Below, one piece after another: positions 1 through 64,000 of a stretch of DNA of 64,000 nt. The notes beneath the pieces are model-generated. The model saw nothing but the letters and a program-made list of their open reading frames with translations, searched no databases and was not told where the DNA came from. The stretch covers positions 1 to 64,000 of the forward strand of contig JAJRZV010000050.1 of assembly GCA_024275095.1 (NCBI GenBank), in the 5' to 3' direction. The translations under genes were made by a program, and so were the position numbers. Within the stretch, counting starts at the first letter, position 1, and the number at the start of each line of letters is the position of its first letter. The stretch comes from a bacterium. Its GTDB lineage: Bacteria; JAJRZV01.

Positions 1-141
1 GAGATGGTGATGCCTGGTGATAATGTGAACATGGAGGTTGAGTTGATGTATCCTGTGGCGATGGAGAGGGGAATGCGGTTTGCGATACGTGAGGGGGGGC
101 GTACGGTTGGAGCTGGAGTAGTAACGGAGGTGCTGGAGTAA
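1..141 (+). CDS. tuf: Elongation factor Tu, C-terminal end (5' truncated by window edge)
   Basis: The window opens in frame inside EF-Tu, the GTPase that delivers aminoacyl-tRNA to the ribosome. About 46 residues of domain 3 are visible, with the conserved stretches VMPGDN, PVAMERG and [16 protein letters not shown], ending in TAA. The rest lies upstream of the window. Its position directly before rpsJ is the classic str/S10 junction. The last codons contain a GGAG that probably serves as the ribosome binding site for rpsJ. Confidence 0.97.
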
Positions 142-147
142 AAGACA

Positions 148-471
148 ATGACTGAAAACAGAGAAGATCAGAAAATCAGGATAAAGCTCAAGTCGTTCGA
201 TCACCGGCTCATTGACAAGTCGGTGAGAGAAATAGTTGATACGGTTCGGAGAACAGGAGCGAGGATAGTGGGTCCTGTCCCATTGCCCACCAAGATTTCA
301 CGGTGGACGGTTCTCAGGTCTCCTCACACTGATAAAAAATCTCGTGAGCAGTTTGAGATGCGCGTTCACAAGAGGCTGATTGAAATCCGTGACTGGTCTC
401 AGGCGACCATTGACGCTCTGATGAGACTCGACCTGCCTGCCGGTGTCGAAGTTGATATTAAGGTATTGTGA
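148..471 (+). CDS. rpsJ: 30S ribosomal protein S10 (uS10)
   Basis: 107 aa, close to the usual 102-105. It has the family signature around GPVPLPTK, the [16 protein letters not shown] loop, and the C-terminal [16 protein letters not shown] strand. S10 is a head protein of the small subunit and, in many bacteria, the NusE transcription partner. It starts 6 bp after tuf and opens the S10 operon. ATG at 148 follows GGAG at 135-138. Confidence 0.98.
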
Positions 472-480
472 GGTGTGTGA

Positions 481-756
481 GTGAAGGTTAAAGGGCTTCT
501 GGGTCTCAAACTGGGTACAACGCGGATATTTAACGATGAAGGTTTAAGTATTCCTGTTACAGTGGTGCAGGCTGGTCCCTGCACTGTTATTGCGATCCGG
601 ACCAAGGACAAAGATGGATATGACGCGGTGCTTCTTGGATTTCAGGAAGTAAAACTGAACAAGCTGACAAAACCAATGCGGGGTGTTTTTGAAAAACTTA
701 ATCTGGAAACCGGGTTCCGGTATCTCAAAGAGATGCCTGTTGAGCCGGGAGATTAA
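481..756 (+). CDS. rplC: 50S ribosomal protein L3 (uL3), N-terminal part ending at an in-frame TAA
   Basis: GTG start; 91 residues that match the N-terminal half of L3 (MKVKGLLGLKLGTTRIF, then LSIPVTVVQAGPC and DGYDAVLLGF). Translation stops at TAA 754-756, yet the remaining L3 sequence resumes in exactly the same frame just downstream (763-1122). L3 is normally one chain of about 205-215 aa and is essential for assembly of the peptidyl-transferase region. The stop lies in the linker before the strand that normally begins with a V/L-x-x-G-Q/M motif. A sense codon such as GAA here would give an uninterrupted 213-residue L3. Either a consensus error or a true split gene; see findings. Confidence 0.9.
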   Translation: MKVKGLLGLKLGTTRIFNDEGLSIPVTVVQAGPCTVIAIRTKDKDGYDAVLLGFQEVKLNKLTKPMRGVFEKLNLETGFRYLKEMPVEPGD

Positions 757-762
757 AATGAG

Positions 763-1122
763 TTGAAGCCCGGAATGGTGCTCAGCGCAGGTGACGTGTT
801 TACTCCTGCTATGAGAGTGGACGTAAGAGGGAAATCCAAAGGGAGAGGGTTTCAGGGAGTTGTAAAACGTTGGGGTTTCGCAGGTGGACCTGATAGCCAT
901 GGTTCGAGTCTTTTTCACAGAAGACCGGGTTCCATCGGAACATCAACTTTTCCAGGTCGCGTTCTGAAAGGGAAAAAGATGGCAGGTCATATGGGTGATA
1001 AATGGGTTACGATCGTGAACCTTCAGGTTGTGGATGTCACCGATGACAACCTGGTCCTTATCAAGGGAGCTGTGCCCGGTCACAAAGGAGGCCTTTTGCT
1101 CATAAGGGAGAGCAAACGATGA
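763..1122 (+). CDS. rplC: 50S ribosomal protein L3 (uL3), C-terminal part
   Basis: This carries the rest of L3 in the frame of 481-756: [37 protein letters not shown] and [10 protein letters not shown], all L3 hallmarks that thread toward the peptidyl-transferase centre. The first possible start after the TAA is TTG at 763. A GGGAG at 747-751 could support reinitiation 6 nt after the stop, so two L3 polypeptides are conceivable. The coding sequence itself is intact with no frameshift. It overlaps rplD by 4 nt (ATGA). A single-base error at 754 remains the simplest explanation. Confidence 0.9.
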
Positions 1123-1748
1123 AGTACCCGGTAATCAGTCTTGTTGGCAAGGATGTTTCAGAGGTGGAGTTGCCTGATGAAATTTTTGATGCTCCTGTAA
1201 GAAAGGATATTTTGTGGTTCGTGGTTCGTTGGCAACAGGCCAGGAAGAGGAGAGGTACTCACTGTACTAAGACACGGTCAGAGGTTAGGGGCGGCGGACG
1301 TAAACCATGGAGACAAAAGCATACAGGTCGCGCTCGACAGGGAAGCATCAGGGCTGCTCAATGGCGCGGTGGTTATACTGTGCATGGTCCCAGGCCTCGT
1401 TCATACGAATTCAAAGTAAACAAAAAGGTTCGTAAATTCGCTGTAAGAAGTGCGCTTTCGTATAAAGCAAAACATCAAATGTTGAAGCTGGTGGATGGTT
1501 TCCCCTCTCTTGATAAACCCAGCACAAAAAAAGGAAAAGAGATATTGAAGACTCTCGGACTTGAAGAAGAAAAGGCACTCATTGTGCTTTCGAATGGAGA
1601 GCAGGTTTTGAAGAAGTCATTTTCAAATCTTCCAAATGTGAAGGTTCTCAGAAAGGAAGGTATCAATGTGTACGATATTCTTAAATTTAAACAACTTATT
1701 CTGCCTGTCGATGTGGTTGATTACATAAAGGAGGTTTATGCTCCGTGA
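1119..1748 (+). CDS. rplD: 50S ribosomal protein L4 (uL4)
   Basis: 209 aa, the normal L4 length. Visible signatures are the exit-tunnel loop ([23 protein letters not shown] around residues 50-72), the GPRPRSY motif and the C-terminal [18 protein letters not shown]. In many bacteria L4 represses its own operon; I see no leader for that here because rpsJ follows tuf directly. Start ATG overlaps the rplC stop, and the end overlaps rplW by 4 nt. Confidence 0.98.
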
Positions 1749-2032
1749 GGGAATACGACATCATCATCAGGCCGATTATTACTGAAAAGTCCACAATGCT
1801 GAAGGAGAAGTACAACCAGGTAGCATTTGAAGTGGCTATGAATGCCAACAAAAAAGAGATTAAAGAAGCTGTGGAAAAACTCTTTAATGTAAAGGTTGTG
1901 AAGGTTCGAACCATGATTATACGTGGTAAAAAAAGGCGCTTGGGGTTTTTTGAAGGTAAAAGACCCAACTGGAAAAAGGCCATTATTACCCTTGCCCCTG
2001 GTTCTAAAATTGAATTCTTCGAGGGTGGATGA
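1745..2032 (+). CDS. rplW: 50S ribosomal protein L23 (uL23)
   Basis: 95 aa, standard size, GTG start overlapping the rplD stop. The family pattern [13 protein letters not shown] at the N terminus and [11 protein letters not shown] in the middle identify L23. It sits at the tunnel exit and docks trigger factor and SRP. The end overlaps the upstream possible start of rplB. Confidence 0.98.
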
Positions 2033-2034
2033 CG

Positions 2035-2865
2035 ATGCCTGTAAAGAAATACAAACCCTATACTCCTTCACGGCGATATATTTCTACAGTGGATTTTTCT
2101 GTGCTTACCAGAAAGGAGCCGGAAAAAAGCCTGCTCCTGCCCAAAAAGCGTTCTTCGGGTCGTAACAATCAGGGTCGCATTACTATACGGTTTCGAGGAG
2201 GAGGCCACAAGCGACTTTACAGGATTATTGATTTCAGGCGGGGCAAATACGATGTGCCTGGAAAAGTAGAAGCAATTGAATACGATCCTAACCGTTCTGC
2301 ATTTATTGCTCTTATTTTGTACGCGGATGGTGAGCGTAGGTACATTCTGTGTCCTGTAGGCTTAAACGTGGGCGATAGTGTTATCTCGAGTCGCTCGAGA
2401 GTTGACATTCGTCCAGGTAACGCTATGCCTCTCAAGTACATCCCCACGGGAACTTTCGTACACAATGTGGAATTGAAGATTGGTAAGGGCGGACAGCTTG
2501 CGCGGAGTGCCGGCGCTCAATGTCAGATAATGGCCAAGGAAAAAAGCTATGTGCTTTTGCGTGTACCTTCTGGTGAAATGCGTTATGTGCACGAGAACTG
2601 TATGGCTACTGTAGGTCAGGTTGGTAACCTCGATCACGAAAACATCGTTATCGGGAAAGCTGGCAGGTCTCGCTGGCTCGGTCGAAGACCTCATAACCGT
2701 GGTGTATCAATGAACCCCTGTGATCATCCTCACGGTGGTGGCGAAGGGCGTGCTGGTCAGGGTAATCCTCATCCTGTAACCCCATGGGGTGTACCTACAA
2801 AAGGCTACAAGACCCGCAAGAAGGGCAAGGCTTCGGATAAATTTATCGTGAAACGGAGGAAGTGA
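2035..2865 (+). CDS. rplB: 50S ribosomal protein L2 (uL2)
   Basis: 276 aa. The start at 2035 gives the canonical N terminus (M[10 protein letters not shown]). An ATG two codons earlier (2029) would overlap the rplW stop and is the alternative. GAGGGTGG at 2021-2028 suits the 2035 start. L2 signatures include [31 protein letters not shown] and the catalytically adjacent [13 protein letters not shown] loop with the conserved histidine. L2 supports subunit association and peptidyl transfer. Confidence 0.98.
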
Positions 2866-2869
2866 ACTC

Positions 2870-3157
2870 ATGGGAAGGTCTCTTAAAAAGGGTCCGTATA
2901 TTGATCCCAAATTGCTTAAAAAAGTGATGAAAGCAAAAGAGACAGGTGACAAACGCATGATCAAGACCTGGTCCAGACGCTCCACTATTATCCCTGAAAT
3001 GGTGGGATTGACTTTTGCTGTTCATAACGGGAAAAGATTCATCACTGTGTATGTGACAGAGCAGATGGTGGGTCACAAATTAGGAGAATTTGCTCCCACG
3101 CGGACCTTCAGGGGGCATGCCGGCGACAGGAAAGCCAAAAAGGAGAAGGGGAGATAA
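2870..3157 (+). CDS. rpsS: 30S ribosomal protein S19 (uS19)
   Basis: 95 aa. [49 protein letters not shown] and TRTFRGH are textbook S19 sequence. It binds 16S rRNA in the head next to S13. Four nt separate it from rplB; the stop is TAA, one of many normal TAA terminators in this window. Confidence 0.98.
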
Positions 3158-3160
3158 AAG

Positions 3161-3496
3161 ATGGCAGAGGCCAGAGCCATAGCAAGATATATTCGTATAT
3201 CTCCTTTTAAGGCAAGACTTGTGGCTGATTTGATTCGTGGAAAGTCTGTGAATGAGGCATTTACAATTCTGACATTCACGAGGAAACGTGCTTCGAAAAT
3301 TATTGAGAAAGTTCTCAAGTCAGCAGTGGCCAATGCTTCTCAGGCGGGAGATATAGATCCTGATAATCTCTACATAAAGAAAATAACAGTAGATGAGGGT
3401 CCCACACTCAAACGGATTCGCCCCATGTCCCGGGGAAGAGCCGGGTTAATTCGGAAGAGAACAAGTCACATAACAATTGTGGTAGAGGAGAAATAG
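3161..3496 (+). CDS. rplV: 50S ribosomal protein L22 (uL22)
   Basis: 111 aa. [26 protein letters not shown] at the N terminus and the [29 protein letters not shown] beta-hairpin region identify L22. The hairpin lines the exit tunnel and is a known macrolide-resistance site. TAG stop, then 8 nt to rpsC. Confidence 0.98.
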
Positions 3497-3504
3497 GAGG
3501 CAAC

Positions 3505-4152
3505 ATGGGCCAGAAGGTTCATCCCATAGGTTTTCGCCTGGGTATCACCAAAGACTGGAAATCCAAGTGGTTTTCGCACAAAGAGTATGCTGCACACCTG
3601 CACGAGGATATACGAATTCGCAAGCGTATAAAGGAGAAGTACGGAACAAATGCCGGTGTCAGTCATATCGTTATTGAAAGGCGGGCTTCCACGGTAAAAA
3701 TTTATATCCATACAGCGAGACCGGGAATTCTTATCGGACCAAGAGGTTCTAATATCGAGGCCTTGAAGCAGGACCTGCAGAAACTGACAGGTAAGGAGAT
3801 TATTCTCGAGATTGTTGAGATAAAGAAGCCCCAGCTGGATGCCCAGCTGGTGGCAGAAAACACGGCTCTTCAACTCGAACGACGCGTGTCTTACAGGCGA
3901 GCGATGAAGCGTGCGGTATCAGACTGTTTCAAGTTTGGTGGCGAGGGTATAAAAATTATGTGCAGCGGTCGTCTGGCAGGAGCGGAAATTGCACGCCGTG
4001 AGTGGTACATAGAGGGAAGGTTACCCCTCAATACTCTACGTGCAAATGTGGATTATGGATATGCAGTGGCGCGTACGAAATACGGTACTATAGGGGTAAA
4101 GGTCTGGATATATAAAGGTCAGATTCTGGAGAAAGGTAAACTCGTTCTCTGA
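3505..4152 (+). CDS. rpsC: 30S ribosomal protein S3 (uS3)
   Basis: 215 aa. [13 protein letters not shown] start, a KH-type RNA-binding core (around [20 protein letters not shown], residues 72-92) and the C-terminal [14 protein letters not shown] and [22 protein letters not shown] segments. S3 forms the mRNA entry site. AGGAGG upstream is a strong ribosome binding site. Confidence 0.98.
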
Positions 4153-4166
4153 GGAGGGTTTGAGCC

Positions 4167-4592
4167 GTGTTGATGCCTAAGAAGGTAAAATATCGCAAGC
4201 AGCAAAGAGGCCGTGTCAGAGGCAAGGCTCAGAAGGGCAATCGTGTCTCTTTCGGAGAATATGGACTTCAGGTCCTGGAGCCCGGTTGGATTACTGCACG
4301 CCAGATAGAGGCAGCCCGTGTGGCTATTGTCAGATACCTCCGTAAAGGAGCTAAAATATGGATTCGCGTATTTCCAGATAAACCCGTGACCAAGAAGCCG
4401 CTTGAGACGCGAATGGGGAAAGGAAAGGGCAATGTGGAATACTGGGTGGCTCCTGTGAAGGCCGGGCGGATTATATTTGAACTCGAAGGGGCTCGTAAAG
4501 AATTGGCGTATGAGGCATTGCGTCGTGCCGGGATGAAGATTGGTTTGAAAACTCGAGTGGTAGAAAGACTTGAGGAGGTATCAATACTGTGA
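4167..4592 (+). CDS. rplP: 50S ribosomal protein L16 (uL16)
   Basis: 141 aa from GTG 4167, giving [16 protein letters not shown], the usual L16 start; ATG at 4173 is possible. The motifs [44 protein letters not shown] and [14 protein letters not shown] are all present. L16 contacts the A-site tRNA. The stop overlaps the rpmC start. Confidence 0.98.
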
Positions 4593-4795
4593 TGAAGGCT
4601 CGAGAACTGAGAGAAATGTCAGATGTAGAGCTTGAAGCAAAGCTGGAGGAATTGAAGAAGGAATTGTTTAAGTTGCGTATTGAAAGATCTATTGGACAGG
4701 TTGCGAATCCCATGAGGAGACGGGATATACGTCGGGATATCGCAAGGATTAAAACCATACTCAATGAAAGAAGAAGGGGGCAGCAATCCAAATGA
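4592..4795 (+). CDS. rpmC: 50S ribosomal protein L29 (uL29)
   Basis: 67 aa from ATG 4592 (a GTG one codon earlier is also open). Two predicted helices with [13 protein letters not shown] and [33 protein letters not shown] are the L29 pattern. It lies at the tunnel exit beside L23. It overlaps rplP and rpsQ by a few nt, implying translational coupling. Confidence 0.97.
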
Positions 4796-5193
4796 GAACA
4801 CGGAAGAAAGTTCTTGTTGGTACAGTTGTAAGTGACAAAATGGACAAAACCATTGTCGTGCGGGTGGAGCGCATAATGATGCATCCACGATACAAGAAGT
4901 ACATCAAGCGTCACAAGAAATATTATGTTCATGATCCTCTCAATGAAGCCAGGGAAGATGATGTGGTCAAAATTATTGAATCGCGGCCTCTCAGTCGGTT
5001 GAAGAGGTGGAGACTGCTGGAAATTGTCAAACGCGGAGGCGTTAAGGTTGAAGTAGAAGATGTACCGGAAGAATTAAAGAAACTTGAAGGGGAAGTTAAA
5101 GAACCAGAATCTGAGGGACAGAAAGTGGACGAAGGAAGTGAGGCCGCTGAGGGAGCCGGACAGGATGAGAGTTCAGGTGAAGAAGAGGGGTGA
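4792..5193 (+). CDS. rpsQ: 30S ribosomal protein S17 (uS17) with long acidic C-terminal tail
   Basis: 133 aa, against about 80-90 for typical bacterial S17. Residues 1-82 are an ordinary S17 OB fold ([39 protein letters not shown]). Residues 83-133 form an extension rich in Glu, Asp, Gly and Ser that is probably disordered. The reading frame is clean and the stop is only 6 nt before rplN, so the tail is genuine coding sequence rather than a missed stop. Role of the tail unknown. Confidence 0.95.
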
Positions 5194-5199
5194 GCAATC

Positions 5200-5568
5200 A
5201 TGATTCAGCAGGAAACATACCTGAATGTGGCTGATAATTCTGGTGCGAAGAAAGTGTATTGCATTCGTGTGCTCGGAGGGTTCAAACGCAAATATGGTCG
5301 TATTGGTGACATAGTGGTTGTGAGTGTGAAAGAGGCTCTTCCCAGGACGAAGGTGAAAAAAGGTGATGTGCTCAAAGCTGTTATTGTGAGGACACGAAAG
5401 GAAACGCGACGCGACGATGGGACATATATCCGTTTTGATGACAATGCCGTGGTTTTGCTCAATAATCAGCTGGAACCTCTTGGAACACGAATTTTTGGAC
5501 CTGTAGCACGGGAACTTCGAGCAAAGGGGTTTATGCGCATTATTTCGCTGGCTCCGGAGGTGTTATAA
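5200..5568 (+). CDS. rplN: 50S ribosomal protein L14 (uL14)
   Basis: 122 aa, the canonical size. [71 protein letters not shown] identify L14, which forms an intersubunit bridge and is the docking site of the silencing factor RsfS. TAA stop, 2 nt before rplX. Confidence 0.98.
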
Positions 5569-5570
5569 AA

Positions 5571-5891
5571 ATGGCACTGCGCATTCGAAAGGGAGACCTC
5601 GTTCAGGTGATGACCGGAAAAGAGAAAGGGAGGCGCGGTAAGGTTCTTCGTGTTGATCCCGAAAAGAACAGGGTATATGTTGAAAAGGTCAACCTTGTAA
5701 AGAAACATCAGAGACCTACAGAACGGAATCCTCAGGGAGGTATTCTCGAAAAAGAAGCTCCCATTCACATTTCAAATGTAATGGTGGTGTGTCCCAAGTG
5801 TGATAAGCCTCGTCGCTTTGGAGTAAAGTTTCTTTCTGATGGTTCAAAGGTGAGATGTTGCAAAAAATGTGGGGAGGTCTTTGAAAGCTGA
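5571..5891 (+). CDS. rplX: 50S ribosomal protein L24 (uL24) with zinc-ribbon C terminus
   Basis: 106 aa. N-terminal KOW motif ([22 protein letters not shown]) and the KKHQRPT segment are L24. The C-terminal third has two Cys pairs (CPKC near residue 68 and KKC following a Cys near residue 97), forming a plausible zinc ribbon seen in part of the family. L24 initiates 50S assembly. The stop overlaps rplE by 1 nt. Confidence 0.97.
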
Positions 5892-6448
5892 TGGAAAGGA
5901 AACGCGTTCCAGAACTGAAACGCATGTACGAAGAAGAAGTAGTGCCCAAATTGATGAAGGAACTCAACTACTCCAATCCTCTGCAGGTGCCCAGGTTGTA
6001 TAAGGTGGTACTCAATATGGGTGTGGGTAATGCAAAGGAGAATATGAAAACGCTGGAGTCGGCTGTATATGAGCTTTCCACCATCACTGGACAGAAGGCT
6101 GTTGTTACCCGTGCTCGCAAATCAATTGCAGGGTTTAAAATTCGGCAGGGTGACCCTGTAGGAGTAAGAGTTACACTGAGAAAAACGCTGATGTACGAAT
6201 TCCTTTACAGGCTCATACATGTGGCACTTCCAAGGGTAAGGGACTTTAAAGGACTGTCCACAAAGGGGTTCGACGGGAGGGGTAATTATAACTTTGGAAT
6301 ACGGGAAGATATTATCTTTCCAGAGGTTGATTACAATAAGATAGATAGACCGAAAGGTTTGAACGTTACTGTTGTTACCACGGCTGAAACAGACGAAGAG
6401 GCGTACAGGCTTCTCAAGGCACTTGGATTTCCTTTTAGAGAGGTGTGA
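5891..6448 (+). CDS. rplE: 50S ribosomal protein L5 (uL5)
   Basis: 185 aa. [83 protein letters not shown] and the C-terminal GFPF are characteristic. L5 binds 5S rRNA and the P-site tRNA. The GAGGTGTGAG at its 3' end supplies the ribosome binding site for rpsN. Confidence 0.98.
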
Positions 6449-6450
6449 GA

Positions 6451-6636
6451 ATGGCGAGAAAGGCCCTTATTGTTAAGGCACAGCGCGAGCCGAAATTTAA
6501 GGTGAGAAAATACAATCGTTGCCCCTTGTGCGGGCGTGTGAGGGGATACCTCAGGAAGTTTCAGATGTGCAGAATTTGTTTCAGAAACCTTGCATTAAGG
6601 GGTGAAATCCCCGGTGTGAGAAAGGCCAGCTGGTGA
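6451..6636 (+). CDS. rpsN: 30S ribosomal protein S14, zinc-binding type Z (uS14)
   Basis: 61 aa from ATG 6451 ([24 protein letters not shown]). This is the short Zn-dependent form: Cys pairs CPLC and CRIC around [12 protein letters not shown], then the [14 protein letters not shown] end. The longer Cys-less paralogue is absent from this operon. An in-frame GTG at 6445 overlaps the rplE stop and is a less likely start. Confidence 0.97.
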
Positions 6637-6646
6637 GGTGTAGACC

Positions 6647-7042
6647 ATGATGACAGATCCTATCGCAGATATGCTCACCCGTATTAGAAACGCCTTGCAG
6701 GTTAGAAAGGAGTGCGTAGACATCCCCTCTTCAAAATTGAAGAGGCGGATAGTGGAAATTCTGAAGAATGAAGGATACATATCCAACTATGTACTTATAG
6801 ATGATGGTAAACAGGGGGTTCTCAGGGTATATCTCAAGTACGACGAGAATAATGAACCGGTAATCAAGAAGCTCATTCGAGTGAGCAAACCCGGACGACG
6901 GGTGTATGTTTCCAGAGCCAAGTTGCCCCGTCCATTAAGTGGCGTTGGTATTGCTATTATTTCTACGTCTAAGGGAATAATGTCTGACATCGAGGCCCGT
7001 AAACTGGGCGTAGGCGGAGAAGTCATCTGCGAGGTCTGGTGA
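6647..7042 (+). CDS. rpsH: 30S ribosomal protein S8 (uS8)
   Basis: 131 aa. [14 protein letters not shown] start, [26 protein letters not shown], and the ending [31 protein letters not shown]. Two adjacent ATG codons (6647, 6650) are both usable. In other bacteria S8 binds its own mRNA near rplE to regulate the spc operon. The stop overlaps rplF. Confidence 0.98.
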
Positions 7043-7581
7043 TGTCGAAGATAGGAAAACGACCGGTAGAGCTGCCCCAAAAAGTAGTTTTTAAAGATGA
7101 AGGTGATGTGTATGTCATTGAAGGACCCAAAGGACGGTTGGAAGTTTTGAAACATGAAAAGGTGAAAGCTGAGCTTACCGATGGAAAGATTGTTGTGACG
7201 CGGCTGGACGAAACGAAATCAGCAAAAGCCATGCACGGAACAATGAGACAATTGATTGCGAACGCTGTTAAAGGAGTAAGCGAAGGTTTTGTCAAGACTC
7301 TCGAGGTGATGGGTATCGGATATCGTGTGGAACAAAAGGGCAATGATACGATTGTTCTTAGTGTGGGCTATTCCAAGCCGGTCGAGTTCAAGGCTCCTGA
7401 AGGGATAGAGTTTAAGGTTGAGGGTAGCAGGATAGAGGTTAGAGGCATTGATAAACAAAAAGTCGGTCAGGTGGCTTCTGATATAAGAGAAATCAGGCCG
7501 CCTGATCCGTACAAAGGAAAGGGGATCAGATATGTGGGCGAAATCCTGCGACTCAAGCCTGGTAAGCAGGCGAAGAAGTAA
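7042..7581 (+). CDS. rplF: 50S ribosomal protein L6 (uL6)
   Basis: 179 aa from ATG 7042 ([12 protein letters not shown]). Two L6-type domains are visible, with HGTMRQLIANAVKGVSEGFVKTLEVMGIGYRV linking them and RPPDPYKGKGIRYVGE near the C terminus. L6 lies near the factor-binding site. The overlap with the rpsH stop is typical. TAA stop, then a 30-nt gap before rplR. Confidence 0.98.
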   Translation: MSKIGKRPVELPQKVVFKDEGDVYVIEGPKGRLEVLKHEKVKAELTDGKIVVTRLDETKSAKAMHGTMRQLIANAVKGVSEGFVKTLEVMGIGYRVEQKGNDTIVLSVGYSKPVEFKAPEGIEFKVEGSRIEVRGIDKQKVGQVASDIREIRPPDPYKGKGIRYVGEILRLKPGKQAKK

Positions 7582-7611
7582 TGGTACCAAGCAAGTCTTT
7601 GAGGTGAGTAC

Positions 7612-7983
7612 ATGATAGGTGAGAAAGAAAAAAAATTAGAGCGGCGTTTGAGACGGAAAAAAAGAGTACGCAAAAAAATTTACGGAACCCCTGACAGGCC
7701 GAGACTGTCAGTGTACAAATCACTTAAACATATCTATGCACAAATTATAGATGATACCCAGGGAAGGACGCTGGTATTTGTTTCTACTCTGACCCCGGGT
7801 CTTCAGCTTAATAGTGCAAAACCCTGGACGGTGGAAGCAGCACGTAAAGTTGGTCTGGAACTTGGCAAACGAGCGGTTGAGAAAGGCATCAAAAAGGTTA
7901 CATTTGACAGGGGTGGATTTAAGTATCACGGGCGCATCAAAGCCGTGGCAGAAGGTGCCCGTGAGGCAGGACTTGAATTTTAA
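7612..7983 (+). CDS. rplR: 50S ribosomal protein L18 (uL18)
   Basis: 123 aa. [38 protein letters not shown] at the N terminus and [29 protein letters not shown] at the end are definitive. L18 binds 5S rRNA with L5. It is preceded by a GAGGTGAG ribosome binding site. Confidence 0.98.
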
Positions 7984-8006
7984 CATGGAAGAGGGAGGTA
8001 AAGTTG

Positions 8007-8516
8007 ATGCACAATACCATCAATCCTGATGAACTTGAGCTGAAAGAAAGAGTTATTTATGTCAACCGTGTTTCCAAAGTTGTTGCAGGTGGCAAACGCT
8101 TCAGTTTTAGTGCACTTGTGGTGGTAGGTGATGAAAACGGCCACGTGGGATACGGATTGGGAAAGGCCAAGGAAGTTCCTGAGGCTGTTAGAAAGGCTAT
8201 TGAAAAAGCGAAGAAGAATCTCATACGCATTCCCATTATCAATGGAACCATACCTCATTACGTGGTGGGTAAATTCTGTTCTGGCAAGGTGCTCCTTAAA
8301 CCAGCAGCACCCGGAACAGGTGTTATTGCAGGCAGTACTGTCCGTGCTGTACTTGAGCTCGCTGGTGTAAAGAATGTGTTGACCAAGAGTTTACGCTCTA
8401 CAAATCCACATAATCTTGTAAAAGCCACGTTCAATGGCTTGAAACAGTTACGCACCCTGCGTGATGCAGCGCGAGTCCGCGGGAAGAAACCCGAAGACCT
8501 TTTACTTAACAGGTGA
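8007..8516 (+). CDS. rpsE: 30S ribosomal protein S5 (uS5)
   Basis: 169 aa from ATG 8007 (TTG 8004 also open); GGGAGGTAAAG precedes it. S5 double-stranded-RNA-binding fold: [50 protein letters not shown], then [38 protein letters not shown]5 contributes to mRNA helicase activity at the entry channel and to accuracy. Its end overlaps the region of the rpmD start. Confidence 0.98.
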
Positions 8517-8521
8517 TAGCC

Positions 8522-8722
8522 GTGTCCGGAAGTACGAAAAAGGTTAAAGTCACACTTGTACGGGGAAGAGCCGGGAAAAATAAAAAAGTACTGGCAACCC
8601 TCGACTGCCTCAAGCTCAGAAAGCCGGGGTCTTCTGCTGTATTTGAGCTTACACCACCCATTAAAGGAATGCTTGAGAAAGTTGCTCATATGGTAAAAGT
8701 GGAGGAAGTAGACAATGCTTGA
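8522..8722 (+). CDS. rpmD: 50S ribosomal protein L30 (uL30)
   Basis: 66 aa from GTG 8522, which has AGGTGA upstream; a GTG at 8513 overlapping the rpsE stop is the alternative. The core KKVKVTLVRGRAGKNKKVLATLDCLKLRKPGSSAVFEL and the ending GMLEKVAHMVKVEEV match L30, although the sequence is more divergent than its neighbours. Its position between rpsE and rplO supports the call. Confidence 0.92.
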   Translation: MSGSTKKVKVTLVRGRAGKNKKVLATLDCLKLRKPGSSAVFELTPPIKGMLEKVAHMVKVEEVDNA

Positions 8723-9155
8723 GATTTTAAAGCCACCACCAGGTGCAAAAAAGAAACGTAAACGGGTTGGCAGGGGAGCCGGCTCAGGACATGGTAAAAC
8801 GTCCGCGCGTGGCCAGAAAGGGCAGGGGTCGCGTGCAGGTAAAGGTGTGAAACCATGGTTTGAAGGTGGCCAAACTCCCCTGTTCAGGCGCATACCCAAG
8901 AGGGGTTTTAATAACAGGTTTCGAGTAGAGTACCAGGAAGTGAATATTCGCCGATTAAACGTATTTAGAGACGGTGATGTTGTGGATAAAAAAGCGTTAC
9001 TGGATAAGGGACTAATTTCTTCACTAAAGCAGCCCGTAAAAATTCTTGGTCTGGGGCATCTCAAGCGTAAAATTACTATCAAGGTAGAGGCCTGTTCTTC
9101 TTCCGCTCTTGAGAAAATCAAAGAAGCGGGCGCGGCCTTTGAGCCCATTACCTGA
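8715..9155 (+). CDS. rplO: 50S ribosomal protein L15 (uL15)
   Basis: 146 aa. The Gly/Arg-rich N-terminal arm (KKRKRVGRGAGSGHGKTSARGQKGQ) and FEGGQTPLFRRIPKRGFNN are L15 signatures. It overlaps rpmD by 8 nt. A short 15-nt gap with no obvious Shine-Dalgarno leads to secY. Confidence 0.98.
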   Translation: MLEILKPPPGAKKKRKRVGRGAGSGHGKTSARGQKGQGSRAGKGVKPWFEGGQTPLFRRIPKRGFNNRFRVEYQEVNIRRLNVFRDGDVVDKKALLDKGLISSLKQPVKILGLGHLKRKITIKVEACSSSALEKIKEAGAAFEPIT

Positions 9156-9170
9156 ATATTTTCTTAAAAG

Positions 9171-10481
9171 ATGAACGGCGCACTCAATATCACTAAAATC
9201 CCGGAACTGAGACGCCGCCTTCTTATGACAGCATTTATGCTGGCCATCTACAGACTCGGTGTATTTATCCCTACTCCTGGTATAGATACCGCTGTTCTTG
9301 GAGAGTTCTTCCAGCGTGCAGAGGGTACACTTTTTGGTCTTATTAATATGTTTTCTGGCGGGGCTCTCAGGAATTTTTCAATTTTCGCTTTGGGAATTAT
9401 GCCTTACATTTCGGCCACCATCATCATGCAACTTTTAACAGCGGTGTTTCCTGCACTTGAGGAGTTGCAGAAAGAAGGAGAGGTGGGAAGAAAGAAAATT
9501 ACCCAGTACTCTCGATACCTTACCGTTGGTTTATGTATTTTCCAGGGATTTTTTATTGCTGTGGGACTTGAGCGCATGGAGGGTCCTGGAGGCCAGAGTG
9601 TTGTGTATCACCCTGGCTGGAATTTCCGGATTATGTCGGTCATTACTCTTACCACAGGCACTGCCTTCCTCATGTGGCTTGGAGAGCAGATTACCGAGAG
9701 GGGTATCGGTAATGGTATATCACTTTTGATTTTCGCAGGGATTGTGGCCCGAATGCCCTCGGCAACGGTAAATGTGTTCAGAATGATCCGTGCAGGGGAG
9801 CTGAGTCTGTTTACATTAATATTCCTGTTCCTTTTCATGGTATTGGTAGTTGCTGTGATTGTGTTTATGGAAAGAGCTCACCGACGCATTCCTGTACAAT
9901 ATGCAAAACGTGTTATTGGCAGAAAGGTTTACGGAGGCACCAGTACTCATCTGCCATTAAAGGTTAATCCCGCAGGAGTGATTCCGCCAATATTTGCTTC
10001 TTCGTTATTGATGTTTCCCATGACCATTGCCAATTTTGGGGATTTTAAATGGCTGGAGTGGTTTCGGGTATATTTTTATCCAGGAAAACCCGTGCATGAC
10101 ATTCTGTATGTTGTTCTCATCATATTTTTTACCTATTTTTACACAGCGGTAATATTTAACCCCGTGGATGTTGCAGATAATCTGAGGAAATACGGAGGCT
10201 TTATCCCGGGTATTCGTCCCGGCAAGAGTACTGCTGATTACATTGACAGAGTGCTTTCTCGGATTACTCTATGGGGTGCATTGTACCTTTCGGCTGTGTG
10301 TGTGCTTCCGTTCTTTCTCATTAACGCGTTTAATGTGCCTTTCTATTTCGGTGGTACGGCACTTCTCATTGTCGTGGGTGTGGCCATGGATACGATGCAG
10401 CAGATAGAAGCTCATCTCATCATGCGAAATTACGAGGGCGTGATAAAGAAAACACGTGTAAGAGGGAGGAGAGGACTATAA
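9171..10481 (+). CDS. secY: Protein translocase subunit SecY
   Basis: 436 aa, inner-membrane channel of the Sec system, with about ten hydrophobic helices. Motifs seen: [10 protein letters not shown] in TM1, plug region [11 protein letters not shown], the [14 protein letters not shown] segment, YTRYLTV-like [17 protein letters not shown]-like [10 protein letters not shown] and the cytoplasmic [22 protein letters not shown] loop. It is placed in the spc operon as in most bacteria. No clear ribosome binding site precedes ATG 9171. The end overlaps adk by 1 nt. Confidence 0.98.
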
Positions 10482-11134
10482 TGGCCAAAAATGTAGTGCT
10501 TCTTGGACCTCCAGGTGCGGGAAAAGGTACGCAGGCAGAGAGAATTTCAAAGAAGTATGGACTTGTTCAGCTTTCCACCGGTGATATGCTTCGTGAGGCT
10601 GTCAAGAAAGGTACGCCTCTTGGTATGCAGGCAAAATCCTATATGGACAAAGGCGAACTTGTTCCCGACGATGTGGTAATCGGTATTGTTCGGGAAAAAC
10701 TGAAAGAGCTTAAAAATGCCCCTGGAGTCCTGTTCGATGGCTTCCCGCGCACTGTTGAACAGGCTAAGGCTCTTGATTCCATGCTTGAGGAGGAGGAGCT
10801 TTCTCCTGTTATGGTCATTCAGATGGAAGTCGATGACTCAGAGATCATTGAGAGACTCACGGGAAGACGTGTTTGTGAGAAATGCGGTGCAAATTATCAC
10901 GTGAAATTCAATCCTCCACAGAAAAACGGGACATGTGATGCCTGTGGAGGTCCCTTGGTTCAGAGAGCCGATGATAATGAAGAAACAGTTAGAAATCGTT
11001 TGAAAGTATATCATCAATCTACCAGTCCACTCGTTGGATATTATCGTGAAGCAGGGAAATTGAGAGTTGTTGGTGGAAGTGGTTCCATAGATGAGGTTTT
11101 TTCCAGGATCGACAGCATCCTTTCCTCTGTATGA
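10481..11134 (+). CDS. adk: Adenylate kinase, zinc-lid type
   Basis: 217 aa. Converts AMP plus ATP to two ADP. P-loop GPPGAGKGTQA at residues 8-18, AMP site LSTGDMLREAV, FDGFPRT with the catalytic Arg, and a long LID carrying four cysteines (CEKC and CDAC) that should bind structural zinc. C-terminal Arg residues DDNEETVRNRL close the lid. Located between secY and map, a common arrangement. Overlaps both neighbours. Confidence 0.98.
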   Translation: MAKNVVLLGPPGAGKGTQAERISKKYGLVQLSTGDMLREAVKKGTPLGMQAKSYMDKGELVPDDVVIGIVREKLKELKNAPGVLFDGFPRTVEQAKALDSMLEEEELSPVMVIQMEVDDSEIIERLTGRRVCEKCGANYHVKFNPPQKNGTCDACGGPLVQRADDNEETVRNRLKVYHQSTSPLVGYYREAGKLRVVGGSGSIDEVFSRIDSILSSV

Positions 11135-11883
11135 TTGTGTTGAAGACCGAAAAGGAGTTGAAGTACATGGCAATTGCCGGGCAGGTGGTGGCTGAAGTGT
11201 TGAGAGTGGTAAGTGAAAAGGTGAGTGATGGTGTTCCTGCGAGTACCTTTGATGAGCTTGCGGAAAAAGTAACTGCCAAGATGGGAGCTGTTCCAGCCTT
11301 TAAAGGATATAGAGGTTACCCTGCTTCAATATGTGTCTCTGTAAATGACGAGGTCGTTCATGGCATTCCTTCCAGGGAGAAAGTTGTTAAAGAGGGTGAT
11401 ATTGTCAGTTTTGATTTTGGTGCAATTTACCGGGGGTATTATGCCGATGCAGCGGTGACAGTGCCGGTAGGGAACATTACCGAAAGGGCCAGACGTTTGA
11501 TCCAGGTGACCGAAGAGTCATTTTGGGAGGCATTCAAGTTTATGCGGGAAGGTTACTCTGTGGGAGATATCTCAAATGTTGTCCAGAAATATGTCGAAAG
11601 TCACGGGTTTTCAGTGGTTAGAACTTTCGTAGGACATGGAATAGGGAAAAGTTTGCATGAAGAGCCTCAGGTGCCTAACTTTGGTAAAAGGGGTACGGGG
11701 CCAAGGCTTCGCAGGGGTATGACTCTCGCTGTTGAACCAATGGTTAACGAGGGACACTGGCGTGTAAAAATTGAAAAGGATGGATGGACGGCGAGGACAG
11801 AGGACGGTTCACTTTCTGCGCATTACGAGCATACAGTTGTTATCACGGATGGTGAGCCGCTTATTTTGACTAAAAAGAAATGA
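11131..11883 (+). CDS. map: Methionine aminopeptidase type I
   Basis: 250 aa cytosolic metalloprotease that removes initiator Met. Metal ligands appear in SFDFGAIYRGYYADAA (two Asp), GHGIGKSLHEEP (His), VEPMVNEG (Glu) and HYEHTVVIT (Glu). No N-terminal SH3-like or zinc extension, so it is the minimal form. It overlaps the adk stop by 4 nt. A strong promoter for infA lies across its 3' end. Confidence 0.98.
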   Translation: MIVLKTEKELKYMAIAGQVVAEVLRVVSEKVSDGVPASTFDELAEKVTAKMGAVPAFKGYRGYPASICVSVNDEVVHGIPSREKVVKEGDIVSFDFGAIYRGYYADAAVTVPVGNITERARRLIQVTEESFWEAFKFMREGYSVGDISNVVQKYVESHGFSVVRTFVGHGIGKSLHEEPQVPNFGKRGTGPRLRRGMTLAVEPMVNEGHWRVKIEKDGWTARTEDGSLSAHYEHTVVITDGEPLILTKKK

Positions 11884-11894
11884 TAGGATATAAT
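11866..11894 (+). promoter_or_regulatory. Sigma-70-type promoter for infA and the alpha operon
   Basis: TTGACT (11866-11871) and TATAAT (11889-11894) are separated by exactly 17 nt: five of six matches at -35 and a perfect -10. The -35 box lies in the last codons of map, and the -10 just after its stop. Transcription would begin near 11901, ahead of the AAAGGAGG of infA. This should allow infA, rpmJ, rpsM, rpsK, rpsD, rpoA and rplQ to be expressed apart from the upstream ribosomal genes. Confidence 0.65.
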
Positions 11895-11922
11895 TGAAAG
11901 ATTAAAGGAGGATTGGGTTAGA

Positions 11923-12150
11923 TTGGCACGTAAGGATAATCTTGTTGTAGAGGGTACAGTTATTGAGCCGTTGCCGAATGCGATGTTCAGAGTGGAACTC
12001 GAGAATGGGCACAGAATTCTTGCTCATGTTTCAGGAAAAATGAGGATGTATTACATAAAAATTATGCCAGGTGACAAGGTGGTTGTAGAACTTTCCCCTT
12101 ACGACCCCAATCGTGGTCGCATTATCTACAGGGGGAGTAAGAGTTCCTGA
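11923..12150 (+). CDS. infA: Translation initiation factor IF-1
   Basis: 75 aa, TTG start at 11923 behind AAAGGAGG. It has the OB-fold signature [59 protein letters not shown], nearly invariant in the family. IF-1 blocks the A site during initiation. The non-ATG start is well supported because no other start gives the canonical N terminus (MARKDN). Confidence 0.98.
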
Positions 12151-12163
12151 AAGAGGTGTTTTC

Positions 12164-12277
12164 ATGAAGGTGAGACCTTCGGTAAAACGCATGTGTAGCA
12201 AGTGTCGTATTATTCGGAGGCATGGCAGGGTAAGGGTGATATGTCCCAATCCCAAACACAAACAGCGTCAGGGTTGA
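12164..12277 (+). CDS. rpmJ: 50S ribosomal protein L36 (bL36), zinc type
   Basis: 37 aa, too short for ordinary ORF cut-offs. ATG at 12164, sequence [19 protein letters not shown], then [17 protein letters not shown] and TGA. The three cysteines plus His (C-x2-C, C-x5-H) are the zinc-binding form of L36. AGAGG lies 6-10 nt upstream. Standard position between infA and rpsM. Confidence 0.96.
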
Positions 12278-12288
12278 AGGGGGTAAAA

Positions 12289-12657
12289 ATGGCCAGAGTG
12301 GCTGGAGTTGACATTCCTGATAACAAGAAAATCTGGGTGGCACTTACATATATTTATGGTATTGGAAAATACAGAGCGTTTAAAGTCCTGGAAATGGCTG
12401 GTGTCTCACCTGATCGCAGGACCAGAGAACTCAGCGGAGAGGAAATTGCAAAAATTAACAAGGTAATTACCGAGAACTACAAGGTAGAAGGTGACCTGAG
12501 AAAAGAAGTAACCATGAATATCAAGCGTCTTATTGATATAGGGTGTTACAGAGGGCTCCGGCATCGTCTCGGTCTTCCTGTAAGAGGGCAACGTACAAGA
12601 ACCAATGCCCGCACCCGTAAGGGTCCCAGGCGGCGCATTGGAACCAAGAAAAAATAA
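12289..12657 (+). CDS. rpsM: 30S ribosomal protein S13 (uS13)
   Basis: 122 aa from ATG 12289, which gives the canonical [14 protein letters not shown]. The longer open frame reaching back to 12202 merely runs through rpmJ. Helix-two-turn-helix region [13 protein letters not shown] and the C-terminal [27 protein letters not shown] tail that contacts P-site tRNA are clear. It ends with TAA followed by a second TAA. Confidence 0.98.
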
Positions 12658-12684
12658 TAAACGTATTGAAGGAGGAGTGCTCCT

Positions 12685-13086
12685 ATGGCTGCAAAACCCA
12701 GGCGTCGGCGAAAAGGTGGAAGAAAGAAAATAAAAAAAGTGGTGGAAGAAGCCAACGTTTACATACAGTCCACTTTTAACAATACCATCGTTACTGTAAC
12801 GGATGCAGAAGGCAATACTCTCTGCTGGTCTTCAGGAGGAGTGATTGGATATAAAGGTTCGCGCAAGGGCACACCTTTTGCTGCGCAGATGGCGGCGGAA
12901 GATGCGGCACAAAAGGCAAAAGATTTTGGAGTAAAACGCATTAAGGTGTTTGTTAAAGGCCCGGGGTCGGGTAGAGAAACAGCCATCCGGGCACTTCAGG
13001 CATCGGGACTAAAAATTACATTTATAAAGGACATCACGCCCATTCCTCACAATGGTTGTCGTCCACCGAAAAGACGGAGAGTTTAA
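12685..13086 (+). CDS. rpsK: 30S ribosomal protein S11 (uS11)
   Basis: 133 aa behind AAGGAGG. Conserved [35 protein letters not shown]-like segment, and the ending [21 protein letters not shown]11 forms part of the platform and E site. The N-terminal basic arm ([17 protein letters not shown]) is normal for the family. Confidence 0.98.
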
Positions 13087-13097
13087 AGGAGGTTTTC

Positions 13098-13727
13098 ATG
13101 GCTGTTGACCACAGTCCTGCCTGTAAAAAATGCAGAAGGGAAGGGATCAAGCTCTATCTTATAGGTACGCGCTGTTATACGGACAAGTGCGCGATGGAGC
13201 GGCGGCCTTACCCCCCGGGGCAGCATGGTCTGACGGGGCGCATCAGATTTTCGGACTATGGAGTGCGATTGAGAGAAAAGCAGAAGGTGAAACGAATTTA
13301 CGGGGTGCTGGAGAGGCAGTTCAGACTCACATTTGAAAGGGCGCGCAGGCAACGGGGAAACATCGGGGAGAATTTCCTCATTCTTTTAGAAAGGAGGCTG
13401 GATAACGTGGTGTACAGGCTGGGTTTTGCACGGTCACGGCGTGAAGCTCGTCAAATTGTAAGTCATGGCCATGTGCTCGTTAACGGTAGAAAAGTCAACA
13501 TTCCTTCCTATACGGTACGCGAGGGTGACGTGATTGAACTTGATGATAAATTGAAAAAGGTGGAGTGGCTGGAGGAGGCATTTGAACTCGCGGAACGCCG
13601 GGTGGTGTCGGAATGGCTGGAGGTGGATATAGAACGCCGCAGGGGGGTTGTCAAATCACTGCCTCGCAGGGACCACATCACCTATCCCATTAATGAAAGT
13701 TATATTGTCGAGCTTTATTCACGCTGA
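13098..13727 (+). CDS. rpsD: 30S ribosomal protein S4 (uS4), zinc-binding form
   Basis: 209 aa from ATG 13098, behind AAAGGAGG; the frame stays open upstream inside rpsK but lacks S4 sequence there. N terminus has four Cys (C-x2-C, then C-x5-C within the next 20 residues), the zinc site lost in many S4 proteins. [10 protein letters not shown], an S4 RNA-binding domain ([42 protein letters not shown]) and PRRDHI-YPI end follow. S4 nucleates 30S assembly. Tandem TGA-TAA stop. Confidence 0.98.
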
Positions 13728-13749
13728 TAACTTTTCTGGAGTTTAGAAA

Positions 13750-13755
13750 TATAAT
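13750..13755 (+). promoter_or_regulatory. Possible -10 element upstream of rpoA
   Basis: A perfect TATAAT lies in the 57-nt gap between rpsD and rpoA, the only substantial gap in the alpha operon. I see no convincing -35 box at 16-18 nt. It may give rpoA-rplQ additional transcription, or may simply be AT-rich spacer. Confidence 0.25.
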
Positions 13756-13784
13756 TGAGGGTCAGGTAAAAAGGAGGTTAAAAC

Positions 13785-14810
13785 ATGAAGGATGTGAAAA
13801 CCCTCGGGCTTGTAGTTCCAGAGATTATTAAAGTTGAAAAAAACAGTTATTCTCGAACCTATGGAAAATTTTATGCAGAGCCCCTTGAAAGGGGATTCGG
13901 TACCACTATCGGTAATGCTTTGCGTCGTATATTGCTCTCATACATAAAAGGTGCAGCGGTTACTGCGGTGAAAATTGAAGGTGCTGAACACGAGTTTACC
14001 TCTCTGCCCGGAGTATACGAGGATGTGACGGACATCATTCTCAACATCAAGCAAATTCGTATTGCTTACGACCGTGATGAAGAAAAAGAAATGAGGCTGG
14101 ATATGTCGGGAGAGGGAGAGGTGCTTGCTGGTGATATTCAACATGATGATAGCATCAGAATTGTAAATCCAGACCTTCACATTGCCACACTTGAAAAAGA
14201 TGGAAAACTTAACATTACCATGAAGGTAAAGACAGGCCGTGGGTTCATGCCCGCAGAAAGAAACAAAAGTGATGACCTTCCAGTGGGATACATTGCTATT
14301 GACTCGATTTTTTCTCCCGTAACCAAGGCTGTATTCCGTGTGGAAAACATGATGTATGCCGGGCGAGCTGACTATGACCGTTTGATACTGGAGATATGGA
14401 CAGACGGAACCGTAACCCCTGAAAGTGCGCTCAGACAGGCGAAGGATATTCTTCTGCGGCATGTGGACGTGTTTGAAAATATTGAATCAATGGAAGAGGA
14501 TGAAGGAGATCTCTACGAAAAGCAGCGTCGCGAGAAGGTGAGGCGCTTGATGAGCCACCTGCTCAAACCGGTGAGCGAACTGGAACTTTCTGTGCGCTCG
14601 GCCAATTGCTTGAAGTCGGCAGGAATCAAGCAGATTAAAGACCTGGTTGTCAAGTCTGAATACGATTTGCTTAAAACCCCTAATTTCGGCCGTAAATCCC
14701 TCAGCGAGATTAAGGATGTTCTTTCGACCATGGGTTTGAGGCTCGGAATGACCCAGGAAGAAGTGGATATTATTCTCAAAGAGGGTGAGCGGCTGGAAAT
14801 AAAGGAGTAG
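13785..14810 (+). CDS. rpoA: DNA-directed RNA polymerase subunit alpha
   Basis: 341 aa. The N-terminal dimerisation domain ([36 protein letters not shown]) and the C-terminal DNA/activator-binding domain with helix-hairpin-helix features ([27 protein letters not shown]) are both complete. It nucleates assembly of core polymerase. AAGGAGG precedes the ATG. Standard position between rpsD and rplQ. Confidence 0.98.
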
Positions 14811-14814
14811 TGCC

Positions 14815-15351
14815 ATGCGTCATCGAAAGGGATACAAAAAACTGGGAAGACCCACCCAGCATCGAATGATGATGTTTCGGAATATGGTAACATCCCTTAT
14901 TCTCCAGGAGCGCATTGTGACAACAGTTGCCAAGGCCAAGGAAGCGCGCAAATTTGCCGACAAAATGATTACCCTTGCTAAAGACGGCTCACTGGAGTCA
15001 CGTCGCCGGGCCCATGCTTTTCTCATGCGTAAAGACGCGGTGCGTAAACTTTTTGATGAACTTGCTGAAAGATATAAGGAAAGAAACGGTGGCTACACCA
15101 GGGTTATTCGACTGGGATGGCGAAGAGGAGACGGGGCAGAACAGGCGATCCTTGAGCTGGTTGACAGGGTTGAAAAGCCCAAAAAGAAAGAGGAGAAGCC
15201 AGAAAAGAAAACTCCCAGGAAGACGAAGGTTAAAGCAAAAGCTAAGGAAAAGAAAGCAGAGGTAAAACCTGAAGAAGAGAAAAAACCTCGCGAGAGCGAG
15301 GAGAAGAAGCGGCGTCGCTGGAGATGGTTCTTTAAGAAGAAGGGCACGTAA
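14815..15351 (+). CDS. rplQ: 50S ribosomal protein L17 (bL17) with Lys-rich C-terminal extension
   Basis: 178 aa versus 115-130 in most bacteria. Residues 1-115 are a standard L17 (MRHRKGYKKLGRPTQHRMMMFRNMVTSLI, GGYTRVIRLGWRRGDGAEQAILELVD). Residues 116-178 form a low-complexity tail dominated by Lys, Glu, Pro and Arg, ending in Trp and Phe residues among Lys/Arg. The frame is clean to TAA, so the tail is real. It closes the ribosomal operon; no obvious intrinsic terminator follows. Confidence 0.95.
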   Translation: MRHRKGYKKLGRPTQHRMMMFRNMVTSLILQERIVTTVAKAKEARKFADKMITLAKDGSLESRRRAHAFLMRKDAVRKLFDELAERYKERNGGYTRVIRLGWRRGDGAEQAILELVDRVEKPKKKEEKPEKKTPRKTKVKAKAKEKKAEVKPEEEKKPRESEEKKRRRWRWFFKKKGT

Positions 15352-16455
15352 GGATTTGACTAGACTTTTTGTACACTTTTGAAAAGTACCTCCGGGATCT
15401 GGTCTCATGTATGAAAGCCTCCCATGATGTCAAGAAATAATTCGTTCAAGGTTTTTCTTAAGGGACTGTTATCACCTCTATATTTTGTTTCGGTGAATCA
15501 CTTTTTGGCTCGTATGCCATATTCACGGCAATACATGTATGCGTCCTTAGAAGGACAAGAGCATTTTATGCGGGGGAGCTTCCCAATCATTTATCGGGTT
15601 AAAAAACGAGTTTCTAAAGGCAAATAAAAGTGCATTTTTTACCCATCAAGACCTCGGGCATGCTCCGCCGGAGAAATTATATCTCATAAACCTTTCAATA
15701 TCATAAGGAGATTTTTCCTTAAGCACGAAGAAGGAAGCTTTAACAAGTTCATGAGCGAGTGCGAGGGAGGCTTTTGCGTATTCTTTGGCTTTTTCATATT
15801 TTCATAAGAGTTTTTTGCATTGGCCCGGAAAAAAGCGAAACATTTTCTCTGAAAAAATATGAGAGACCTTCTTCTCATGTGTACATCTCCTGGATAGATG
15901 TTTTACATCCTGTCACACCTGAGTCAAAGCTTATTTTCCCTGTTCACTGTGAAGAGATTTAGTGAGATAAATCTCAGCCGGAGTTATGAGCCCAGATGAT
16001 GAGCAGGGTTTTCGCCGATTAAACCCTGGAGAACCGTTCCCGGTGATACTGAATACCTCCTCGCTGCTTCTTCCACCGATAGCTTTCTTTTTAAAACACA
16101 AGCACGATCTCAAGTTTCTGCTCCAACGGTATTTCTGCTCTCCTGCCCGTGGCTCACTTCCTCCTTTGAAACTGTTTTTATTTTATCCCTGGCGGGCCAT
16201 GAACCTGCTCCGAAAGTCTCACTTATCAAATGTTCCGGTTTAGGTGAGGCAATACATCCGGCAATGTGTGAGTGGCGTGGGTCGTTGAGCATCCGGGAAT
16301 GAACGGAAACCATTGTAAGGCAGATGCCCAGTTGTAAGTAGTGACGGAGGATTTTTTGTACTTTTTCGAAAAACAGGAAGAAGTGACGCATTGCGTTGTC
16401 TCCTGAGGTTTTTATCTGGTAGTATAAAAACAACTTTTTGCGCGGGGGGTAACTT
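15352..16455. other. 1.1-kb gene-poor region
   Basis: No open frame here has a convincing product, ribosome binding site and codon pattern together. Short frames on both strands (for example 15424-15627 +, 15986-16243 +, 15931-16113 -) resemble nothing I know. The minus strand at 15646-15801 encodes what looks like the tail of a transposase. The region precedes ribBA, but the conserved FMN riboswitch core is not visible. Best read as decayed sequence, possibly an old insertion. Confidence 0.5.
15646..15801 (-). pseudogene. Possible C-terminal remnant of an IS110-like transposase
   Basis: Reading the minus strand after an in-frame TGA at 15804-15802 gives 51 residues including KAKEYAKASLALAHELVKA and then FFVLKEKSPYDIERFM. 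This resembles the helical C-terminal end of IS110/IS116/IS902-type transposases (A-x-x-LA-x-x-L-x-x-x-x-Y/F-x-x-L-K-x-x-x-x-YD). Upstream similarity seems to continue only across a frame change. No terminal repeats seen. The assignment rests on a short match from memory, so it is tentative; a decayed helical protein of another family is possible. Confidence 0.35.
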
Positions 16456-17688
16456 ATGGTTGTGGTGAGTGCAGAAGAGGCAATAGAAGAAATACGCAAA
16501 GGTAATATGGTGATTCTTGTTGACGACGAGGACCGTGAAAATGAAGGTGACCTCTGCATTGCTGCAGAAAAGGTGACACCTGAGGTTATAAATTTTATGG
16601 CCAAGTATGGCCGAGGTCTTATCTGCTTGGCCCTTACGGAAGAACGTTGCCGGGAGCTGGACCTCAAGCCAATGGTTACGGATAACACTGCTCCATTTCA
16701 GACAGCCTTTACTGTATCGATAGATGCAAGGGAAGGCACCACCACCGGAATTTCCGCTTATGATCGCGCTCTCACCATTAAAAAAGCAGTGGATCCGAAT
16801 GCCAGACCTTCGGATTTTGTACGGCCGGGTCACGTTTTTCCACTTATGGCCAGGAAAGGGGGTGTGCTGGTTCGGGCAGGTCAGACGGAAGGGTCTGTAG
16901 ATCTCGCAAGGCTTGCTGGCCTCACTCCCGCTGCGGTGATATGCGAGATTATGAAAGATGACGGCACCATGGCTCGCATGCCGGATCTGGAGAAATTTGC
17001 AAAAGGGCACGGGCTGAAGATTGTTACTATTGAAGAGATTATTCGCTATCGTCTGAAAACGGAAAAATTTGTACGTCGCGTGGTGGTATCGCGACTTCCC
17101 ACCTCAGATTACGGAGAATTCACCGTGATTGCGTATGAAAACGACATTGATACTTCCGTACACGTGGCCTTGGTGAAGGGAGAGGTTCGTGAAGATGAGC
17201 CGGTACTTGTACGCGTTCATTCTGAATGTCTTACCGGGGATGTTTTCGGCTCGTCGCGTTGTGATTGCGGCCCTCAACTGCGCAGGGCTATGGAACTTAT
17301 CGCGGAGGAAGGTAAGGGTGTTCTTCTTTACCTTCGCCAGGAAGGCAGAGGCATCGGACTTGTAAACAAACTCAAGGCCTATAATCTCCAGGATGAGGGT
17401 CTGGATACAGTGGAGGCTAACGAAAGGCTCGGTTTTCCTCCTGACCTGCGGGATTACGGTATCGGTGCCCAGATTCTCGTGGATGTGGGAGTGAGAAAGA
17501 TGAAGCTCATGACCAACAACCCGCGCAAGATCGTGGGACTGGAAGGATATGGGTTGACAGTGGTGGAGCGGGTTCCCTTGGAGGTATGTCCCACGGAAGA
17601 GAACATGAAGTATATAATTGCAAAGAAGGAGAAACTTGGTCATCTTATAGATATTGAAAGCCTGAAGAAAAAGGCTTCCAAAAAATGA
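16456..17688 (+). CDS. ribBA: Bifunctional DHBP synthase / GTP cyclohydrolase II
   Basis: 410 aa. N-terminal half (about 1-203) is 3,4-dihydroxy-2-butanone-4-phosphate synthase: [38 protein letters not shown] and H/E residues of the active site. The C-terminal half (about 205-400) is GTP cyclohydrolase II with the zinc site [18 protein letters not shown] and the [14 protein letters not shown] motifs. It supplies both early substrates of riboflavin synthesis. A G-rich ribosome binding site (GCGGGGGG) precedes ATG 16456. Followed 10 nt later by ribH; ribD and ribE are not in the window. Confidence 0.98.
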
Positions 17689-17698
17689 GGAGGTTGCG

Positions 17699-18196
17699 GT
17701 GAAAGGAGTGAACATCATAGAAGGTGGTTTTGATGCACGCGGCCTGAAGTTTTGCATTATTTCCAGCCGCTTCAATCATTTTGTCACAGACAGGCTGGTG
17801 GAGGGCGCGCTCGATGCGATTGTAAGACACGGGGGGAGGATAGAAGATGTGGATGTTGTACTTGTTCCCGGCTCGCTGGAGTTGCCTCTTGCTGCAAAGA
17901 AAGCTGCCCTGAGCGGTCGCTACGATGCAGTGGTGGCACTGGGAGCAGTGATCCGTGGTGATACGCCCCATTTCGAATACGTGGCGTCCCAGGCAGCAAA
18001 AGGGATAGCGCAGACGGCCCTGGATACAGGGGTTCCCGTGATATTTGGTGTTATCACGGCTGACGATGTCCAGCAGGCCATTGAGCGTGCAGGCACCAAG
18101 GCAGGCAACAAGGGATTCACGGCTGCAATGAATGCCATCGAAATGGCCAACGTAATGAAAAAGCTGAATACACGTAGAACAAAGAAAGGGAATTAA
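17699..18196 (+). CDS. ribH: 6,7-dimethyl-8-ribityllumazine synthase
   Basis: 165 aa, GTG start behind GAGGTTGCG. Lumazine synthase condenses the ribBA product DHBP with the pyrimidine intermediate. Motifs: SSRFNHFVTDRLVEGALDA, VPGSLELPLAAKKA, GAVIRGDTPHFEYVA (catalytic His), and VIFGVITADDVQQAIERAG. Standard size; probably a 60-mer capsid as in the family. Ends 8 nt from a convergent gene. Confidence 0.97.
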   Translation: MKGVNIIEGGFDARGLKFCIISSRFNHFVTDRLVEGALDAIVRHGGRIEDVDVVLVPGSLELPLAAKKAALSGRYDAVVALGAVIRGDTPHFEYVASQAAKGIAQTALDTGVPVIFGVITADDVQQAIERAGTKAGNKGFTAAMNAIEMANVMKKLNTRRTKKGN

Positions 18197-18204
18197 TTGT
18201 TCGT

Positions 18205-20061
18205 TTATGGCGGCGGCATAAACTGGTCGTCAGCAGGATACAGATTGATTCGCAGTGCATACCTTAGAGCTTCATAGCCATCACTCGTGACGATATAGAA
18301 CCGCCAGGTGAAGCTGTCTTCGGGAGACGTTTCGTCGCGTATGCGCACCTGTTGCTGGGCAGGATACACGCAGGCAGCAAGGTGCACGGTTGAATGGTCC
18401 ATTATCAGGTACGTGTTCTCACCAAGGGCGATTAATCCGTTCACAAGGGGTATGCATATATGGTCAAAGTCGAAGTTTCCCAGTGGAAACTGTACGAGAT
18501 TTTCTTCGAGAAGGGCGGGTGAATATTCTACATAGCTTAGTGAAAAAGGGAAGGTTACGGACACTTCCCGATCGGTACCCTTGTTAACATTTAGTGTTAC
18601 TGAATAAATATCCTGCTGCGTGGTACATCTTGAAACAGCCAGGGCATAATCGCGACTCGTTGTGACCAGTGAATATACCGGGAAAGAGGACGCAATTTCG
18701 AATTCACTTTCTTCCAGGCAGTATTTCGGCAGGTCGGGTCTGATGTCCTGGTATGTACTTTCTGAAAACATCGTCGATATTTTTTGTGCCAGTAATTTTG
18801 CTGTTTTTTCAGCTTCTGCAGAGTGATAAAGGCTGTAGTTGACTTCCGTATAGGCAGGATTCCAGCCGGTTGAGTCACTGACTTCGGCCTTGAGCTGGTG
18901 CCGCCAGGCATCCCGGAGCATGTTTTTCCATTCCTCTGATACTGCTGCGCCGCTTGCCTCTGCATATTCCAGTGCCTGTTCGGCCTTCATCAGAGCGCGC
19001 CGACTTTTCCAGTTCGCCACGCGGACAACATTGTCCATTTCGGTTCCGCCGAAAAGTCCTATGCCACCCATCCAGAGAAAAAGATTGTCTGAATACACCG
19101 GTCGCCAGTCTCCGTCAAAGACCAGAGGGAAAGGTCGTGGTTCAACACCAGCATCCAGAACGGTGTTCACATATTCTGAAATAGTTGCGATGGTATACCC
19201 TTCAGCTTCATAGGCCGATAGGCGTTCCTCGAATTCTTTAAAGTTTTCTTCGCGTGCTTTGAAACCGATAATAAAGTAGGGTGGGATGTCCCCTGTAGCC
19301 AGCAGTTCCCCGTCGTCGTAGTAGGCCCATCTCACTGAATAAGTCGTACCGTTAATTTCAAAGTCCAGGTTTTCAGGAGCTATGATGACGTATACGTTTC
19401 CTCGCTGGTAGAGAGGGTGGATGAAGGTTGTATCAGAAGAATAGTGGTACCTGAAAAGTCCGCGTGGAAAAGCAGCGATCCGGTATCCTTTTTCAGCCAT
19501 GAAGTCCAGAGTGCCCAGCCCGAATTGGCCTTCCTGGGTGAAAACCACATCGCTGAAGGGCAAACACAACTCGCGTGAAAGGTCCATATTGAGCTTCCAT
19601 GACCATTCCATGTCTTCCCTTGGGAATGCCAGGTAGAGCTGATCGCTGTAGTGAAAGCTCATGAGCTCCACCTGGCCTCTTTCAACAAGAGTTTCCAGCT
19701 TTTTCAACACCTCGGGGTGACGCTCGGCCATTACTTCCAGCATGTAACCCTGAAGTTCAATGTTGGCTTTCCACCGTGGATGTTTCAGGTAAAAGTCAAG
19801 CACCGGCTCAAAACTCTCGCGCACGATGAGGTCTTCCATGATTTCATTGGACACGGTATCACCGCCTTCACCGGTAAGTCCTCCTGCAATGTACTGGATG
19901 TTGAAGTGAAATAGAGAAAGTACGAAATGTGTACTGTCCGTTTTTTCAGTGTTGGCTCGAATGCCCCATGTTGCACACTCTTTGTTCGAACATCCCTGCA
20001 CAGTAGAAAGGATGACAATGAGAAAATATGCCACTGGTATTGATAAGTTCGTTTTTTTCAT
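18205..20061 (-). CDS. Predicted lipoprotein with a GH57/GH38-like (beta/alpha)7-barrel domain
   Basis: 618 aa from the ATG at 20061. The N terminus MKKTNLSIPVAYFLIVILSTVQGC is a lipoprotein signal with Cys at the lipobox. Then FHFNIQYIAGG, a helix-rich ELQGYMLEVMAERHPEVL segment, FHYSDQLY and FTQEGQFGLGTLDFMAEKGYRIAAF follow the plan of glycosidase/deacetylase barrels of the GH57-GH38 superfamily, with QEGQFG a candidate catalytic loop. The C-terminal 200 residues look like beta-sandwich. Likely a surface or periplasmic carbohydrate enzyme; substrate unknown. The frame stays open to 20235 but the extra 58 residues are not protein-like. Confidence 0.65.
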   Translation of the reverse strand: MKKTNLSIPVAYFLIVILSTVQGCSNKECATWGIRANTEKTDSTHFVLSLFHFNIQYIAGGLTGEGGDTVSNEIMEDLIVRESFEPVLDFYLKHPRWKANIELQGYMLEVMAERHPEVLKKLETLVERGQVELMSFHYSDQLYLAFPREDMEWSWKLNMDLSRELCLPFSDVVFTQEGQFGLGTLDFMAEKGYRIAAFPRGLFRYHYSSDTTFIHPLYQRGNVYVIIAPENLDFEINGTTYSVRWAYYDDGELLATGDIPPYFIIGFKAREENFKEFEERLSAYEAEGYTIATISEYVNTVLDAGVEPRPFPLVFDGDWRPVYSDNLFLWMGGIGLFGGTEMDNVVRVANWKSRRALMKAEQALEYAEASGAAVSEEWKNMLRDAWRHQLKAEVSDSTGWNPAYTEVNYSLYHSAEAEKTAKLLAQKISTMFSESTYQDIRPDLPKYCLEESEFEIASSFPVYSLVTTSRDYALAVSRCTTQQDIYSVTLNVNKGTDREVSVTFPFSLSYVEYSPALLEENLVQFPLGNFDFDHICIPLVNGLIALGENTYLIMDHSTVHLAACVYPAQQQVRIRDETSPEDSFTWRFYIVTSDGYEALRYALRINLYPADDQFMPPP

Positions 20062-20125
20062 GTTTAAGCATTTTAACAAGAAAGGATGTTTCCATGAAGA
20101 AGTGATGGTGTATAGCTCAGGGTCT

Positions 20126-21316
20126 TTAAAGTCCGTACTCCCTGAGAAATGACTGAATGATGAGAACGGCGGATGCGCTGTGCACGACCCGTTTTCGACG
20201 CGTGCGCCTGGTGTGGCTGAGTAAAAGAGATGCATCCTTGGAAGTTAAAGATTCGTCAAAAGGAAATACTTTTATCTCTTTTCCAAGACGTCCCTGCAGG
20301 CGCTTTATAAATCGTAAATGTAGTGTTTCCTGCGAGGTATCATTAAATTCCCTGTTGTAGGGTACACCCACTACTACTGTGCAGGTGCGCTTTACCTTAG
20401 CAAGAGAAGCAATTTTTGTTAAAGCCTCTTTCCTGCTGTGCACGTCTATCGGGTTGAGAGGATACGGAGGAAGCTCCGGTTTTTCCTGAAGGGCGATGCC
20501 GATGTGTCGTTCACCGAGATCCACAGCCATCACGGGAAAACGGAAAAAGTATCCCCAGTGAAAGGGAGGATAATCAGTGTGTGAGTGAATAATGCGTTCG
20601 CCTGCAGTGATGATATTGGTACTCAGGTAATGTGCTGTGAAGAATGCAGGAAGAGACGGCAGTCTCAGACGGGGGGTGAGACGGAGTTCTTCAACAAGTT
20701 TTAGAAGATGCTCTTCATCCTTTTGTGCTACGGCTCCTCCGTCACTGATTCCGGCTGAAGCAAGCAGCTCTTTGTACAGCTCTTCTGATATAACCCGCCT
20801 CCACGACGAAAACGGCATTGAAAGTGTTACCTCAGCAGATGTAAAGGCTTTGAGAAGAGAGATTATGTGTCCGGTAGAAGGAATGTTCGAGGGAGGTGGT
20901 TCAAATACGAACTCCTGCACGGATTCCAGCAAGCTCCTCGCATGTTTCACAAGCTGTTGAAGGTGGGAGACTTTTATGGAGGAAAGAATTTTTATGCTGA
21001 GTGAGATAGGTACCGGATTGAGGATGCTTGCTGCAGAAAGGATTTTTTTGCAAGTTTCCATATCAGTGAGGGGTATGCCAAGTGATACGGAAGATATGTA
21101 CTGCTTGATTGCACCAGGGATTTTGAAGCATTCAGTGTGTATTTGCAGAACAGGAAGCAGTCCATTTTTCAGAATGCCTTGTGCTTGCTCGAGAAGCGTA
21201 TGCCCGGGAGTCGTGGAGCTTGTTTTCGGAAGTTTTTTGTTTGTAGCCCCCGGGATTACAGGGGCTGTGTGTAATTGATACGTGAAAAAACGTTTCGATG
21301 ACATCTCAATCGCCAT
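20126..21316 (-). CDS. RuvX/YqgF-like RNase H-fold protein with long N-terminal region
   Basis: 396 aa. Residues about 258-396 match the RuvX/YqgF (putative Holliday-junction resolvase or rRNA-processing) fold: MAVDLGERHIGIALQ, VVVGVPYNREFNDTSQET, FPFDESLTSKDASLLL and a final helix HSASAVLIIQSFLREY. The position that is usually Asp before S-x-A-A is His here. Residues 1-257 are mostly helical and leucine-rich; I do not recognise them. RuvX is normally about 140 aa, so this is a fusion or an N-terminally extended paralogue. A TATAAT lies upstream on the minus strand (21338-21343). Transcribed toward the lipoprotein gene with a 64-nt gap. Confidence 0.65.
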   Translation of the reverse strand: MAIEMSSKRFFTYQLHTAPVIPGATNKKLPKTSSTTPGHTLLEQAQGILKNGLLPVLQIHTECFKIPGAIKQYISSVSLGIPLTDMETCKKILSAASILNPVPISLSIKILSSIKVSHLQQLVKHARSLLESVQEFVFEPPPSNIPSTGHIISLLKAFTSAEVTLSMPFSSWRRVISEELYKELLASAGISDGGAVAQKDEEHLLKLVEELRLTPRLRLPSLPAFFTAHYLSTNIITAGERIIHSHTDYPPFHWGYFFRFPVMAVDLGERHIGIALQEKPELPPYPLNPIDVHSRKEALTKIASLAKVKRTCTVVVGVPYNREFNDTSQETLHLRFIKRLQGRLGKEIKVFPFDESLTSKDASLLLSHTRRTRRKRVVHSASAVLIIQSFLREYGL

Positions 21317-21337
21317 TTTAACGTAGATTTAAGGGTT

Positions 21338-21343
21338 ATTATA
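21338..21343 (-). promoter_or_regulatory. Possible -10 element for the RuvX-like gene
   Basis: The minus strand reads TATAAT 21 nt before the ATG at 21316. A -35 box is not convincing (TTTACG at 21 nt spacing). The gene lacks a visible Shine-Dalgarno. Confidence 0.25.
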
Positions 21344-21367
21344 CAGACTCTTCTCTGGCGAGGTCGT

Positions 21368-21392
21368 AAACCTTTCGAAAAAAATAAGGTTT
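21368..21392. repeat. 7-bp inverted repeat between two minus-strand genes
   Basis: AAACCTT (21368-21374) and AAGGTTT (21386-21392) can pair around an 11-nt A/T loop. It sits between the end of the CNMP-fold gene and the RuvX-like gene. The stem is AT-rich and no terminal U-run follows on the minus strand, so it is at best a weak terminator. Confidence 0.3.
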
Positions 21393-21419
21393 GAAAATTA
21401 CCGACTTTTCGTACAGAAC

Positions 21420-22502
21420 TTAAATAATTCCTTCTTCTTCCAGTGCCTCACGTACCTTTTTTTTGGTGTCTGCGAGACGCTCTTCCATATAACGGGTTAC
21501 CGTGTCCATGATGGTTGGATACATGAGTAATATTTCCTTAAACCGCTCTTTTTCGATTTTCATAAGTTCGGATTTTTTCAATGCTGTAACTGTCGCTGTG
21601 GTTTTGTCATCGGTAAGAAGAGCTATTTCGCCGAAGAAATCTCCTTCTCTGAGTTCAGCCAGCCTTACTCGTTTGCCTCCACCGATGCCTCTCGATACAA
21701 CAAATGCTCCGCTCCGGATCACGTAAAAAGCTTCTCCTGGAGTTCCCTCAATGATTACATGGTCTCCTTTTTCTACCTTCACCAGTACGAATCGCTTGGC
21801 AATTTCCTGAAGGTCGTCTTCGTTCAGATCGCGGAACAGGGGGATGTTTGAAAGTGTCGGTAGAAATACATGGTGGAAATAGAGATTTTCAACGTATTTT
21901 TGAACCTGCGGATATTTGCGGGATATTTCTTTAAGGTGTTTTTCACTGACTTCCAGGACTTCGCAATCGCTTTCCGCCATCACAGAAGCGGGCAGGGGTG
22001 TTTTGGCAAAGAAGGAGTACTGGCCTATAAAGGACCCTGGTCCCAGCGTTTTGAGCACGCGCACCTCACCATTTTCGCTTTTTTCCACCCGCGCCTCTCC
22101 AGAGGTCAGGAGATAAATCGCCTTTGCCCTTTCTCCCTGTTCAAGTATCACATCCCCTGCGGGAAAAACATGCCTGTTGAGATGGCGAAGAACATCAATA
22201 AATTCTTCGTTAGAAAGTGAAGAGAAGAACAGGATTTTGGGTATCTTGAGAGGTTTCTTTTTCGGTGTTTTTTCTTCTGCTGGCTCTTTTGCTTCCTCTG
22301 CACCTTCCGCCGTAATTTCTTCTACGGCTGGTTCTGGCGGGCTTCCGGTGAGCATTTTTATGAGGTCTTCAACGCGGGGATCATCCGGCTTGAGGTCATA
22401 AAGAATCTTGCTGAGTGAAAGTGCCTGGGGAACGAAACCCTTGTTGTAATACGCAAAGGCAACATCCAGATATTTTTCAAAGGCCTCTTCCACTTTTTTC
22501 AA
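21420..22502 (-). CDS. Protein with two cyclic-nucleotide-binding-like domains (C-terminal part of an interrupted gene)
   Basis: 360 aa from TTG 22502. Residues 1-50 continue TPR-like helices (EEAFEKYLDVAFAYYNKG, SKILYDLKPDD), followed by an acidic/Pro linker (55-83), a first CNMP fold (about 90-205) and a second (about 215-335). The phosphate-binding cassettes are degenerate: the first has GQYSFF in place of GEIAL, the second keeps GEIALL but has Thr where the Arg that holds the cyclic phosphate should be. Ligand binding is therefore doubtful. The frame continues upstream through one TAA into a 46-codon TPR ORF, so the real protein is probably about 411 aa. Confidence 0.8.
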   Translation of the reverse strand: MKKVEEAFEKYLDVAFAYYNKGFVPQALSLSKILYDLKPDDPRVEDLIKMLTGSPPEPAVEEITAEGAEEAKEPAEEKTPKKKPLKIPKILFFSSLSNEEFIDVLRHLNRHVFPAGDVILEQGERAKAIYLLTSGEARVEKSENGEVRVLKTLGPGSFIGQYSFFAKTPLPASVMAESDCEVLEVSEKHLKEISRKYPQVQKYVENLYFHHVFLPTLSNIPLFRDLNEDDLQEIAKRFVLVKVEKGDHVIIEGTPGEAFYVIRSGAFVVSRGIGGGKRVRLAELREGDFFGEIALLTDDKTTATVTALKKSELMKIEKERFKEILLMYPTIMDTVTRYMEERLADTKKKVREALEEEGII

Positions 22503-22514
22503 GCGGTGGAGGCA

Positions 22515-22655
22515 TTAGGCCACCTTCATCTGAATTTTGAGGTCCTCTTTTTTGAGCTTTTCGGCCTGGCGGAAAAGTTCGAGTGCTTTTTCATATTTCC
22601 CCTTCATGAAATGTTTATAAGCATCGTCAATAATTTTTCCTGCAGACTTTGCCAT
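22515..22655 (-). CDS. Small TPR ORF: N-terminal part of the interrupted CNMP-fold gene
   Basis: 46 aa beginning at ATG 22655, which lies 9 nt after a perfect AAGGAGG. It encodes one TPR hairpin (DDAYKHFMKGKYEKALELFRQAEKLKK) and ends ...MKVA at TAA 22517-22515. The next codons in the same frame read CLHRLKKVEEAFEKY, which is exactly how a second TPR helix (VAECLHRL) would continue. The stop therefore appears to interrupt one gene, most simply GAA changed to TAA. Too short to be found by ordinary length cut-offs. Confidence 0.7.
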   Translation of the reverse strand: MAKSAGKIIDDAYKHFMKGKYEKALELFRQAEKLKKEDLKIQMKVA

Positions 22656-22683
22656 TTTTTTCATCCTCCTTGATAATGTTTAA

Positions 22684-22711
22684 ATTTTATTGGACCTGTC
22701 CTCCCACTCAA
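22684..22711 (-). promoter_or_regulatory. Possible promoter for the TPR/CNMP-fold gene
   Basis: On the minus strand TTGAGT (22711-22706) and TAAAAT (22689-22684) are spaced by 16 nt, followed by the AAGGAGG of the small TPR ORF. Four of six and five of six matches to the sigma-70 boxes. Confidence 0.35.
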
Positions 22712-22757
22712 CGAGAACCATTTTACTACAAACTTTGTGTAAGAACACTGTATAATC

Positions 22758-23162
22758 ATGCCTGTGAAAAATTACGTTGATCATATTGCCTGGGCTCTCC
22801 GTGGTAAAGATAAGCACTCGTTAGGTGCGTTTGTAAACGAACATACAAAGTGGACGAGGGATGAAAAGCGACGTCTTGAAATTGGTTTTTTTCGCGCAGG
22901 TGGGAACGGAGCGGTGGAGTTTCTGGTACCCCAGGAAGGGGAGGGTACTGTGTCACGTTTTCTTGAGAAAAGGGGACCCGGATTTCACCATGTGTGCATA
23001 GCAGTTCCTGATGTGTATGAAGCATTCCACACCCTCAGTTCTGCAGGAGTAGAAGTCATCGGAGAACCTGAGCTCGGTGCTGAGGGACGACCGGTATTTT
23101 TTGTACACCCACGGGAGACAGGTGGAATTCTTCTGGAGTTCATTCAGGCGGAAGAAGATTAG
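22758..23162 (+). CDS. VOC-superfamily protein, methylmalonyl-CoA epimerase-like
   Basis: 134 aa. Two beta-alpha-beta-beta-beta units of the vicinal-oxygen-chelate fold: VDHIAWAL near the N terminus and a second half FLEKRGPGFHHVCIAVPDVYEAF ... GRPVFFVHPRETGGILLEFIQ, which closely resembles methylmalonyl-CoA epimerase. Metal ligands His (VDHIA), His (GFHHV) and Glu (LLEFI) are present. The region between the halves is atypical (KDKHSLGAFVNEHTKWTRDEKRR). ATG 22758 has no Shine-Dalgarno but a TATAAT sits at 22751-22756; GTG 22764 could be a leaderless start. Lies 34 nt before an acyl reductase gene, suggesting a role with acyl-CoA substrates. Confidence 0.7.
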   Translation: MPVKNYVDHIAWALRGKDKHSLGAFVNEHTKWTRDEKRRLEIGFFRAGGNGAVEFLVPQEGEGTVSRFLEKRGPGFHHVCIAVPDVYEAFHTLSSAGVEVIGEPELGAEGRPVFFVHPRETGGILLEFIQAEED

Positions 23163-23196
23163 TAATATAGTTTATTTAGTCTCATGGAGGTGAGCA

Positions 23197-24000
23197 ATGG
23201 CTTTGCTGGAAGGTAAAGTGGCTGTAGTTACCGGTGCCGGACGCGGCATCGGCCAGGCAACCGCTGTAACATTTGCCCGCGAGGGGGCACTCGTGCTTGC
23301 TTCAGATATTGATGAGGAGCCGCTCCAGGAGACAAAGAAACTGATCGAGGAGGCCGGTGGGAAAGTTTTGTGTGTAAGGGCAGATGTGAGGTCTCGCGAA
23401 GATTGTGAAAATATGATGAAAAAGGCTGCAGAGGAACTGGGAAGCGGTGCCATTGACATTCTTGCCAATATCGCTGGTATTACGCGCGATAGAGTCATTC
23501 ATAAAATGTCAGATGAAGACTGGGATTTTGTGATAGATGTGAACCTGCGGGGTACGTTTAACTGCATACGGGCAGTAGCACCGTATATGCGTGACGTGGC
23601 CAAAAAGGAAGTTGCAGAGGGCAAGGAATATCATCGTAAAATTATCAACACTGCGTCAACAGCTGCACTCAGGGGTAATCCTGGACAAATTAACTATACT
23701 GCCGCAAAGGGGGGCATCATTGGTATCACCCGTACAGTTGCCCGTGAGTGGGGGCCGTTTTATATTAATTGTAATTGTGTGGCTCCTGGTCTTACCGCCA
23801 CACGGCTTACACAGCCCAAGAAAAAAGGTGATGAGTACGGGATACCCGAAGAGTTGTTAAAGCGAACGATAGAGTCAATTCCTTTCAAGCGTGCTGGTAC
23901 TCCTCAGGAACTTGCGAATGTATACCTTTTTCTCGCTTCTGACCTTTCCAATTACGTGACCGGGCAGGTTATAAATGTATCAGGAGGACTTGTAATTTGA
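23197..24000 (+). CDS. SDR-family oxidoreductase, FabG-like 3-oxoacyl reductase
   Basis: 267 aa. Classical short-chain dehydrogenase: NAD(P)-binding TGAGRGIGQA at residues 13-22, NIAG at about 91, catalytic Ser (NTASTAA), Tyr-x3-Lys (YTAAKGG) and the C-terminal VTGQVINVSGG typical of FabG. About 20 residues longer than FabG because of an insert near DVAKKEVAEGKEYHRK. AGGTGAG precedes the ATG. Followed by two hotdog dehydratase subunits, so it probably reduces 3-oxoacyl-CoA or -ACP. Confidence 0.9.
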   Translation: MALLEGKVAVVTGAGRGIGQATAVTFAREGALVLASDIDEEPLQETKKLIEEAGGKVLCVRADVRSREDCENMMKKAAEELGSGAIDILANIAGITRDRVIHKMSDEDWDFVIDVNLRGTFNCIRAVAPYMRDVAKKEVAEGKEYHRKIINTASTAALRGNPGQINYTAAKGGIIGITRTVAREWGPFYINCNCVAPGLTATRLTQPKKKGDEYGIPEELLKRTIESIPFKRAGTPQELANVYLFLASDLSNYVTGQVINVSGGLVI

Positions 24001-24431
24001 GAAAGGACTCTGTAAGTAAGCCTGAGTTTGGCCCGTTCTTTTACAAGGTGTGTGCGGAAAAGTCGCGGGAAATTGCGCTTGCGATGAGGTGTTTTAATCC
24101 TGTTTTTACCAGTATCACCTACACAAAAAAAGGAAAATGCTCGAATCCCATTCATCCGTGTATGGTTCACGTGTTTGTGAGAGATGCACTGGAAAGTGCG
24201 CTTTCCTGGGAAGGCTTGCCCGTACTGCGTACGACCCTGAGAAATGCAGGGCAGGACATCCGTTTTTTCAGAGTTCTGAAAGACCAGGACGTGGTAGCAA
24301 CCACAGCACGCATTGAGTCGGTAAGGCGCTTGCCCGGACGCGTTATTGTTCGCATTCTGACTCAAACAACGCTTCATCCCAACGGAGAACAAGTAGCTGA
24401 GGGAATGTGGGAATATGAAAGCAAACAGTAG
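23997..24431 (+). CDS. MaoC-like hotdog protein, N-terminal-dehydratase (FAS1-like) type
   Basis: 144 aa from TTG 23997, overlapping the SDR stop by 4 nt and preceded by AGGAGG. It matches the single-hotdog MaoC_dehydrat_N group: an N-terminal FYKVCAEKSREIALAM segment, NPIHPCMVHVFVRDAL and a C-terminal RVIVRILTQTTLHPNGEQVAEGMWEYE. No hydratase catalytic Asp-x4-His motif is evident. These proteins usually pair with a catalytic hotdog partner, which the next gene provides. Confidence 0.7.
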   Translation: MRKDSVSKPEFGPFFYKVCAEKSREIALAMRCFNPVFTSITYTKKGKCSNPIHPCMVHVFVRDALESALSWEGLPVLRTTLRNAGQDIRFFRVLKDQDVVATTARIESVRRLPGRVIVRILTQTTLHPNGEQVAEGMWEYESKQ

Positions 24432-24443
24432 AGAGGGTTAAAA

Positions 24444-24860
24444 GTGGCAGCTCGTACCTGTCTTGATCTCATGCGCGGTCAGGAGTTTCAGGTTGAGGTA
24501 GAGGTGGACCGGTATCGTGGCCTGTATTTTGCCAGCGCGGTGGGAGAATATCATCCTCTCTATATGGATGAAGGTCTTGCCAGAGCCCTGGATATGCCTT
24601 CATCACCACTTCCCCTCTCGTACCTCACGTCTGTTCTCATGACCTATCTTATTGAATGGGCTGGTGACCCTACATGTATCGTTGAACTTCACGTTAAAAC
24701 AAAATCCCTCGTGTTTCCCGGTGATGTCATCAGAATTAAAGGCCGCGTTGTATGGAAGAGTAAAAAGAAAGTAAAGGTTCTTTTTCAGGTTACCAATCAG
24801 GAGGGCAAGGATATTACGTCCTCTTGCTGGGCAATGCTGGAGTTTAACGATAGGGGCTGA
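24444..24860 (+). CDS. MaoC-like hotdog dehydratase, catalytic-type subunit
   Basis: 138 aa from GTG 24444. The hydratase motif region reads SAVGEYHPLYMDEGLARAL: the dyad corresponds to D/E-x4-H (E ... H within GEYHPLY), and LVFPGDVIRIKGRVVWKSKKKVKVLFQVTNQEG forms the central hotdog strands. With the preceding subunit it would form a heteromeric enoyl/3-hydroxyacyl dehydratase, comparable in layout to the HadAB enzymes of mycobacteria. Its last 17 nt overlap the convergent metallo-hydrolase gene. Confidence 0.7.
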   Translation: MAARTCLDLMRGQEFQVEVEVDRYRGLYFASAVGEYHPLYMDEGLARALDMPSSPLPLSYLTSVLMTYLIEWAGDPTCIVELHVKTKSLVFPGDVIRIKGRVVWKSKKKVKVLFQVTNQEGKDITSSCWAMLEFNDRG

Positions 24861-25527
24861 GGATTACCACTTTTGTTTTCGCGAGTTTGCGGAACGTTTC
24901 TGCATCCTCTGCGGTGCCTATAATGTCTCCCCAGTGCATGGGAATGGCGACGGCGGGTTTAATGGTGTTTGCAGCTTCTGCTGCCTCCCGGGCATCCATG
25001 GTGTATGTACCCCCTACAGGCAGGAGCGCAATGTCGACCTTGATGTTTTTCATTTCCGGGATAAAGTCAGTATCGCCGGCGTGATAAATTTTTACCCCAT
25101 TCACCGTGATGATGAACCCCACATATTTACTGGAGCGAGGATGAAAGAACTTGGCTATGTTGTAGGCAGGGACTGTTTCAATGGTGATGCCTTTCTTCTC
25201 GTATTTCTGGCCCGGGATTACATGCGTCACATCACCGCTGAGTTTGGAAGCACATTTGCCCCCGGCGAGTATGGAGGTGTTTTTTGTCTGGATTTTCCTG
25301 ACGTCTTCAGGTGAGCAGTGGTCATAATGGTCGTGAGTGATCAGGATGATGTCTGCAGGTGGAAGGCCTGTTTTTAATTTCCAGGGATCAATGTAAATGA
25401 CTTTTCCGTAATTGATGAGAAAGGAAGCGTGTCCGAGCCATGTAATTTTTTGAAGGACCTGGTCCACCATTTTGCCACCCCCCTTTGAAGAAGCTGCGAT
25501 AATCAACGCAGCCAGAAGGGTTTTCAT
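24844..25527 (-). CDS. UPF0173-type metallo-beta-lactamase-fold hydrolase
   Basis: 227 aa from ATG 25527; ATG 25470 would give the shorter, more typical MVDQVLQKITWLGHASFLI start and also has a G-rich ribosome binding site. Metal motifs: THDHYDHCSPED, a His at VIPGQKYEKKGITIETVPAYN vicinity, AGDTD and MHWGD. This is the small cytosolic YtkL/UlaG-like family with no proven general substrate. If the longer start is real, the first 15 residues are hydrophobic and could act as a weak export signal. Only 4 nt separate the stop of carA from the first ATG. Confidence 0.85.
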   Translation of the reverse strand: MKTLLAALIIAASSKGGGKMVDQVLQKITWLGHASFLINYGKVIYIDPWKLKTGLPPADIILITHDHYDHCSPEDVRKIQTKNTSILAGGKCASKLSGDVTHVIPGQKYEKKGITIETVPAYNIAKFFHPRSSKYVGFIITVNGVKIYHAGDTDFIPEMKNIKVDIALLPVGGTYTMDAREAAEAANTIKPAVAIPMHWGDIIGTAEDAETFRKLAKTKVVILSPYR

Positions 25528-25531
25528 GCTT

Positions 25532-26653
25532 TCACCCCCCTGCCATCATGTTTGCAAATTCGTCGAAAATGTCCGTAGAGTCGTGAGGACCCGGTGCTGC
25601 TTCTGGATGATATTGAACAGAATATGTATTGAGATCCTTTACCTGGATACCTTCTACCGTCAAGTCATTGAGATTAATGTGGGTAATCTGGGCACCAATT
25701 CGCCGTGCATCTTCAGGGGATACAGCAAATCCATGGTTCTGGGAGGTAATCTTGATGCGACCTGTGCGTTCGTCACGGACAGGATGGTTGATTCCGTGAT
25801 GCCCGAATTTTAACTTATAAGTTTTCATGCCCAGTGCAAGAGACATGATCTGGTGTCCCAGACAAATGCCGAAAATGGGTAATTTCCCCAGCAGCTTTTT
25901 TACGTTTTCAATTCCATACGATACCGCAGCAGGATCGCCAGGACCGTTGGAAAGAAACAGACCATCAGGTTTGAGTTCAAGCACCTTTTCTGCAGGCCAG
26001 TTTGCTGGTACCACTGTAACCGCCATTCCTTTTTTCCGCATGAGTCGCAGAATGTTCCATTTAATTCCGAAATCGTAAGCTACAACCTTGAATCGGACAG
26101 GAGGAGCTTCCATTTCTTTATGCAGTCCCGTGCTGACATCATCCCACTGGTATGACTCCTGTGTTGTTACATCTTTGACCAGGTCGAGTCCTACAATGGA
26201 TGGAGTACGGTTCAAAATTTCACGCAGTTCTTCAGGATTTTTTCCCGTGCTATCCAGCACAGCGTTCATGGCACCTTTTTCGCGGATGCGAAGGGTTATG
26301 GCGCGCGTATCTACGTCCTCAATGCCCGGAATGCCGTGCTCTTCCAGAAGTTTTCCGAGGCTCTTGTGTGACCGCCAGTTTGAGGGTTCCGGATTGTATT
26401 TTCGCACCACGAACCCTTCGAGGTGAATTCCTGCAGATTCCACGTCTAGGTTGTTTGTACCGTAGTTCCCAATTTCAGGGTAGGTCATAACCACAATTTG
26501 GCCCCTGTAGGATGGATCGTAGAGAATTTCCTGGTACCCGACCATTCCGGTATTAAATATGATTTCACCTGCTGCAGTTCCCCGGGCGCCGAAGGGTTTA
26601 CCTTCAAAAAGCGTCCCATCTTCCAGCATAAGCAGCGCCTTTTGTGAATGCAT
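25532..26653 (-). CDS. carA: Carbamoyl-phosphate synthase small (glutaminase) subunit
   Basis: 373 aa from ATG 26653, behind GAGGGTGAG; an upstream in-frame ATG at 26713 adds unconserved residues. N-terminal domain (LMLEDGTLFEGKPFGARGTAAGEIIFNTGMVGYQEILYDPSYRGQ in outline) and C-terminal class-I glutaminase with the nucleophile Cys in GICLGHQ, plus QNHGFAV and the His/Glu pair in YHPEAAPG. It supplies ammonia for carbamoyl phosphate, the precursor used by pyrB. carB is not in this window. Confidence 0.97.
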   Translation of the reverse strand: MHSQKALLMLEDGTLFEGKPFGARGTAAGEIIFNTGMVGYQEILYDPSYRGQIVVMTYPEIGNYGTNNLDVESAGIHLEGFVVRKYNPEPSNWRSHKSLGKLLEEHGIPGIEDVDTRAITLRIREKGAMNAVLDSTGKNPEELREILNRTPSIVGLDLVKDVTTQESYQWDDVSTGLHKEMEAPPVRFKVVAYDFGIKWNILRLMRKKGMAVTVVPANWPAEKVLELKPDGLFLSNGPGDPAAVSYGIENVKKLLGKLPIFGICLGHQIMSLALGMKTYKLKFGHHGINHPVRDERTGRIKITSQNHGFAVSPEDARRIGAQITHINLNDLTVEGIQVKDLNTYSVQYHPEAAPGPHDSTDIFDEFANMMAGG

Positions 26654-26825
26654 ACTCACCCTCGGAATAAGTGCTTTTATTAACTCAAAAAGGATTTTAA
26701 CAGAAAGATGCATTCAGGCATAGAGATGATTTGCAGATTTGAAAAGGACGGCCTGGTGATAGCACCAGATTGGATTCGGATTTCGGGATTAAAGAGGCGT
26801 GTGTATGGTAATATTACACTTAACC

Positions 26826-29996
<3,171 letters not shown>

Positions 29997-30010
<14 letters not shown>

Positions 30011-30512
30011 TCAGCATCTGGAAAACAAACTCCGTCGTGTCGAATTGCTCGTTTTGGATGTGGATGGTGTGCTCAGTGACGGCCGGATTTACATCAGTGA
30101 CGACGGTCGTGAAATCAAAGCTTTTGACGCTCGTGATGGTCTTGCTATTGTGGCTTTGAAAAGGCGAGGCGTTGAAGTTGCCGTAATTTCAGGTCGCTAC
30201 TCCAGGGCGGTGGAGATTCGCTGTTCTGATCTGGGAGTAGAACTCCTGTTTCAAGATGTCTCGGATAAGCTGGATGTGCTTAAAAAGATTCTCAAGCAAT
30301 GCAACCTGTCCCCTGAAAGTGCAGCGGCGATGGGAGATGATATTAACGATATTTCCATGATGAAGTATTGCGGCGTGTGTGCTACCGTGCCGGAAGCTCA
30401 TCCTGCCGTGCTGGAAGTGGCAGATTATGTCACTTCGCGCGCTGGCGGTCGGGGAGCAGTGAGGGAATTTTCCGAACTCATCATGAAAGCCAAAGGTATG
30501 TGGAAATATTGA
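29997..30512 (+). CDS. kdsC: 3-deoxy-D-manno-octulosonate 8-phosphate phosphatase
   Basis: 171 aa from GTG 29997, overlapping kdsA by 14 nt. A C0-type HAD phosphatase with no cap: LDVDGVLSDGRI holds the nucleophile Asp, ISGR motif II, and GDDINDISMM motif IV. The ending SRAGGRGAVREFSELIM is the KdsC tail that closes the active site. Produces free Kdo for kdsB. Confidence 0.97.
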
Positions 30513-31369
30513 ATACAGGCCCCTCTCTTACAAAGCGCATCAGACGCAGTGTTGCGTACAGTCTGATAAGAATGTTTGTATTTTTTTTCAGGCTTCTGCC
30601 GCTCGAATTTGCTTGCAGGCTGGGCCGTTTGGCGGGCGAGGTCGCCTGGATGGTATTTCGTCGTGAAAGAAAGAAGGGCATTGAGAATTGTATCCGCAGT
30701 GACAAGGCCCCTGATGAGGCCCGGAAGATTGTAAAAGCGGCTTTTGCACGTGTGGGCTGGAAGGTGGTTGAAGCTGTAAACGTGAAAAGGATTCTTACTC
30801 TGCCGTCCTTGAGCATTCAGGCGGAAGGTGAGCATCTGTTGAGAGCACTGGCTTGTTCCGGAGGAGGTATTGCATTTACAGCCCATTACGGCAACTGGGA
30901 GCTCCTTGCTGCCTGGGCCGTGGCCACCGGACTGCCGCTTACTGTTCTCGCACGGCCTCTTTACGACCCCAGGCTTTCACAATGGGTTCGCAAAGAAAGA
31001 GAAAACATCGGCGTGGAAACACTTTACGCAGAGGGTTCAGCGTATTTGCGTAAAGTGCTCGAGGCACTGCGTCGTGGACGAATCGTTGCTGTACTTCCAG
31101 ATGCCAGACCTTACGGAGACAGGGTGTGTGAGGTATCTTTTCTCGGCGGCTCTATGGTGTTGCCTCTCAGTCCTTTCAAGCTCGCCTTGAGAAATCAGAA
31201 CAGGCCGGTTGTTGCTTTTATAAGGCAGGATGGGTGGTCTTTCAGATATCATATTTTAGTACGTAAAATAGAAGGAAGCAGCCCTGAGGAACTGGCGCAG
31301 AATTACGCCTGCCATCTGGAGGAGGTAGTAAAGGAGAAGCCCGAGGATTGGATATGGTGGCTGAGATAA
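30509..31369 (+). CDS. LpxL/HtrB-family lipid A late acyltransferase
   Basis: 286 aa from TTG 30509, which overlaps the kdsC stop; the frame upstream to 30368 is kdsC shadow. N-terminal hydrophobic segment (SVAYSLIRMFVFFFRLLPLEFA) anchors it to the inner membrane. Catalytic H-x4-E is at residues 126-131 (TAHYGNWE). Further family traits: SQWVRKERENIGVE, VAVLPDARPYGDRVCEVSFLGG and the ending EDWIWWLR. It should add a secondary acyl chain to Kdo-lipid A. Placement between Kdo genes and the Lpt genes fits. Confidence 0.88.
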   Translation: MNTGPSLTKRIRRSVAYSLIRMFVFFFRLLPLEFACRLGRLAGEVAWMVFRRERKKGIENCIRSDKAPDEARKIVKAAFARVGWKVVEAVNVKRILTLPSLSIQAEGEHLLRALACSGGGIAFTAHYGNWELLAAWAVATGLPLTVLARPLYDPRLSQWVRKERENIGVETLYAEGSAYLRKVLEALRRGRIVAVLPDARPYGDRVCEVSFLGGSMVLPLSPFKLALRNQNRPVVAFIRQDGWSFRYHILVRKIEGSSPEELAQNYACHLEEVVKEKPEDWIWWLR

Positions 31370-31854
31370 TTTTATGTGCTCTGATAGGTGGTGGCCAGCC
31401 CTCTTTTAGTGCACTTTCAACAATTAAAAATGCCAAGAGCACCAATGGTTCCATTACACTCATACGTCATGAAAAGGCTGTTGTGAGGCTTCGCTTCCAG
31501 GAGGCTACCTTCAACAGTGAACAAAATTCTGTGCATCTTCGACGGGTTACAGGTGAGGCACAGCTGGAAAAAATGAAGAACAGAGTTCTATCGTTTGTTT
31601 TGCCCGAGATTCTTATTAAGCCTCAGGATAAAGCAGCCACTGTTTTGGGGAATTTAGAGATTTATCTCGAGCAATATTCAGCACGATGTACATCGCCGGT
31701 TGTTAAACACGCGAAGGAAAAGTGGGTAATCAATGGCGCATGTGTTCTGTCTGCCCCTGATGGCTCACGTGGCAGCTGTGCCCACATGGTGTATGACAGG
31801 GGAAAGGCGACTGTTTCGTGTGAAGGAGGGGTGGATATTAATTATGTCCCGTAA
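31354..31854 (+). CDS. LptC-like/OstA-like protein (LPS transport), tentative
   Basis: 166 aa from ATG 31354, overlapping the acyltransferase by 16 nt. A weak N-terminal hydrophobic stretch (EIILCALIGGG) could be an anchor. The rest is beta-rich with repeated strand patterns; the end (WVINGACVLSAPDGSRGSCAHMVYDRGKATVSCEGGVDI) resembles OstA/LptC repeats. The main argument is position: lptC normally stands directly before lptA-lptB. Sequence similarity alone is weak, so this is an inference. Several Cys residues in the C-terminal part are unusual for LptC. Confidence 0.5.
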   Translation: MVAEIILCALIGGGQPSFSALSTIKNAKSTNGSITLIRHEKAVVRLRFQEATFNSEQNSVHLRRVTGEAQLEKMKNRVLSFVLPEILIKPQDKAATVLGNLEIYLEQYSARCTSPVVKHAKEKWVINGACVLSAPDGSRGSCAHMVYDRGKATVSCEGGVDINYVP

Positions 31855-32347
31855 GCAACCGGTCAAAATTGTATTGTTGTTGCTTCTGGTGATGTTTGCT
31901 TTTCAAAGTCGTGCACTCGCGGCTGTTGAAAAAGATAAAGATAAAGATAAGGTGGCCTTACCTTTTGAAAAAGCACCTGTTGAGATAAAGTCAAAGAAGG
32001 TTACATATCATTTGAAAGAAAAGAAAGTGCTGTTTGAACAGGAAGTGATTGTTCGTCAAAGAGACCTTGTCATATATGCCGACAAGGCGTTTGCGTTTCT
32101 GGATTCCAATAACGAAATTGAAAAGATCGTGCTCACTGGCCTCGTAAAGGTTGTCAAAGGAGACGTGGTGCTGGTGTCCACAAAGACTGTATATCTGAGG
32201 AAGGAGGGTCTCATTATCATTACCGGTGAGCCTCGAGCATGGAAAGGAAAAGATTTTCTGGAAGGAGAACGTATTACCTATGACCTGAACACAGGAGAGC
32301 TCAGGTTGGAAAATGCGAGTATCACCATTAACGAGGTAAAGCCCTGA
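31844..32347 (+). CDS. lptA: LPS export periplasmic protein LptA
   Basis: 167 aa from ATG 31844 behind GAAGGAGGGG. Signal peptide at residues 2-27 (KIVLLLLLVMFAFQSRALAA). Then a KDKDKDK stretch coded by a threefold AAAGAT repeat, and the OstA/LptA jelly-roll: PVEIKSKKVTYHLKEKKVLFEQEVIVRQRDLVIYADKA, with each strand pair typical of the LPS bridge. The upstream frame to 31733 is not used. Overlaps the LptC-like gene by 11 nt and lptB by 1 nt. Confidence 0.88.
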   Translation: MSRKQPVKIVLLLLLVMFAFQSRALAAVEKDKDKDKVALPFEKAPVEIKSKKVTYHLKEKKVLFEQEVIVRQRDLVIYADKAFAFLDSNNEIEKIVLTGLVKVVKGDVVLVSTKTVYLRKEGLIIITGEPRAWKGKDFLEGERITYDLNTGELRLENASITINEVKP

Positions 32348-33063
32348 TGCTTGAAGGTATTGACCTTAAAAAATCATTCGGTCGAAAGGTCGTTGTTCAG
32401 GACGTAAACGTTCGAATTCCCCGTGGAATGGTGGTGGGTCTTCTCGGGCCTAACGGTGCAGGCAAAACGACCACTTTTCGGATGATTGCCGGTTTTTTAC
32501 AACCAGATACAGGGACTGTGTTGCTGGATGGTAAGGACATTACAACACGTGAGGTTCATGAGAGAGCCCTGCTCGGGATTACATATCTTTCCCAGGAGCC
32601 TTCTGTATTTAGAGGGTTAAGTGTCGAGGACAACATCATAGCCGTTCTTGAATTTCACGGGTACAGTCGTAAAGACGCAGTGAAAAAAGCGTGGGAACTT
32701 CTCGAACAGTTCGGTCTCCGCGGTAAGGAGAAACAGAAAGCATGGAGCCTCTCGGGCGGAGAGAGGCGACGACTGGAGGTGGCAAGGGCAATTGCGATAG
32801 AACCCAAATATATTTTGATGGACGAGCCTTTCACGGGAATAGACCCAATCATGGTGGCAGAGCTGAAAACTATCATCCAGCAGCTTGCTCAGATGAACAT
32901 AGGAGTGTTAATTTCTGACCACAACGTTCGGGATACTTTGAGTATTTGCAACAAAGCGTATATAATAGCTAATGGTATGATTATTGCTAAAGGGACATGC
33001 GACGAGCTTGTTAACCATCCGGACGTGCGCAGGTATTACCTGGGTGAGGACTTTGAGATGTGA
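32347..33063 (+). CDS. lptB: LPS export ABC transporter ATP-binding protein LptB
   Basis: 238 aa. Walker A GPNGAGKTTTF near residue 36, Q-loop YLSQEPSVF, signature LSGGERRRLEVARA, Walker B YILMDEPFTGIDP and switch His in ISDHNV. The SQEPSVFRGLSVEDN wording and the C-terminal YYLGEDF are LptB-specific. It powers LPS extraction with LptFG, which are not in the window. Overlaps rpoN start region. Confidence 0.97.
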   Translation: MLEGIDLKKSFGRKVVVQDVNVRIPRGMVVGLLGPNGAGKTTTFRMIAGFLQPDTGTVLLDGKDITTREVHERALLGITYLSQEPSVFRGLSVEDNIIAVLEFHGYSRKDAVKKAWELLEQFGLRGKEKQKAWSLSGGERRRLEVARAIAIEPKYILMDEPFTGIDPIMVAELKTIIQQLAQMNIGVLISDHNVRDTLSICNKAYIIANGMIIAKGTCDELVNHPDVRRYYLGEDFEM

Positions 33064-33065
33064 CC

Positions 33066-34496
33066 ATGGACCAGAGACTTTCACTTAAGCAGTCTTTAAA
33101 ACTTCAACAAAAACTTATACTTACGCCCCAACTGCGCCTTGCGCTCGAGATCCTACAGATGAATCGCTTGGAACTCGAAGAGTCCATTTTTCAGGAACTG
33201 GAAGTTAATCCCTTTCTGGAAGCGGAAACGCCCGCTCCTGAGGAAGGGTCCCAGCATGAAGAAAACCCTCCGGTAGACCACGTTGCAGAACTTGAGCACC
33301 TTTCAAATTTGCTTGAAGAGGGCTTCAGGTCCTACCATGCCGAACAAACTGCGTTTCATTATGGCGGTGCCGAAGAAGACGAGGAAGAACGCGTGGACCC
33401 ATTGAGTCTGGCTACCCACACGGAAACGCTGAGCGAACACTTGGCTTGGCAGCTTCAGATGAACGATTTTTCATCGTATGAAGTAAAAATCGGTGCCGAG
33501 ATTATCGGCAACCTGGACTCTGACGGTTATCTGAGGGTAGAGCCTGAGGAGATTGCAAACGGACTGGGTGTTCCTCTCGAGGATGTTGAAAATGTGAGGC
33601 GGCGGATTCAGGAATTTGATCCTCCCGGTGTGGCCTCACGCAATCTTTCAGAGTCTCTCGCTGTTCAGCTTAAGGTTTCGAAGCTGGGAGACGAAATAGA
33701 AATGAGAATGGTTACAGAACTTCTTCAGTATACTTTGAACCGGAATACCGAACAGCTGAAAAAGGTCCTGAAGGTTGACGATGACCGCTTGCGGAGGGCA
33801 TACGAAATTATTTCTCACCTTGATCCCAAGCCGGGCCGTAATTTTTCGACCACTCCGGTAGAAGCTGTGATTCCAGATTTAAAGGTGGTTCAGAAAGGAG
33901 ACGATTTCGATGTGATCCTCATGGACGAACGCATACCGCGATTGAGATTGTCTTCACACTACCGTAAATACTTGCAGGCTGCAAAAGATAACCCTGATAT
34001 TGCAAAATTTCTTCTCGAGCGTTATCAGCGGGCCCAGGGGATTATTAAAGGAATTTTTCAGAGAAATGACACGCTGCTCAAGGTGGGTCGCAGCATCGTG
34101 AAATTTCAAAAGGAATTCATGCTTCAGGGGCCTGAACACATGACACCCCTGACCCTGAAAGATGTTGCAGCTGATGTGGACATGCACGAGTCTACCATCA
34201 GTCGCATCACCACGAATAAGTGGATTGATACACCCTGGGGCATATTTCCTCTCAAGCACTTTTTTTCCAGCAAGGTCCGGGGTGCTGGGGGTGAAACACA
34301 TTCTTCCATTGCAGTGAAGGAGAAAATCAAAAAACTGATTAAATATGAAGACCCGGCACGCCCCCTCAGTGACGATGAAATTGCACGTCGGTTGAAAAGC
34401 GAGGGTATCAACATCGCGCGAAGAACCGTGGCCAAATATCGTGATGCGCTGGGTATACCTTCATCATCACAGCGCAGGCGCTTAAAATCCGGGTAG
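33066..34496 (+). CDS. rpoN: RNA polymerase sigma-54 factor
   Basis: 476 aa from ATG 33066 (GTG 33060 also open). Region I is Gln/Leu-rich (QSLKLQQKLILTPQLRLALEILQMNRLEL), followed by an acidic region II, core-binding domain, helix-turn-helix (DVDMHESTISRITTNKWI) and the RpoN box (ARRTVAKYR) near the C terminus. The protein is complete and should recognise -24/-12 promoters; none was found in this window. Following lptB is its usual place. Confidence 0.97.
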   Translation: MDQRLSLKQSLKLQQKLILTPQLRLALEILQMNRLELEESIFQELEVNPFLEAETPAPEEGSQHEENPPVDHVAELEHLSNLLEEGFRSYHAEQTAFHYGGAEEDEEERVDPLSLATHTETLSEHLAWQLQMNDFSSYEVKIGAEIIGNLDSDGYLRVEPEEIANGLGVPLEDVENVRRRIQEFDPPGVASRNLSESLAVQLKVSKLGDEIEMRMVTELLQYTLNRNTEQLKKVLKVDDDRLRRAYEIISHLDPKPGRNFSTTPVEAVIPDLKVVQKGDDFDVILMDERIPRLRLSSHYRKYLQAAKDNPDIAKFLLERYQRAQGIIKGIFQRNDTLLKVGRSIVKFQKEFMLQGPEHMTPLTLKDVAADVDMHESTISRITTNKWIDTPWGIFPLKHFFSSKVRGAGGETHSSIAVKEKIKKLIKYEDPARPLSDDEIARRLKSEGINIARRTVAKYRDALGIPSSSQRRRLKSG

Positions 34497-34505
34497 CAGG
34501 ATGTT

Positions 34506-34889
34506 ATGGGTGTAAAGATTTTAGGGTCAGAGAGGGGCTATTCCAAGGTTACAAATTTTTTCCTGATAGTAGTTATTGCACTTGGTATATATGTCGCCTG
34601 GATTGTGGCCCCACCTTTTATGCACAACTCGACCATTAAGGGCAATATGAAAGAGGCCCTTCGAGAGGTGGTTAAATACATGGACGAGAATGAAACACGT
34701 TATTATTTGATGAAAAAACTTGACCTCTGGGGCATAAGATATAACCCTGAAACCATATACGTATGGGATGAAGAAGGATACCGTCATGTGGAAATGACCT
34801 ACAGTGAGCCCATCACTTTTTTCGGTCAATGGACGTTTGAGTTGACGTTTCATCCTAAAATTGCCATCAAACTTTTACGACGACATTAA
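34506..34889 (+). CDS. Small single-pass membrane protein of unknown function
   Basis: 127 aa. One transmembrane helix at about residues 16-36 (VTNFFLIVVIALGIYVAWIVA), then a 90-residue soluble domain with alternating helix and strand (MKEALREVVKYMDENETRYYLMKKLDLWGIRYN, VEMTYSEPITFFGQWTFELTFHP). The architecture recalls small DUF4845-type anchored proteins, but I cannot assign a family. It lies 9 nt after rpoN and 2 nt before pyrR, so it is co-transcribed with both. Confidence 0.75.
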   Translation: MGVKILGSERGYSKVTNFFLIVVIALGIYVAWIVAPPFMHNSTIKGNMKEALREVVKYMDENETRYYLMKKLDLWGIRYNPETIYVWDEEGYRHVEMTYSEPITFFGQWTFELTFHPKIAIKLLRRH

Positions 34890-34891
34890 GG

Positions 34892-35428
34892 ATGCCAGAA
34901 AAAATCATTATTCAACGGGCAGAATTTGAAAATACGCTTCGGCGCATGGCGTATGAACTCGTGGAGAAATGCGGAGGCCTGGAAAATGTCGTTCTGGTAG
35001 GTGTGCACCGCGGCGGTGTGTGGCTTGCCTACCGCATTGCTACGATTATTCAAGCAGAAAGGGGGCACGAATTGCCCCGAGGAGAGCTGGACATCAACCT
35101 CTACCGGGATGACCTCAGCCGCATTGGATATCATCCTGAAATCAGGCGGACGGAAGTTCCGGTACCCATTGATAATGCTTTCGTTGTGCTCGTGGATGAT
35201 GTTATATACACCGGGCGGACAGCGAGAGCTGCACTGGATGCACTTATGGATCTGGGAAGGCCCCAGAAGGTTCTATTATGCGTGATGGTGGATAGAGGGG
35301 GCAGGGAACTCCCTATTCAGCCAGATATATACGGGGTGAAAGTTCCGGTAGACAGCACCGGATTAATCGAGGTACGCTTTCGTGAAATTCACGGGGAAGA
35401 TGCTGTGGTCGTGAGGCCGAGGTCATGA
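34892..35428 (+). CDS. pyrR: Bifunctional pyrimidine operon regulator / uracil phosphoribosyltransferase PyrR
   Basis: 178 aa. PRPP-binding motif VVLVDDVIYTGRTARAAL, plus GVHRGGVWLAYRIA and LYRDDLSRIGYHPEIRRTEVP, all PyrR features. In other bacteria it binds UMP and attenuates pyr mRNA. Here there is no leader between it and the upstream gene (2 nt), so the usual leader-attenuation site is not evident. Overlaps pyrB by 4 nt. Confidence 0.95.
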   Translation: MPEKIIIQRAEFENTLRRMAYELVEKCGGLENVVLVGVHRGGVWLAYRIATIIQAERGHELPRGELDINLYRDDLSRIGYHPEIRRTEVPVPIDNAFVVLVDDVIYTGRTARAALDALMDLGRPQKVLLCVMVDRGGRELPIQPDIYGVKVPVDSTGLIEVRFREIHGEDAVVVRPRS

Positions 35429-36351
35429 GTTTTCCCGAAAGGGGACTGATAGGCATAAGAGCGTTGCGCAGGGAAGATATCGAGCTGATACTCAGAACAG
35501 CTCGCTCAATGAAAGACATTAGCAAACGGGATGTAAAAAAGGTACCGGCATTGCGTGGAAAAACCGTGGCCAATCTTTTTTTTGAACCTTCAACACGCAC
35601 GAGAACTTCCTTTGAACTTGCTGCCAAGCGCCTGAGTGCGGACGTGGTCAACTTTTCACCTTCGGGAAGCAGTATGGCCAAGGGCGAGCTGATGCTCGAT
35701 ACGGTGAAGAATATTCTTGCCATGAACGTGGATGCCCTTGTTATACGTGCCAAACCAGAAGGTGCCTGTGAATTCATATCGCAACACGTGGATGTGCCGG
35801 TTATCAATGCAGGTGATGGAATGCACGAACATCCCACCCAGGCACTTCTCGACGCCCTCACAATGGAGGAGCAGTTCGGCACACTTGATGGCCTCAAGGT
35901 GCTCATTGTAGGAGATATACTTCATAGCCGTGTGGCCCGTTCCAACATTTATCTTCTCAAGAACTTTGACATCGAAATCCGCGTGTGCGGACCGCCCACA
36001 CTCATACCCCGAGGAATAGAGAGTATGGGGGTTAAGGTGTTTTATCATCTCCAGGAAGCACTTGAGGGTGTGAATGTTATTATGATGCTTCGAATTCAAA
36101 TGGAACGCATGCAGGGAGGACACTTTCCGAGTATTCACGAATATTCAAAATTCTGGGGTCTCACCGCAGAGATTCTTGACCGGCATGCACCTCCAGATGC
36201 GGTGGTCATGCATCCCGGTCCGCTCAATCGGGGCGTGGAAATTACCCCTGACGTGGCGGATGGTGCTCGTTCGGTAATACTCTATCAGGTGGAGAACGGT
36301 GTGGCTGTGCGTATGGCTGTTCTGTACCTTGTTGTGGGCGGAGGGCGATGA
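35425..36351 (+). CDS. pyrB: Aspartate carbamoyltransferase catalytic subunit
   Basis: 308 aa. Carbamoyl-phosphate site FFEPSTRTRTSFELAAKRL, the SSMAKGE-like SGSSMAKGELMLDT loop, HPTQALLDALT, and the aspartate-binding residues in LRIQMERM and HPGPLNRGVEI. Standard catalytic chain with no DHOase fusion. Followed directly by pyrC (4-nt overlap). No pyrI regulatory gene. Confidence 0.97.
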   Translation: MSFPERGLIGIRALRREDIELILRTARSMKDISKRDVKKVPALRGKTVANLFFEPSTRTRTSFELAAKRLSADVVNFSPSGSSMAKGELMLDTVKNILAMNVDALVIRAKPEGACEFISQHVDVPVINAGDGMHEHPTQALLDALTMEEQFGTLDGLKVLIVGDILHSRVARSNIYLLKNFDIEIRVCGPPTLIPRGIESMGVKVFYHLQEALEGVNVIMMLRIQMERMQGGHFPSIHEYSKFWGLTAEILDRHAPPDAVVMHPGPLNRGVEITPDVADGARSVILYQVENGVAVRMAVLYLVVGGGR

Positions 36352-37643
36352 CGGCGATTGTTCTCAAAAAGGGGCGTGTGATTGACCCCTCTCAGCATCT
36401 GGACACAGAACGGACGGTCATTATTCGCGATGGACGAATTTCGGGAATATACCCACCAGGTGATGAACCTCCTGTTGAGGAAGATGTGCTCGAGTTCAAT
36501 GTGGACGGCCTTGTGGTATGTCCAGGTTTTATTGACCTGCACGTTCATCTGCGCGATCCCGGTGAGGAATGGAAAGAGGATATTGCTTCTGGAACCCTTG
36601 CAGCGGCACGCGGGGGATTTACCACTGTTGTAGCTATGCCCAATACGATACCTCCAAATGATACTCCTCAGGTTACTGCTTACATCGTGAGGAGGGCACG
36701 TGAGGTAGGGCATGTACGGGTTGTTCCTGCAGGCCGCATTGTTCGTGCTGATGGCACAGCTCTATCGCCCTTTGGAGAGATGGTGGAAGCGGGCGCGTGT
36801 GCGTTTACGGACGATGGTTCCTGGACGAGTGACGCACAGCTTATGGAACGGGCGATGGAGTATGCGAAAGCATTTGGGGTTCCACTCCTGTCACACCCCG
36901 AAGAGCCGGCTCTTTCCTGCGGTGGCCAGATCAACGAGGGACAAATGTCACTTCTTCTTGGTCTGAAGGGCATTCCCTCGCAGGCTGAAGAAGTTGCTGT
37001 CTTCCGGGATATTAAATTAGCTGAACTTACGGGTGGTCATCTTCACCTGCAGCATATTTCTACAAAGGGTTCTGTTGAACTCGTGAAGCTCGCCAAAGAA
37101 AAAGGCATGAAAAACATTACATGCGAGGTAACTCCTCACCACTTCAGCCTTACGGAAGAAGCTGTTGAAGGGTTTAATACCAGTGCAAAGGTGAAACCGC
37201 CTTTGCGTACAGAAGATGATCGCCAGGCTCTTCTTCTGGGGCTCAGGGACGGCACTATAGATTGCATTGCCACGGATCATGCGCCCCACTCCGAACTCGA
37301 GAAAAAACGAGAGTTCAACGAAGCAGCTTTTGGTATTTCGGGACTGGAGACAGCATTGCCCCTTTCTTTGAATCTTGTTCGCAATGGTCACATCTCCCTT
37401 TCCCGATTGGTGGAACTTCTCTCTGTCAATCCAGCCCGCATTATCTCTTCCAGGGGAGGCACACTCAAACCAGGTGCACCTGCTGACGTGACGGTTTTCG
37501 ATCCCGACCTCGAATGGGAGGTGACACCGGAAGCTCTTGCCTCAAGAGGTAAAAACACTCCCTTTCTCGGTAAAAAGTTGCGCGGGCGTGTGGTAATCAC
37601 CATTGTAGAAGGCAGGATTGTTCATTCCGTGTTGAAGGTGTGA
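36348..37643 (+). CDS. pyrC: Dihydroorotase, type I
   Basis: 431 aa. Metal motif DLHVHLRDPGEEWKEDI, then LSHPEE, LQHISTKGSVEL, TCEVTPHHFSLTEE and TDHAPHSELEK with the catalytic Asp. The carboxylated Lys of class II-type enzymes is replaced by the usual short-form arrangement; overall it is an active-type PyrC rather than a non-catalytic partner. Last gene of the operon begun by kdsB. Its last four codons including the stop are repeated directly after it. Confidence 0.97.
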   Translation: MTAIVLKKGRVIDPSQHLDTERTVIIRDGRISGIYPPGDEPPVEEDVLEFNVDGLVVCPGFIDLHVHLRDPGEEWKEDIASGTLAAARGGFTTVVAMPNTIPPNDTPQVTAYIVRRAREVGHVRVVPAGRIVRADGTALSPFGEMVEAGACAFTDDGSWTSDAQLMERAMEYAKAFGVPLLSHPEEPALSCGGQINEGQMSLLLGLKGIPSQAEEVAVFRDIKLAELTGGHLHLQHISTKGSVELVKLAKEKGMKNITCEVTPHHFSLTEEAVEGFNTSAKVKPPLRTEDDRQALLLGLRDGTIDCIATDHAPHSELEKKREFNEAAFGISGLETALPLSLNLVRNGHISLSRLVELLSVNPARIISSRGGTLKPGAPADVTVFDPDLEWEVTPEALASRGKNTPFLGKKLRGRVVITIVEGRIVHSVLKV

Positions 37644-37655
37644 TTGAAGGTGTGA
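37632..37655 (+). repeat. Tandem 12-bp duplication across the pyrC stop codon
   Basis: TTGAAGGTGTGA occurs twice back to back (37632-37643 and 37644-37655). The first copy encodes the last residues LKV and the TGA of pyrC; the second lies just outside the gene. This looks like a slippage duplication and does not alter the protein. Confidence 0.9.
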
Positions 37656-37950
37656 GAATAAGAGCGCTTTTCAGTTCCAGGCAGTGTAGAACGTTAACCG
37701 CGAAGCAGCCTTGGTAATTTTGATAATATAACCGAGCGATTATTGGCAGTTGTTTCTCCCGGGGAACCCATGCTTTTTTATGTGATTTCATAATCCCTGT
37801 GTGTGTTTGCAGGAGAAGGCCTGTCTGCATTGCTTGAGTTAGCCTTTTGATTTCAGAAGGCAAGCCGGACCAGAACGGGACTTGAAAGCAGCGGAGCATT
37901 AAAGTATGTTGGGTGAGCGTATTTAACCTGGACGTGATGGAGAGAGGAAA
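37656..37950. other. Intergenic region between pyrC and the amidase gene
   Basis: About 300 nt without a supportable gene. A minus-strand frame (37597-37899) lacks any recognisable motif. The 3' part carries a candidate promoter for the amidase gene. No clear terminator hairpin after pyrC. Confidence 0.5.
37882..37910 (+). promoter_or_regulatory. Possible promoter for the amidase gene
   Basis: TTGAAA (37882-37887) and TATGTT (37905-37910) with 17 nt between them, five of six and four of six matches to sigma-70 boxes. The gene starts 41 nt further on, behind GAGAGAGG. Confidence 0.3.
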
Positions 37951-39411
37951 ATGAAAGAATTGCTGTTCATGTCAGGCAGAGAGATAGCACGACGTATTCA
38001 GAACATGGAGATCACATCTGTGGAGGTGACACAGGTTCACATCGAGGCCGTAAAGAAGGTCAACCCCTTACTTAATGCAGTCGTGGCTGACCGTTTTGAA
38101 GAGGCATTGAGGGAAGCCGAAAGAGCCGATGAGCAGGTAAGGTCCGGCGACATGGAGTCTCTTCCCCCCTATCACGGGGTGCCGTGTACGGTTAAGGAAT
38201 CCATTGGTGTGAAGGGTTTACCTCAGACCGGAGGTGTATATTATCGCAAGAAGTATGTTTTGGAAAATGACCCACCTGTTGTTTCACGGTTGCGTTCAGC
38301 CGGAGTTATCGTGATGGGCGTAACAAATGTGCCTGAACTTTGCATGTGGATGGAAACAAGCAATACGTTTTACGGTCGCACACGTAATCCATACAATCCG
38401 GATCGAATTGTTGGAGGAAGTTCAGGTGGAGAAGGAGCCATTATCGGTGCCGGAGCTTCTCCTTTTGGACTTGGCTCGGATATTGGCGGTTCCATTCGCA
38501 TGCCTTCATTTTTCAACGGGATATTTGGACATAAACCTTCAGGTGGACTTGTGCCAAATACCGGACAGTTTCCAAACGCAGAAAATGAAGCTCTTTTTTA
38601 TCTAAATATCGGTCCCATGGCTCGTCGAGCCGAAGACCTTATGCCCCTCCTCCGTCTTATTGCCGGCCCGGATGGTCAGGACCCGGTGTGCCGGGAGATA
38701 CCTCTTGGAGACCCTGAAACTGTAAACATATCGACACTCCGGGTTATCAGTGTTCCGGATAACGGCCGAACACCTGTAAGCAGGGACCTCCGGGAAGCTC
38801 AGAAAAAGGCAACACAGTACCTGAGCACTCGGGGTGCATCAGTGAAAGAAATGCGCATTGAAGAACTGAAGAGTTCACTCGCCATCTGGAGTTCAATGCT
38901 TACTGCAGCAGAAGGTACGCCTTTTGGAGTTCTCATGGGGAACGGTAAGAGAATTAACGCGCTGCTCGAGCTTCTCAAGTGGGCTCTGCGTGTATCTGAA
39001 CATACGTTTCCGGCCATTATGCTTAGCATCTTTGAACGTTTTACAGAACTTAACAGAAAAAAAATGGAACGGTTTGTGGAGGAGGGCAGAAATCTCAGAA
39101 AGCAACTTGAAGAGCTCATGGGAGAAAACGGGGTAATACTTTATCCACCTTACTCAAGGCCTGCACCACGTCATCACATGCCTTTACTCACGCCTTTTCA
39201 CTGGGTTTACACAGCCATTGTCAACGTCATGGGATTTCCGGCGACTCAGGTGCCTTTGGGACTTAATAGAGACGGCCTTCCGGTGGGGGTTCAGGTAATT
39301 GCTGCTCATGGGAATGACCATCTCGCCATTGCCGTAGCGATGGAGCTCGAGAAGGGCTTTGGAGGATGGGTACCACCGCCCATTTTTCGCGAGAAAATTC
39401 TTCAAGAATAA
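37951..39411 (+). CDS. Amidase-signature family hydrolase, FAAH-like
   Basis: 486 aa. The Ser-cisSer-Lys triad is visible: Lys82 (TVKES), Ser157 in GGSSGGEGAIIGAG, and Ser181 in LGSDIGGSIRMP. The wording MEITSVEVTQVHIEAVKKVNPLLNAV, the Cys/Met-rich NVPELCMWMETSN and the loose C-terminal half resemble fatty-acid-amide-hydrolase-like amidases more than GatA. A hydrophobic segment (HTFPAIMLSIFERF) may contact lipid. No gatB/gatC nearby, so tRNA amidation is unlikely. Substrate unknown. Stands alone with its own likely promoter. Confidence 0.85.
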   Translation: MKELLFMSGREIARRIQNMEITSVEVTQVHIEAVKKVNPLLNAVVADRFEEALREAERADEQVRSGDMESLPPYHGVPCTVKESIGVKGLPQTGGVYYRKKYVLENDPPVVSRLRSAGVIVMGVTNVPELCMWMETSNTFYGRTRNPYNPDRIVGGSSGGEGAIIGAGASPFGLGSDIGGSIRMPSFFNGIFGHKPSGGLVPNTGQFPNAENEALFYLNIGPMARRAEDLMPLLRLIAGPDGQDPVCREIPLGDPETVNISTLRVISVPDNGRTPVSRDLREAQKKATQYLSTRGASVKEMRIEELKSSLAIWSSMLTAAEGTPFGVLMGNGKRINALLELLKWALRVSEHTFPAIMLSIFERFTELNRKKMERFVEEGRNLRKQLEELMGENGVILYPPYSRPAPRHHMPLLTPFHWVYTAIVNVMGFPATQVPLGLNRDGLPVGVQVIAAHGNDHLAIAVAMELEKGFGGWVPPPIFREKILQE

Positions 39412-39418
39412 CAGATGT

Positions 39419-40405
39419 TTATCCTCTCTTGAGTATCACCTGAAGTTTTTCTGCGTACTTTCGACTTTCTTCATCAGCGGTAATAAATTCTATCTGCGCG
39501 GGTGAGCTTACACCGAGTCCCAGTTCCACGGCCCGCTTTATCTGGTCTTGCTGAAAAACGGGGGTATTCATAATGTGGCGGTTACTGCCGAGAAACTTGA
39601 GCACTGCCAGCCCCGCTGCATCTATGGCAACGCGATCTGTACCCGCGAGTATAATATCACCATGCTTGAGTTCGCCTTTTTCCGGGCCACCGTCCGTGAA
39701 CACGTCCACCCCGTCCATGACAATGATGTGTGGTGTAAAGGCGGTATTAATTTCGGCAATCATCTTTCGCATACTGAAAACAGATGCGTGAAGTTCGGGC
39801 ATGTACGATTTTTTTACCGCACCTACCGCGAGCTTGAGCGACATCGTAAACACGCCACCGAAGCGATGGGTTTTCAGGCACGGTGTCCAGATAAGTGCCT
39901 CTGCTTCGACGACGGGCCTTGCAATTTTGAACCCGTTAATCCAGTGACCTGAAGGGGGGTTAATTTTTATCCAGTCGTTCTCTTCTAAATTATCGAAATT
40001 AATGATTTTTGCATTGTACCTTTGGGCAAGGGGGTATATTCTCTTTTTTTTCAACACGCTTTCGGTGGTAATGAGTCCAGCGAACCCGCTTCTTTCACCG
40101 ATGGCCAGTGACCGTGCTCCCATATCCCTGGCCACTTCCATTAATGCCTCGAGCACACGATCGTGAGTGGACGCTGGTGGTGGGTCAGCGCTGTTGAAAT
40201 TGGGCTTAATAAGGACATTTTTTGATTTAAGCGGATTAATTCCGAGGAGTTCTACAGCCTTTTTGACGCCGTGTTTTCTGTCCCGCGTTTTTACCAGGGC
40301 TATCCGGGATACCCTGATTCTTTCCTGTTTTACAGCTGAGGCGAAGACCTCTTTTGCCCACAGGATGGCTCCTGCTGAGGTGGTAAGGAATTCGCGTCGA
40401 TTCAT
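39419..40405 (-). CDS. DUF362-domain protein with Tat-type signal
   Basis: 328 aa. N terminus MNRREFLTTSAGAILWA carries an R-R-E-F-L twin-arginine-like motif and a hydrophobic stretch, predicting export of a folded protein. The DUF362 domain follows: LIKPNFNSADPPPASTHDRVLEALME, ERSGF, CLKTHRFGGVFTMSLKLAVGAVKKSYMPELH, and VMDGVDVFTDGGPEKGELKHGDIILAGTDRVAIDAAG. No ferredoxin Cys motifs, unlike many DUF362 proteins. Function not established in the family. A TATAAT just upstream of the ATG and absence of a Shine-Dalgarno suggest a leaderless transcript. Confidence 0.85.
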   Translation of the reverse strand: MNRREFLTTSAGAILWAKEVFASAVKQERIRVSRIALVKTRDRKHGVKKAVELLGINPLKSKNVLIKPNFNSADPPPASTHDRVLEALMEVARDMGARSLAIGERSGFAGLITTESVLKKKRIYPLAQRYNAKIINFDNLEENDWIKINPPSGHWINGFKIARPVVEAEALIWTPCLKTHRFGGVFTMSLKLAVGAVKKSYMPELHASVFSMRKMIAEINTAFTPHIIVMDGVDVFTDGGPEKGELKHGDIILAGTDRVAIDAAGLAVLKFLGSNRHIMNTPVFQQDQIKRAVELGLGVSSPAQIEFITADEESRKYAEKLQVILKRG

Positions 40406-40412
40406 GAAAATA

Positions 40413-40418
40413 ATTATA
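40413..40418 (-). promoter_or_regulatory. -10 element immediately upstream of the DUF362 gene
   Basis: Minus strand TATAAT ends 7 nt before the ATG at 40405, so transcription would begin at or next to the start codon. No Shine-Dalgarno and no good -35 box are seen. Confidence 0.3.
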
Positions 40419-40575
40419 CCTTTTCTGTACGAGAGAGGGAGCCAGAAAATCCAGGGAATATGAAAGATTGAAAATGTACTGCCAGGTAGAAATTTAATTG
40501 AAGCTGGATCAGAAAAAAATCAAAAAATTGATTCCTGTCATATGTTTGCATTTTATGTACTTCAATTTCATTTCC

Positions 40576-40603
40576 GTGACTACCAGGGGTATTTATATAT
40601 AAT
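40576..40603 (+). promoter_or_regulatory. Possible promoter for the two-CW gene
   Basis: GTGACT (40576-40581), 16 nt, then TATAAT (40598-40603), in an AT-rich stretch about 90 nt before the gene. The -10 is perfect, the -35 weak. The roughly 80-nt leader is AT-rich and contains GGTTTTTTGTGAT. Confidence 0.35.
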
Positions 40604-40690
40604 TATTAAATTGCGGTTTTTTAAAAAAATTGAATTGAGAGGTTTTTTGTGATAAAAAAGTAAGAATTCAACTCAAGGAGGTATCCTTTC

Positions 40691-40990
40691 ATGAGTGAGA
40701 AAAAACTCAATTGCTGGGAATTCATGAAGTGTGGACGTGAGCCAGGAGGTTCTAAGGTTCACGAGCTGGGTGTTTGTCCTGCAGCTACTGCTGAGAAGGC
40801 GGACGGTCTCAACGGAGGTAAAAACGGTGGACGTATTTGCTGGGCCATAGCAGGCACTATTTGCGGCGGGAAAATTACAGGTACATTTGCACAAAAGAAA
40901 GAGACCTGCCTCAAGTGCGAGTTTTACAAGCGTGTGCGCAAGGAAGAGGGTATTTATTTTCAGGTGCTCATGCCTGGTCAGACAGCATAA
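40691..40990 (+). CDS. Two-CW domain small cysteine-rich protein
   Basis: 99 aa behind a perfect AAGGAGGT with 8-nt spacing, suggesting high expression. Two Cys-Trp pairs (CWEFMKCGREPGG near residue 8 and CWAIAGTICGG near residue 50), a CPA motif, and a C-terminal CLKCEFYKRVRKEEG. This layout is that of the two-CW domain proteins widespread in anaerobes and delta-proteobacteria; the seven cysteines suggest a metal site or redox role. No signal peptide. Function unknown in the family. Ends 2 nt from the convergent trpB-like gene. Confidence 0.8.
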   Translation: MSEKKLNCWEFMKCGREPGGSKVHELGVCPAATAEKADGLNGGKNGGRICWAIAGTICGGKITGTFAQKKETCLKCEFYKRVRKEEGIYFQVLMPGQTA

Positions 40991-40992
40991 AC

Positions 40993-42354
40993 CTACAGGC
41001 CGATTTCCTGTTTGAGTTTGTTGAGTGACTGTTTTATGGCTTCTTCCGGATAGGCATAATCTTCCAGTTTTCCGGCAAGGTAGCTTTCATAGGCTGCCAT
41101 GTCGAAGTGGCCATGACCTGAAAGATTGAAGAGAATTACCCGCTCTTTGCCTTCCTCTTTTGCTTTAAGTGCTTCATCTATTGCGGCTTTTACTGCATGG
41201 GCGGTTTCAGGTGCAGGTATAATCCCTTCTGTCCGTGCAAATGTAACGGCTGCTTCGAATACCTCGCGCTGGTGATATGCTGTTGCTTCAATGATGCCGT
41301 CACTGTACAGCCGGCAGAGCAGTGGCGCGTCTCCGTGATAGCGGAGACCTCCCGCGTGAATGGCAGGAGGAACAAAATCATGCCCCAGGGTGTACATCTT
41401 GAGCAAAGGAGTAAGTTTGCCCGTGTCTCCGAAGTCGTATGTGTATTCTCCTTTGGTGAGAGTTGGACACGCTGCAGGTTCTACCGCGAGCAATCTCACA
41501 TCGCGTCCGTTAATTTTGTCTCTGGCAAATGGAAATGCAATACCCGCAAAATTGCTTCCACCTCCGACACACCCGATAACCACATCGGGGTAGTCACCTG
41601 TTATCTCCAGCTGTTTTTTTACCTCCAGGCCGATGATGGTCTGGTGAAGCAGTACATGGTTGAGCACGCTGCCCAGGGAATACTTTGTGTCATCGTGGGT
41701 GGCAGCATCCTCGATGGCTTCTGAGATGGCGATGCCGAGACTTCCGGGGGAGTCTGGATTCTGCTGGAGAATTTGGCGTCCTGCGTTGGTTTTATCTGAT
41801 GGTGATGGAATTACGCTGGCACCCCATGTTTCCATGAGCACTCGACGGTAAGGTTTCTGACCGTAACTGACTTTCACCATGTAAACTGTGATCTCTAAAC
41901 CAATGAGCGCCCCTGCCATGGCAAGGGCACTTCCCCACTGTCCGGCTCCGGTTTCAGTGGTCAGGCGCCTCACACCTTCTTTTTTGTTGTAATAGGCCTG
42001 TGCAACGGCTGTGTTGGGTTTGTGACTTCCGGCTGGGGAGACGCTTTCATTTTTGTAATATATGCGCGCAGGAGTGCCGAGGTGCTTCTCCAGGTTCAGG
42101 GCCCGGTGCAGAGGGGTTGGTCTCCACAGGGCGTAGATGTCAAGGATTTCTTCAGGTATGGGAATTTCGCGCTGGGTGGAGACTTCCTGCTCGATGAGTC
42201 CCATGGGGAAGATAGGAGCAAGGTCGTCTGGCCCGGCCGGCTGTTTTGTTTGGGGGTTGAGAGGTGGCTCAGGTGGTGTGGGCATGTCCGGGATGATGTT
42301 GTACCAGAATCGTGGAATCTCGCTCTCTTTAAGTAAAATTTTTCTCTGGGACAT
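40993..42354 (-). CDS. trpB: Tryptophan synthase beta-like protein, TrpB2 type
   Basis: 453 aa, longer than canonical TrpB (about 400). It carries the TrpB2 hallmarks: an N-terminal extension ([21 protein letters not shown]), [29 protein letters not shown] Lys in [20 protein letters not shown], and the phosphate-binding GCVGGGSNF. TrpB2 joins indole and serine but lacks the usual TrpA interface, and no trpA is nearby. trpD is elsewhere in this window. A good sigma-70 promoter and GGGAGG precede ATG 42354. Confidence 0.93.
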
Positions 42355-42383
42355 TTTTGTACCTCCCGCGGAAAAGTGCCGTA

Positions 42384-42412
42384 ATAATAGCAGATGAAGA
42401 GCCTACTGTGAA
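42384..42412 (-). promoter_or_regulatory. Promoter for trpB2
   Basis: On the minus strand TTCACA (42412-42407) and TATTAT (42389-42384) are separated by 17 nt, each five of six matches to consensus. The transcript would start about 35 nt before the ATG. Confidence 0.5.
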
Positions 42413-42463
42413 AGGGTTTGAAGTATTTTTTCTATTAGGTTGAAGAAAATTCCCGGGGTATTC

Positions 42464-42492
42464 TTGACAAAATTCCTAAGAAATTGTTAAAA
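42464..42492 (+). promoter_or_regulatory. Possible promoter for the sulfur-relay operon
   Basis: A perfect TTGACA (42464-42469), 17 nt, then TTAAAA (42487-42492), a poor -10. It faces away from the trpB2 promoter in a 149-nt divergent intergenic region. Start ATG 42504 has no strong Shine-Dalgarno. Confidence 0.35.
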
Positions 42493-42503
42493 AGGCCCTC
42501 ACC

Positions 42504-43313
42504 ATGAAACTCGATTTTACAGAAGAACAGATCAAGCGATACGCACGGCACATTATCCTTCCGGAAGTGGGAGGAGTGGGCCAGAAGAAACTTCTTTCTT
42601 CGAGGGTACTGGTAGTGGGTGCGGGAGGACTTGGTTCACCCGCGGCATATTATCTTGCGGCAGCTGGGGTGGGAACCATAGGTATTGTGGATTTCGATAC
42701 CGTGGAGCTGTCCAATCTTCAACGGCAGATCCTCCATTCCACGTCCCGCCTGGGGATGAGTAAGGTTGAATCTGCAAAGAAGACCATAGAAGATTTGAAT
42801 CCTGACGTGAAGGTGATAATTCATCAGGAAATGCTCACCAGCGAGAACATCTTTGATGTTATTGATGCATACGATATTGTTGTTGATGGAACGGATAATT
42901 TCCCGGTGAGGTATCTTCTTAACGACGCATGTTATTTTCGGAAGAAACCCCTTGTTCACGGAAGCGTATTTCGTTTTGAAGGCCAGGCGACGGTTTTTAA
43001 GCCGGATGATGGACCGTGTTACCGCTGCCTTTATCCTGAACCTCCTCCCCCCGGGATGGTGCCATCATGTCAGGAGGCGGGAGTACTGGGTGTGCTCCCC
43101 GGTGTGATCGGAGTGATTCAGGCAACCGAGACAATTAAGCTCGTCCTTTCCACCGGTAGACCTCTCATCGGTCGGCTGCTGATTTACAATGCACTTGATA
43201 TGGAGTTCAGGGAACTGCAGTTAAGGAGACATTCTCAGTGTCCATTGTGTGGCGAGAATCCCACCATTACAGAGCTTATTGATTATGAAGAATTCTGCCA
43301 GGTCCGGATTTAA
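42504..43313 (+). CDS. ThiF/MoeB/HesA-family E1-like adenylyltransferase
   Basis: 269 aa. Nucleotide-binding GAGGLGSPAAYYLAAAG at residues 39-55, IVDFDTVELSNLQRQILH with the conserved Asp and Arg, VDGTDNFPVRYLLNDAC. Zinc Cys pairs are CYRC (about 172) and CPLC near the C terminus. The candidate catalytic Cys is in PSCQEAGVLGVLPG. MoeB-like but with no rhodanese domain. Enzymes of this type adenylate the C-terminal Gly-Gly of ubiquitin-like sulfur carriers (MoaD, ThiS); none is encoded nearby. Leads an operon of DsrE, DsrF, DsrH and TusA homologues. Confidence 0.9.
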   Translation: MKLDFTEEQIKRYARHIILPEVGGVGQKKLLSSRVLVVGAGGLGSPAAYYLAAAGVGTIGIVDFDTVELSNLQRQILHSTSRLGMSKVESAKKTIEDLNPDVKVIIHQEMLTSENIFDVIDAYDIVVDGTDNFPVRYLLNDACYFRKKPLVHGSVFRFEGQATVFKPDDGPCYRCLYPEPPPPGMVPSCQEAGVLGVLPGVIGVIQATETIKLVLSTGRPLIGRLLIYNALDMEFRELQLRRHSQCPLCGENPTITELIDYEEFCQVRI

Positions 43314-43315
43314 AC

Positions 43316-43627
43316 ATGAGACGACTCGGCATTCTTCTCACGCGTTCACCGGAACAGGGAGAGTTTTCACTTGCACTGAGACTCGCGCGCACAGCCCTGA
43401 AAAAAGGTGTTGATGTTCAGCTTTTTCTCATGGGAGAAGGTGTATACGGGCTTTTGCATTCTGAAATTCAAAAGCTTGCAGCCGAGGGCGTGCGCATTAT
43501 GGTGTGTCGTTACAGTGCAGAAAGAAAAGGAATACCCCGGGATTTTTACGGGAATGTGGACTCTGGCAGTCAGTATGACCTTTCCCATATGGTAGCACAA
43601 TGTGATCGTTTTATTCCTCTCACGTGA
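43316..43627 (+). CDS. DsrE/TusD-like sulfurtransferase subunit
   Basis: 103 aa, 2 nt after the E1-like gene. DsrE fold with a candidate persulfide-carrying Cys64 in VRIMVCRYSAERKGI, aligning with the active Cys of TusD/DsrE, and a second Cys96 in the CDRFIPLT end. In purple sulfur bacteria and enterobacteria DsrEFH/TusBCD form a heterohexamer that accepts sulfur from TusA. The three following genes complete the set. Overlaps the next frame by a few nt. Confidence 0.8.
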   Translation: MRRLGILLTRSPEQGEFSLALRLARTALKKGVDVQLFLMGEGVYGLLHSEIQKLAAEGVRIMVCRYSAERKGIPRDFYGNVDSGSQYDLSHMVAQCDRFIPLT

Positions 43628-43635
43628 GGTTTTAC

Positions 43636-43947
43636 ATGGCAAAAAACGTTGTAGTGGTAATACGTGATCATCCATTGTCTGGAGACTCCTTCAGCGAGGG
43701 ACTTCGCATGAGTGTTGGTATGACCATTGCGGGTAATCGTGTAACAGTAATATTGCCGGAAGGTTCTGATACTGATCCACGACCCGAAAAGGTGGGCCTC
43801 GGAGAGATAGACATGCACTTTGAAGGTCTCAGTGAGTTAAAAGTGACGGTATTGACCCGGGGAATATGCTCTGAAAGAGCGCGCATGATTGACCACATTG
43901 AATTTAGAAATATTTTGGACACCAGCGATGTCATCATATTCTGGTGA
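43636..43947 (+). CDS. DsrF/TusC-like sulfur relay subunit
   Basis: 103 aa from ATG 43636 (GTG 43624 also open), with GAGGT upstream. The N terminus AKNVVVVIRDHPLSGDSFSEGLRMSVGMTIAGNRVTVILPEG is the DsrE/DsrF-like Rossmann-type fold, and the ending LDTSDVIIFW fits DsrF/TusC. One Cys is present (RGICSERARM). Order after DsrE and before DsrH supports assignment as the middle subunit. Confidence 0.75.
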   Translation: MAKNVVVVIRDHPLSGDSFSEGLRMSVGMTIAGNRVTVILPEGSDTDPRPEKVGLGEIDMHFEGLSELKVTVLTRGICSERARMIDHIEFRNILDTSDVIIFW

Positions 43948-44209
43948 ACACAACAGAACCCTCTTTATTGTGAAAAGGGTATTCGGCCATAAGGGTGAAT
44001 TTGTTAAGCAACTTATGCGTTCAGGAGATATAGTTGTTCTCTCAATGGAAGGTGTTTCAGAGTTGCAAGGGAAGTGGCCTGAAGGTGTGACTCTAAGGGT
44101 TGTAAAAGAGGATGCTGAGGCTGCAGGGATTGAATGCAGTGATATGATTGTAAAAATGGAAGAGCTGGTGGAATTGATTTTCAGCTGTCGTAAAGTTGTT
44201 ATCTGGTAA
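43928..44209 (+). CDS. DsrH/TusB-like sulfur relay subunit
   Basis: 93 aa from ATG 43928, overlapping the previous gene by 20 nt. LFIVKRVFGHKGEFVKQLMRSGDIVVLSMEGV is the DsrH/TusB pattern (short chain beginning with a hydrophobic strand, then a helix and a second strand), and it ends FSCRKVVIW. DsrH normally carries one conserved Cys near residue 20; here that position has none, and the Cys residues are near the C terminus (ECSD, SCRK). Confidence 0.7.
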   Translation: MSSYSGEHNRTLFIVKRVFGHKGEFVKQLMRSGDIVVLSMEGVSELQGKWPEGVTLRVVKEDAEAAGIECSDMIVKMEELVELIFSCRKVVIW

Positions 44210-44219
44210 GGAGGTGGAT

Positions 44220-44465
44220 ATGAGAAAGAAGGTGAAAGTGGATGATGAGATAGACATACGTGGAGAAGTATGTCCGTACACCTTTGTGAAGGCAAAAGTG
44301 GCTTTGGAGCAGCTTCCATCAGGAGCTGTCTTGAAGGTTATACTGGACCATCCACCAGCACGTGAAAACGTACCGCGTAGCATGAAAAGTGAGGGCCATG
44401 AAATTATTGAAATAGAAAATATCAATGATACAGATTTTTATATTCTTATTCGCAAAAAGAAGTGA
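44220..44465 (+). CDS. TusA/SirA-family sulfur carrier protein
   Basis: 81 aa from ATG 44220 behind a perfect AAGGAGGTGG. The sulfur-carrying motif is EVCPYTFVKAKVALEQL: the Cys-Pro pair is kept, while the second Pro of the usual C-P-x-P is Thr, a variant seen in TusA-like paralogues. LKVILDHPPARENVPRSMKSEGHEII completes the fold. TusA delivers persulfide sulfur to DsrEFH/TusBCD. Closes the operon. Confidence 0.9.
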   Translation: MRKKVKVDDEIDIRGEVCPYTFVKAKVALEQLPSGAVLKVILDHPPARENVPRSMKSEGHEIIEIENINDTDFYILIRKKK

Positions 44466-44535
44466 GATGTTGCAGAATTTTTATTACAGGAAAAGTAGCA
44501 TCTGGCACACCCCATAAGAGAAAATAGTTAAAATA

Positions 44536-45489
44536 GTGGAAGAGTTGAAAAAAATCAGGGTGGTTTTTTACGGCAGTCCTGCGGAGGCTGTGCCTGTGCT
44601 GGAATCTTTATGGAAAGATGGAGATGTAGAAGTTTGTCTTGTTGTGACAAAGGAAGATGCACCGCGAGGGAGAGGCCTGAAACTCCAACCCACTCCTGTC
44701 AAAACCTTCGCCGTTGAAAAGGGTATTCCTGTGTTGACCCCTCGTAAACTCTCGGACCGCGAATTTATCAATAAGATAGAAACTCTTGCTCCTCACGTTG
44801 GTGTATGTGCAGCTTTTGGGCGCATTGTTCCGGTAGAAGTGATAAACGCACACCAGAAAGGAATTGTAAACATTCATCCATCACTCCTCCCACGGTGGCG
44901 TGGTGCAGCGCCGGTTCAGAGAGCCATTGAAAATGGGGACACTGTTACAGGAGTTACCTTTATGTTGATGACAGAGGGCCTCGATGAAGGACCGATCCTT
45001 TATCAGGAAAGCACGGAAATTGCACCTGATGAAACAGCCCGGGAGCTTTTTCAGCGGTTGATGAATGCGGCTGCGGAGAGGATATGTTATGTGATCAGGG
45101 CATACATGGCCGGACGGCTTAAACCCGTGCCCCAGGAGGGTGATGTTTCCTATGCCCGAAAAGTGGAAAAGGGAGAGGGCCTTATCTGCTGGGAAGAACC
45201 AGCCCGTAAAATTTACAATAAACTCAGAGCTTTTACACCGTGGCCCGGTGTTTACACCGTGTTTCAGGGCAAGCGTTTGAGAATTCACCGTGGCAGCGTG
45301 GTGGAGAATGTTGTGGTTGATTGCGGGAGACCCGGCGAAATTGTAAAAACTGCATCTGAAGGCATAGATGTGCAAACAGGGAGAGGATTGTTTAGAATAA
45401 CGGAACTTCAGATGGAGGGCAGGAAAAGAATTACCGCCGATGAATTCTTACGTGGATACAGAATCAGGAAAGGAGATACGCTGGGTTGA
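44536..45489 (+). CDS. fmt: Methionyl-tRNA formyltransferase
   Basis: 317 aa from GTG 44536; TTG 44545 would give MKKIRVVFYGSP, closer to the usual start. Formyltransferase motif HPSLLPRWRGAAPVQRAI with the SLLP loop, GVTFMLMTEGLDEGPIL, and the C-terminal OB domain (FTPWPGVYTVFQGKRLRI). Formylates initiator Met-tRNA. def is not beside it. Overlaps rsmB by 50 nt. Confidence 0.96.
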   Translation: MEELKKIRVVFYGSPAEAVPVLESLWKDGDVEVCLVVTKEDAPRGRGLKLQPTPVKTFAVEKGIPVLTPRKLSDREFINKIETLAPHVGVCAAFGRIVPVEVINAHQKGIVNIHPSLLPRWRGAAPVQRAIENGDTVTGVTFMLMTEGLDEGPILYQESTEIAPDETARELFQRLMNAAAERICYVIRAYMAGRLKPVPQEGDVSYARKVEKGEGLICWEEPARKIYNKLRAFTPWPGVYTVFQGKRLRIHRGSVVENVVVDCGRPGEIVKTASEGIDVQTGRGLFRITELQMEGRKRITADEFLRGYRIRKGDTLG

Positions 45490-46846
45490 GGGACCTTCTG
45501 GCGACATCGCCAGAAGGCTTGCCCTTGATGCGGTGAATGTTATTCTTGCGGGCCGTGGTGATTCGGATCGTACCGTTGACCGCTTTATACGTCGTTATCG
45601 TCTTAAAGGGCACACACGCTCGTTTTTCACCAATCTGGTATACGGCACGGTGAGGATGAAGGGTGCACTGGATTACGTTCTCGAGCTTTATTCCAGGCGC
45701 AAAATGGAAAAAACTGAAGATGTGTTTGCCAACATTTTGCGCCTGGGAGCTTTCCAGATTCTGTATACTGATGGAGTACCACCCTATGCCGCTGTTGATG
45801 AGTCAGTGGAACTTGCGCGGACAGTAAGCAGAGAGTGGGCCGCTGGAGCCGTCAACGCGATTCTGCGGAGGGTAGCAGCGGAGAAGGCGCTTATCCGCTG
45901 GCCATCTCCTGATAAGGGTCTCGTAGAACACATAGCGTTTGTGCATTCCTACCCCCGGTGGATGGTGGAAAGATTGATTCAGCAGTACGGGCCGGATGAA
46001 GCACACGCACTCGCCAGGGCAATGAATGAAATACCTGTACTGACCATCAGGGTCAATACTCTGCGCAAGGCCCCGGAGTACGTGTATAAAATCCTCAGAA
46101 GGAAGTATGGAAATGTCCAGAAGGGGCGATACCTTAAAGAGGCCATCAGGCTTGAAGGAGTCAGCGTGACAGATCTTGTATACTACCTGAAGAAAGGTTC
46201 TTTCCACGTTCAGGATGAAGGCTCCATGCTGGTGAGCCTTCTTGTGAAGCCTCGAAGTGGCTTGCACATTCTCGATATGTGTGCGGCTCCTGGAGGAAAA
46301 ACGTCATATATCGCCGCACTCACGGATAACAGAGCGAGAATATGGGCAGCAGATAGAAACTGGAAGCGCTTGCAGGCCATGAAGAAACACATGAAAGAGC
46401 TGGGGGTGCGGGTGGGAAAGTACGTTTATGCAGACATGACGGGTATACCCCATGAATTAAAAGGAAAAAAATTTCACCGCATTCTCATTGATGCACCATG
46501 CAGTGGTACAGGAACCATCAGGCGCAACCCGGAAATCAAATGGAGAGCCTCTGTTGAAGAACTCGAGAAGCTCGCGGGAATTCAACTGAGACTTTTGAAA
46601 AACGCTTTGAAAATGCTGCGTGATGACGGATTTATTGTGTACGTCACATGCAGTATATTGAGTGACGAGAATGAGAAGGTGATTGAACAGTTAATGGAAG
46701 ATGAAAAAGTGGAACTGGTAACGCCTGATTTTGGGTCCTCGGAGCTGAACAAACAGTTGCTGGGAGAGGAATCTTACTATGTGAGACTTCTTCCCCATCG
46801 TCATGGTACCGACGGTTTTTTTGCTGCTGTATTGAGGAGGAGATGA
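45440..46846 (+). CDS. rsmB: 16S rRNA (cytosine-967-C5)-methyltransferase RsmB
   Basis: 468 aa from ATG 45440. No start codon lies between the fmt stop and conserved RsmB sequence, so the 50-nt overlap is real. N-terminal NusB-like domain (residues about 20-150), then the Rossmann methyltransferase: SAM motif DMCAAPGGKTSYIA, DAPCSGTGTIRRNPEIKW with one catalytic Cys and VTCSILSDENE with the other. fmt-rsmB pairing is common. Confidence 0.95.
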   Translation: MNSYVDTESGKEIRWVEGPSGDIARRLALDAVNVILAGRGDSDRTVDRFIRRYRLKGHTRSFFTNLVYGTVRMKGALDYVLELYSRRKMEKTEDVFANILRLGAFQILYTDGVPPYAAVDESVELARTVSREWAAGAVNAILRRVAAEKALIRWPSPDKGLVEHIAFVHSYPRWMVERLIQQYGPDEAHALARAMNEIPVLTIRVNTLRKAPEYVYKILRRKYGNVQKGRYLKEAIRLEGVSVTDLVYYLKKGSFHVQDEGSMLVSLLVKPRSGLHILDMCAAPGGKTSYIAALTDNRARIWAADRNWKRLQAMKKHMKELGVRVGKYVYADMTGIPHELKGKKFHRILIDAPCSGTGTIRRNPEIKWRASVEELEKLAGIQLRLLKNALKMLRDDGFIVYVTCSILSDENEKVIEQLMEDEKVELVTPDFGSSELNKQLLGEESYYVRLLPHRHGTDGFFAAVLRRR

Positions 46847-47496
46847 TGGTATTTGTGGCACCCAGCATTCTTTCAGCTGACTTTTCGTGTCTCAAGGAAG
46901 ACATACGGCGTGTGGAAGAGGGAGGTGCTGATTTCATCCACGTGGATGTGATGGATGGACGTTTCGTGCCGAACATCACCGTTGGCGTTCCGGTGGTGAA
47001 GTCTTTGAAGAGCATCACTTCTCTTCCGCTGGATGTACACCTTATGATTGAAGAACCCGACAAGTACATAAACGCTTTTGCTGAGGCAGGTGCTCACGTG
47101 ATTACTGTTCACCAGGAAGCGTGTACGCACCTGCACAGGACAGTCACGAATATCAAAGAGCTTGGTGTAAAAGCCGGGGTTGCCCTCAATCCTGCCACGC
47201 CTGTGGAGCTCCTGGATGACATACTTGAAGAGGTGGACCTCGTTCTCATTATGCTGGTGAACCCGGGCTTTGGTGGGCAGAGCATGATCACCAGTGCCCT
47301 GAAGAAAGTGATGCGTCTTAAAAGGATAAAGAAAGAAAAACGCCTTCCTTTTCTTATCGAAGTTGACGGCGGAGTGAAAGTGGAAAATGCACACCAGGTG
47401 GTAGAAGCTGGAGCGGAGATTATCGTGTCAGGTTCAGGAATATTTAATACAAAGAATCCTGCTGATGCTGTGCGTACTTTGAAAAGCCTTGGGTGA
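46843..47496 (+). CDS. rpe: Ribulose-phosphate 3-epimerase
   Basis: 217 aa. TIM barrel: APSILSADFSCLKEDI, DVMDGRFVPNITVGVPVVKSL with metal ligands, LDVHLMIEEPDKYI, INPATPVE-like LNPATPVELL, MLVNPGFGGQSMI and EVDGGVKVENAHQVVEAGAEIIVSGS. Interconverts ribulose-5-P and xylulose-5-P. Commonly follows rsmB. Overlaps both neighbours. Confidence 0.97.
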   Translation: MMVFVAPSILSADFSCLKEDIRRVEEGGADFIHVDVMDGRFVPNITVGVPVVKSLKSITSLPLDVHLMIEEPDKYINAFAEAGAHVITVHQEACTHLHRTVTNIKELGVKAGVALNPATPVELLDDILEEVDLVLIMLVNPGFGGQSMITSALKKVMRLKRIKKEKRLPFLIEVDGGVKVENAHQVVEAGAEIIVSGSGIFNTKNPADAVRTLKSLG

Positions 47497-48190
47497 AGCC
47501 AGCGTACCCAGTGGTGCCCTTTTTGTTGTGGCCACTCCTATAGGTAACCTTACGGATATATCTCAAAGAGCTCTTGATGTTTTGAAGAAGGTGGATTTTA
47601 TCGTATGCGAAGACACGCGGGTGACCAGACGGCTGCTCACTTATTTTGGAATAAAAAACAAACCACTGTATTGTTTTCATCAGCATTCTTCTGTCCACAA
47701 GCTCTCAAAAATTGTGGAACGACTCGAAAGAGGTGAAAGGGGAGCGCTTGTTACTGATGCAGGAACTCCCGGAATTTCTGATCCCGGCAGGCCGCTTGTA
47801 CGCGAGTGTATTCGAAGGAACATCGCCGTTCACCCTGTGCCTGGCCCTTCGGCAGTGATGGCTGCGCTTATGGCATCGGGAGCAGAGTGCGGTAGAGGAT
47901 TCGTGTTTGCAGGATACCTTCCCTCCACACGGCGCAAAAAACGCAAAACTCTGGAAGCACTGGCCCGGGAGAAAAGGCCTGTTGTGGTTTTTGAGTCCCC
48001 ACATCGTCTGTTAGAGACCCTGGATATGCTTGTGGACATTATGCCGGATAGAGAGATTTGCGTGTGTCGTGAGATGACAAAAATGTACGAAGAATTTATA
48101 AGAGGATGTCCCGAAAACGTGAAGACGCGTCTTCAGGGAACGGTACGTGGGGAATGCACCTTGGTGTTCATGGAAAAAAGGGGGGCATAG
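47489..48190 (+). CDS. rsmI: 16S rRNA (cytidine-1402-2'-O)-methyltransferase RsmI
   Basis: 233 aa from TTG 47489, inside the end of rpe. SAM-dependent tetrapyrrole-methylase-like fold: VVATPIGNLTDISQRALDVL, CEDTRVTRRLL, VTDAGTPGISDPGRPLVREC, VPGPSAVMAALMASG and FESPHRLLETL. Modifies C1402 in the decoding centre. It lacks the extra C-terminal domain of longer homologues. Confidence 0.95.
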   Translation: MGEASVPSGALFVVATPIGNLTDISQRALDVLKKVDFIVCEDTRVTRRLLTYFGIKNKPLYCFHQHSSVHKLSKIVERLERGERGALVTDAGTPGISDPGRPLVRECIRRNIAVHPVPGPSAVMAALMASGAECGRGFVFAGYLPSTRRKKRKTLEALAREKRPVVVFESPHRLLETLDMLVDIMPDREICVCREMTKMYEEFIRGCPENVKTRLQGTVRGECTLVFMEKRGA

Positions 48191-48260
48191 AAAAAAATTC
48201 CCCATGGCGTGCGCTTGTGTCTCATGGTATATTTAATGCAACATTTTTCAGGAGGCTGGA

Positions 48261-49109
48261 ATGGGTATCCTTTCCTTTATTTGGTGGGTTATTGTTCTCA
48301 TTATCAAGATAGATATACTGATGGTGGTGCTCACATGTCTGGTGGGTGTTTATGAGCTCAGGAACGACTCTGAACTTTCGGAAAAGGTGGGATGGCTGGA
48401 TGTGGCATTTGGTCTTCTCAGCGAGATTTTCGCGTCACTTTTCAATCTTTTTGTGTTCCCCTTAGGTTATTTCCGCATTGAAAAATGGTTCAGGGCGTAT
48501 GTCGACGAAGGCGTGGTTGACGCGCCCGTGCTTCTTCTGCACCCGTATTTTGGAAATCCGACCAATGTGTGGTTCCTCCTGTTTCGATTCCGCAAGTCCG
48601 GGTTCAACAATGTTTTTACCATTTCTTTACGGCCCCGCCTGGCCGGTCTTGACCAGTTTCTCCAGCAGGTTGATGATAAGGTTACGCAGATTCTTGAAAG
48701 GACAGGTGCTTCTAAAATAGCCCTTGTTGGACACAGCATGGGAGGCCTGCTGGCACGGATGTACGCGCTGGAAAACCCTGACAGGGTTTTTGCAGTTGTA
48801 ACTGTTGGTGCTCCCCATCGCGGCTCTAAACTTGCCGTTTTTGGGCTCGGGAGATGTGCCAGGGACATGGAACCGGGAAGTTCAATTATTCAGGAAATCG
48901 AAGGTAAGTATCCGGATGTTCCGTTTCTCTCCGTGTATTCACCAGTGGATAACCTTGCATTACCGCAGCGCACAGCGATTGTGCCCGAGGATGGACTCCG
49001 GGTGAATTATGAGGCACCGTGCGTGGGACATCTTGCCATGATGTTTACACCCTCTGTGGCTGATGCCATAGTGGGATTCGTGAGAAGTAAAGCGCAGCCC
49101 GGTGAGTGA
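48261..49109 (+). CDS. Membrane-anchored alpha/beta hydrolase (lipase-like)
   Basis: 282 aa behind AGGAGG. N-terminal hydrophobic segments at about residues 3-30 and 46-68, then an alpha/beta-hydrolase domain from residue 85: LLLHPYFGNPTNVW oxyanion loop, nucleophile GHSMGGLLARMYA, Asp in SPVDNLALP and His in VGHLAMM. The sequence is in the style of PGAP1/LipA-type lipases acting at membranes. Next to an ArsA-like ATPase that starts 8 nt inside it. Substrate unknown, probably a lipid or ester. Confidence 0.8.
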   Translation: MGILSFIWWVIVLIIKIDILMVVLTCLVGVYELRNDSELSEKVGWLDVAFGLLSEIFASLFNLFVFPLGYFRIEKWFRAYVDEGVVDAPVLLLHPYFGNPTNVWFLLFRFRKSGFNNVFTISLRPRLAGLDQFLQQVDDKVTQILERTGASKIALVGHSMGGLLARMYALENPDRVFAVVTVGAPHRGSKLAVFGLGRCARDMEPGSSIIQEIEGKYPDVPFLSVYSPVDNLALPQRTAIVPEDGLRVNYEAPCVGHLAMMFTPSVADAIVGFVRSKAQPGE

Positions 49110-49986
49110 TTTTCCAAGCCTGATTTTTATCACTGGTAAGGGCGGCGTAGGCAAGACCACCGTTGCCCTGTCCGTGTGTCTCGCCCTCGCCCGGAAGGGC
49201 AGGAAAGTCATGTACATTGAATGGGGACGCAACAATGCGTCTTCAGCTTTCTGGAACAGGCGTGTTCGACCTTACGAGCGTGTACGGGTACAGGAAAATA
49301 TAGAAGCATTTCGCATTACTCCTGATAAGGCAATGGAAGAGTATGTAAAAATTCGGTTGCGCAGCCCGTTACTTTATTATCCCTTTCTCCGCAGCAAAGT
49401 CTGGAAAGGTTTTTCACAGACAATGCCGGCGCTTAAAGAGTCCGTAATTCTCGGTAAACTCTGGTTTATGATTTACGGTGAGGGACAATTCAGTGATGTG
49501 GAGGTATTTGTGTTTGACGGTCCATCTACCGGAGTGGCTACCGGTATGATAGATGTGCCTTATCGCATGAAAGAGGCTTTTGTAGTGGGACCAATGCGCG
49601 CGGAGGCTCAGAAGCTTATTGACCTGCTGGAGGCTCCCGGCACGGTTTTCTGGGTGGTTACGTATGGTGAAGAACTGGCAGTGGAAGAATGCCTGGAATT
49701 TGTTGAATATATTCGACCAAAGCAGTACAGAATCATATTCAACAGATATTACACCATGGATGTTAACACACATGAACTGGGAAAGCTTGAGGGGTCTCTT
49801 CGAGAACGCGCCAGGGGGGTCATTGATTATTATTCATTTCGCAAAAAACTTATTGATCATCATCTGAAGCGGCTTCAGGATTTCAATCCCCTCATAGTGC
49901 CGAATGTGTTTCATGCATTTGACATGAAAGAAATTGTTCAATGGACGTCACAGACGTTTGAGGAGGAGAGAGTATGGACAGGTTAA
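49102..49986 (+). CDS. ArsA/Get3-like P-loop ATPase
   Basis: 294 aa from GTG 49102. Deviant Walker A GKGGVGKTTVALSV at residues 12-25, with the signature Lys; then MYIEWGRNNAS in place of the usual switch-I Asp, and VFVFDGPSTG as Walker B region. Related to ArsA/Get3/MinD ATPases, but the arsenite and tail-anchor motifs are not recognisable. Half-size (single domain), so likely a dimer. The partner may be the upstream membrane hydrolase. Specific role unknown. Confidence 0.75.
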   Translation: MSDFPSLIFITGKGGVGKTTVALSVCLALARKGRKVMYIEWGRNNASSAFWNRRVRPYERVRVQENIEAFRITPDKAMEEYVKIRLRSPLLYYPFLRSKVWKGFSQTMPALKESVILGKLWFMIYGEGQFSDVEVFVFDGPSTGVATGMIDVPYRMKEAFVVGPMRAEAQKLIDLLEAPGTVFWVVTYGEELAVEECLEFVEYIRPKQYRIIFNRYYTMDVNTHELGKLEGSLRERARGVIDYYSFRKKLIDHHLKRLQDFNPLIVPNVFHAFDMKEIVQWTSQTFEEERVWTG

Positions 49987-50807
49987 GAATAGGCACTGCT
50001 GGAGTACCTCACTCAGCAAAGAAACGGGATTCGATCTCGGGAATAAAGCGCATTCACGAACTGGGCTTGGACGCCATGGAACTCGAGTTTGTTCGTGGAG
50101 TGAAAATGAAGGCCTCTGTCGCGGAAGAAGTACGCCGGATCGCGGATGAATACGACGTAAGGCTGACCGTTCACGCTCCTTATTATGTAAACCTGGCATC
50201 AGAGGAAAAGAACAAACGTGAAGCGAGCATCAAGCGCGTGGTGGACTCTGCCGAGGTTGGACAGCTCTGTGGAGCTGTATCTGTAACATTTCACGCTGGT
50301 TACTACGGGAAAAATCCGCAGGCGGCAGGTGAGCTTATAAGGGAGGGGATCCTGCAAGTTCTTGAGCAACTATCAGGATGTTACATCACCATCAGCCCGG
50401 AGACCACAGGGAAACCTTCTCAATACGGGACACTTGAAGAATTATTGAATATAAGTCGTGAACTGCGCGTTGGTCTGTGTGTTGATTTTTCCCATCTTTA
50501 TGCACGGAGCCTGGGAGCCATTAACGGGAAGGATGCTTTTCGCAAGGTCATAAAACAGGTAAAAAAGGTTCTTGGCCCACGAGTAGTTAAAAATATGCAT
50601 ATCCACGTTTCCGGAATGGAGTTTTCAAGCAAGGGAGAGGTCAGACACCTCAATTTTCGCGAGTCAAGTTTTGATTACGTGGGACTTGTTGACGCACTGG
50701 TAGAAGAGAAGGTGACAGGGATTGTTATCATTGAAAGTCCAAATCTGGAAGAAGACGCCCTGCTTTTTAAAGACCTTTATACAAAATTTTCAGGTGGCCG
50801 TGTCTGA
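49974..50807 (+). CDS. Endonuclease IV-like TIM-barrel protein (AP endonuclease family 2)
   Basis: 277 aa. A full set of candidate metal ligands of endonuclease IV is visible: His in VHAPYYVNLAS, His in TFHAGYYGK, Glu in SPETTGK, Asp and His in VDFSHLYARS, His in HIHVSGME and Glu in IIESPN. The archaeal-like short Nfo form fits best. It acts on abasic sites in DNA, though sugar isomerases share the fold. Overlaps the ATPase by 13 nt. Confidence 0.8.
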   Translation: MDRLRIGTAGVPHSAKKRDSISGIKRIHELGLDAMELEFVRGVKMKASVAEEVRRIADEYDVRLTVHAPYYVNLASEEKNKREASIKRVVDSAEVGQLCGAVSVTFHAGYYGKNPQAAGELIREGILQVLEQLSGCYITISPETTGKPSQYGTLEELLNISRELRVGLCVDFSHLYARSLGAINGKDAFRKVIKQVKKVLGPRVVKNMHIHVSGMEFSSKGEVRHLNFRESSFDYVGLVDALVEEKVTGIVIIESPNLEEDALLFKDLYTKFSGGRV

Positions 50808-52146
50808 AAAGCCTTCACACAGCCTGAAAGAAGGGAATGTTTTTTTTACCGTATCAGCGGTTATTTTTCTTCTGCTGATTGTCCTTGATATTTCGCGGAT
50901 TCCCGATATGCGGGCCAACGCCCATCGCGCCCTTGCCGATGTTGCGGTTTTAAGTATTTGCTTCGTGTATTTGTACGTCCGCCGTCCGCTTCCCGGATGG
51001 GCTGTGTTGTTGGTGGTACTGGTGGTCAAATTCATTTCATATACCGGGAGGCACCAGGTTTTGTCCGGACCACCTGTCCCTTATATGATGACTATGGAAG
51101 CGGCAACTCTCGTGCTTTTCTTCATTCTCAATAGAATTGACGATTTGATCATATTCGGTCTGCACCCTATACCTGTTCTTTTATCCGGCAGTACAGGCAA
51201 TATTTATGTTGTTTCACTCATGCTTCTTCGCTGCGGCTGGGCACTTTCTGCGAAACGCCAGCGTATAGCCGGCGTGCTTTCACATTTTTTTTACGGTGCA
51301 GGTGCCATAATGTCGCTGCCTGCATTTTTGATTACGCCGCTTGTTGTAAAGGGAAAAAGAAGAATTTTGTTAACACTGGGTATTACTGTTGTCGGAAGCG
51401 GCTTGATATTTTTTTCAGGCCATACCCCTCCGTGGGTGCTTCATTTAACCGGGTATTTTAAAGGAGAAACATGCGCATCCCTTGCGGGTGAAATATTTGG
51501 GTCGATGGGCTTCCGTTACTATCCTGCTATCGGGGCTCTTGCAGTGCTTGCAGCGCTTGTGGGTAACTCGTCACGCTCACGCGAACAGGATGTGCTGCCT
51601 CTTTACCTGATGTTTGCTCCGTTTATGGGCGGTGGACTTGAGGGTGTTAGCTTGTACGGTTTTTTTAGCCAGGAAAAAAGCCTTGTTTATTTCAGTTTCT
51701 CTTTCCTCTTGCTGCTGGGAGCAGGTGAGTGGCCGCAGGGGCTGTGTCACCCTCCGGTTCCGTATCTCATCATGATGTTTTTGCCACTGCTGGTTGTATA
51801 TGTAATATCGCGGTTTCCCGGGTGTTTCCCGGGTCCGCGCGGGAAACAGTACGACGTGACATTTCAACTGGAAGGAATGTGCATTGAAAAAGCAGCGAAA
51901 AAGTACCTGAAAAGAATGATGGAGGAGGGCCTGGAAGGGAAAAGTATACCTGAGAGCGAGTATGAAGTGCTCCGGGAATTTGTGGAAACAGCAGATTTCA
52001 GAACTCTCAGAAGCAGTTACCCGGTGCTTGATGGGAGCAAATCGGTGAAAGTGAAACTTTTTCAGAAGAAGCAACGTTTATATATAAAGGTGGAGGAGAC
52101 AGACGGTGGGGTTCAGGAGATTCCTGTTTTGAAAAAAAAGACTTGA
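50794..52146 (+). CDS. Polytopic membrane protein of unknown function
   Basis: 450 aa from GTG 50794 (GTG 50800 possible; the frame to 50722 lies within the upstream gene). About ten hydrophobic helices between residues 12 and 350, then a 100-residue soluble C-terminal domain (KQYDVTFQLEGMCIEKAAKKYLKRMMEEGLEGK onward, Lys/Glu-rich). The alternation of helices and short loops recalls GT-C glycosyltransferases or polysaccharide-assembly proteins, but no diagnostic acidic motif is evident. I do not recognise the family. A sigma-70-like promoter overlaps its stop. Confidence 0.75.
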   Translation: MAVSEKPSHSLKEGNVFFTVSAVIFLLLIVLDISRIPDMRANAHRALADVAVLSICFVYLYVRRPLPGWAVLLVVLVVKFISYTGRHQVLSGPPVPYMMTMEAATLVLFFILNRIDDLIIFGLHPIPVLLSGSTGNIYVVSLMLLRCGWALSAKRQRIAGVLSHFFYGAGAIMSLPAFLITPLVVKGKRRILLTLGITVVGSGLIFFSGHTPPWVLHLTGYFKGETCASLAGEIFGSMGFRYYPAIGALAVLAALVGNSSRSREQDVLPLYLMFAPFMGGGLEGVSLYGFFSQEKSLVYFSFSFLLLLGAGEWPQGLCHPPVPYLIMMFLPLLVVYVISRFPGCFPGPRGKQYDVTFQLEGMCIEKAAKKYLKRMMEEGLEGKSIPESEYEVLREFVETADFRTLRSSYPVLDGSKSVKVKLFQKKQRLYIKVEETDGGVQEIPVLKKKT

Positions 52147-52171
52147 CAGGGAGGGTGTTGATAAATATTAG
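52143..52171 (+). promoter_or_regulatory. Promoter for the lipoprotein/barrel gene pair
   Basis: A perfect TTGACA (52143-52148) begins within the stop region of the upstream gene. Spacing of 17 nt leads to TATTAG (52166-52171); TAGAAT at 52169-52174 is a better box with 20-nt spacing. The lipoprotein starts 45-50 nt downstream, behind TTAGGGGGTG. Confidence 0.45.
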
Positions 52172-52218
52172 AATGTGTATATGTGTTTTGTGTGAAAACA
52201 TACCTTAGGGGGTGAAGC

Positions 52219-53322
52219 ATGAGAAAAGTAAGTATTTTCATGGCGGTTGCCATGGTGCTGGTAATGGGTTGCGAAAAACTGGCAAAGGTAAAACAGGAAA
52301 ATGCCACACCCGTGGCAACTGTTCAGGGCATTGTAACAGATGAATTCCAGTCTCCCATTGCAAATGCCAATGTGAAAATTTTGATAGAGGGAGTGTGGAG
52401 AGAGGGGTATGTGACCGACGAGCAGGGTGTGTTTGTTATTCCTGATATTCCAGCCGGATCTGTCTACACTGTGGAAATTGATGCTTCGGGTTATTTCACT
52501 GTACAGTTCTCCGTGAACGTGCCCCTTCCTTCCAATTTCTTCCCCACAGGCAATCAGGTCTTGGACCTGGGTAACATCATTCTTTTCCATGACAATGGAG
52601 GGTTGAAAGGGTGTTTTACCATCCAGTTGCCCAATGCGACCAATCCGTGGCCTGCAACAAATGCAACCGTTGTACTTACGGTTAATCAGCTTGGTTCTAA
52701 CAGCGTGGTCATCACCGGCATTCAGGCAGATGCAAACGGGTGTTTTGACATTGCTCCTACATCCGGAAGGTTACCGGCATCCAGTTTTGGGAATGTAACG
52801 GTCAATATTCTTGCAGTGAAGCAACAGGAGTACGTTGTTGGAACAACCGGTAGTGTAACAGTGCCGTATTCCTGGACGCTCAACAACCTCCCTCTGACTC
52901 CCGATCTGACAACCTACCTGGGATACAATACCATGACGCAAAACTGTGCTTACGCAGGAAATCCGATTATTGTTAACCTCACCCAGAATTTTGACCGCTG
53001 CAACCCCATTGATGGATCGTGCCTCAAGAATTCCTCCGCGAACAATTCCGGAACCGGAATTACCGATAACAAGGTGATAAGGCTGAACGTAAAGTTTGAC
53101 CAGGTGATGGATATGAGCACTTCTCCTAACTTCAGTTGCGATGGATGCGCAGGAGTTGTCACGTGGGGCTGGTACTGGTCGAACGATTTTGAAGGATACT
53201 TTCTCATTGAATTCGTCGCAGGCTCTGATGACTCGGGCCAGGCATATAAGATTACAGCCAATGGCAGCGCTGCTAACTACTGTGGCAACCTCTTGCAGAC
53301 ATACAACGGCGTTTTTAAATGA
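52219..53322 (+). CDS. Lipoprotein with carboxypeptidase-regulatory-like and Ig-like domains
   Basis: 367 aa. Signal with lipobox LVMGC (Cys18). Residues 33-110 are a carboxypeptidase-regulatory-like beta-sandwich (VQGIVTDEFQSPIANANVKI, GYVTDEQGVFVIPDIPAGSVYTVEIDASGYFT). A middle beta-rich region with paired Cys (CFTIQ, CFDIA) and a C-terminal part resembling an Ig-like repeat (IRLNVKFDQVMDMSTSPNF) with a CDGC motif and Trp-rich WGWYW. Cell-envelope protein, likely surface exposed. Function unknown. Followed 18 nt later by a barrel protein. Confidence 0.75.
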   Translation: MRKVSIFMAVAMVLVMGCEKLAKVKQENATPVATVQGIVTDEFQSPIANANVKILIEGVWREGYVTDEQGVFVIPDIPAGSVYTVEIDASGYFTVQFSVNVPLPSNFFPTGNQVLDLGNIILFHDNGGLKGCFTIQLPNATNPWPATNATVVLTVNQLGSNSVVITGIQADANGCFDIAPTSGRLPASSFGNVTVNILAVKQQEYVVGTTGSVTVPYSWTLNNLPLTPDLTTYLGYNTMTQNCAYAGNPIIVNLTQNFDRCNPIDGSCLKNSSANNSGTGITDNKVIRLNVKFDQVMDMSTSPNFSCDGCAGVVTWGWYWSNDFEGYFLIEFVAGSDDSGQAYKITANGSAANYCGNLLQTYNGVFK

Positions 53323-53340
53323 GACGGACCCAGTGCTGTC

Positions 53341-54465
53341 GTGAAAGCGCCTAAGCTGATTCCTGTAGTGATTGTTTTTGCGCTGGTGGGAGGATTGCCT
53401 CCCACCAGTTTTTCTGCATGGGCAAAAACGAAGAAGCCCAGATCTAAGGTCAGATATGTTGTGGTGGATGGAGAGAGGTGGAGTGTTGCTGTTAAAAACA
53501 GGGTTTTTAAGGTAAGGGTTGAGGGGCCTGCCCGTGTAGAGGTGCGTGTGAGAGCCCTTGCATCCCGTAGGAAGATGAAGAACAGGCCGTTTAACGTGAA
53601 GCTTGCGACACCTGAAAAGCGGATGAATTTAAACGTACCCGTTTTGGAAGTACCCGCGGGTATTCGTTATGCAGGTTTGAAGCGTTCTGTTCCAACACGC
53701 GCTATTTCCCTTATAAAGGACGTTGATATACCCGCCGGAATGCATGTTATCTCGCTGGTCCCGGAACGGACATGTCTTGTACAGGTAAAGGTCAGAAAGG
53801 TACCTGCTCGCAAGAGAGAAGCACCGTCAGTGACTGCAGAAAAGAAAGGTTCTTTTCTCAACGTCAAAGCAGGCGCAGGCCCGTTATATTTTTCCCAAAC
53901 AGGCTTCACATCTCCGGGCTTTAACCTGTGGGGCCAGGTGTATCTCCGTTCATTTTCTCCCCGGTTACAACTGGGAGGAACCATTGAGTACATGTTTTAT
54001 CAGGCCGCGTACTTTTACCAGGACCCCGCCACAGTATCTTTTTATCCTCGCACTGCAGTGGTCAACGAGAGTCGAATAACGTTTTCTGCCACGGGTGATG
54101 TGTCACTTGTACGGTCTTCCACGTTTAAATTTTCACTTGGTGGAGGATATACAGGAGATTATTTCCTGAACAATTTTTCGAGAATTAATTTTCAAGGCAT
54201 TGTTGCCCGGGGGAGGGTATTTCTGAATGTGAGTCCCACATGGATATTTAACACGGGCGCATCTGTGGCATTTCGTCTTGGAGGTACATCCTACACGCCT
54301 GCATTTGAAGGTTTACCGCGCCTGCGTGTACGTGTTCCTCTTGTACTGAGCATTCCTCTTCGTTGGAACAATGTGAACATGCGGGTGGGTTATCGTTTTG
54401 AGTATCTGGATTTTGAATACAGTAGTCGGTTCTACAATGTGTTGATGCTGGCCCTGGCCATTTAG
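53341..54465 (+). CDS. Predicted outer-membrane beta-barrel protein with N-terminal beta domain
   Basis: 374 aa from GTG 53341. Signal peptide of about 28 residues (ends SFSAWA). Residues 30-165 are very basic and beta-rich (KVRYVVVDGERWSVAVKNRVFKVRVEG). From about 175 the sequence alternates in amphipathic strands (LNVKAGAGPLYFSQ, LRSFSPRLQLGGTIEYMFY, RITFSATGDVSLV, FKFSLGGGYTGDYF, GYRFEYLDFEY) to a terminal hydrophobic residue, as in small outer-membrane barrels. Co-expressed with the lipoprotein; the pair could form a surface complex. Confidence 0.7.
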   Translation: MKAPKLIPVVIVFALVGGLPPTSFSAWAKTKKPRSKVRYVVVDGERWSVAVKNRVFKVRVEGPARVEVRVRALASRRKMKNRPFNVKLATPEKRMNLNVPVLEVPAGIRYAGLKRSVPTRAISLIKDVDIPAGMHVISLVPERTCLVQVKVRKVPARKREAPSVTAEKKGSFLNVKAGAGPLYFSQTGFTSPGFNLWGQVYLRSFSPRLQLGGTIEYMFYQAAYFYQDPATVSFYPRTAVVNESRITFSATGDVSLVRSSTFKFSLGGGYTGDYFLNNFSRINFQGIVARGRVFLNVSPTWIFNTGASVAFRLGGTSYTPAFEGLPRLRVRVPLVLSIPLRWNNVNMRVGYRFEYLDFEYSSRFYNVLMLALAI

Positions 54466-54511
54466 ATAGAAACGTAAAGAACGGCTCGCACGGATTATTT
54501 TATTTGTTTTT

Positions 54512-54523
54512 TCGAAGCTTCGA
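54512..54523. repeat. 12-bp perfect palindrome between convergent genes
   Basis: TCGAAGCTTCGA lies in the 68-nt gap between the barrel gene (+) and the GMC oxidoreductase gene (-), flanked by T and A runs. T-runs precede it on the plus strand, so it is not a standard intrinsic terminator in either direction. Confidence 0.4.
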
Positions 54524-54533
54524 TAGTGAGAGG

Positions 54534-56027
54534 TTAGAGAATTGCAAGTACCCCTTCTGCAGCGTGATACCCTGCAGCCATAGCGGTGAGCATGGGGTTG
54601 ACTCCCGTGGGATAGGGAAAAATGCTGGTATCAGCAACAAATATTCTTTCACTGTAACGGAGTGACAGATCAGGTCTCACCGGATAACGCTCGGGGTTCT
54701 CTCCCGCACAGCATGTGCCCTGTGGATGGGCGGAGTATATGAATCCCTTCCCTTTTCTGAAAGAGATCGTATGTTCGTTTATTTCTTTTTCTCGTCTGTA
54801 ACGAATACCACCAGATGCGAGGATTACCACTTCCTTAGCACCTGAACGCAGCAATCCCCGAGCACATATAGCCACACCTCTGACAATACCTGTTTCGTCA
54901 TCCGGAGCGAGATTGTAGAAAGGAAAGGGCCGATCGGCCCAGTGCGTGATAAAGCCCGAATGTGAATCGTATCGCTGAACAATAAACATGCTCATGTGAC
55001 GGTACCTTTTCATGAGCTGCAGGTGTTCGGCGGGAGTGCCGGGTAATGCCACAGAGGTTGTTACCGGTAGCAGAAACATGCTTTCTATAACACATCCTGT
55101 TTCTTCAAAGAAGCTGTCGCAGTAGCCCTGCATTGGTATTCCGTCAAATCCATCCACAGTTTCTTCATGAATTCCAAATACAATGGCTGTGGGGTGTGTA
55201 TAAAATCCTTTTCCTATACGCCCGTGTGGGTCTGGATGATCTGACATAAAAAGCAGCAAAGGGGTAAAGAGAGCTCCACATGAGATAACAACGGTACGGG
55301 CGGAGATGTGAAAGTAGGATATAGGAGAACCGTACTGGTCAATGAGTTGGCCTTTCACGTGGACGCGGCCATTCCTTTCTTTTACTTCTGTAGCTTTTGC
55401 ACCACAAAAGACTGTCAGGCCATTTTTCAACCCCTCAGGTATAAAGGTCATATCTGTTGACCTTTTCTTAAATGTAGGGCATCCGGTAATGCATGTGCCG
55501 CAACCGTCACATCCAGGAGCATTTCTGCGCATGAGCTCGGGGGTGCCACCTGCTGCTTTCATGGCTTCCATGAAAATTTCACCGTTGCGATTGAGCATGT
55601 TCTCCGGTACTGGTCCTACTTTAAGTAGCTGTTCAATATCATCGTAATATTCGTCGAGTTTTTTCTCGGCCCAGCCGAGTCCTGCTTTGATCCATTTTTT
55701 TCGATGCTTTTGCGGCATCCTGAGAGCGCACGCCTGGTTGATGCGGGATGCTCCTCCTAAGGTCCGGCCCATAAGTACGGGTATGGGGGGATCGCCCATT
55801 GCTGCTGTAAGTCCGCCATCCCGGTAAAAGTGTATAAGAGCAAATGCTTCATCTCGTCCGTGGTATGTATATGAATGGTGCCAGCCTTCCTCCAGGAGGT
55901 ACACTTTTTTACCAGCCATGGCCACCCGATAGGCACACGCTGCTCCTCCTGGTCCTGACCCAATTATTACTGTATCAGGTGTGGTATCAATAAAGGGGTG
56001 TTTGATAGTAAATGAGTCAAGAATCAC
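54534..56027 (-). CDS. GMC-family FAD oxidoreductase with ferredoxin-like Cys motif
   Basis: 497 aa. ADP-binding VIIGSGPGGAACAYRVAMAGKKVYLLEEG at residues 19-47, GRTLGGASRINQACALRMP, and the C-terminal His of HPQGTCCAG with GVNPMLTAMAAGYHAAEG. An insert at about residue 175 reads CDGCGTCITGCP, a C-x2-C-x2-C-x3-C-P pattern like [4Fe-4S] ferredoxins and known in long-chain alcohol or sterol oxidase-like members. Probably oxidises a lipid alcohol or sugar. Last gene of a nine-gene minus-strand operon. Confidence 0.85.
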   Translation of the reverse strand: MILDSFTIKHPFIDTTPDTVIIGSGPGGAACAYRVAMAGKKVYLLEEGWHHSYTYHGRDEAFALIHFYRDGGLTAAMGDPPIPVLMGRTLGGASRINQACALRMPQKHRKKWIKAGLGWAEKKLDEYYDDIEQLLKVGPVPENMLNRNGEIFMEAMKAAGGTPELMRRNAPGCDGCGTCITGCPTFKKRSTDMTFIPEGLKNGLTVFCGAKATEVKERNGRVHVKGQLIDQYGSPISYFHISARTVVISCGALFTPLLLFMSDHPDPHGRIGKGFYTHPTAIVFGIHEETVDGFDGIPMQGYCDSFFEETGCVIESMFLLPVTTSVALPGTPAEHLQLMKRYRHMSMFIVQRYDSHSGFITHWADRPFPFYNLAPDDETGIVRGVAICARGLLRSGAKEVVILASGGIRYRREKEINEHTISFRKGKGFIYSAHPQGTCCAGENPERYPVRPDLSLRYSERIFVADTSIFPYPTGVNPMLTAMAAGYHAAEGVLAIL

Positions 56028-56039
56028 AGTAAGTTTTTA

Positions 56040-57185
56040 TTACACCAATTTCCCCAGAATATCCATAAATTCGGAAATTGTGGTGCTGTGTTTGTCAAAT
56101 TTAAACATTGACTGCAGCCGGTTCATGATCCCGTCCGCTGAAATAAAGTCGGCAATAAGTGTTACTTTCGCAAGCGAGAGAGAGGAGACGACCTTTCTTA
56201 TGCGAAAACCTGCTTCTATTTCAGCATGAAATTCTGATGCAAACGCTGTTGTTACAGAACGCAGGTCACTTTGACCTCTGTGAAAAACGCGCATGAGTTC
56301 ACAAGCGAGAATTTCTGCGGATTTCATCCCGAACGATATGCCGCCGCCGGTGGTGGTTTTGACAAGTCCCGCCGCCTCTCCTGCAAGGGCAATGCGCCCT
56401 TTCGCAGCAAGGGGAGAAAGTCCCTGATTGATACGTCTTTTGAGAGGGCGAAAGTTTTTCTCGTTTCCGTTTATGTTGTGGCGCCTCAGGAATTCTTTAA
56501 ATACTGCAAGAGGGGCATTGCCGGGTGTGAGTATACCTGTGCGGTATTGTGATTTTTTTTCAGGGATGATCCAGCCAAATCCCGACCCGAGTAATGATGG
56601 AGCATAATATACAAGCGTGTATTCGTCCTTCCATAAGCCCGGTAGTATCTGGTGAAACCCTGTGAATTGAACAGGTGGAGGCTTGAGCCCTGAACGCACT
56701 GCGAGCGTATTATCTGAGCCTGTAGCAAGCACTACAAAACGAGCCTTTATCAATTTCTGGCGCTCCTGATGGCGATATGTAATGTACACACAATGCTTGT
56801 TCTCAAGAACTCCTTCTGTACGCGCCTCTGTAACGATTTTTGCTCCATGGCACAGCGCACGCTGTTCTAAGTGATGATTGAAGCCTTCTCTGTCGATGAT
56901 TACACCTGCGGAATGGCTGATATCAACAAAGTATTCTTTCCCATTTTCCAGAAGCACCTTTACGCCGCCCATTTTTTTTCGTATTAAATGGGCGGGAATG
57001 TCGTACTCGTGTACGGTATTGAGGCTGATGACGCCTGCACATGCGACATCGGAACTCACACTCTTTTTTCGTTCAATTACACATACTTCCAGACCCTTTT
57101 CTGCCAGCAGTCCTGCAAGGTGAAGTCCGGTTGGGCCTGCTCCGATAATGACAACATCATAAAGTGACGAAGGAACTGTAACCAT
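56040..57185 (-). CDS. FAD-dependent geranylgeranyl-reductase-family oxidoreductase
   Basis: 381 aa from ATG 57185; the frame to 57257 runs through gmhB. Dinucleotide-binding YDVVIIGAGPTGLHLAGLLAEKGLEVCVIERK at the N terminus, LATGSDNTLA in the middle and the second FAD motif GRIALAGEAAGLVKTTTGGGISFGMKSAEILA, all typical of the family that reduces isoprenoid chains or related lipids. Overlaps gmhB by 29 nt. Adjacent GMC enzyme suggests linked lipid-alcohol chemistry. Confidence 0.8.
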   Translation of the reverse strand: MVTVPSSLYDVVIIGAGPTGLHLAGLLAEKGLEVCVIERKKSVSSDVACAGVISLNTVHEYDIPAHLIRKKMGGVKVLLENGKEYFVDISHSAGVIIDREGFNHHLEQRALCHGAKIVTEARTEGVLENKHCVYITYRHQERQKLIKARFVVLATGSDNTLAVRSGLKPPPVQFTGFHQILPGLWKDEYTLVYYAPSLLGSGFGWIIPEKKSQYRTGILTPGNAPLAVFKEFLRRHNINGNEKNFRPLKRRINQGLSPLAAKGRIALAGEAAGLVKTTTGGGISFGMKSAEILACELMRVFHRGQSDLRSVTTAFASEFHAEIEAGFRIRKVVSSLSLAKVTLIADFISADGIMNRLQSMFKFDKHSTTISEFMDILGKLV

Positions 57186-57711
57186 TGAGTATAACCTCCG
57201 CTGCTTGTTCAAAATTTTCACAAATATGGTCAAATACTTCACGAGCATTCTTCTCATCCGGAGTTTTGGGACCTGTTTTCACAAGGATTGTTGTAACTCC
57301 TGCCCTCTTTCCTGCGAGTCCGTCTTCGATGCGGTCGCCAATCATAAAGGAATTTCGAGGGTCAGCGCCTGCATCTTTTAACGCTTTTTCCACCAGCAAA
57401 GGAGAAGGTTTGCGACACCTGCACCCCTCATCGGGAGTGTGGGGACAGAAGTAAAAGCGGTCTATGGTGATCCTGTACTTGGACAGAAGCATGCTCAATG
57501 CTTCATTGAAACAGTGCATCTCTTTTTCTGTATAAATGCCGCGACCGATCCCCGACTGATTGGTCACTACTGTAAAACGAAATCCTGCTCTTTGCAACAA
57601 AATTAATCCTTTTATAACTCCGGGTAAAACTTGAAGTTCTTCTACCCTGTACGTGAACCCCGTATCTTTGTTAATCGTGCCGTCTCTGTCGAGGATAACA
57701 AGCTTCTTCAT
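57157..57711 (-). CDS. gmhB: D-glycero-D-manno-heptose-1,7-bisphosphate 7-phosphatase
   Basis: 184 aa. HAD phosphatase: LVILDRDGTINKD nucleophile motif, VTNQSGIGRG, and a zinc site with Cys and His in FCPHTPDEGCRCRKPSP. GDRIEDGLAGKRAG is motif IV. Step in ADP-heptose synthesis for LPS core. Overlaps gmhA by 4 nt; hldE/hldD are absent here. Confidence 0.94.
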   Translation of the reverse strand: MKKLVILDRDGTINKDTGFTYRVEELQVLPGVIKGLILLQRAGFRFTVVTNQSGIGRGIYTEKEMHCFNEALSMLLSKYRITIDRFYFCPHTPDEGCRCRKPSPLLVEKALKDAGADPRNSFMIGDRIEDGLAGKRAGVTTILVKTGPKTPDEKNAREVFDHICENFEQAAEVILNGYSSFVTL

Positions 57712-58313
57712 GTGGATTCCTCTATGTGTTCGTCAATGTAACGGCACAGTGCATGTATGAGGAATAGATGGGCTTCCTGTACAAGCGCCGTTTCTTCCGA
57801 GGGCACGCGAATGATATGCAGACCCCTTGGACATCGCGTGCGCTCTGGTTGAAAACTGTGACCGGTAAAAAGTGCGGTTTTCATTTGAAGTTTTCCTGCT
57901 TCTTCCAGTGCCATCAGTATGTTGGGGCTTCTACCAGAGGCGGAAAAAGCAATAAGCATATCCTCTGGATTACCCAGTGCTTTTATCTGAACGGCAAATA
58001 TTTGTTCATAACTTTTATCATTAGCAACTGCCGTGATTATCGCGGGGTCTGTGGAAAGGGCTATGCATGGAACGTGTTGCCTTTTCCTTTGAAATCTCCA
58101 GACAAGCTCTGACGCAAGGTGAGATGCCTGAGCAGCGCTGCCTCCATTTCCACACGTGAGAATTTTCCGGCCTTTGAGAATTGTCTCGAGCACAGCATTG
58201 CATAGTGTTGAGAAATCTTCTTCTATGCAGGAAAGCTGTTGAATTACGTTTATGTGATTGTTTATCAGGTGCGTCAATTCAAGATTTTTCATTTTTATTT
58301 TCTTTCGTGTCAT
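57708..58313 (-). CDS. gmhA: Sedoheptulose-7-phosphate isomerase
   Basis: 201 aa from ATG 58313 (ATG 58292 possible). SIS domain: TCGNGGSAAQASHLASELV, IALSTDPAIITAVANDKSYEQIF, LIAFSASGRSPNILMALEEA, and Glu/His EEAHLFLIHAL-like VQEAHLFLIHALC. First step of heptose synthesis. Overlaps the mannosidase gene by 4 nt. Confidence 0.95.
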   Translation of the reverse strand: MTRKKIKMKNLELTHLINNHINVIQQLSCIEEDFSTLCNAVLETILKGRKILTCGNGGSAAQASHLASELVWRFQRKRQHVPCIALSTDPAIITAVANDKSYEQIFAVQIKALGNPEDMLIAFSASGRSPNILMALEEAGKLQMKTALFTGHSFQPERTRCPRGLHIIRVPSEETALVQEAHLFLIHALCRYIDEHIEEST

Positions 58314-61072
58314 TTAAAGTAAAAATCCACAATCGGCCTTAATGCTTCTACAGTACATAAATTATGATGGCATTTTACCTCAGCTGCCTTTTCTCCTGCC
58401 ATGTTTATTGCGCGGGCAAAGCTGGCTCCCCGGGGAAGCTGTACTTTTGCGCTCTGGAGGCCTTCGGCAAATCCGGGGAAGAGTATCCGGAGCCTGAAAG
58501 CATTATTTGTGGGCATGAGTGATGTGGCGATCCCATCGCCGTACACGGAAACAAACCCGTTTTCTTTCTCTGGTGCTGAATACATACCGAGTAATTTTTC
58601 GTATGCAGGTTCTCCGTTAAAGGCTATTGCGGCTTTCCATGCCGCTACATGATCGAATGTCTGACGGGGCACGATGCGAAGGGTGCGCGTGTAGGTTCCG
58701 GAACTCGAGGCATAAAATGTGGGCACGGTGAGAAGGCGGCACTTTTCCAGGCTCACGTTTCTCAGGATTACCGCTTCTATACTTCCGTCTTCCTCGTAAT
58801 GCCAGGCCTGAATGCCCCGGTTGAGGATCAGCACGTTTCCATCTGCATTTCCAAAGGCAACCCATTCTGATGACGGCCAGAAGGTGGGGTTGAATATTTT
58901 TTGGGACACTCGCTTGACCTGTCCAAAAGGAGCTGAAAACCACGCCTCGTCCACAGGTGATTGTACAGATAGCTGGAGCGTGACCGTTGTCCCTTCATAG
59001 GCCCGGCCCGAAACTTCCAGGTCCAGGTATTTCTGGTAAGCATAAAAATGATATTCAACCGTTACACCAAGGTCCTGATACTCGATTTTTACTGTAATGC
59101 GGCTTTTTCCTGCCTTGACCGTTATATTTTGCTGTGCTTCTGAGGGTTTCTTTGAGAGCTGAAATGTGCAGCCTTCCATCTCGTGCCCGAATTCCCAAGG
59201 TCCTCCATCATCCTTGTAAGAGGCGGGATAGAACGAGCTGTCACCAAGATACTCATGACCTTCAGAGTCTTCAAGTGACCTGAGGGCCCAGAAAGGCTCG
59301 GAGGTGAATTCGGCTTTCAGGTAAGGGGTGGATACGCGGATTTCGTTATATGAGGCTGAGGTGGAAGGAGAACCATTACGGTAGTAGGTGATGGTGATGG
59401 GAGAGGGTACAGTGGTTGCAAGAAGTTTGACTTTTTTATAACCATACGCAGGGACGTCAAGTACATCAGCTTCGTATATATTGGCAAATGTGCCGCTCGT
59501 GGTTTTTACTGAGTAACGGTAATCTGCTGGTACGGTAACAGAAGCCCCGTTTACGTAAAATGTGGCAGCGGTGAATTGTGACAGTTCCTGACCCTGGGAA
59601 TACGTGATTAACTGAGCATGTATTGAGGAAGTAACTCCCGCGGGATTAAACACGACCGCTTCGTTTCCCACAGGTGAAAGTTCTATCCATCCGCTGGTGG
59701 CAAGGCGCGAAAGAAAGTGACGGGCTGTTTGGGAAGCTAAGGAGTTCAGGTTTTCCAGCCAGGGGAGTTGCTCGGTTTCAAACACAGGGTCCGGACTTGT
59801 GCCTGTAATAAAATCGTGGTGATTCGTAAAGGAGTTTTTCCACCACAAATCCTTTATTTCTTCGGCGCGGTCTTCACGTGAAGCCGCTCCGAAAAAGATC
59901 GCCTCTGTTCTCAATGCCTCCATGGTCAGGAGAAGGTAAAGGTTTTCACGCGCCATGTCCTTGATTTCCGGCCTTGAGGCGTAAAACCCCATAAAGTATG
60001 GATTGAGATCTGCTGTCATTACCGGGATCTCATCCCTGTGTTCCCACACGAGCTCCCCGTAATCCTGAAAAGAGGCAAGCACAACATAGGTTCCTGTTGA
60101 GGGGTACCGGTACTCGTTCCACCATTTTACGTACAGGTCGAGTCCTTTTTTGGGCATTTCAAAATCACATCCTATGGGAATAAATATGTAGGGCGTGGGT
60201 GATAGGGGTTGCATGAGATTGATAAGGTGTTGCATTTCTTCGAGTACCAGTTTTTTGTTGGTGGAGCCGGGCGTGAATACGTTGTTTACCACTGATATTG
60301 GTACCCCGCTGTCAATGCTTCCACCGAGGCAGTAGAGATTGTAAGGCATCCAGTGTGCGACGACCTCTCCACCCATGGGACCACGCCACAGAAAATCTGC
60401 AGAACCTGAATTTTTCAGGATCCATGCGGTGGAATATGGAACGGGGTCAAGGGACTCAAGTCCCATTACCTGCTGGATAGCCTCGTCCAGTTCGGAAGTG
60501 GTACCGTCTATTCGCGCGAAGGCGACTGATCTGTAACCCATGTAGGAAAGAATATCCGGCAGGGTTGGGGTATGGCCGAATGAATCGGGGAGCCACGCTG
60601 CGGATATGTTTACCTTTTCTATGTGTTCTGCAAGCCACTGCATTCCCATTTCGTAGTCCATGAGGAGGGACTCACCGGAAGGAAGCAGTGTATCTGGAGA
60701 TGTAAATCCTCCTCCTATTATGCGGAATTTGCCTCTCGCAACAGCACTTTTAAGTACGTCCCGGTATTCCGGGTGGTCTTCGTAAAACTTTTTCAAGAAG
60801 GCAAGAATGCCTGCTGTGTAGACATAATTGCTACGCGTATTTACCAGCTCCAGTGCGCTGATATATATGTTTTCGACGACTTTTTCGTAGTAGTCTTCAA
60901 ATGTCATGAGCCAGTCCGGATCAAGATGAGCCGTCTGCTGGAGGATTACAACGGTTTTCGCACTGTCGGGAACGCCGAGCCGATGCCTGATTTCTTTTTC
61001 CTTGCCGGTGCCGCCGCATGATGAAAGGAGAAGGAGAGTCACGAGAGCTGAAATTCCATATTTGATTTTCAT
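58310..61072 (-). CDS. Secreted lipoprotein alpha-mannosidase-like enzyme, GH38 family
   Basis: 920 aa. Lipoprotein signal MKIKYGISALVTLLLLSSC. The GH38 catalytic barrel follows with zinc His and Asp in TAHLDPDWLM, nucleophile Asp in WLPDSFGHTPTLPDIL, and HHDFITGT with another zinc ligand. Central three-helix region and C-terminal beta-sandwiches (from about residue 470) match the family. Should cleave alpha-mannosides from glycans at the cell surface or in the periplasm. It shares the envelope and barrel theme with the 18205-20061 lipoprotein. Translationally coupled with gmhA. Confidence 0.88.
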   Translation of the reverse strand: MKIKYGISALVTLLLLSSCGGTGKEKEIRHRLGVPDSAKTVVILQQTAHLDPDWLMTFEDYYEKVVENIYISALELVNTRSNYVYTAGILAFLKKFYEDHPEYRDVLKSAVARGKFRIIGGGFTSPDTLLPSGESLLMDYEMGMQWLAEHIEKVNISAAWLPDSFGHTPTLPDILSYMGYRSVAFARIDGTTSELDEAIQQVMGLESLDPVPYSTAWILKNSGSADFLWRGPMGGEVVAHWMPYNLYCLGGSIDSGVPISVVNNVFTPGSTNKKLVLEEMQHLINLMQPLSPTPYIFIPIGCDFEMPKKGLDLYVKWWNEYRYPSTGTYVVLASFQDYGELVWEHRDEIPVMTADLNPYFMGFYASRPEIKDMARENLYLLLTMEALRTEAIFFGAASREDRAEEIKDLWWKNSFTNHHDFITGTSPDPVFETEQLPWLENLNSLASQTARHFLSRLATSGWIELSPVGNEAVVFNPAGVTSSIHAQLITYSQGQELSQFTAATFYVNGASVTVPADYRYSVKTTSGTFANIYEADVLDVPAYGYKKVKLLATTVPSPITITYYRNGSPSTSASYNEIRVSTPYLKAEFTSEPFWALRSLEDSEGHEYLGDSSFYPASYKDDGGPWEFGHEMEGCTFQLSKKPSEAQQNITVKAGKSRITVKIEYQDLGVTVEYHFYAYQKYLDLEVSGRAYEGTTVTLQLSVQSPVDEAWFSAPFGQVKRVSQKIFNPTFWPSSEWVAFGNADGNVLILNRGIQAWHYEEDGSIEAVILRNVSLEKCRLLTVPTFYASSSGTYTRTLRIVPRQTFDHVAAWKAAIAFNGEPAYEKLLGMYSAPEKENGFVSVYGDGIATSLMPTNNAFRLRILFPGFAEGLQSAKVQLPRGASFARAINMAGEKAAEVKCHHNLCTVEALRPIVDFYFK

Positions 61073-61998
61073 TTTCTCACGTACCTTCCATCACCTGTTT
61101 TTTCTATGAGCCCTTTTTTCAACAACCTTTGCATGTGTTTTTCTATCATCTGGGCCTCCATAAAGTTAATCATGAAATCATTTTTCATGCCGCTTTTACC
61201 GTATATAGGGTGCAGGTTGAGCAGAGAATTCAAATCCATCGGCTTTTTCAAAAGTTCCAGAAACATTTCATCCCTTTGCTGAATGATATTTTGATACCGC
61301 CGAATTTCTTCTTCCAGTTCCTCTGCGTAAACCACCCATCTTTCGTGTGCGGTTACCACGTATCGTGGTGACATTTGGCGAATTTTTTCGAGGGTAGCAA
61401 TGAAGTCTTCTATACTGGAACAGGCGTTTCCGTACCAGGGTCCGAAGTCGGTAAAGTCCACGTCGGCGGTGAAGAGCAGGTTGTATTCGGGAATGAGGAA
61501 ACCTGAATGACCTTTTGTGTGGCCGGGCAGATGTACGACCTGCAGAGTGACAGACCCAAGGGAGAAGGAGTCTCCGTCTTTGTAAAAGTTGTGAACTTCC
61601 GGCATGCGCCAGCTACGGCTTTCCAGACGCTTAAACCATTGAGTTTCGTAAGGTGACCCCAAAATTCCTGTATGTTGGGCCAATCCTTCAATACCGGAGA
61701 AAGCGAGCCGGTCTGGTGCCGGTGCATAGAATTCACAGTGAAAGAGCTGGTGATACCTGATATGGTCAGTGTGATAGTGGGTGAAAAGTAACATTTCAGT
61801 TCGAGAAGTAATTGCTTCTATTGCACTCCGGGATGAATGGGGGTCAACGACAACTACTCTGTCTTCTCCGATGACGAGTGTATTGCAGTAAGGGTACCGC
61901 CCCGTGTTGTCTCCCCTGAGTATGAGCAGACCGGGAGCCTCTATTTTCTCCTCCGATATAATGAGTTCACCATTGTGTACAGCGGTTCTGCACATCAT
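61069..61998 (-). CDS. Metallo-beta-lactamase-fold hydrolase
   Basis: 309 aa. Metal motif THYHTDHIRYH, His in LPGHTKGHSGFLI, Asp in LLFTADVDF and His in VTAHERW. The C-terminal 70 residues are helical and end in a winged-helix-like IEKHMQRLLKKGLIEKTGDGRYV, as in LACTB2-like or glyoxalase II-like proteins. A binuclear-zinc hydrolase; substrate unknown. 4-nt overlaps with both neighbours. Confidence 0.85.
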   Translation of the reverse strand: MMCRTAVHNGELIISEEKIEAPGLLILRGDNTGRYPYCNTLVIGEDRVVVVDPHSSRSAIEAITSRTEMLLFTHYHTDHIRYHQLFHCEFYAPAPDRLAFSGIEGLAQHTGILGSPYETQWFKRLESRSWRMPEVHNFYKDGDSFSLGSVTLQVVHLPGHTKGHSGFLIPEYNLLFTADVDFTDFGPWYGNACSSIEDFIATLEKIRQMSPRYVVTAHERWVVYAEELEEEIRRYQNIIQQRDEMFLELLKKPMDLNSLLNLHPIYGKSGMKNDFMINFMEAQMIEKHMQRLLKKGLIEKTGDGRYVRK

Positions 61999-62516
61999 TT
62001 TTCTCCCGGGGTATAAGCAATCCCTCTCTTTTCAAGCGCTTCTTTCCACGCTTCAACCATTCTTTCATCTATATCTACAAAAATGATGTCCAGGTTTTCA
62101 GGTTGAACCTCGCTGATTGCTTTTATCATAGCATTTGCAGAGTCTGCATGTGAAACACCTCCAACACCTGTGCCCATTCCCGGGACGGCGATACTTTTGA
62201 ACCCGTTTTCGACCGCTACCCGCAACGCAGCCGCTGTGGCTTTCTTGATTTTTTCGGGTGTTGACGGCATGGCCGGTTGTTCCATCGTAGGGGCATGTAT
62301 AATACCTTTAAAGGGAAGTGACCCTGCTGTTGTCAGTACTGCCCGGCCTACAGGCGTGGGCCCCTTTTTCACGGCTTCCTCTTCTATCTCTTTGCCACCA
62401 GCGCGTTTTATTACCCCTGCAACACCACCCCCCATGTAACCCATGGAATTGGCGGCATTGACGATAACGTCCGCTTCAACCTCCAGGATGCTCCCTTTAA
62501 CAACCCTTATTTTCAT
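61995..62516 (-). CDS. Macro-domain protein (probable O-acetyl-ADP-ribose deacetylase-like)
   Basis: 173 aa. Macro fold: VVNAANSMGYMGGGVAGVIKRAGG-like VNAANSMGYMGGGVAG, TTAGSLPFKGIIHAP, and GMGTGVGGVSHADSANAMIKA. The N-A-A-N and G-G-G-V-A motifs bind ADP-ribose. Such proteins remove ADP-ribose or acetyl groups, or bind ADP-ribosylated products. Between trpD and the MBL hydrolase; 4-nt overlaps both sides. Confidence 0.9.
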   Translation of the reverse strand: MKIRVVKGSILEVEADVIVNAANSMGYMGGGVAGVIKRAGGKEIEEEAVKKGPTPVGRAVLTTAGSLPFKGIIHAPTMEQPAMPSTPEKIKKATAAALRVAVENGFKSIAVPGMGTGVGGVSHADSANAMIKAISEVQPENLDIIFVDIDERMVEAWKEALEKRGIAYTPGEK

Positions 62517-63523
62517 TGCACGGACCTCCTCAACTCTTCAAGTTTGTCACGGGCAGCGCCCGATTTCAAAACTTCTTCCATTAAGGCCAGGCCGTCTTCC
62601 AGCGAAGCGGCGAGACCTGCCGCCAGTGCAGCGAGACCTGCATTGATAAGGAAGAATTCTACGCGTGCAGGTTGCCCCTTTCCTGATAGTAAATCAATGA
62701 TGACCTCTGCACTTTCACCGGGAGATCGAACCCTCAGTTCTTCAATGTCGCGTTTTCTGAATCCGTACTCTTCGGGCCTGATGGTGTATTCGTTTTCAAT
62801 GCCTTCGATGCGGGACCATACAGTTGACGGCCCTGTAACAGAGGCTTCGTCAAGGCCACTGCCGTGAACTATCAGGAGTCGCTGGAAAGGGATATGCGAA
62901 GCTGCTTTAAAGATTTTTTCTGCGGTGTAACCGTCGAATACCCCGATGAGCTGACAGGTAGCACCCGCTGGATTGGTCAGAGGGCCCAGTATGTTGAAGA
63001 TCGTTCTTGTGCCGAGAGATCGTCTTACCGGCATGGCGTGCTTCATGGCAGGGTGATAAAGCGGGGCGAATAGAAATGTATATCTGTACTCGTTGAGCTG
63101 GCGCGCAGCTTCTTCCGGAGGATTTTCAATGGGAACACCGAGAGCTTCCAGTACATCCGCGCTGCCGGTGCGTGAAGACACTGACCGGTTCCCGTGTTTG
63201 GCCACCTTTGCTCCCGCTGCAGCCAGAGCTATGGACACGGCTGTGGATACGTTGAATGTTCCTGTGCCGTCTCCCCCTGTTCCACAGGTGTCGCATACTG
63301 TAAACTCGCCGGTGTCCACTTTAAGTGCTGCATTCCTCATTGCCATAGCTGCTCCCGCAATCTCATCCGGACTTTCCCCTTTCATTCGCAGGGCAGTGAG
63401 CACAGCAGAGATTTTTGCCTCGTCCAGTTCTCCTGACATGATAGAGGAGAACAGGTCTCTGGATTCTGTGAAGGAAAGATTTTCTTTGTTAAAAAGTTTT
63501 TCAAGGATTTTTGAAAATTCCAT
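62513..63523 (-). CDS. trpD: Anthranilate phosphoribosyltransferase
   Basis: 336 aa. PRPP/anthranilate site TCGTGGDGTGTFNVSTA, HGNRSVSSRTGSADVLEALG, LYHPAMKHAMPVRRSLGTRTIFNILGPLTNPA, GSGLDEASVTGPS. Second committed step of tryptophan synthesis. The only other trp gene here is the TrpB2 gene about 20 kb away, so the pathway genes are scattered. 2 nt follow the aminotransferase stop. Confidence 0.96.
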   Translation of the reverse strand: MEFSKILEKLFNKENLSFTESRDLFSSIMSGELDEAKISAVLTALRMKGESPDEIAGAAMAMRNAALKVDTGEFTVCDTCGTGGDGTGTFNVSTAVSIALAAAGAKVAKHGNRSVSSRTGSADVLEALGVPIENPPEEAARQLNEYRYTFLFAPLYHPAMKHAMPVRRSLGTRTIFNILGPLTNPAGATCQLIGVFDGYTAEKIFKAASHIPFQRLLIVHGSGLDEASVTGPSTVWSRIEGIENEYTIRPEEYGFRKRDIEELRVRSPGESAEVIIDLLSGKGQPARVEFFLINAGLAALAAGLAASLEDGLALMEEVLKSGAARDKLEELRRSVQ

Positions 63524-63525
63524 CT

Positions 63526-64000
63526 TTATCGCTCCTGAAGATATTTGCGAATGCGCTTAAAACCTTCTTTTATTTTATCTTCAGAAACAGAATATGAAAA
63601 ACGTAGATGCCCTTCCGAAACTTCGCCGAAATCCACGCCGGGTGTCACTGCGACATGAGCTTTTTCCAGAAGTTCAAAAGCTCCTTCCAGGGAGCGGGGG
63701 AAAAGTTTTTTTACATTAACGAGAAAGTAGAAAGCTCCGCTTGGACGATATCTCACTTCAAACCCCGTATTGATCAACTCTTCGTACATGATGTCTCGAC
63801 GTTTCATGTATTCATGTTTAACTTTTTCTACAAAATTTTTACCTTCTCTCAAAGCAACAATCCCTGCGTGCTGAACAAAGGCATTGGTGGAGATAAAAAA
63901 GTTTTGCTGCATTTTCTGGACGGCGTCGAGGTAGGGCCTGGGAACGATGAGGTAGCCCAATCTCCAGCCTGTCATGGCATAGGCCTTGGAAAATCCGTTG
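63526..64000 (-). CDS. Class I/II pyridoxal-phosphate aminotransferase, C-terminal part (5' end outside window)
   Basis: The window ends inside this gene. About 158 residues are visible, beginning NGFSKAYAMTGWRLGYL, where the Lys is the PLP-binding residue and the motif S-K-x-x-x-M-T-G-W-R is of the aspartate aminotransferase fold. It continues with SGAFYFLVNVKK and a final LRFSYSVSEDKIKEGFKRIRKYLQ. First visible gene of the minus-strand operon. Aspartate or aromatic specificity cannot be decided. Confidence 0.9.
   Translation of the reverse strand, partial: NGFSKAYAMTGWRLGYLIVPRPYLDAVQKMQQNFFISTNAFVQHAGIVALREGKNFVEKVKHEYMKRRDIMYEELINTGFEVRYRPSGAFYFLVNVKKLFPRSLEGAFELLEKAHVAVTPGVDFGEVSEGHLRFSYSVSEDKIKEGFKRIRKYLQER

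Follow-up and report, generated by a model that had tools for sequence, protein, structure and literature searches.

The window, a stretch of 64,000 nucleotides, carries rplC, the gene for ribosomal protein L3, between rpsJ (S10) and rplD (L4) in a normal and otherwise intact S10-spc operon. Coordinates of the features discussed here are collected in Table 1. The gene runs from a GTG start at position 481 to a TGA stop at 1120-1122 on the forward strand as a single frame, and its sole internal stop is the TAA at 754-756 (codon 92), which is flanked by GAT (751-753) and AAT (757-759), with the frame identical on both sides. The first-pass annotation, which described two halves of L3 lying in one frame and divided by this TAA, was exact on a reading of 481-1122. 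Read through the stop, the product matches the bacterial L3 family TIGR03625 over the whole profile (1-202 of 202, residues 5-209) with a score of 251.4 bits against a cut-off of 142.9, and matches Thermus L3 chains in the PDB over residues 3-213. Coding-potential scores are positive on either side of the TAA, at 0.47 and 0.28 per codon. A bacterial L3 gene is expected to be a single uninterrupted frame; rplC as given has the TAA within it. At the edge of the window, the contig starts inside tuf (EF-Tu, positions 1-141); the contig break may be due to a second tuf copy.

Table 1. Features of the rplC locus and other genes with in-frame nonsense codons in the source genome.
Feature	Location	Strand	Remarks
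rplC, ribosomal protein L3 (uL3)	481..1122 (window)	+	One frame with internal TAA; matches to TIGR03625 and L3 chains in the PDB
In-frame TAA in rplC	754..756 (window)	+	Probable consensus error; none in compared L3 genes; core genes of the same genome similarly broken
GGGAG within codons CCG GGA GAT, weakly resembling a Shine-Dalgarno sequence	747..751 (window)	+	GGAG spacing 11 nt to TTG 763, 6 nt to ATG 758
TTG, restart codon proposed by the first-pass annotation	763..765 (window)	+	First in-frame start-type codon past the TAA
TPR and cyclic-nucleotide-binding (cNMP) protein, TAA at 22515-22517	21615..22679 (window)	-	Second such gene in the window
dnaE (DNA polymerase III alpha), TAA in finger domain	L182 (G000:C21) 1989	-	Coding-potential scan
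prfB (RF2), in-frame TAA	L182 (G000:C21) 8711	+	Coding-potential scan
leuA, TAG	L201 3282	-	Coding-potential scan
sufB, TGA	L204 2205	+	Coding-potential scan
M16 peptidase gene, TAG			Coding-potential scan
Methyltransferase gene, TAA			Coding-potential scan
MR/MLE-type enzyme (enolase superfamily), TAA			Stop between its two domains

The position of the stop was considered in the context of the L3 fold. The TAA codon falls in a hydrophilic linker that varies in both sequence and length. The structure predicted for the read-through chain (mean pLDDT 83) places residue 92 within a short helix (91-94) between strands at 78-86 and 112-118. Both results fit the earlier suggestion of a stop located in a linker that joins structural units.

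The source genome is a 2.45 Mb draft in 136 contigs and is 97% complete. A search of these contigs found no second L3 locus, leaving rplC as the only L3 gene, and the possibility raised earlier of an intact second copy was not borne out. Comparison of rplC with other genomes, also proposed in the first-pass annotation, gave a split in none: L3 was matched in 57 of 58 other genomes with no internal stop in any of the 57, and no internal stop occurs at the position of 754-756 in 80 further named loci. These comparisons are with distant relatives, since no second member of the source phylum is among the genomes compared; identity to the nearest relatives is 51-57%, and the best value among the named genomes scanned is 53%. 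A search of viral contigs for close relatives of this L3 gave no match, and literature searches found no report of a split bacterial L3. A TAG flagged in the L3 gene of another genome (G026) as a conserved split is the normal C-terminal end of the gene.

We sampled approximately 1.07 Mb (about 43%) of the source genome for stops with strong coding potential in one frame on both sides, and checked the read-through frames of candidate breaks against Pfam and NCBIfam. The resulting list of broken genes is the output of this coding-potential scan and not of a preset gene set. Most candidates proved to be ordinary neighbouring genes rather than broken single genes; the apparent stops in P-II/GlnA, RsfS/SPOUT methyltransferase, SecE/NusG, S-AdoMet synthetase/AdoHcyase, SpeE and others are gene ends. 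Besides L3, eight in-frame nonsense codons lie inside conserved genes in the sampled sequence. Domain or family matches cross the stops in these eight genes: Pfam TPR/ANAPC3 matches span the TAA in the read-through frame of the TPR/cNMP gene, and the two domains of the MR/MLE-type enzyme flank its TAA. A TrkH-like potassium transporter gene additionally shows an apparent frameshift at a T-run (L177, G000:C59, about 8350).

Two further stretches were noted separately. At L195 (G000:C36) 13750-16870, adjoining formylglycine-generating enzyme-like and carbamoyltransferase-like genes show several frame breaks, as judged from peptides only, which points either to pseudogenes or to poor assembly in this region. 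On the reverse strand at L152 (G000:C9) 4005, a TGA interrupts the frame of an acidic repetitive protein (GDVM*EGF). It lacks a confirming domain match across the stop and is possibly another nonsense error.

Counting L3, the nine internal stops comprise six TAA, two TAG and one TGA, where random substitution in the codon usage of the source predicts proportions of 0.39, 0.37 and 0.24, respectively. TAA is not significantly overrepresented (P(>=6 TAA) = 0.087), and the observed mix is close to what random substitution would give. We do not claim a G-to-T bias as the cause of the stops; the original bases are not inferable. The nine stops imply a substitution error rate of about 2-2.4 per 10,000 bases. 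A survey of odd residues and substitution types at conserved ribosomal-protein columns in the window, which has low power at 2e-4 per base and is uninformative here, found no excess, with odd residues of ordinary appearance in 16 of 405 columns.

Internal stops in the same genes were sought in other genomes. Among approximately 200 copies of L3, dnaE, prfB and sufB, one real internal stop was found, in dnaE (1/58); sufB (0/30) and prfB (0/56), like L3, had none, and three stops flagged in control prfB genes are terminal. The single case is a TAG in dnaE of a 5 Mb single-contig genome (G057; L227, G057:C1:2466428-2468251), the only control with such a stop. Because the control genes were picked for being broken in the source genome, the comparison shows that breaks are rare elsewhere and gives no rate for the source genome itself.

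Taken together, we consider it very probable that the rplC TAA is a substitution-type consensus error, for which we infer a wrong base call, and that rplC is intact in the organism. An error of assembly or sequencing in the draft genome would have placed the TAA at 754-756, and in the living organism rplC would be an ordinary intact gene that yields a single L3 chain. The argument rests on the similar breaks in dnaE, prfB and other core genes of the same draft, together with their rarity in the control genomes and the stop-codon mix: the breaks elsewhere in the assembly (dnaE, prfB, leuA, sufB and four more) include essential genes, and the breaking of core and dispensable genes alike is the pattern of errors and is unlike that of viable mutations. 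A consensus error would cover L3 and the other broken genes jointly, without anything peculiar to L3. What counts against it is the implied rate, which is high for a well-covered short-read assembly, and the ordinary state of the conserved ribosomal-protein columns, a test of little power. Consensus error was one of three options in the first-pass annotation, and it gains from the recurrence of nonsense codons and frame breaks; the other two, a split L3 and readthrough, find no support in the weak restart site or in the decoding evidence given below.

A split L3 would consist of residues 1-91 and a second chain begun at TTG 763, made separately and assembling on 23S rRNA. The location of the stop in a variable linker, at a short helix or loop of the predicted model, would suit such an arrangement, as would the reading frame that appears intact on either side and the presence of TTG 763 only 6 nt past the stop with GGAG upstream; the positions given earlier for GGGAG and TTG are correct. 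The restart site is weak, however, with a 4-base match at 11 nt spacing where most genes of the operon have matches of 5-7 bases. The out-of-frame ATG at 758 is better placed relative to GGAG, but opens an ORF of two codons. The frame also continues through the TAA without a new N-terminus, L3 is split here in none of the other genomes or named loci compared, and the same genome would need split dnaE, prfB, leuA and sufB as well. We therefore regard a split protein as highly unlikely. About as improbable is that rplC carries a genuine nonsense mutation or is a pseudogene, the functional L3 being encoded at another site or by other strains in a mixture. Draft genomes may merge strains, and at 97% completeness a second L3 copy could be missing, but the genome has a single L3, rplC sits in an operon that is otherwise intact, and L3 is essential in bacteria where this has been tested.

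Readthrough or partial stop reassignment, in which ribosomes pass the internal stops and full-length L3 is made, would explain how several core genes with otherwise lethal internal stops are tolerated, and TAA is the commonest of those stops. The stops are nevertheless of all three kinds, and the predominance of TAA falls short of significance. None of the 43 tRNAs found in the source genome (97% complete) carries the UUA anticodon needed to read UAA, and TAA is an ordinary terminator that ends 322 of 871 long ORFs. RF1 is intact. The RF2 gene prfB retains, at L182 8464-8479, the autoregulatory site AGGGGGTATCTTTGAC for programmed +1 frameshifting at UGA that is known from E. coli prfB; such a site would serve a purpose only where UGA functions as a stop. 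Readthrough also leaves the frame breaks unexplained, and we judge it highly unlikely. The broader view that the internal stops in L3, dnaE, RF2 and other core genes are real, with proteins made by readthrough or as paired fragments, is very unlikely. If it were true, an organism that translated past stops in L3, release factor 2 and a DNA polymerase would be most unexpected. As matters stand, the finding is mainly a caution that the stops and frame breaks of this assembly should not be taken as biology without the reads.

Compared with known systems, rplC resembles bacterial L3 (TIGR03625/PF00297) in its sequence and length, in its place within the operon and in the motifs that it conserves, and differs in the TAA at codon 92, which is absent from every compared homologue. 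Split ribosomal protein genes are known, such as rpl2 in the mitochondria of some plant lineages, and in both cases the reading frame of a ribosomal protein lies in two parts. The halves of mitochondrial rpl2 are expressed from separate genes, each with signals of its own, whereas the rplC frame passes through the stop and the signals of its second half are weak. The source assembly has a parallel in the consensus errors of metagenome-type drafts: scattered nonsense codons and frame breaks occur in both and affect every type of gene, essential ones among them, with the difference that in the source assembly we infer the error.
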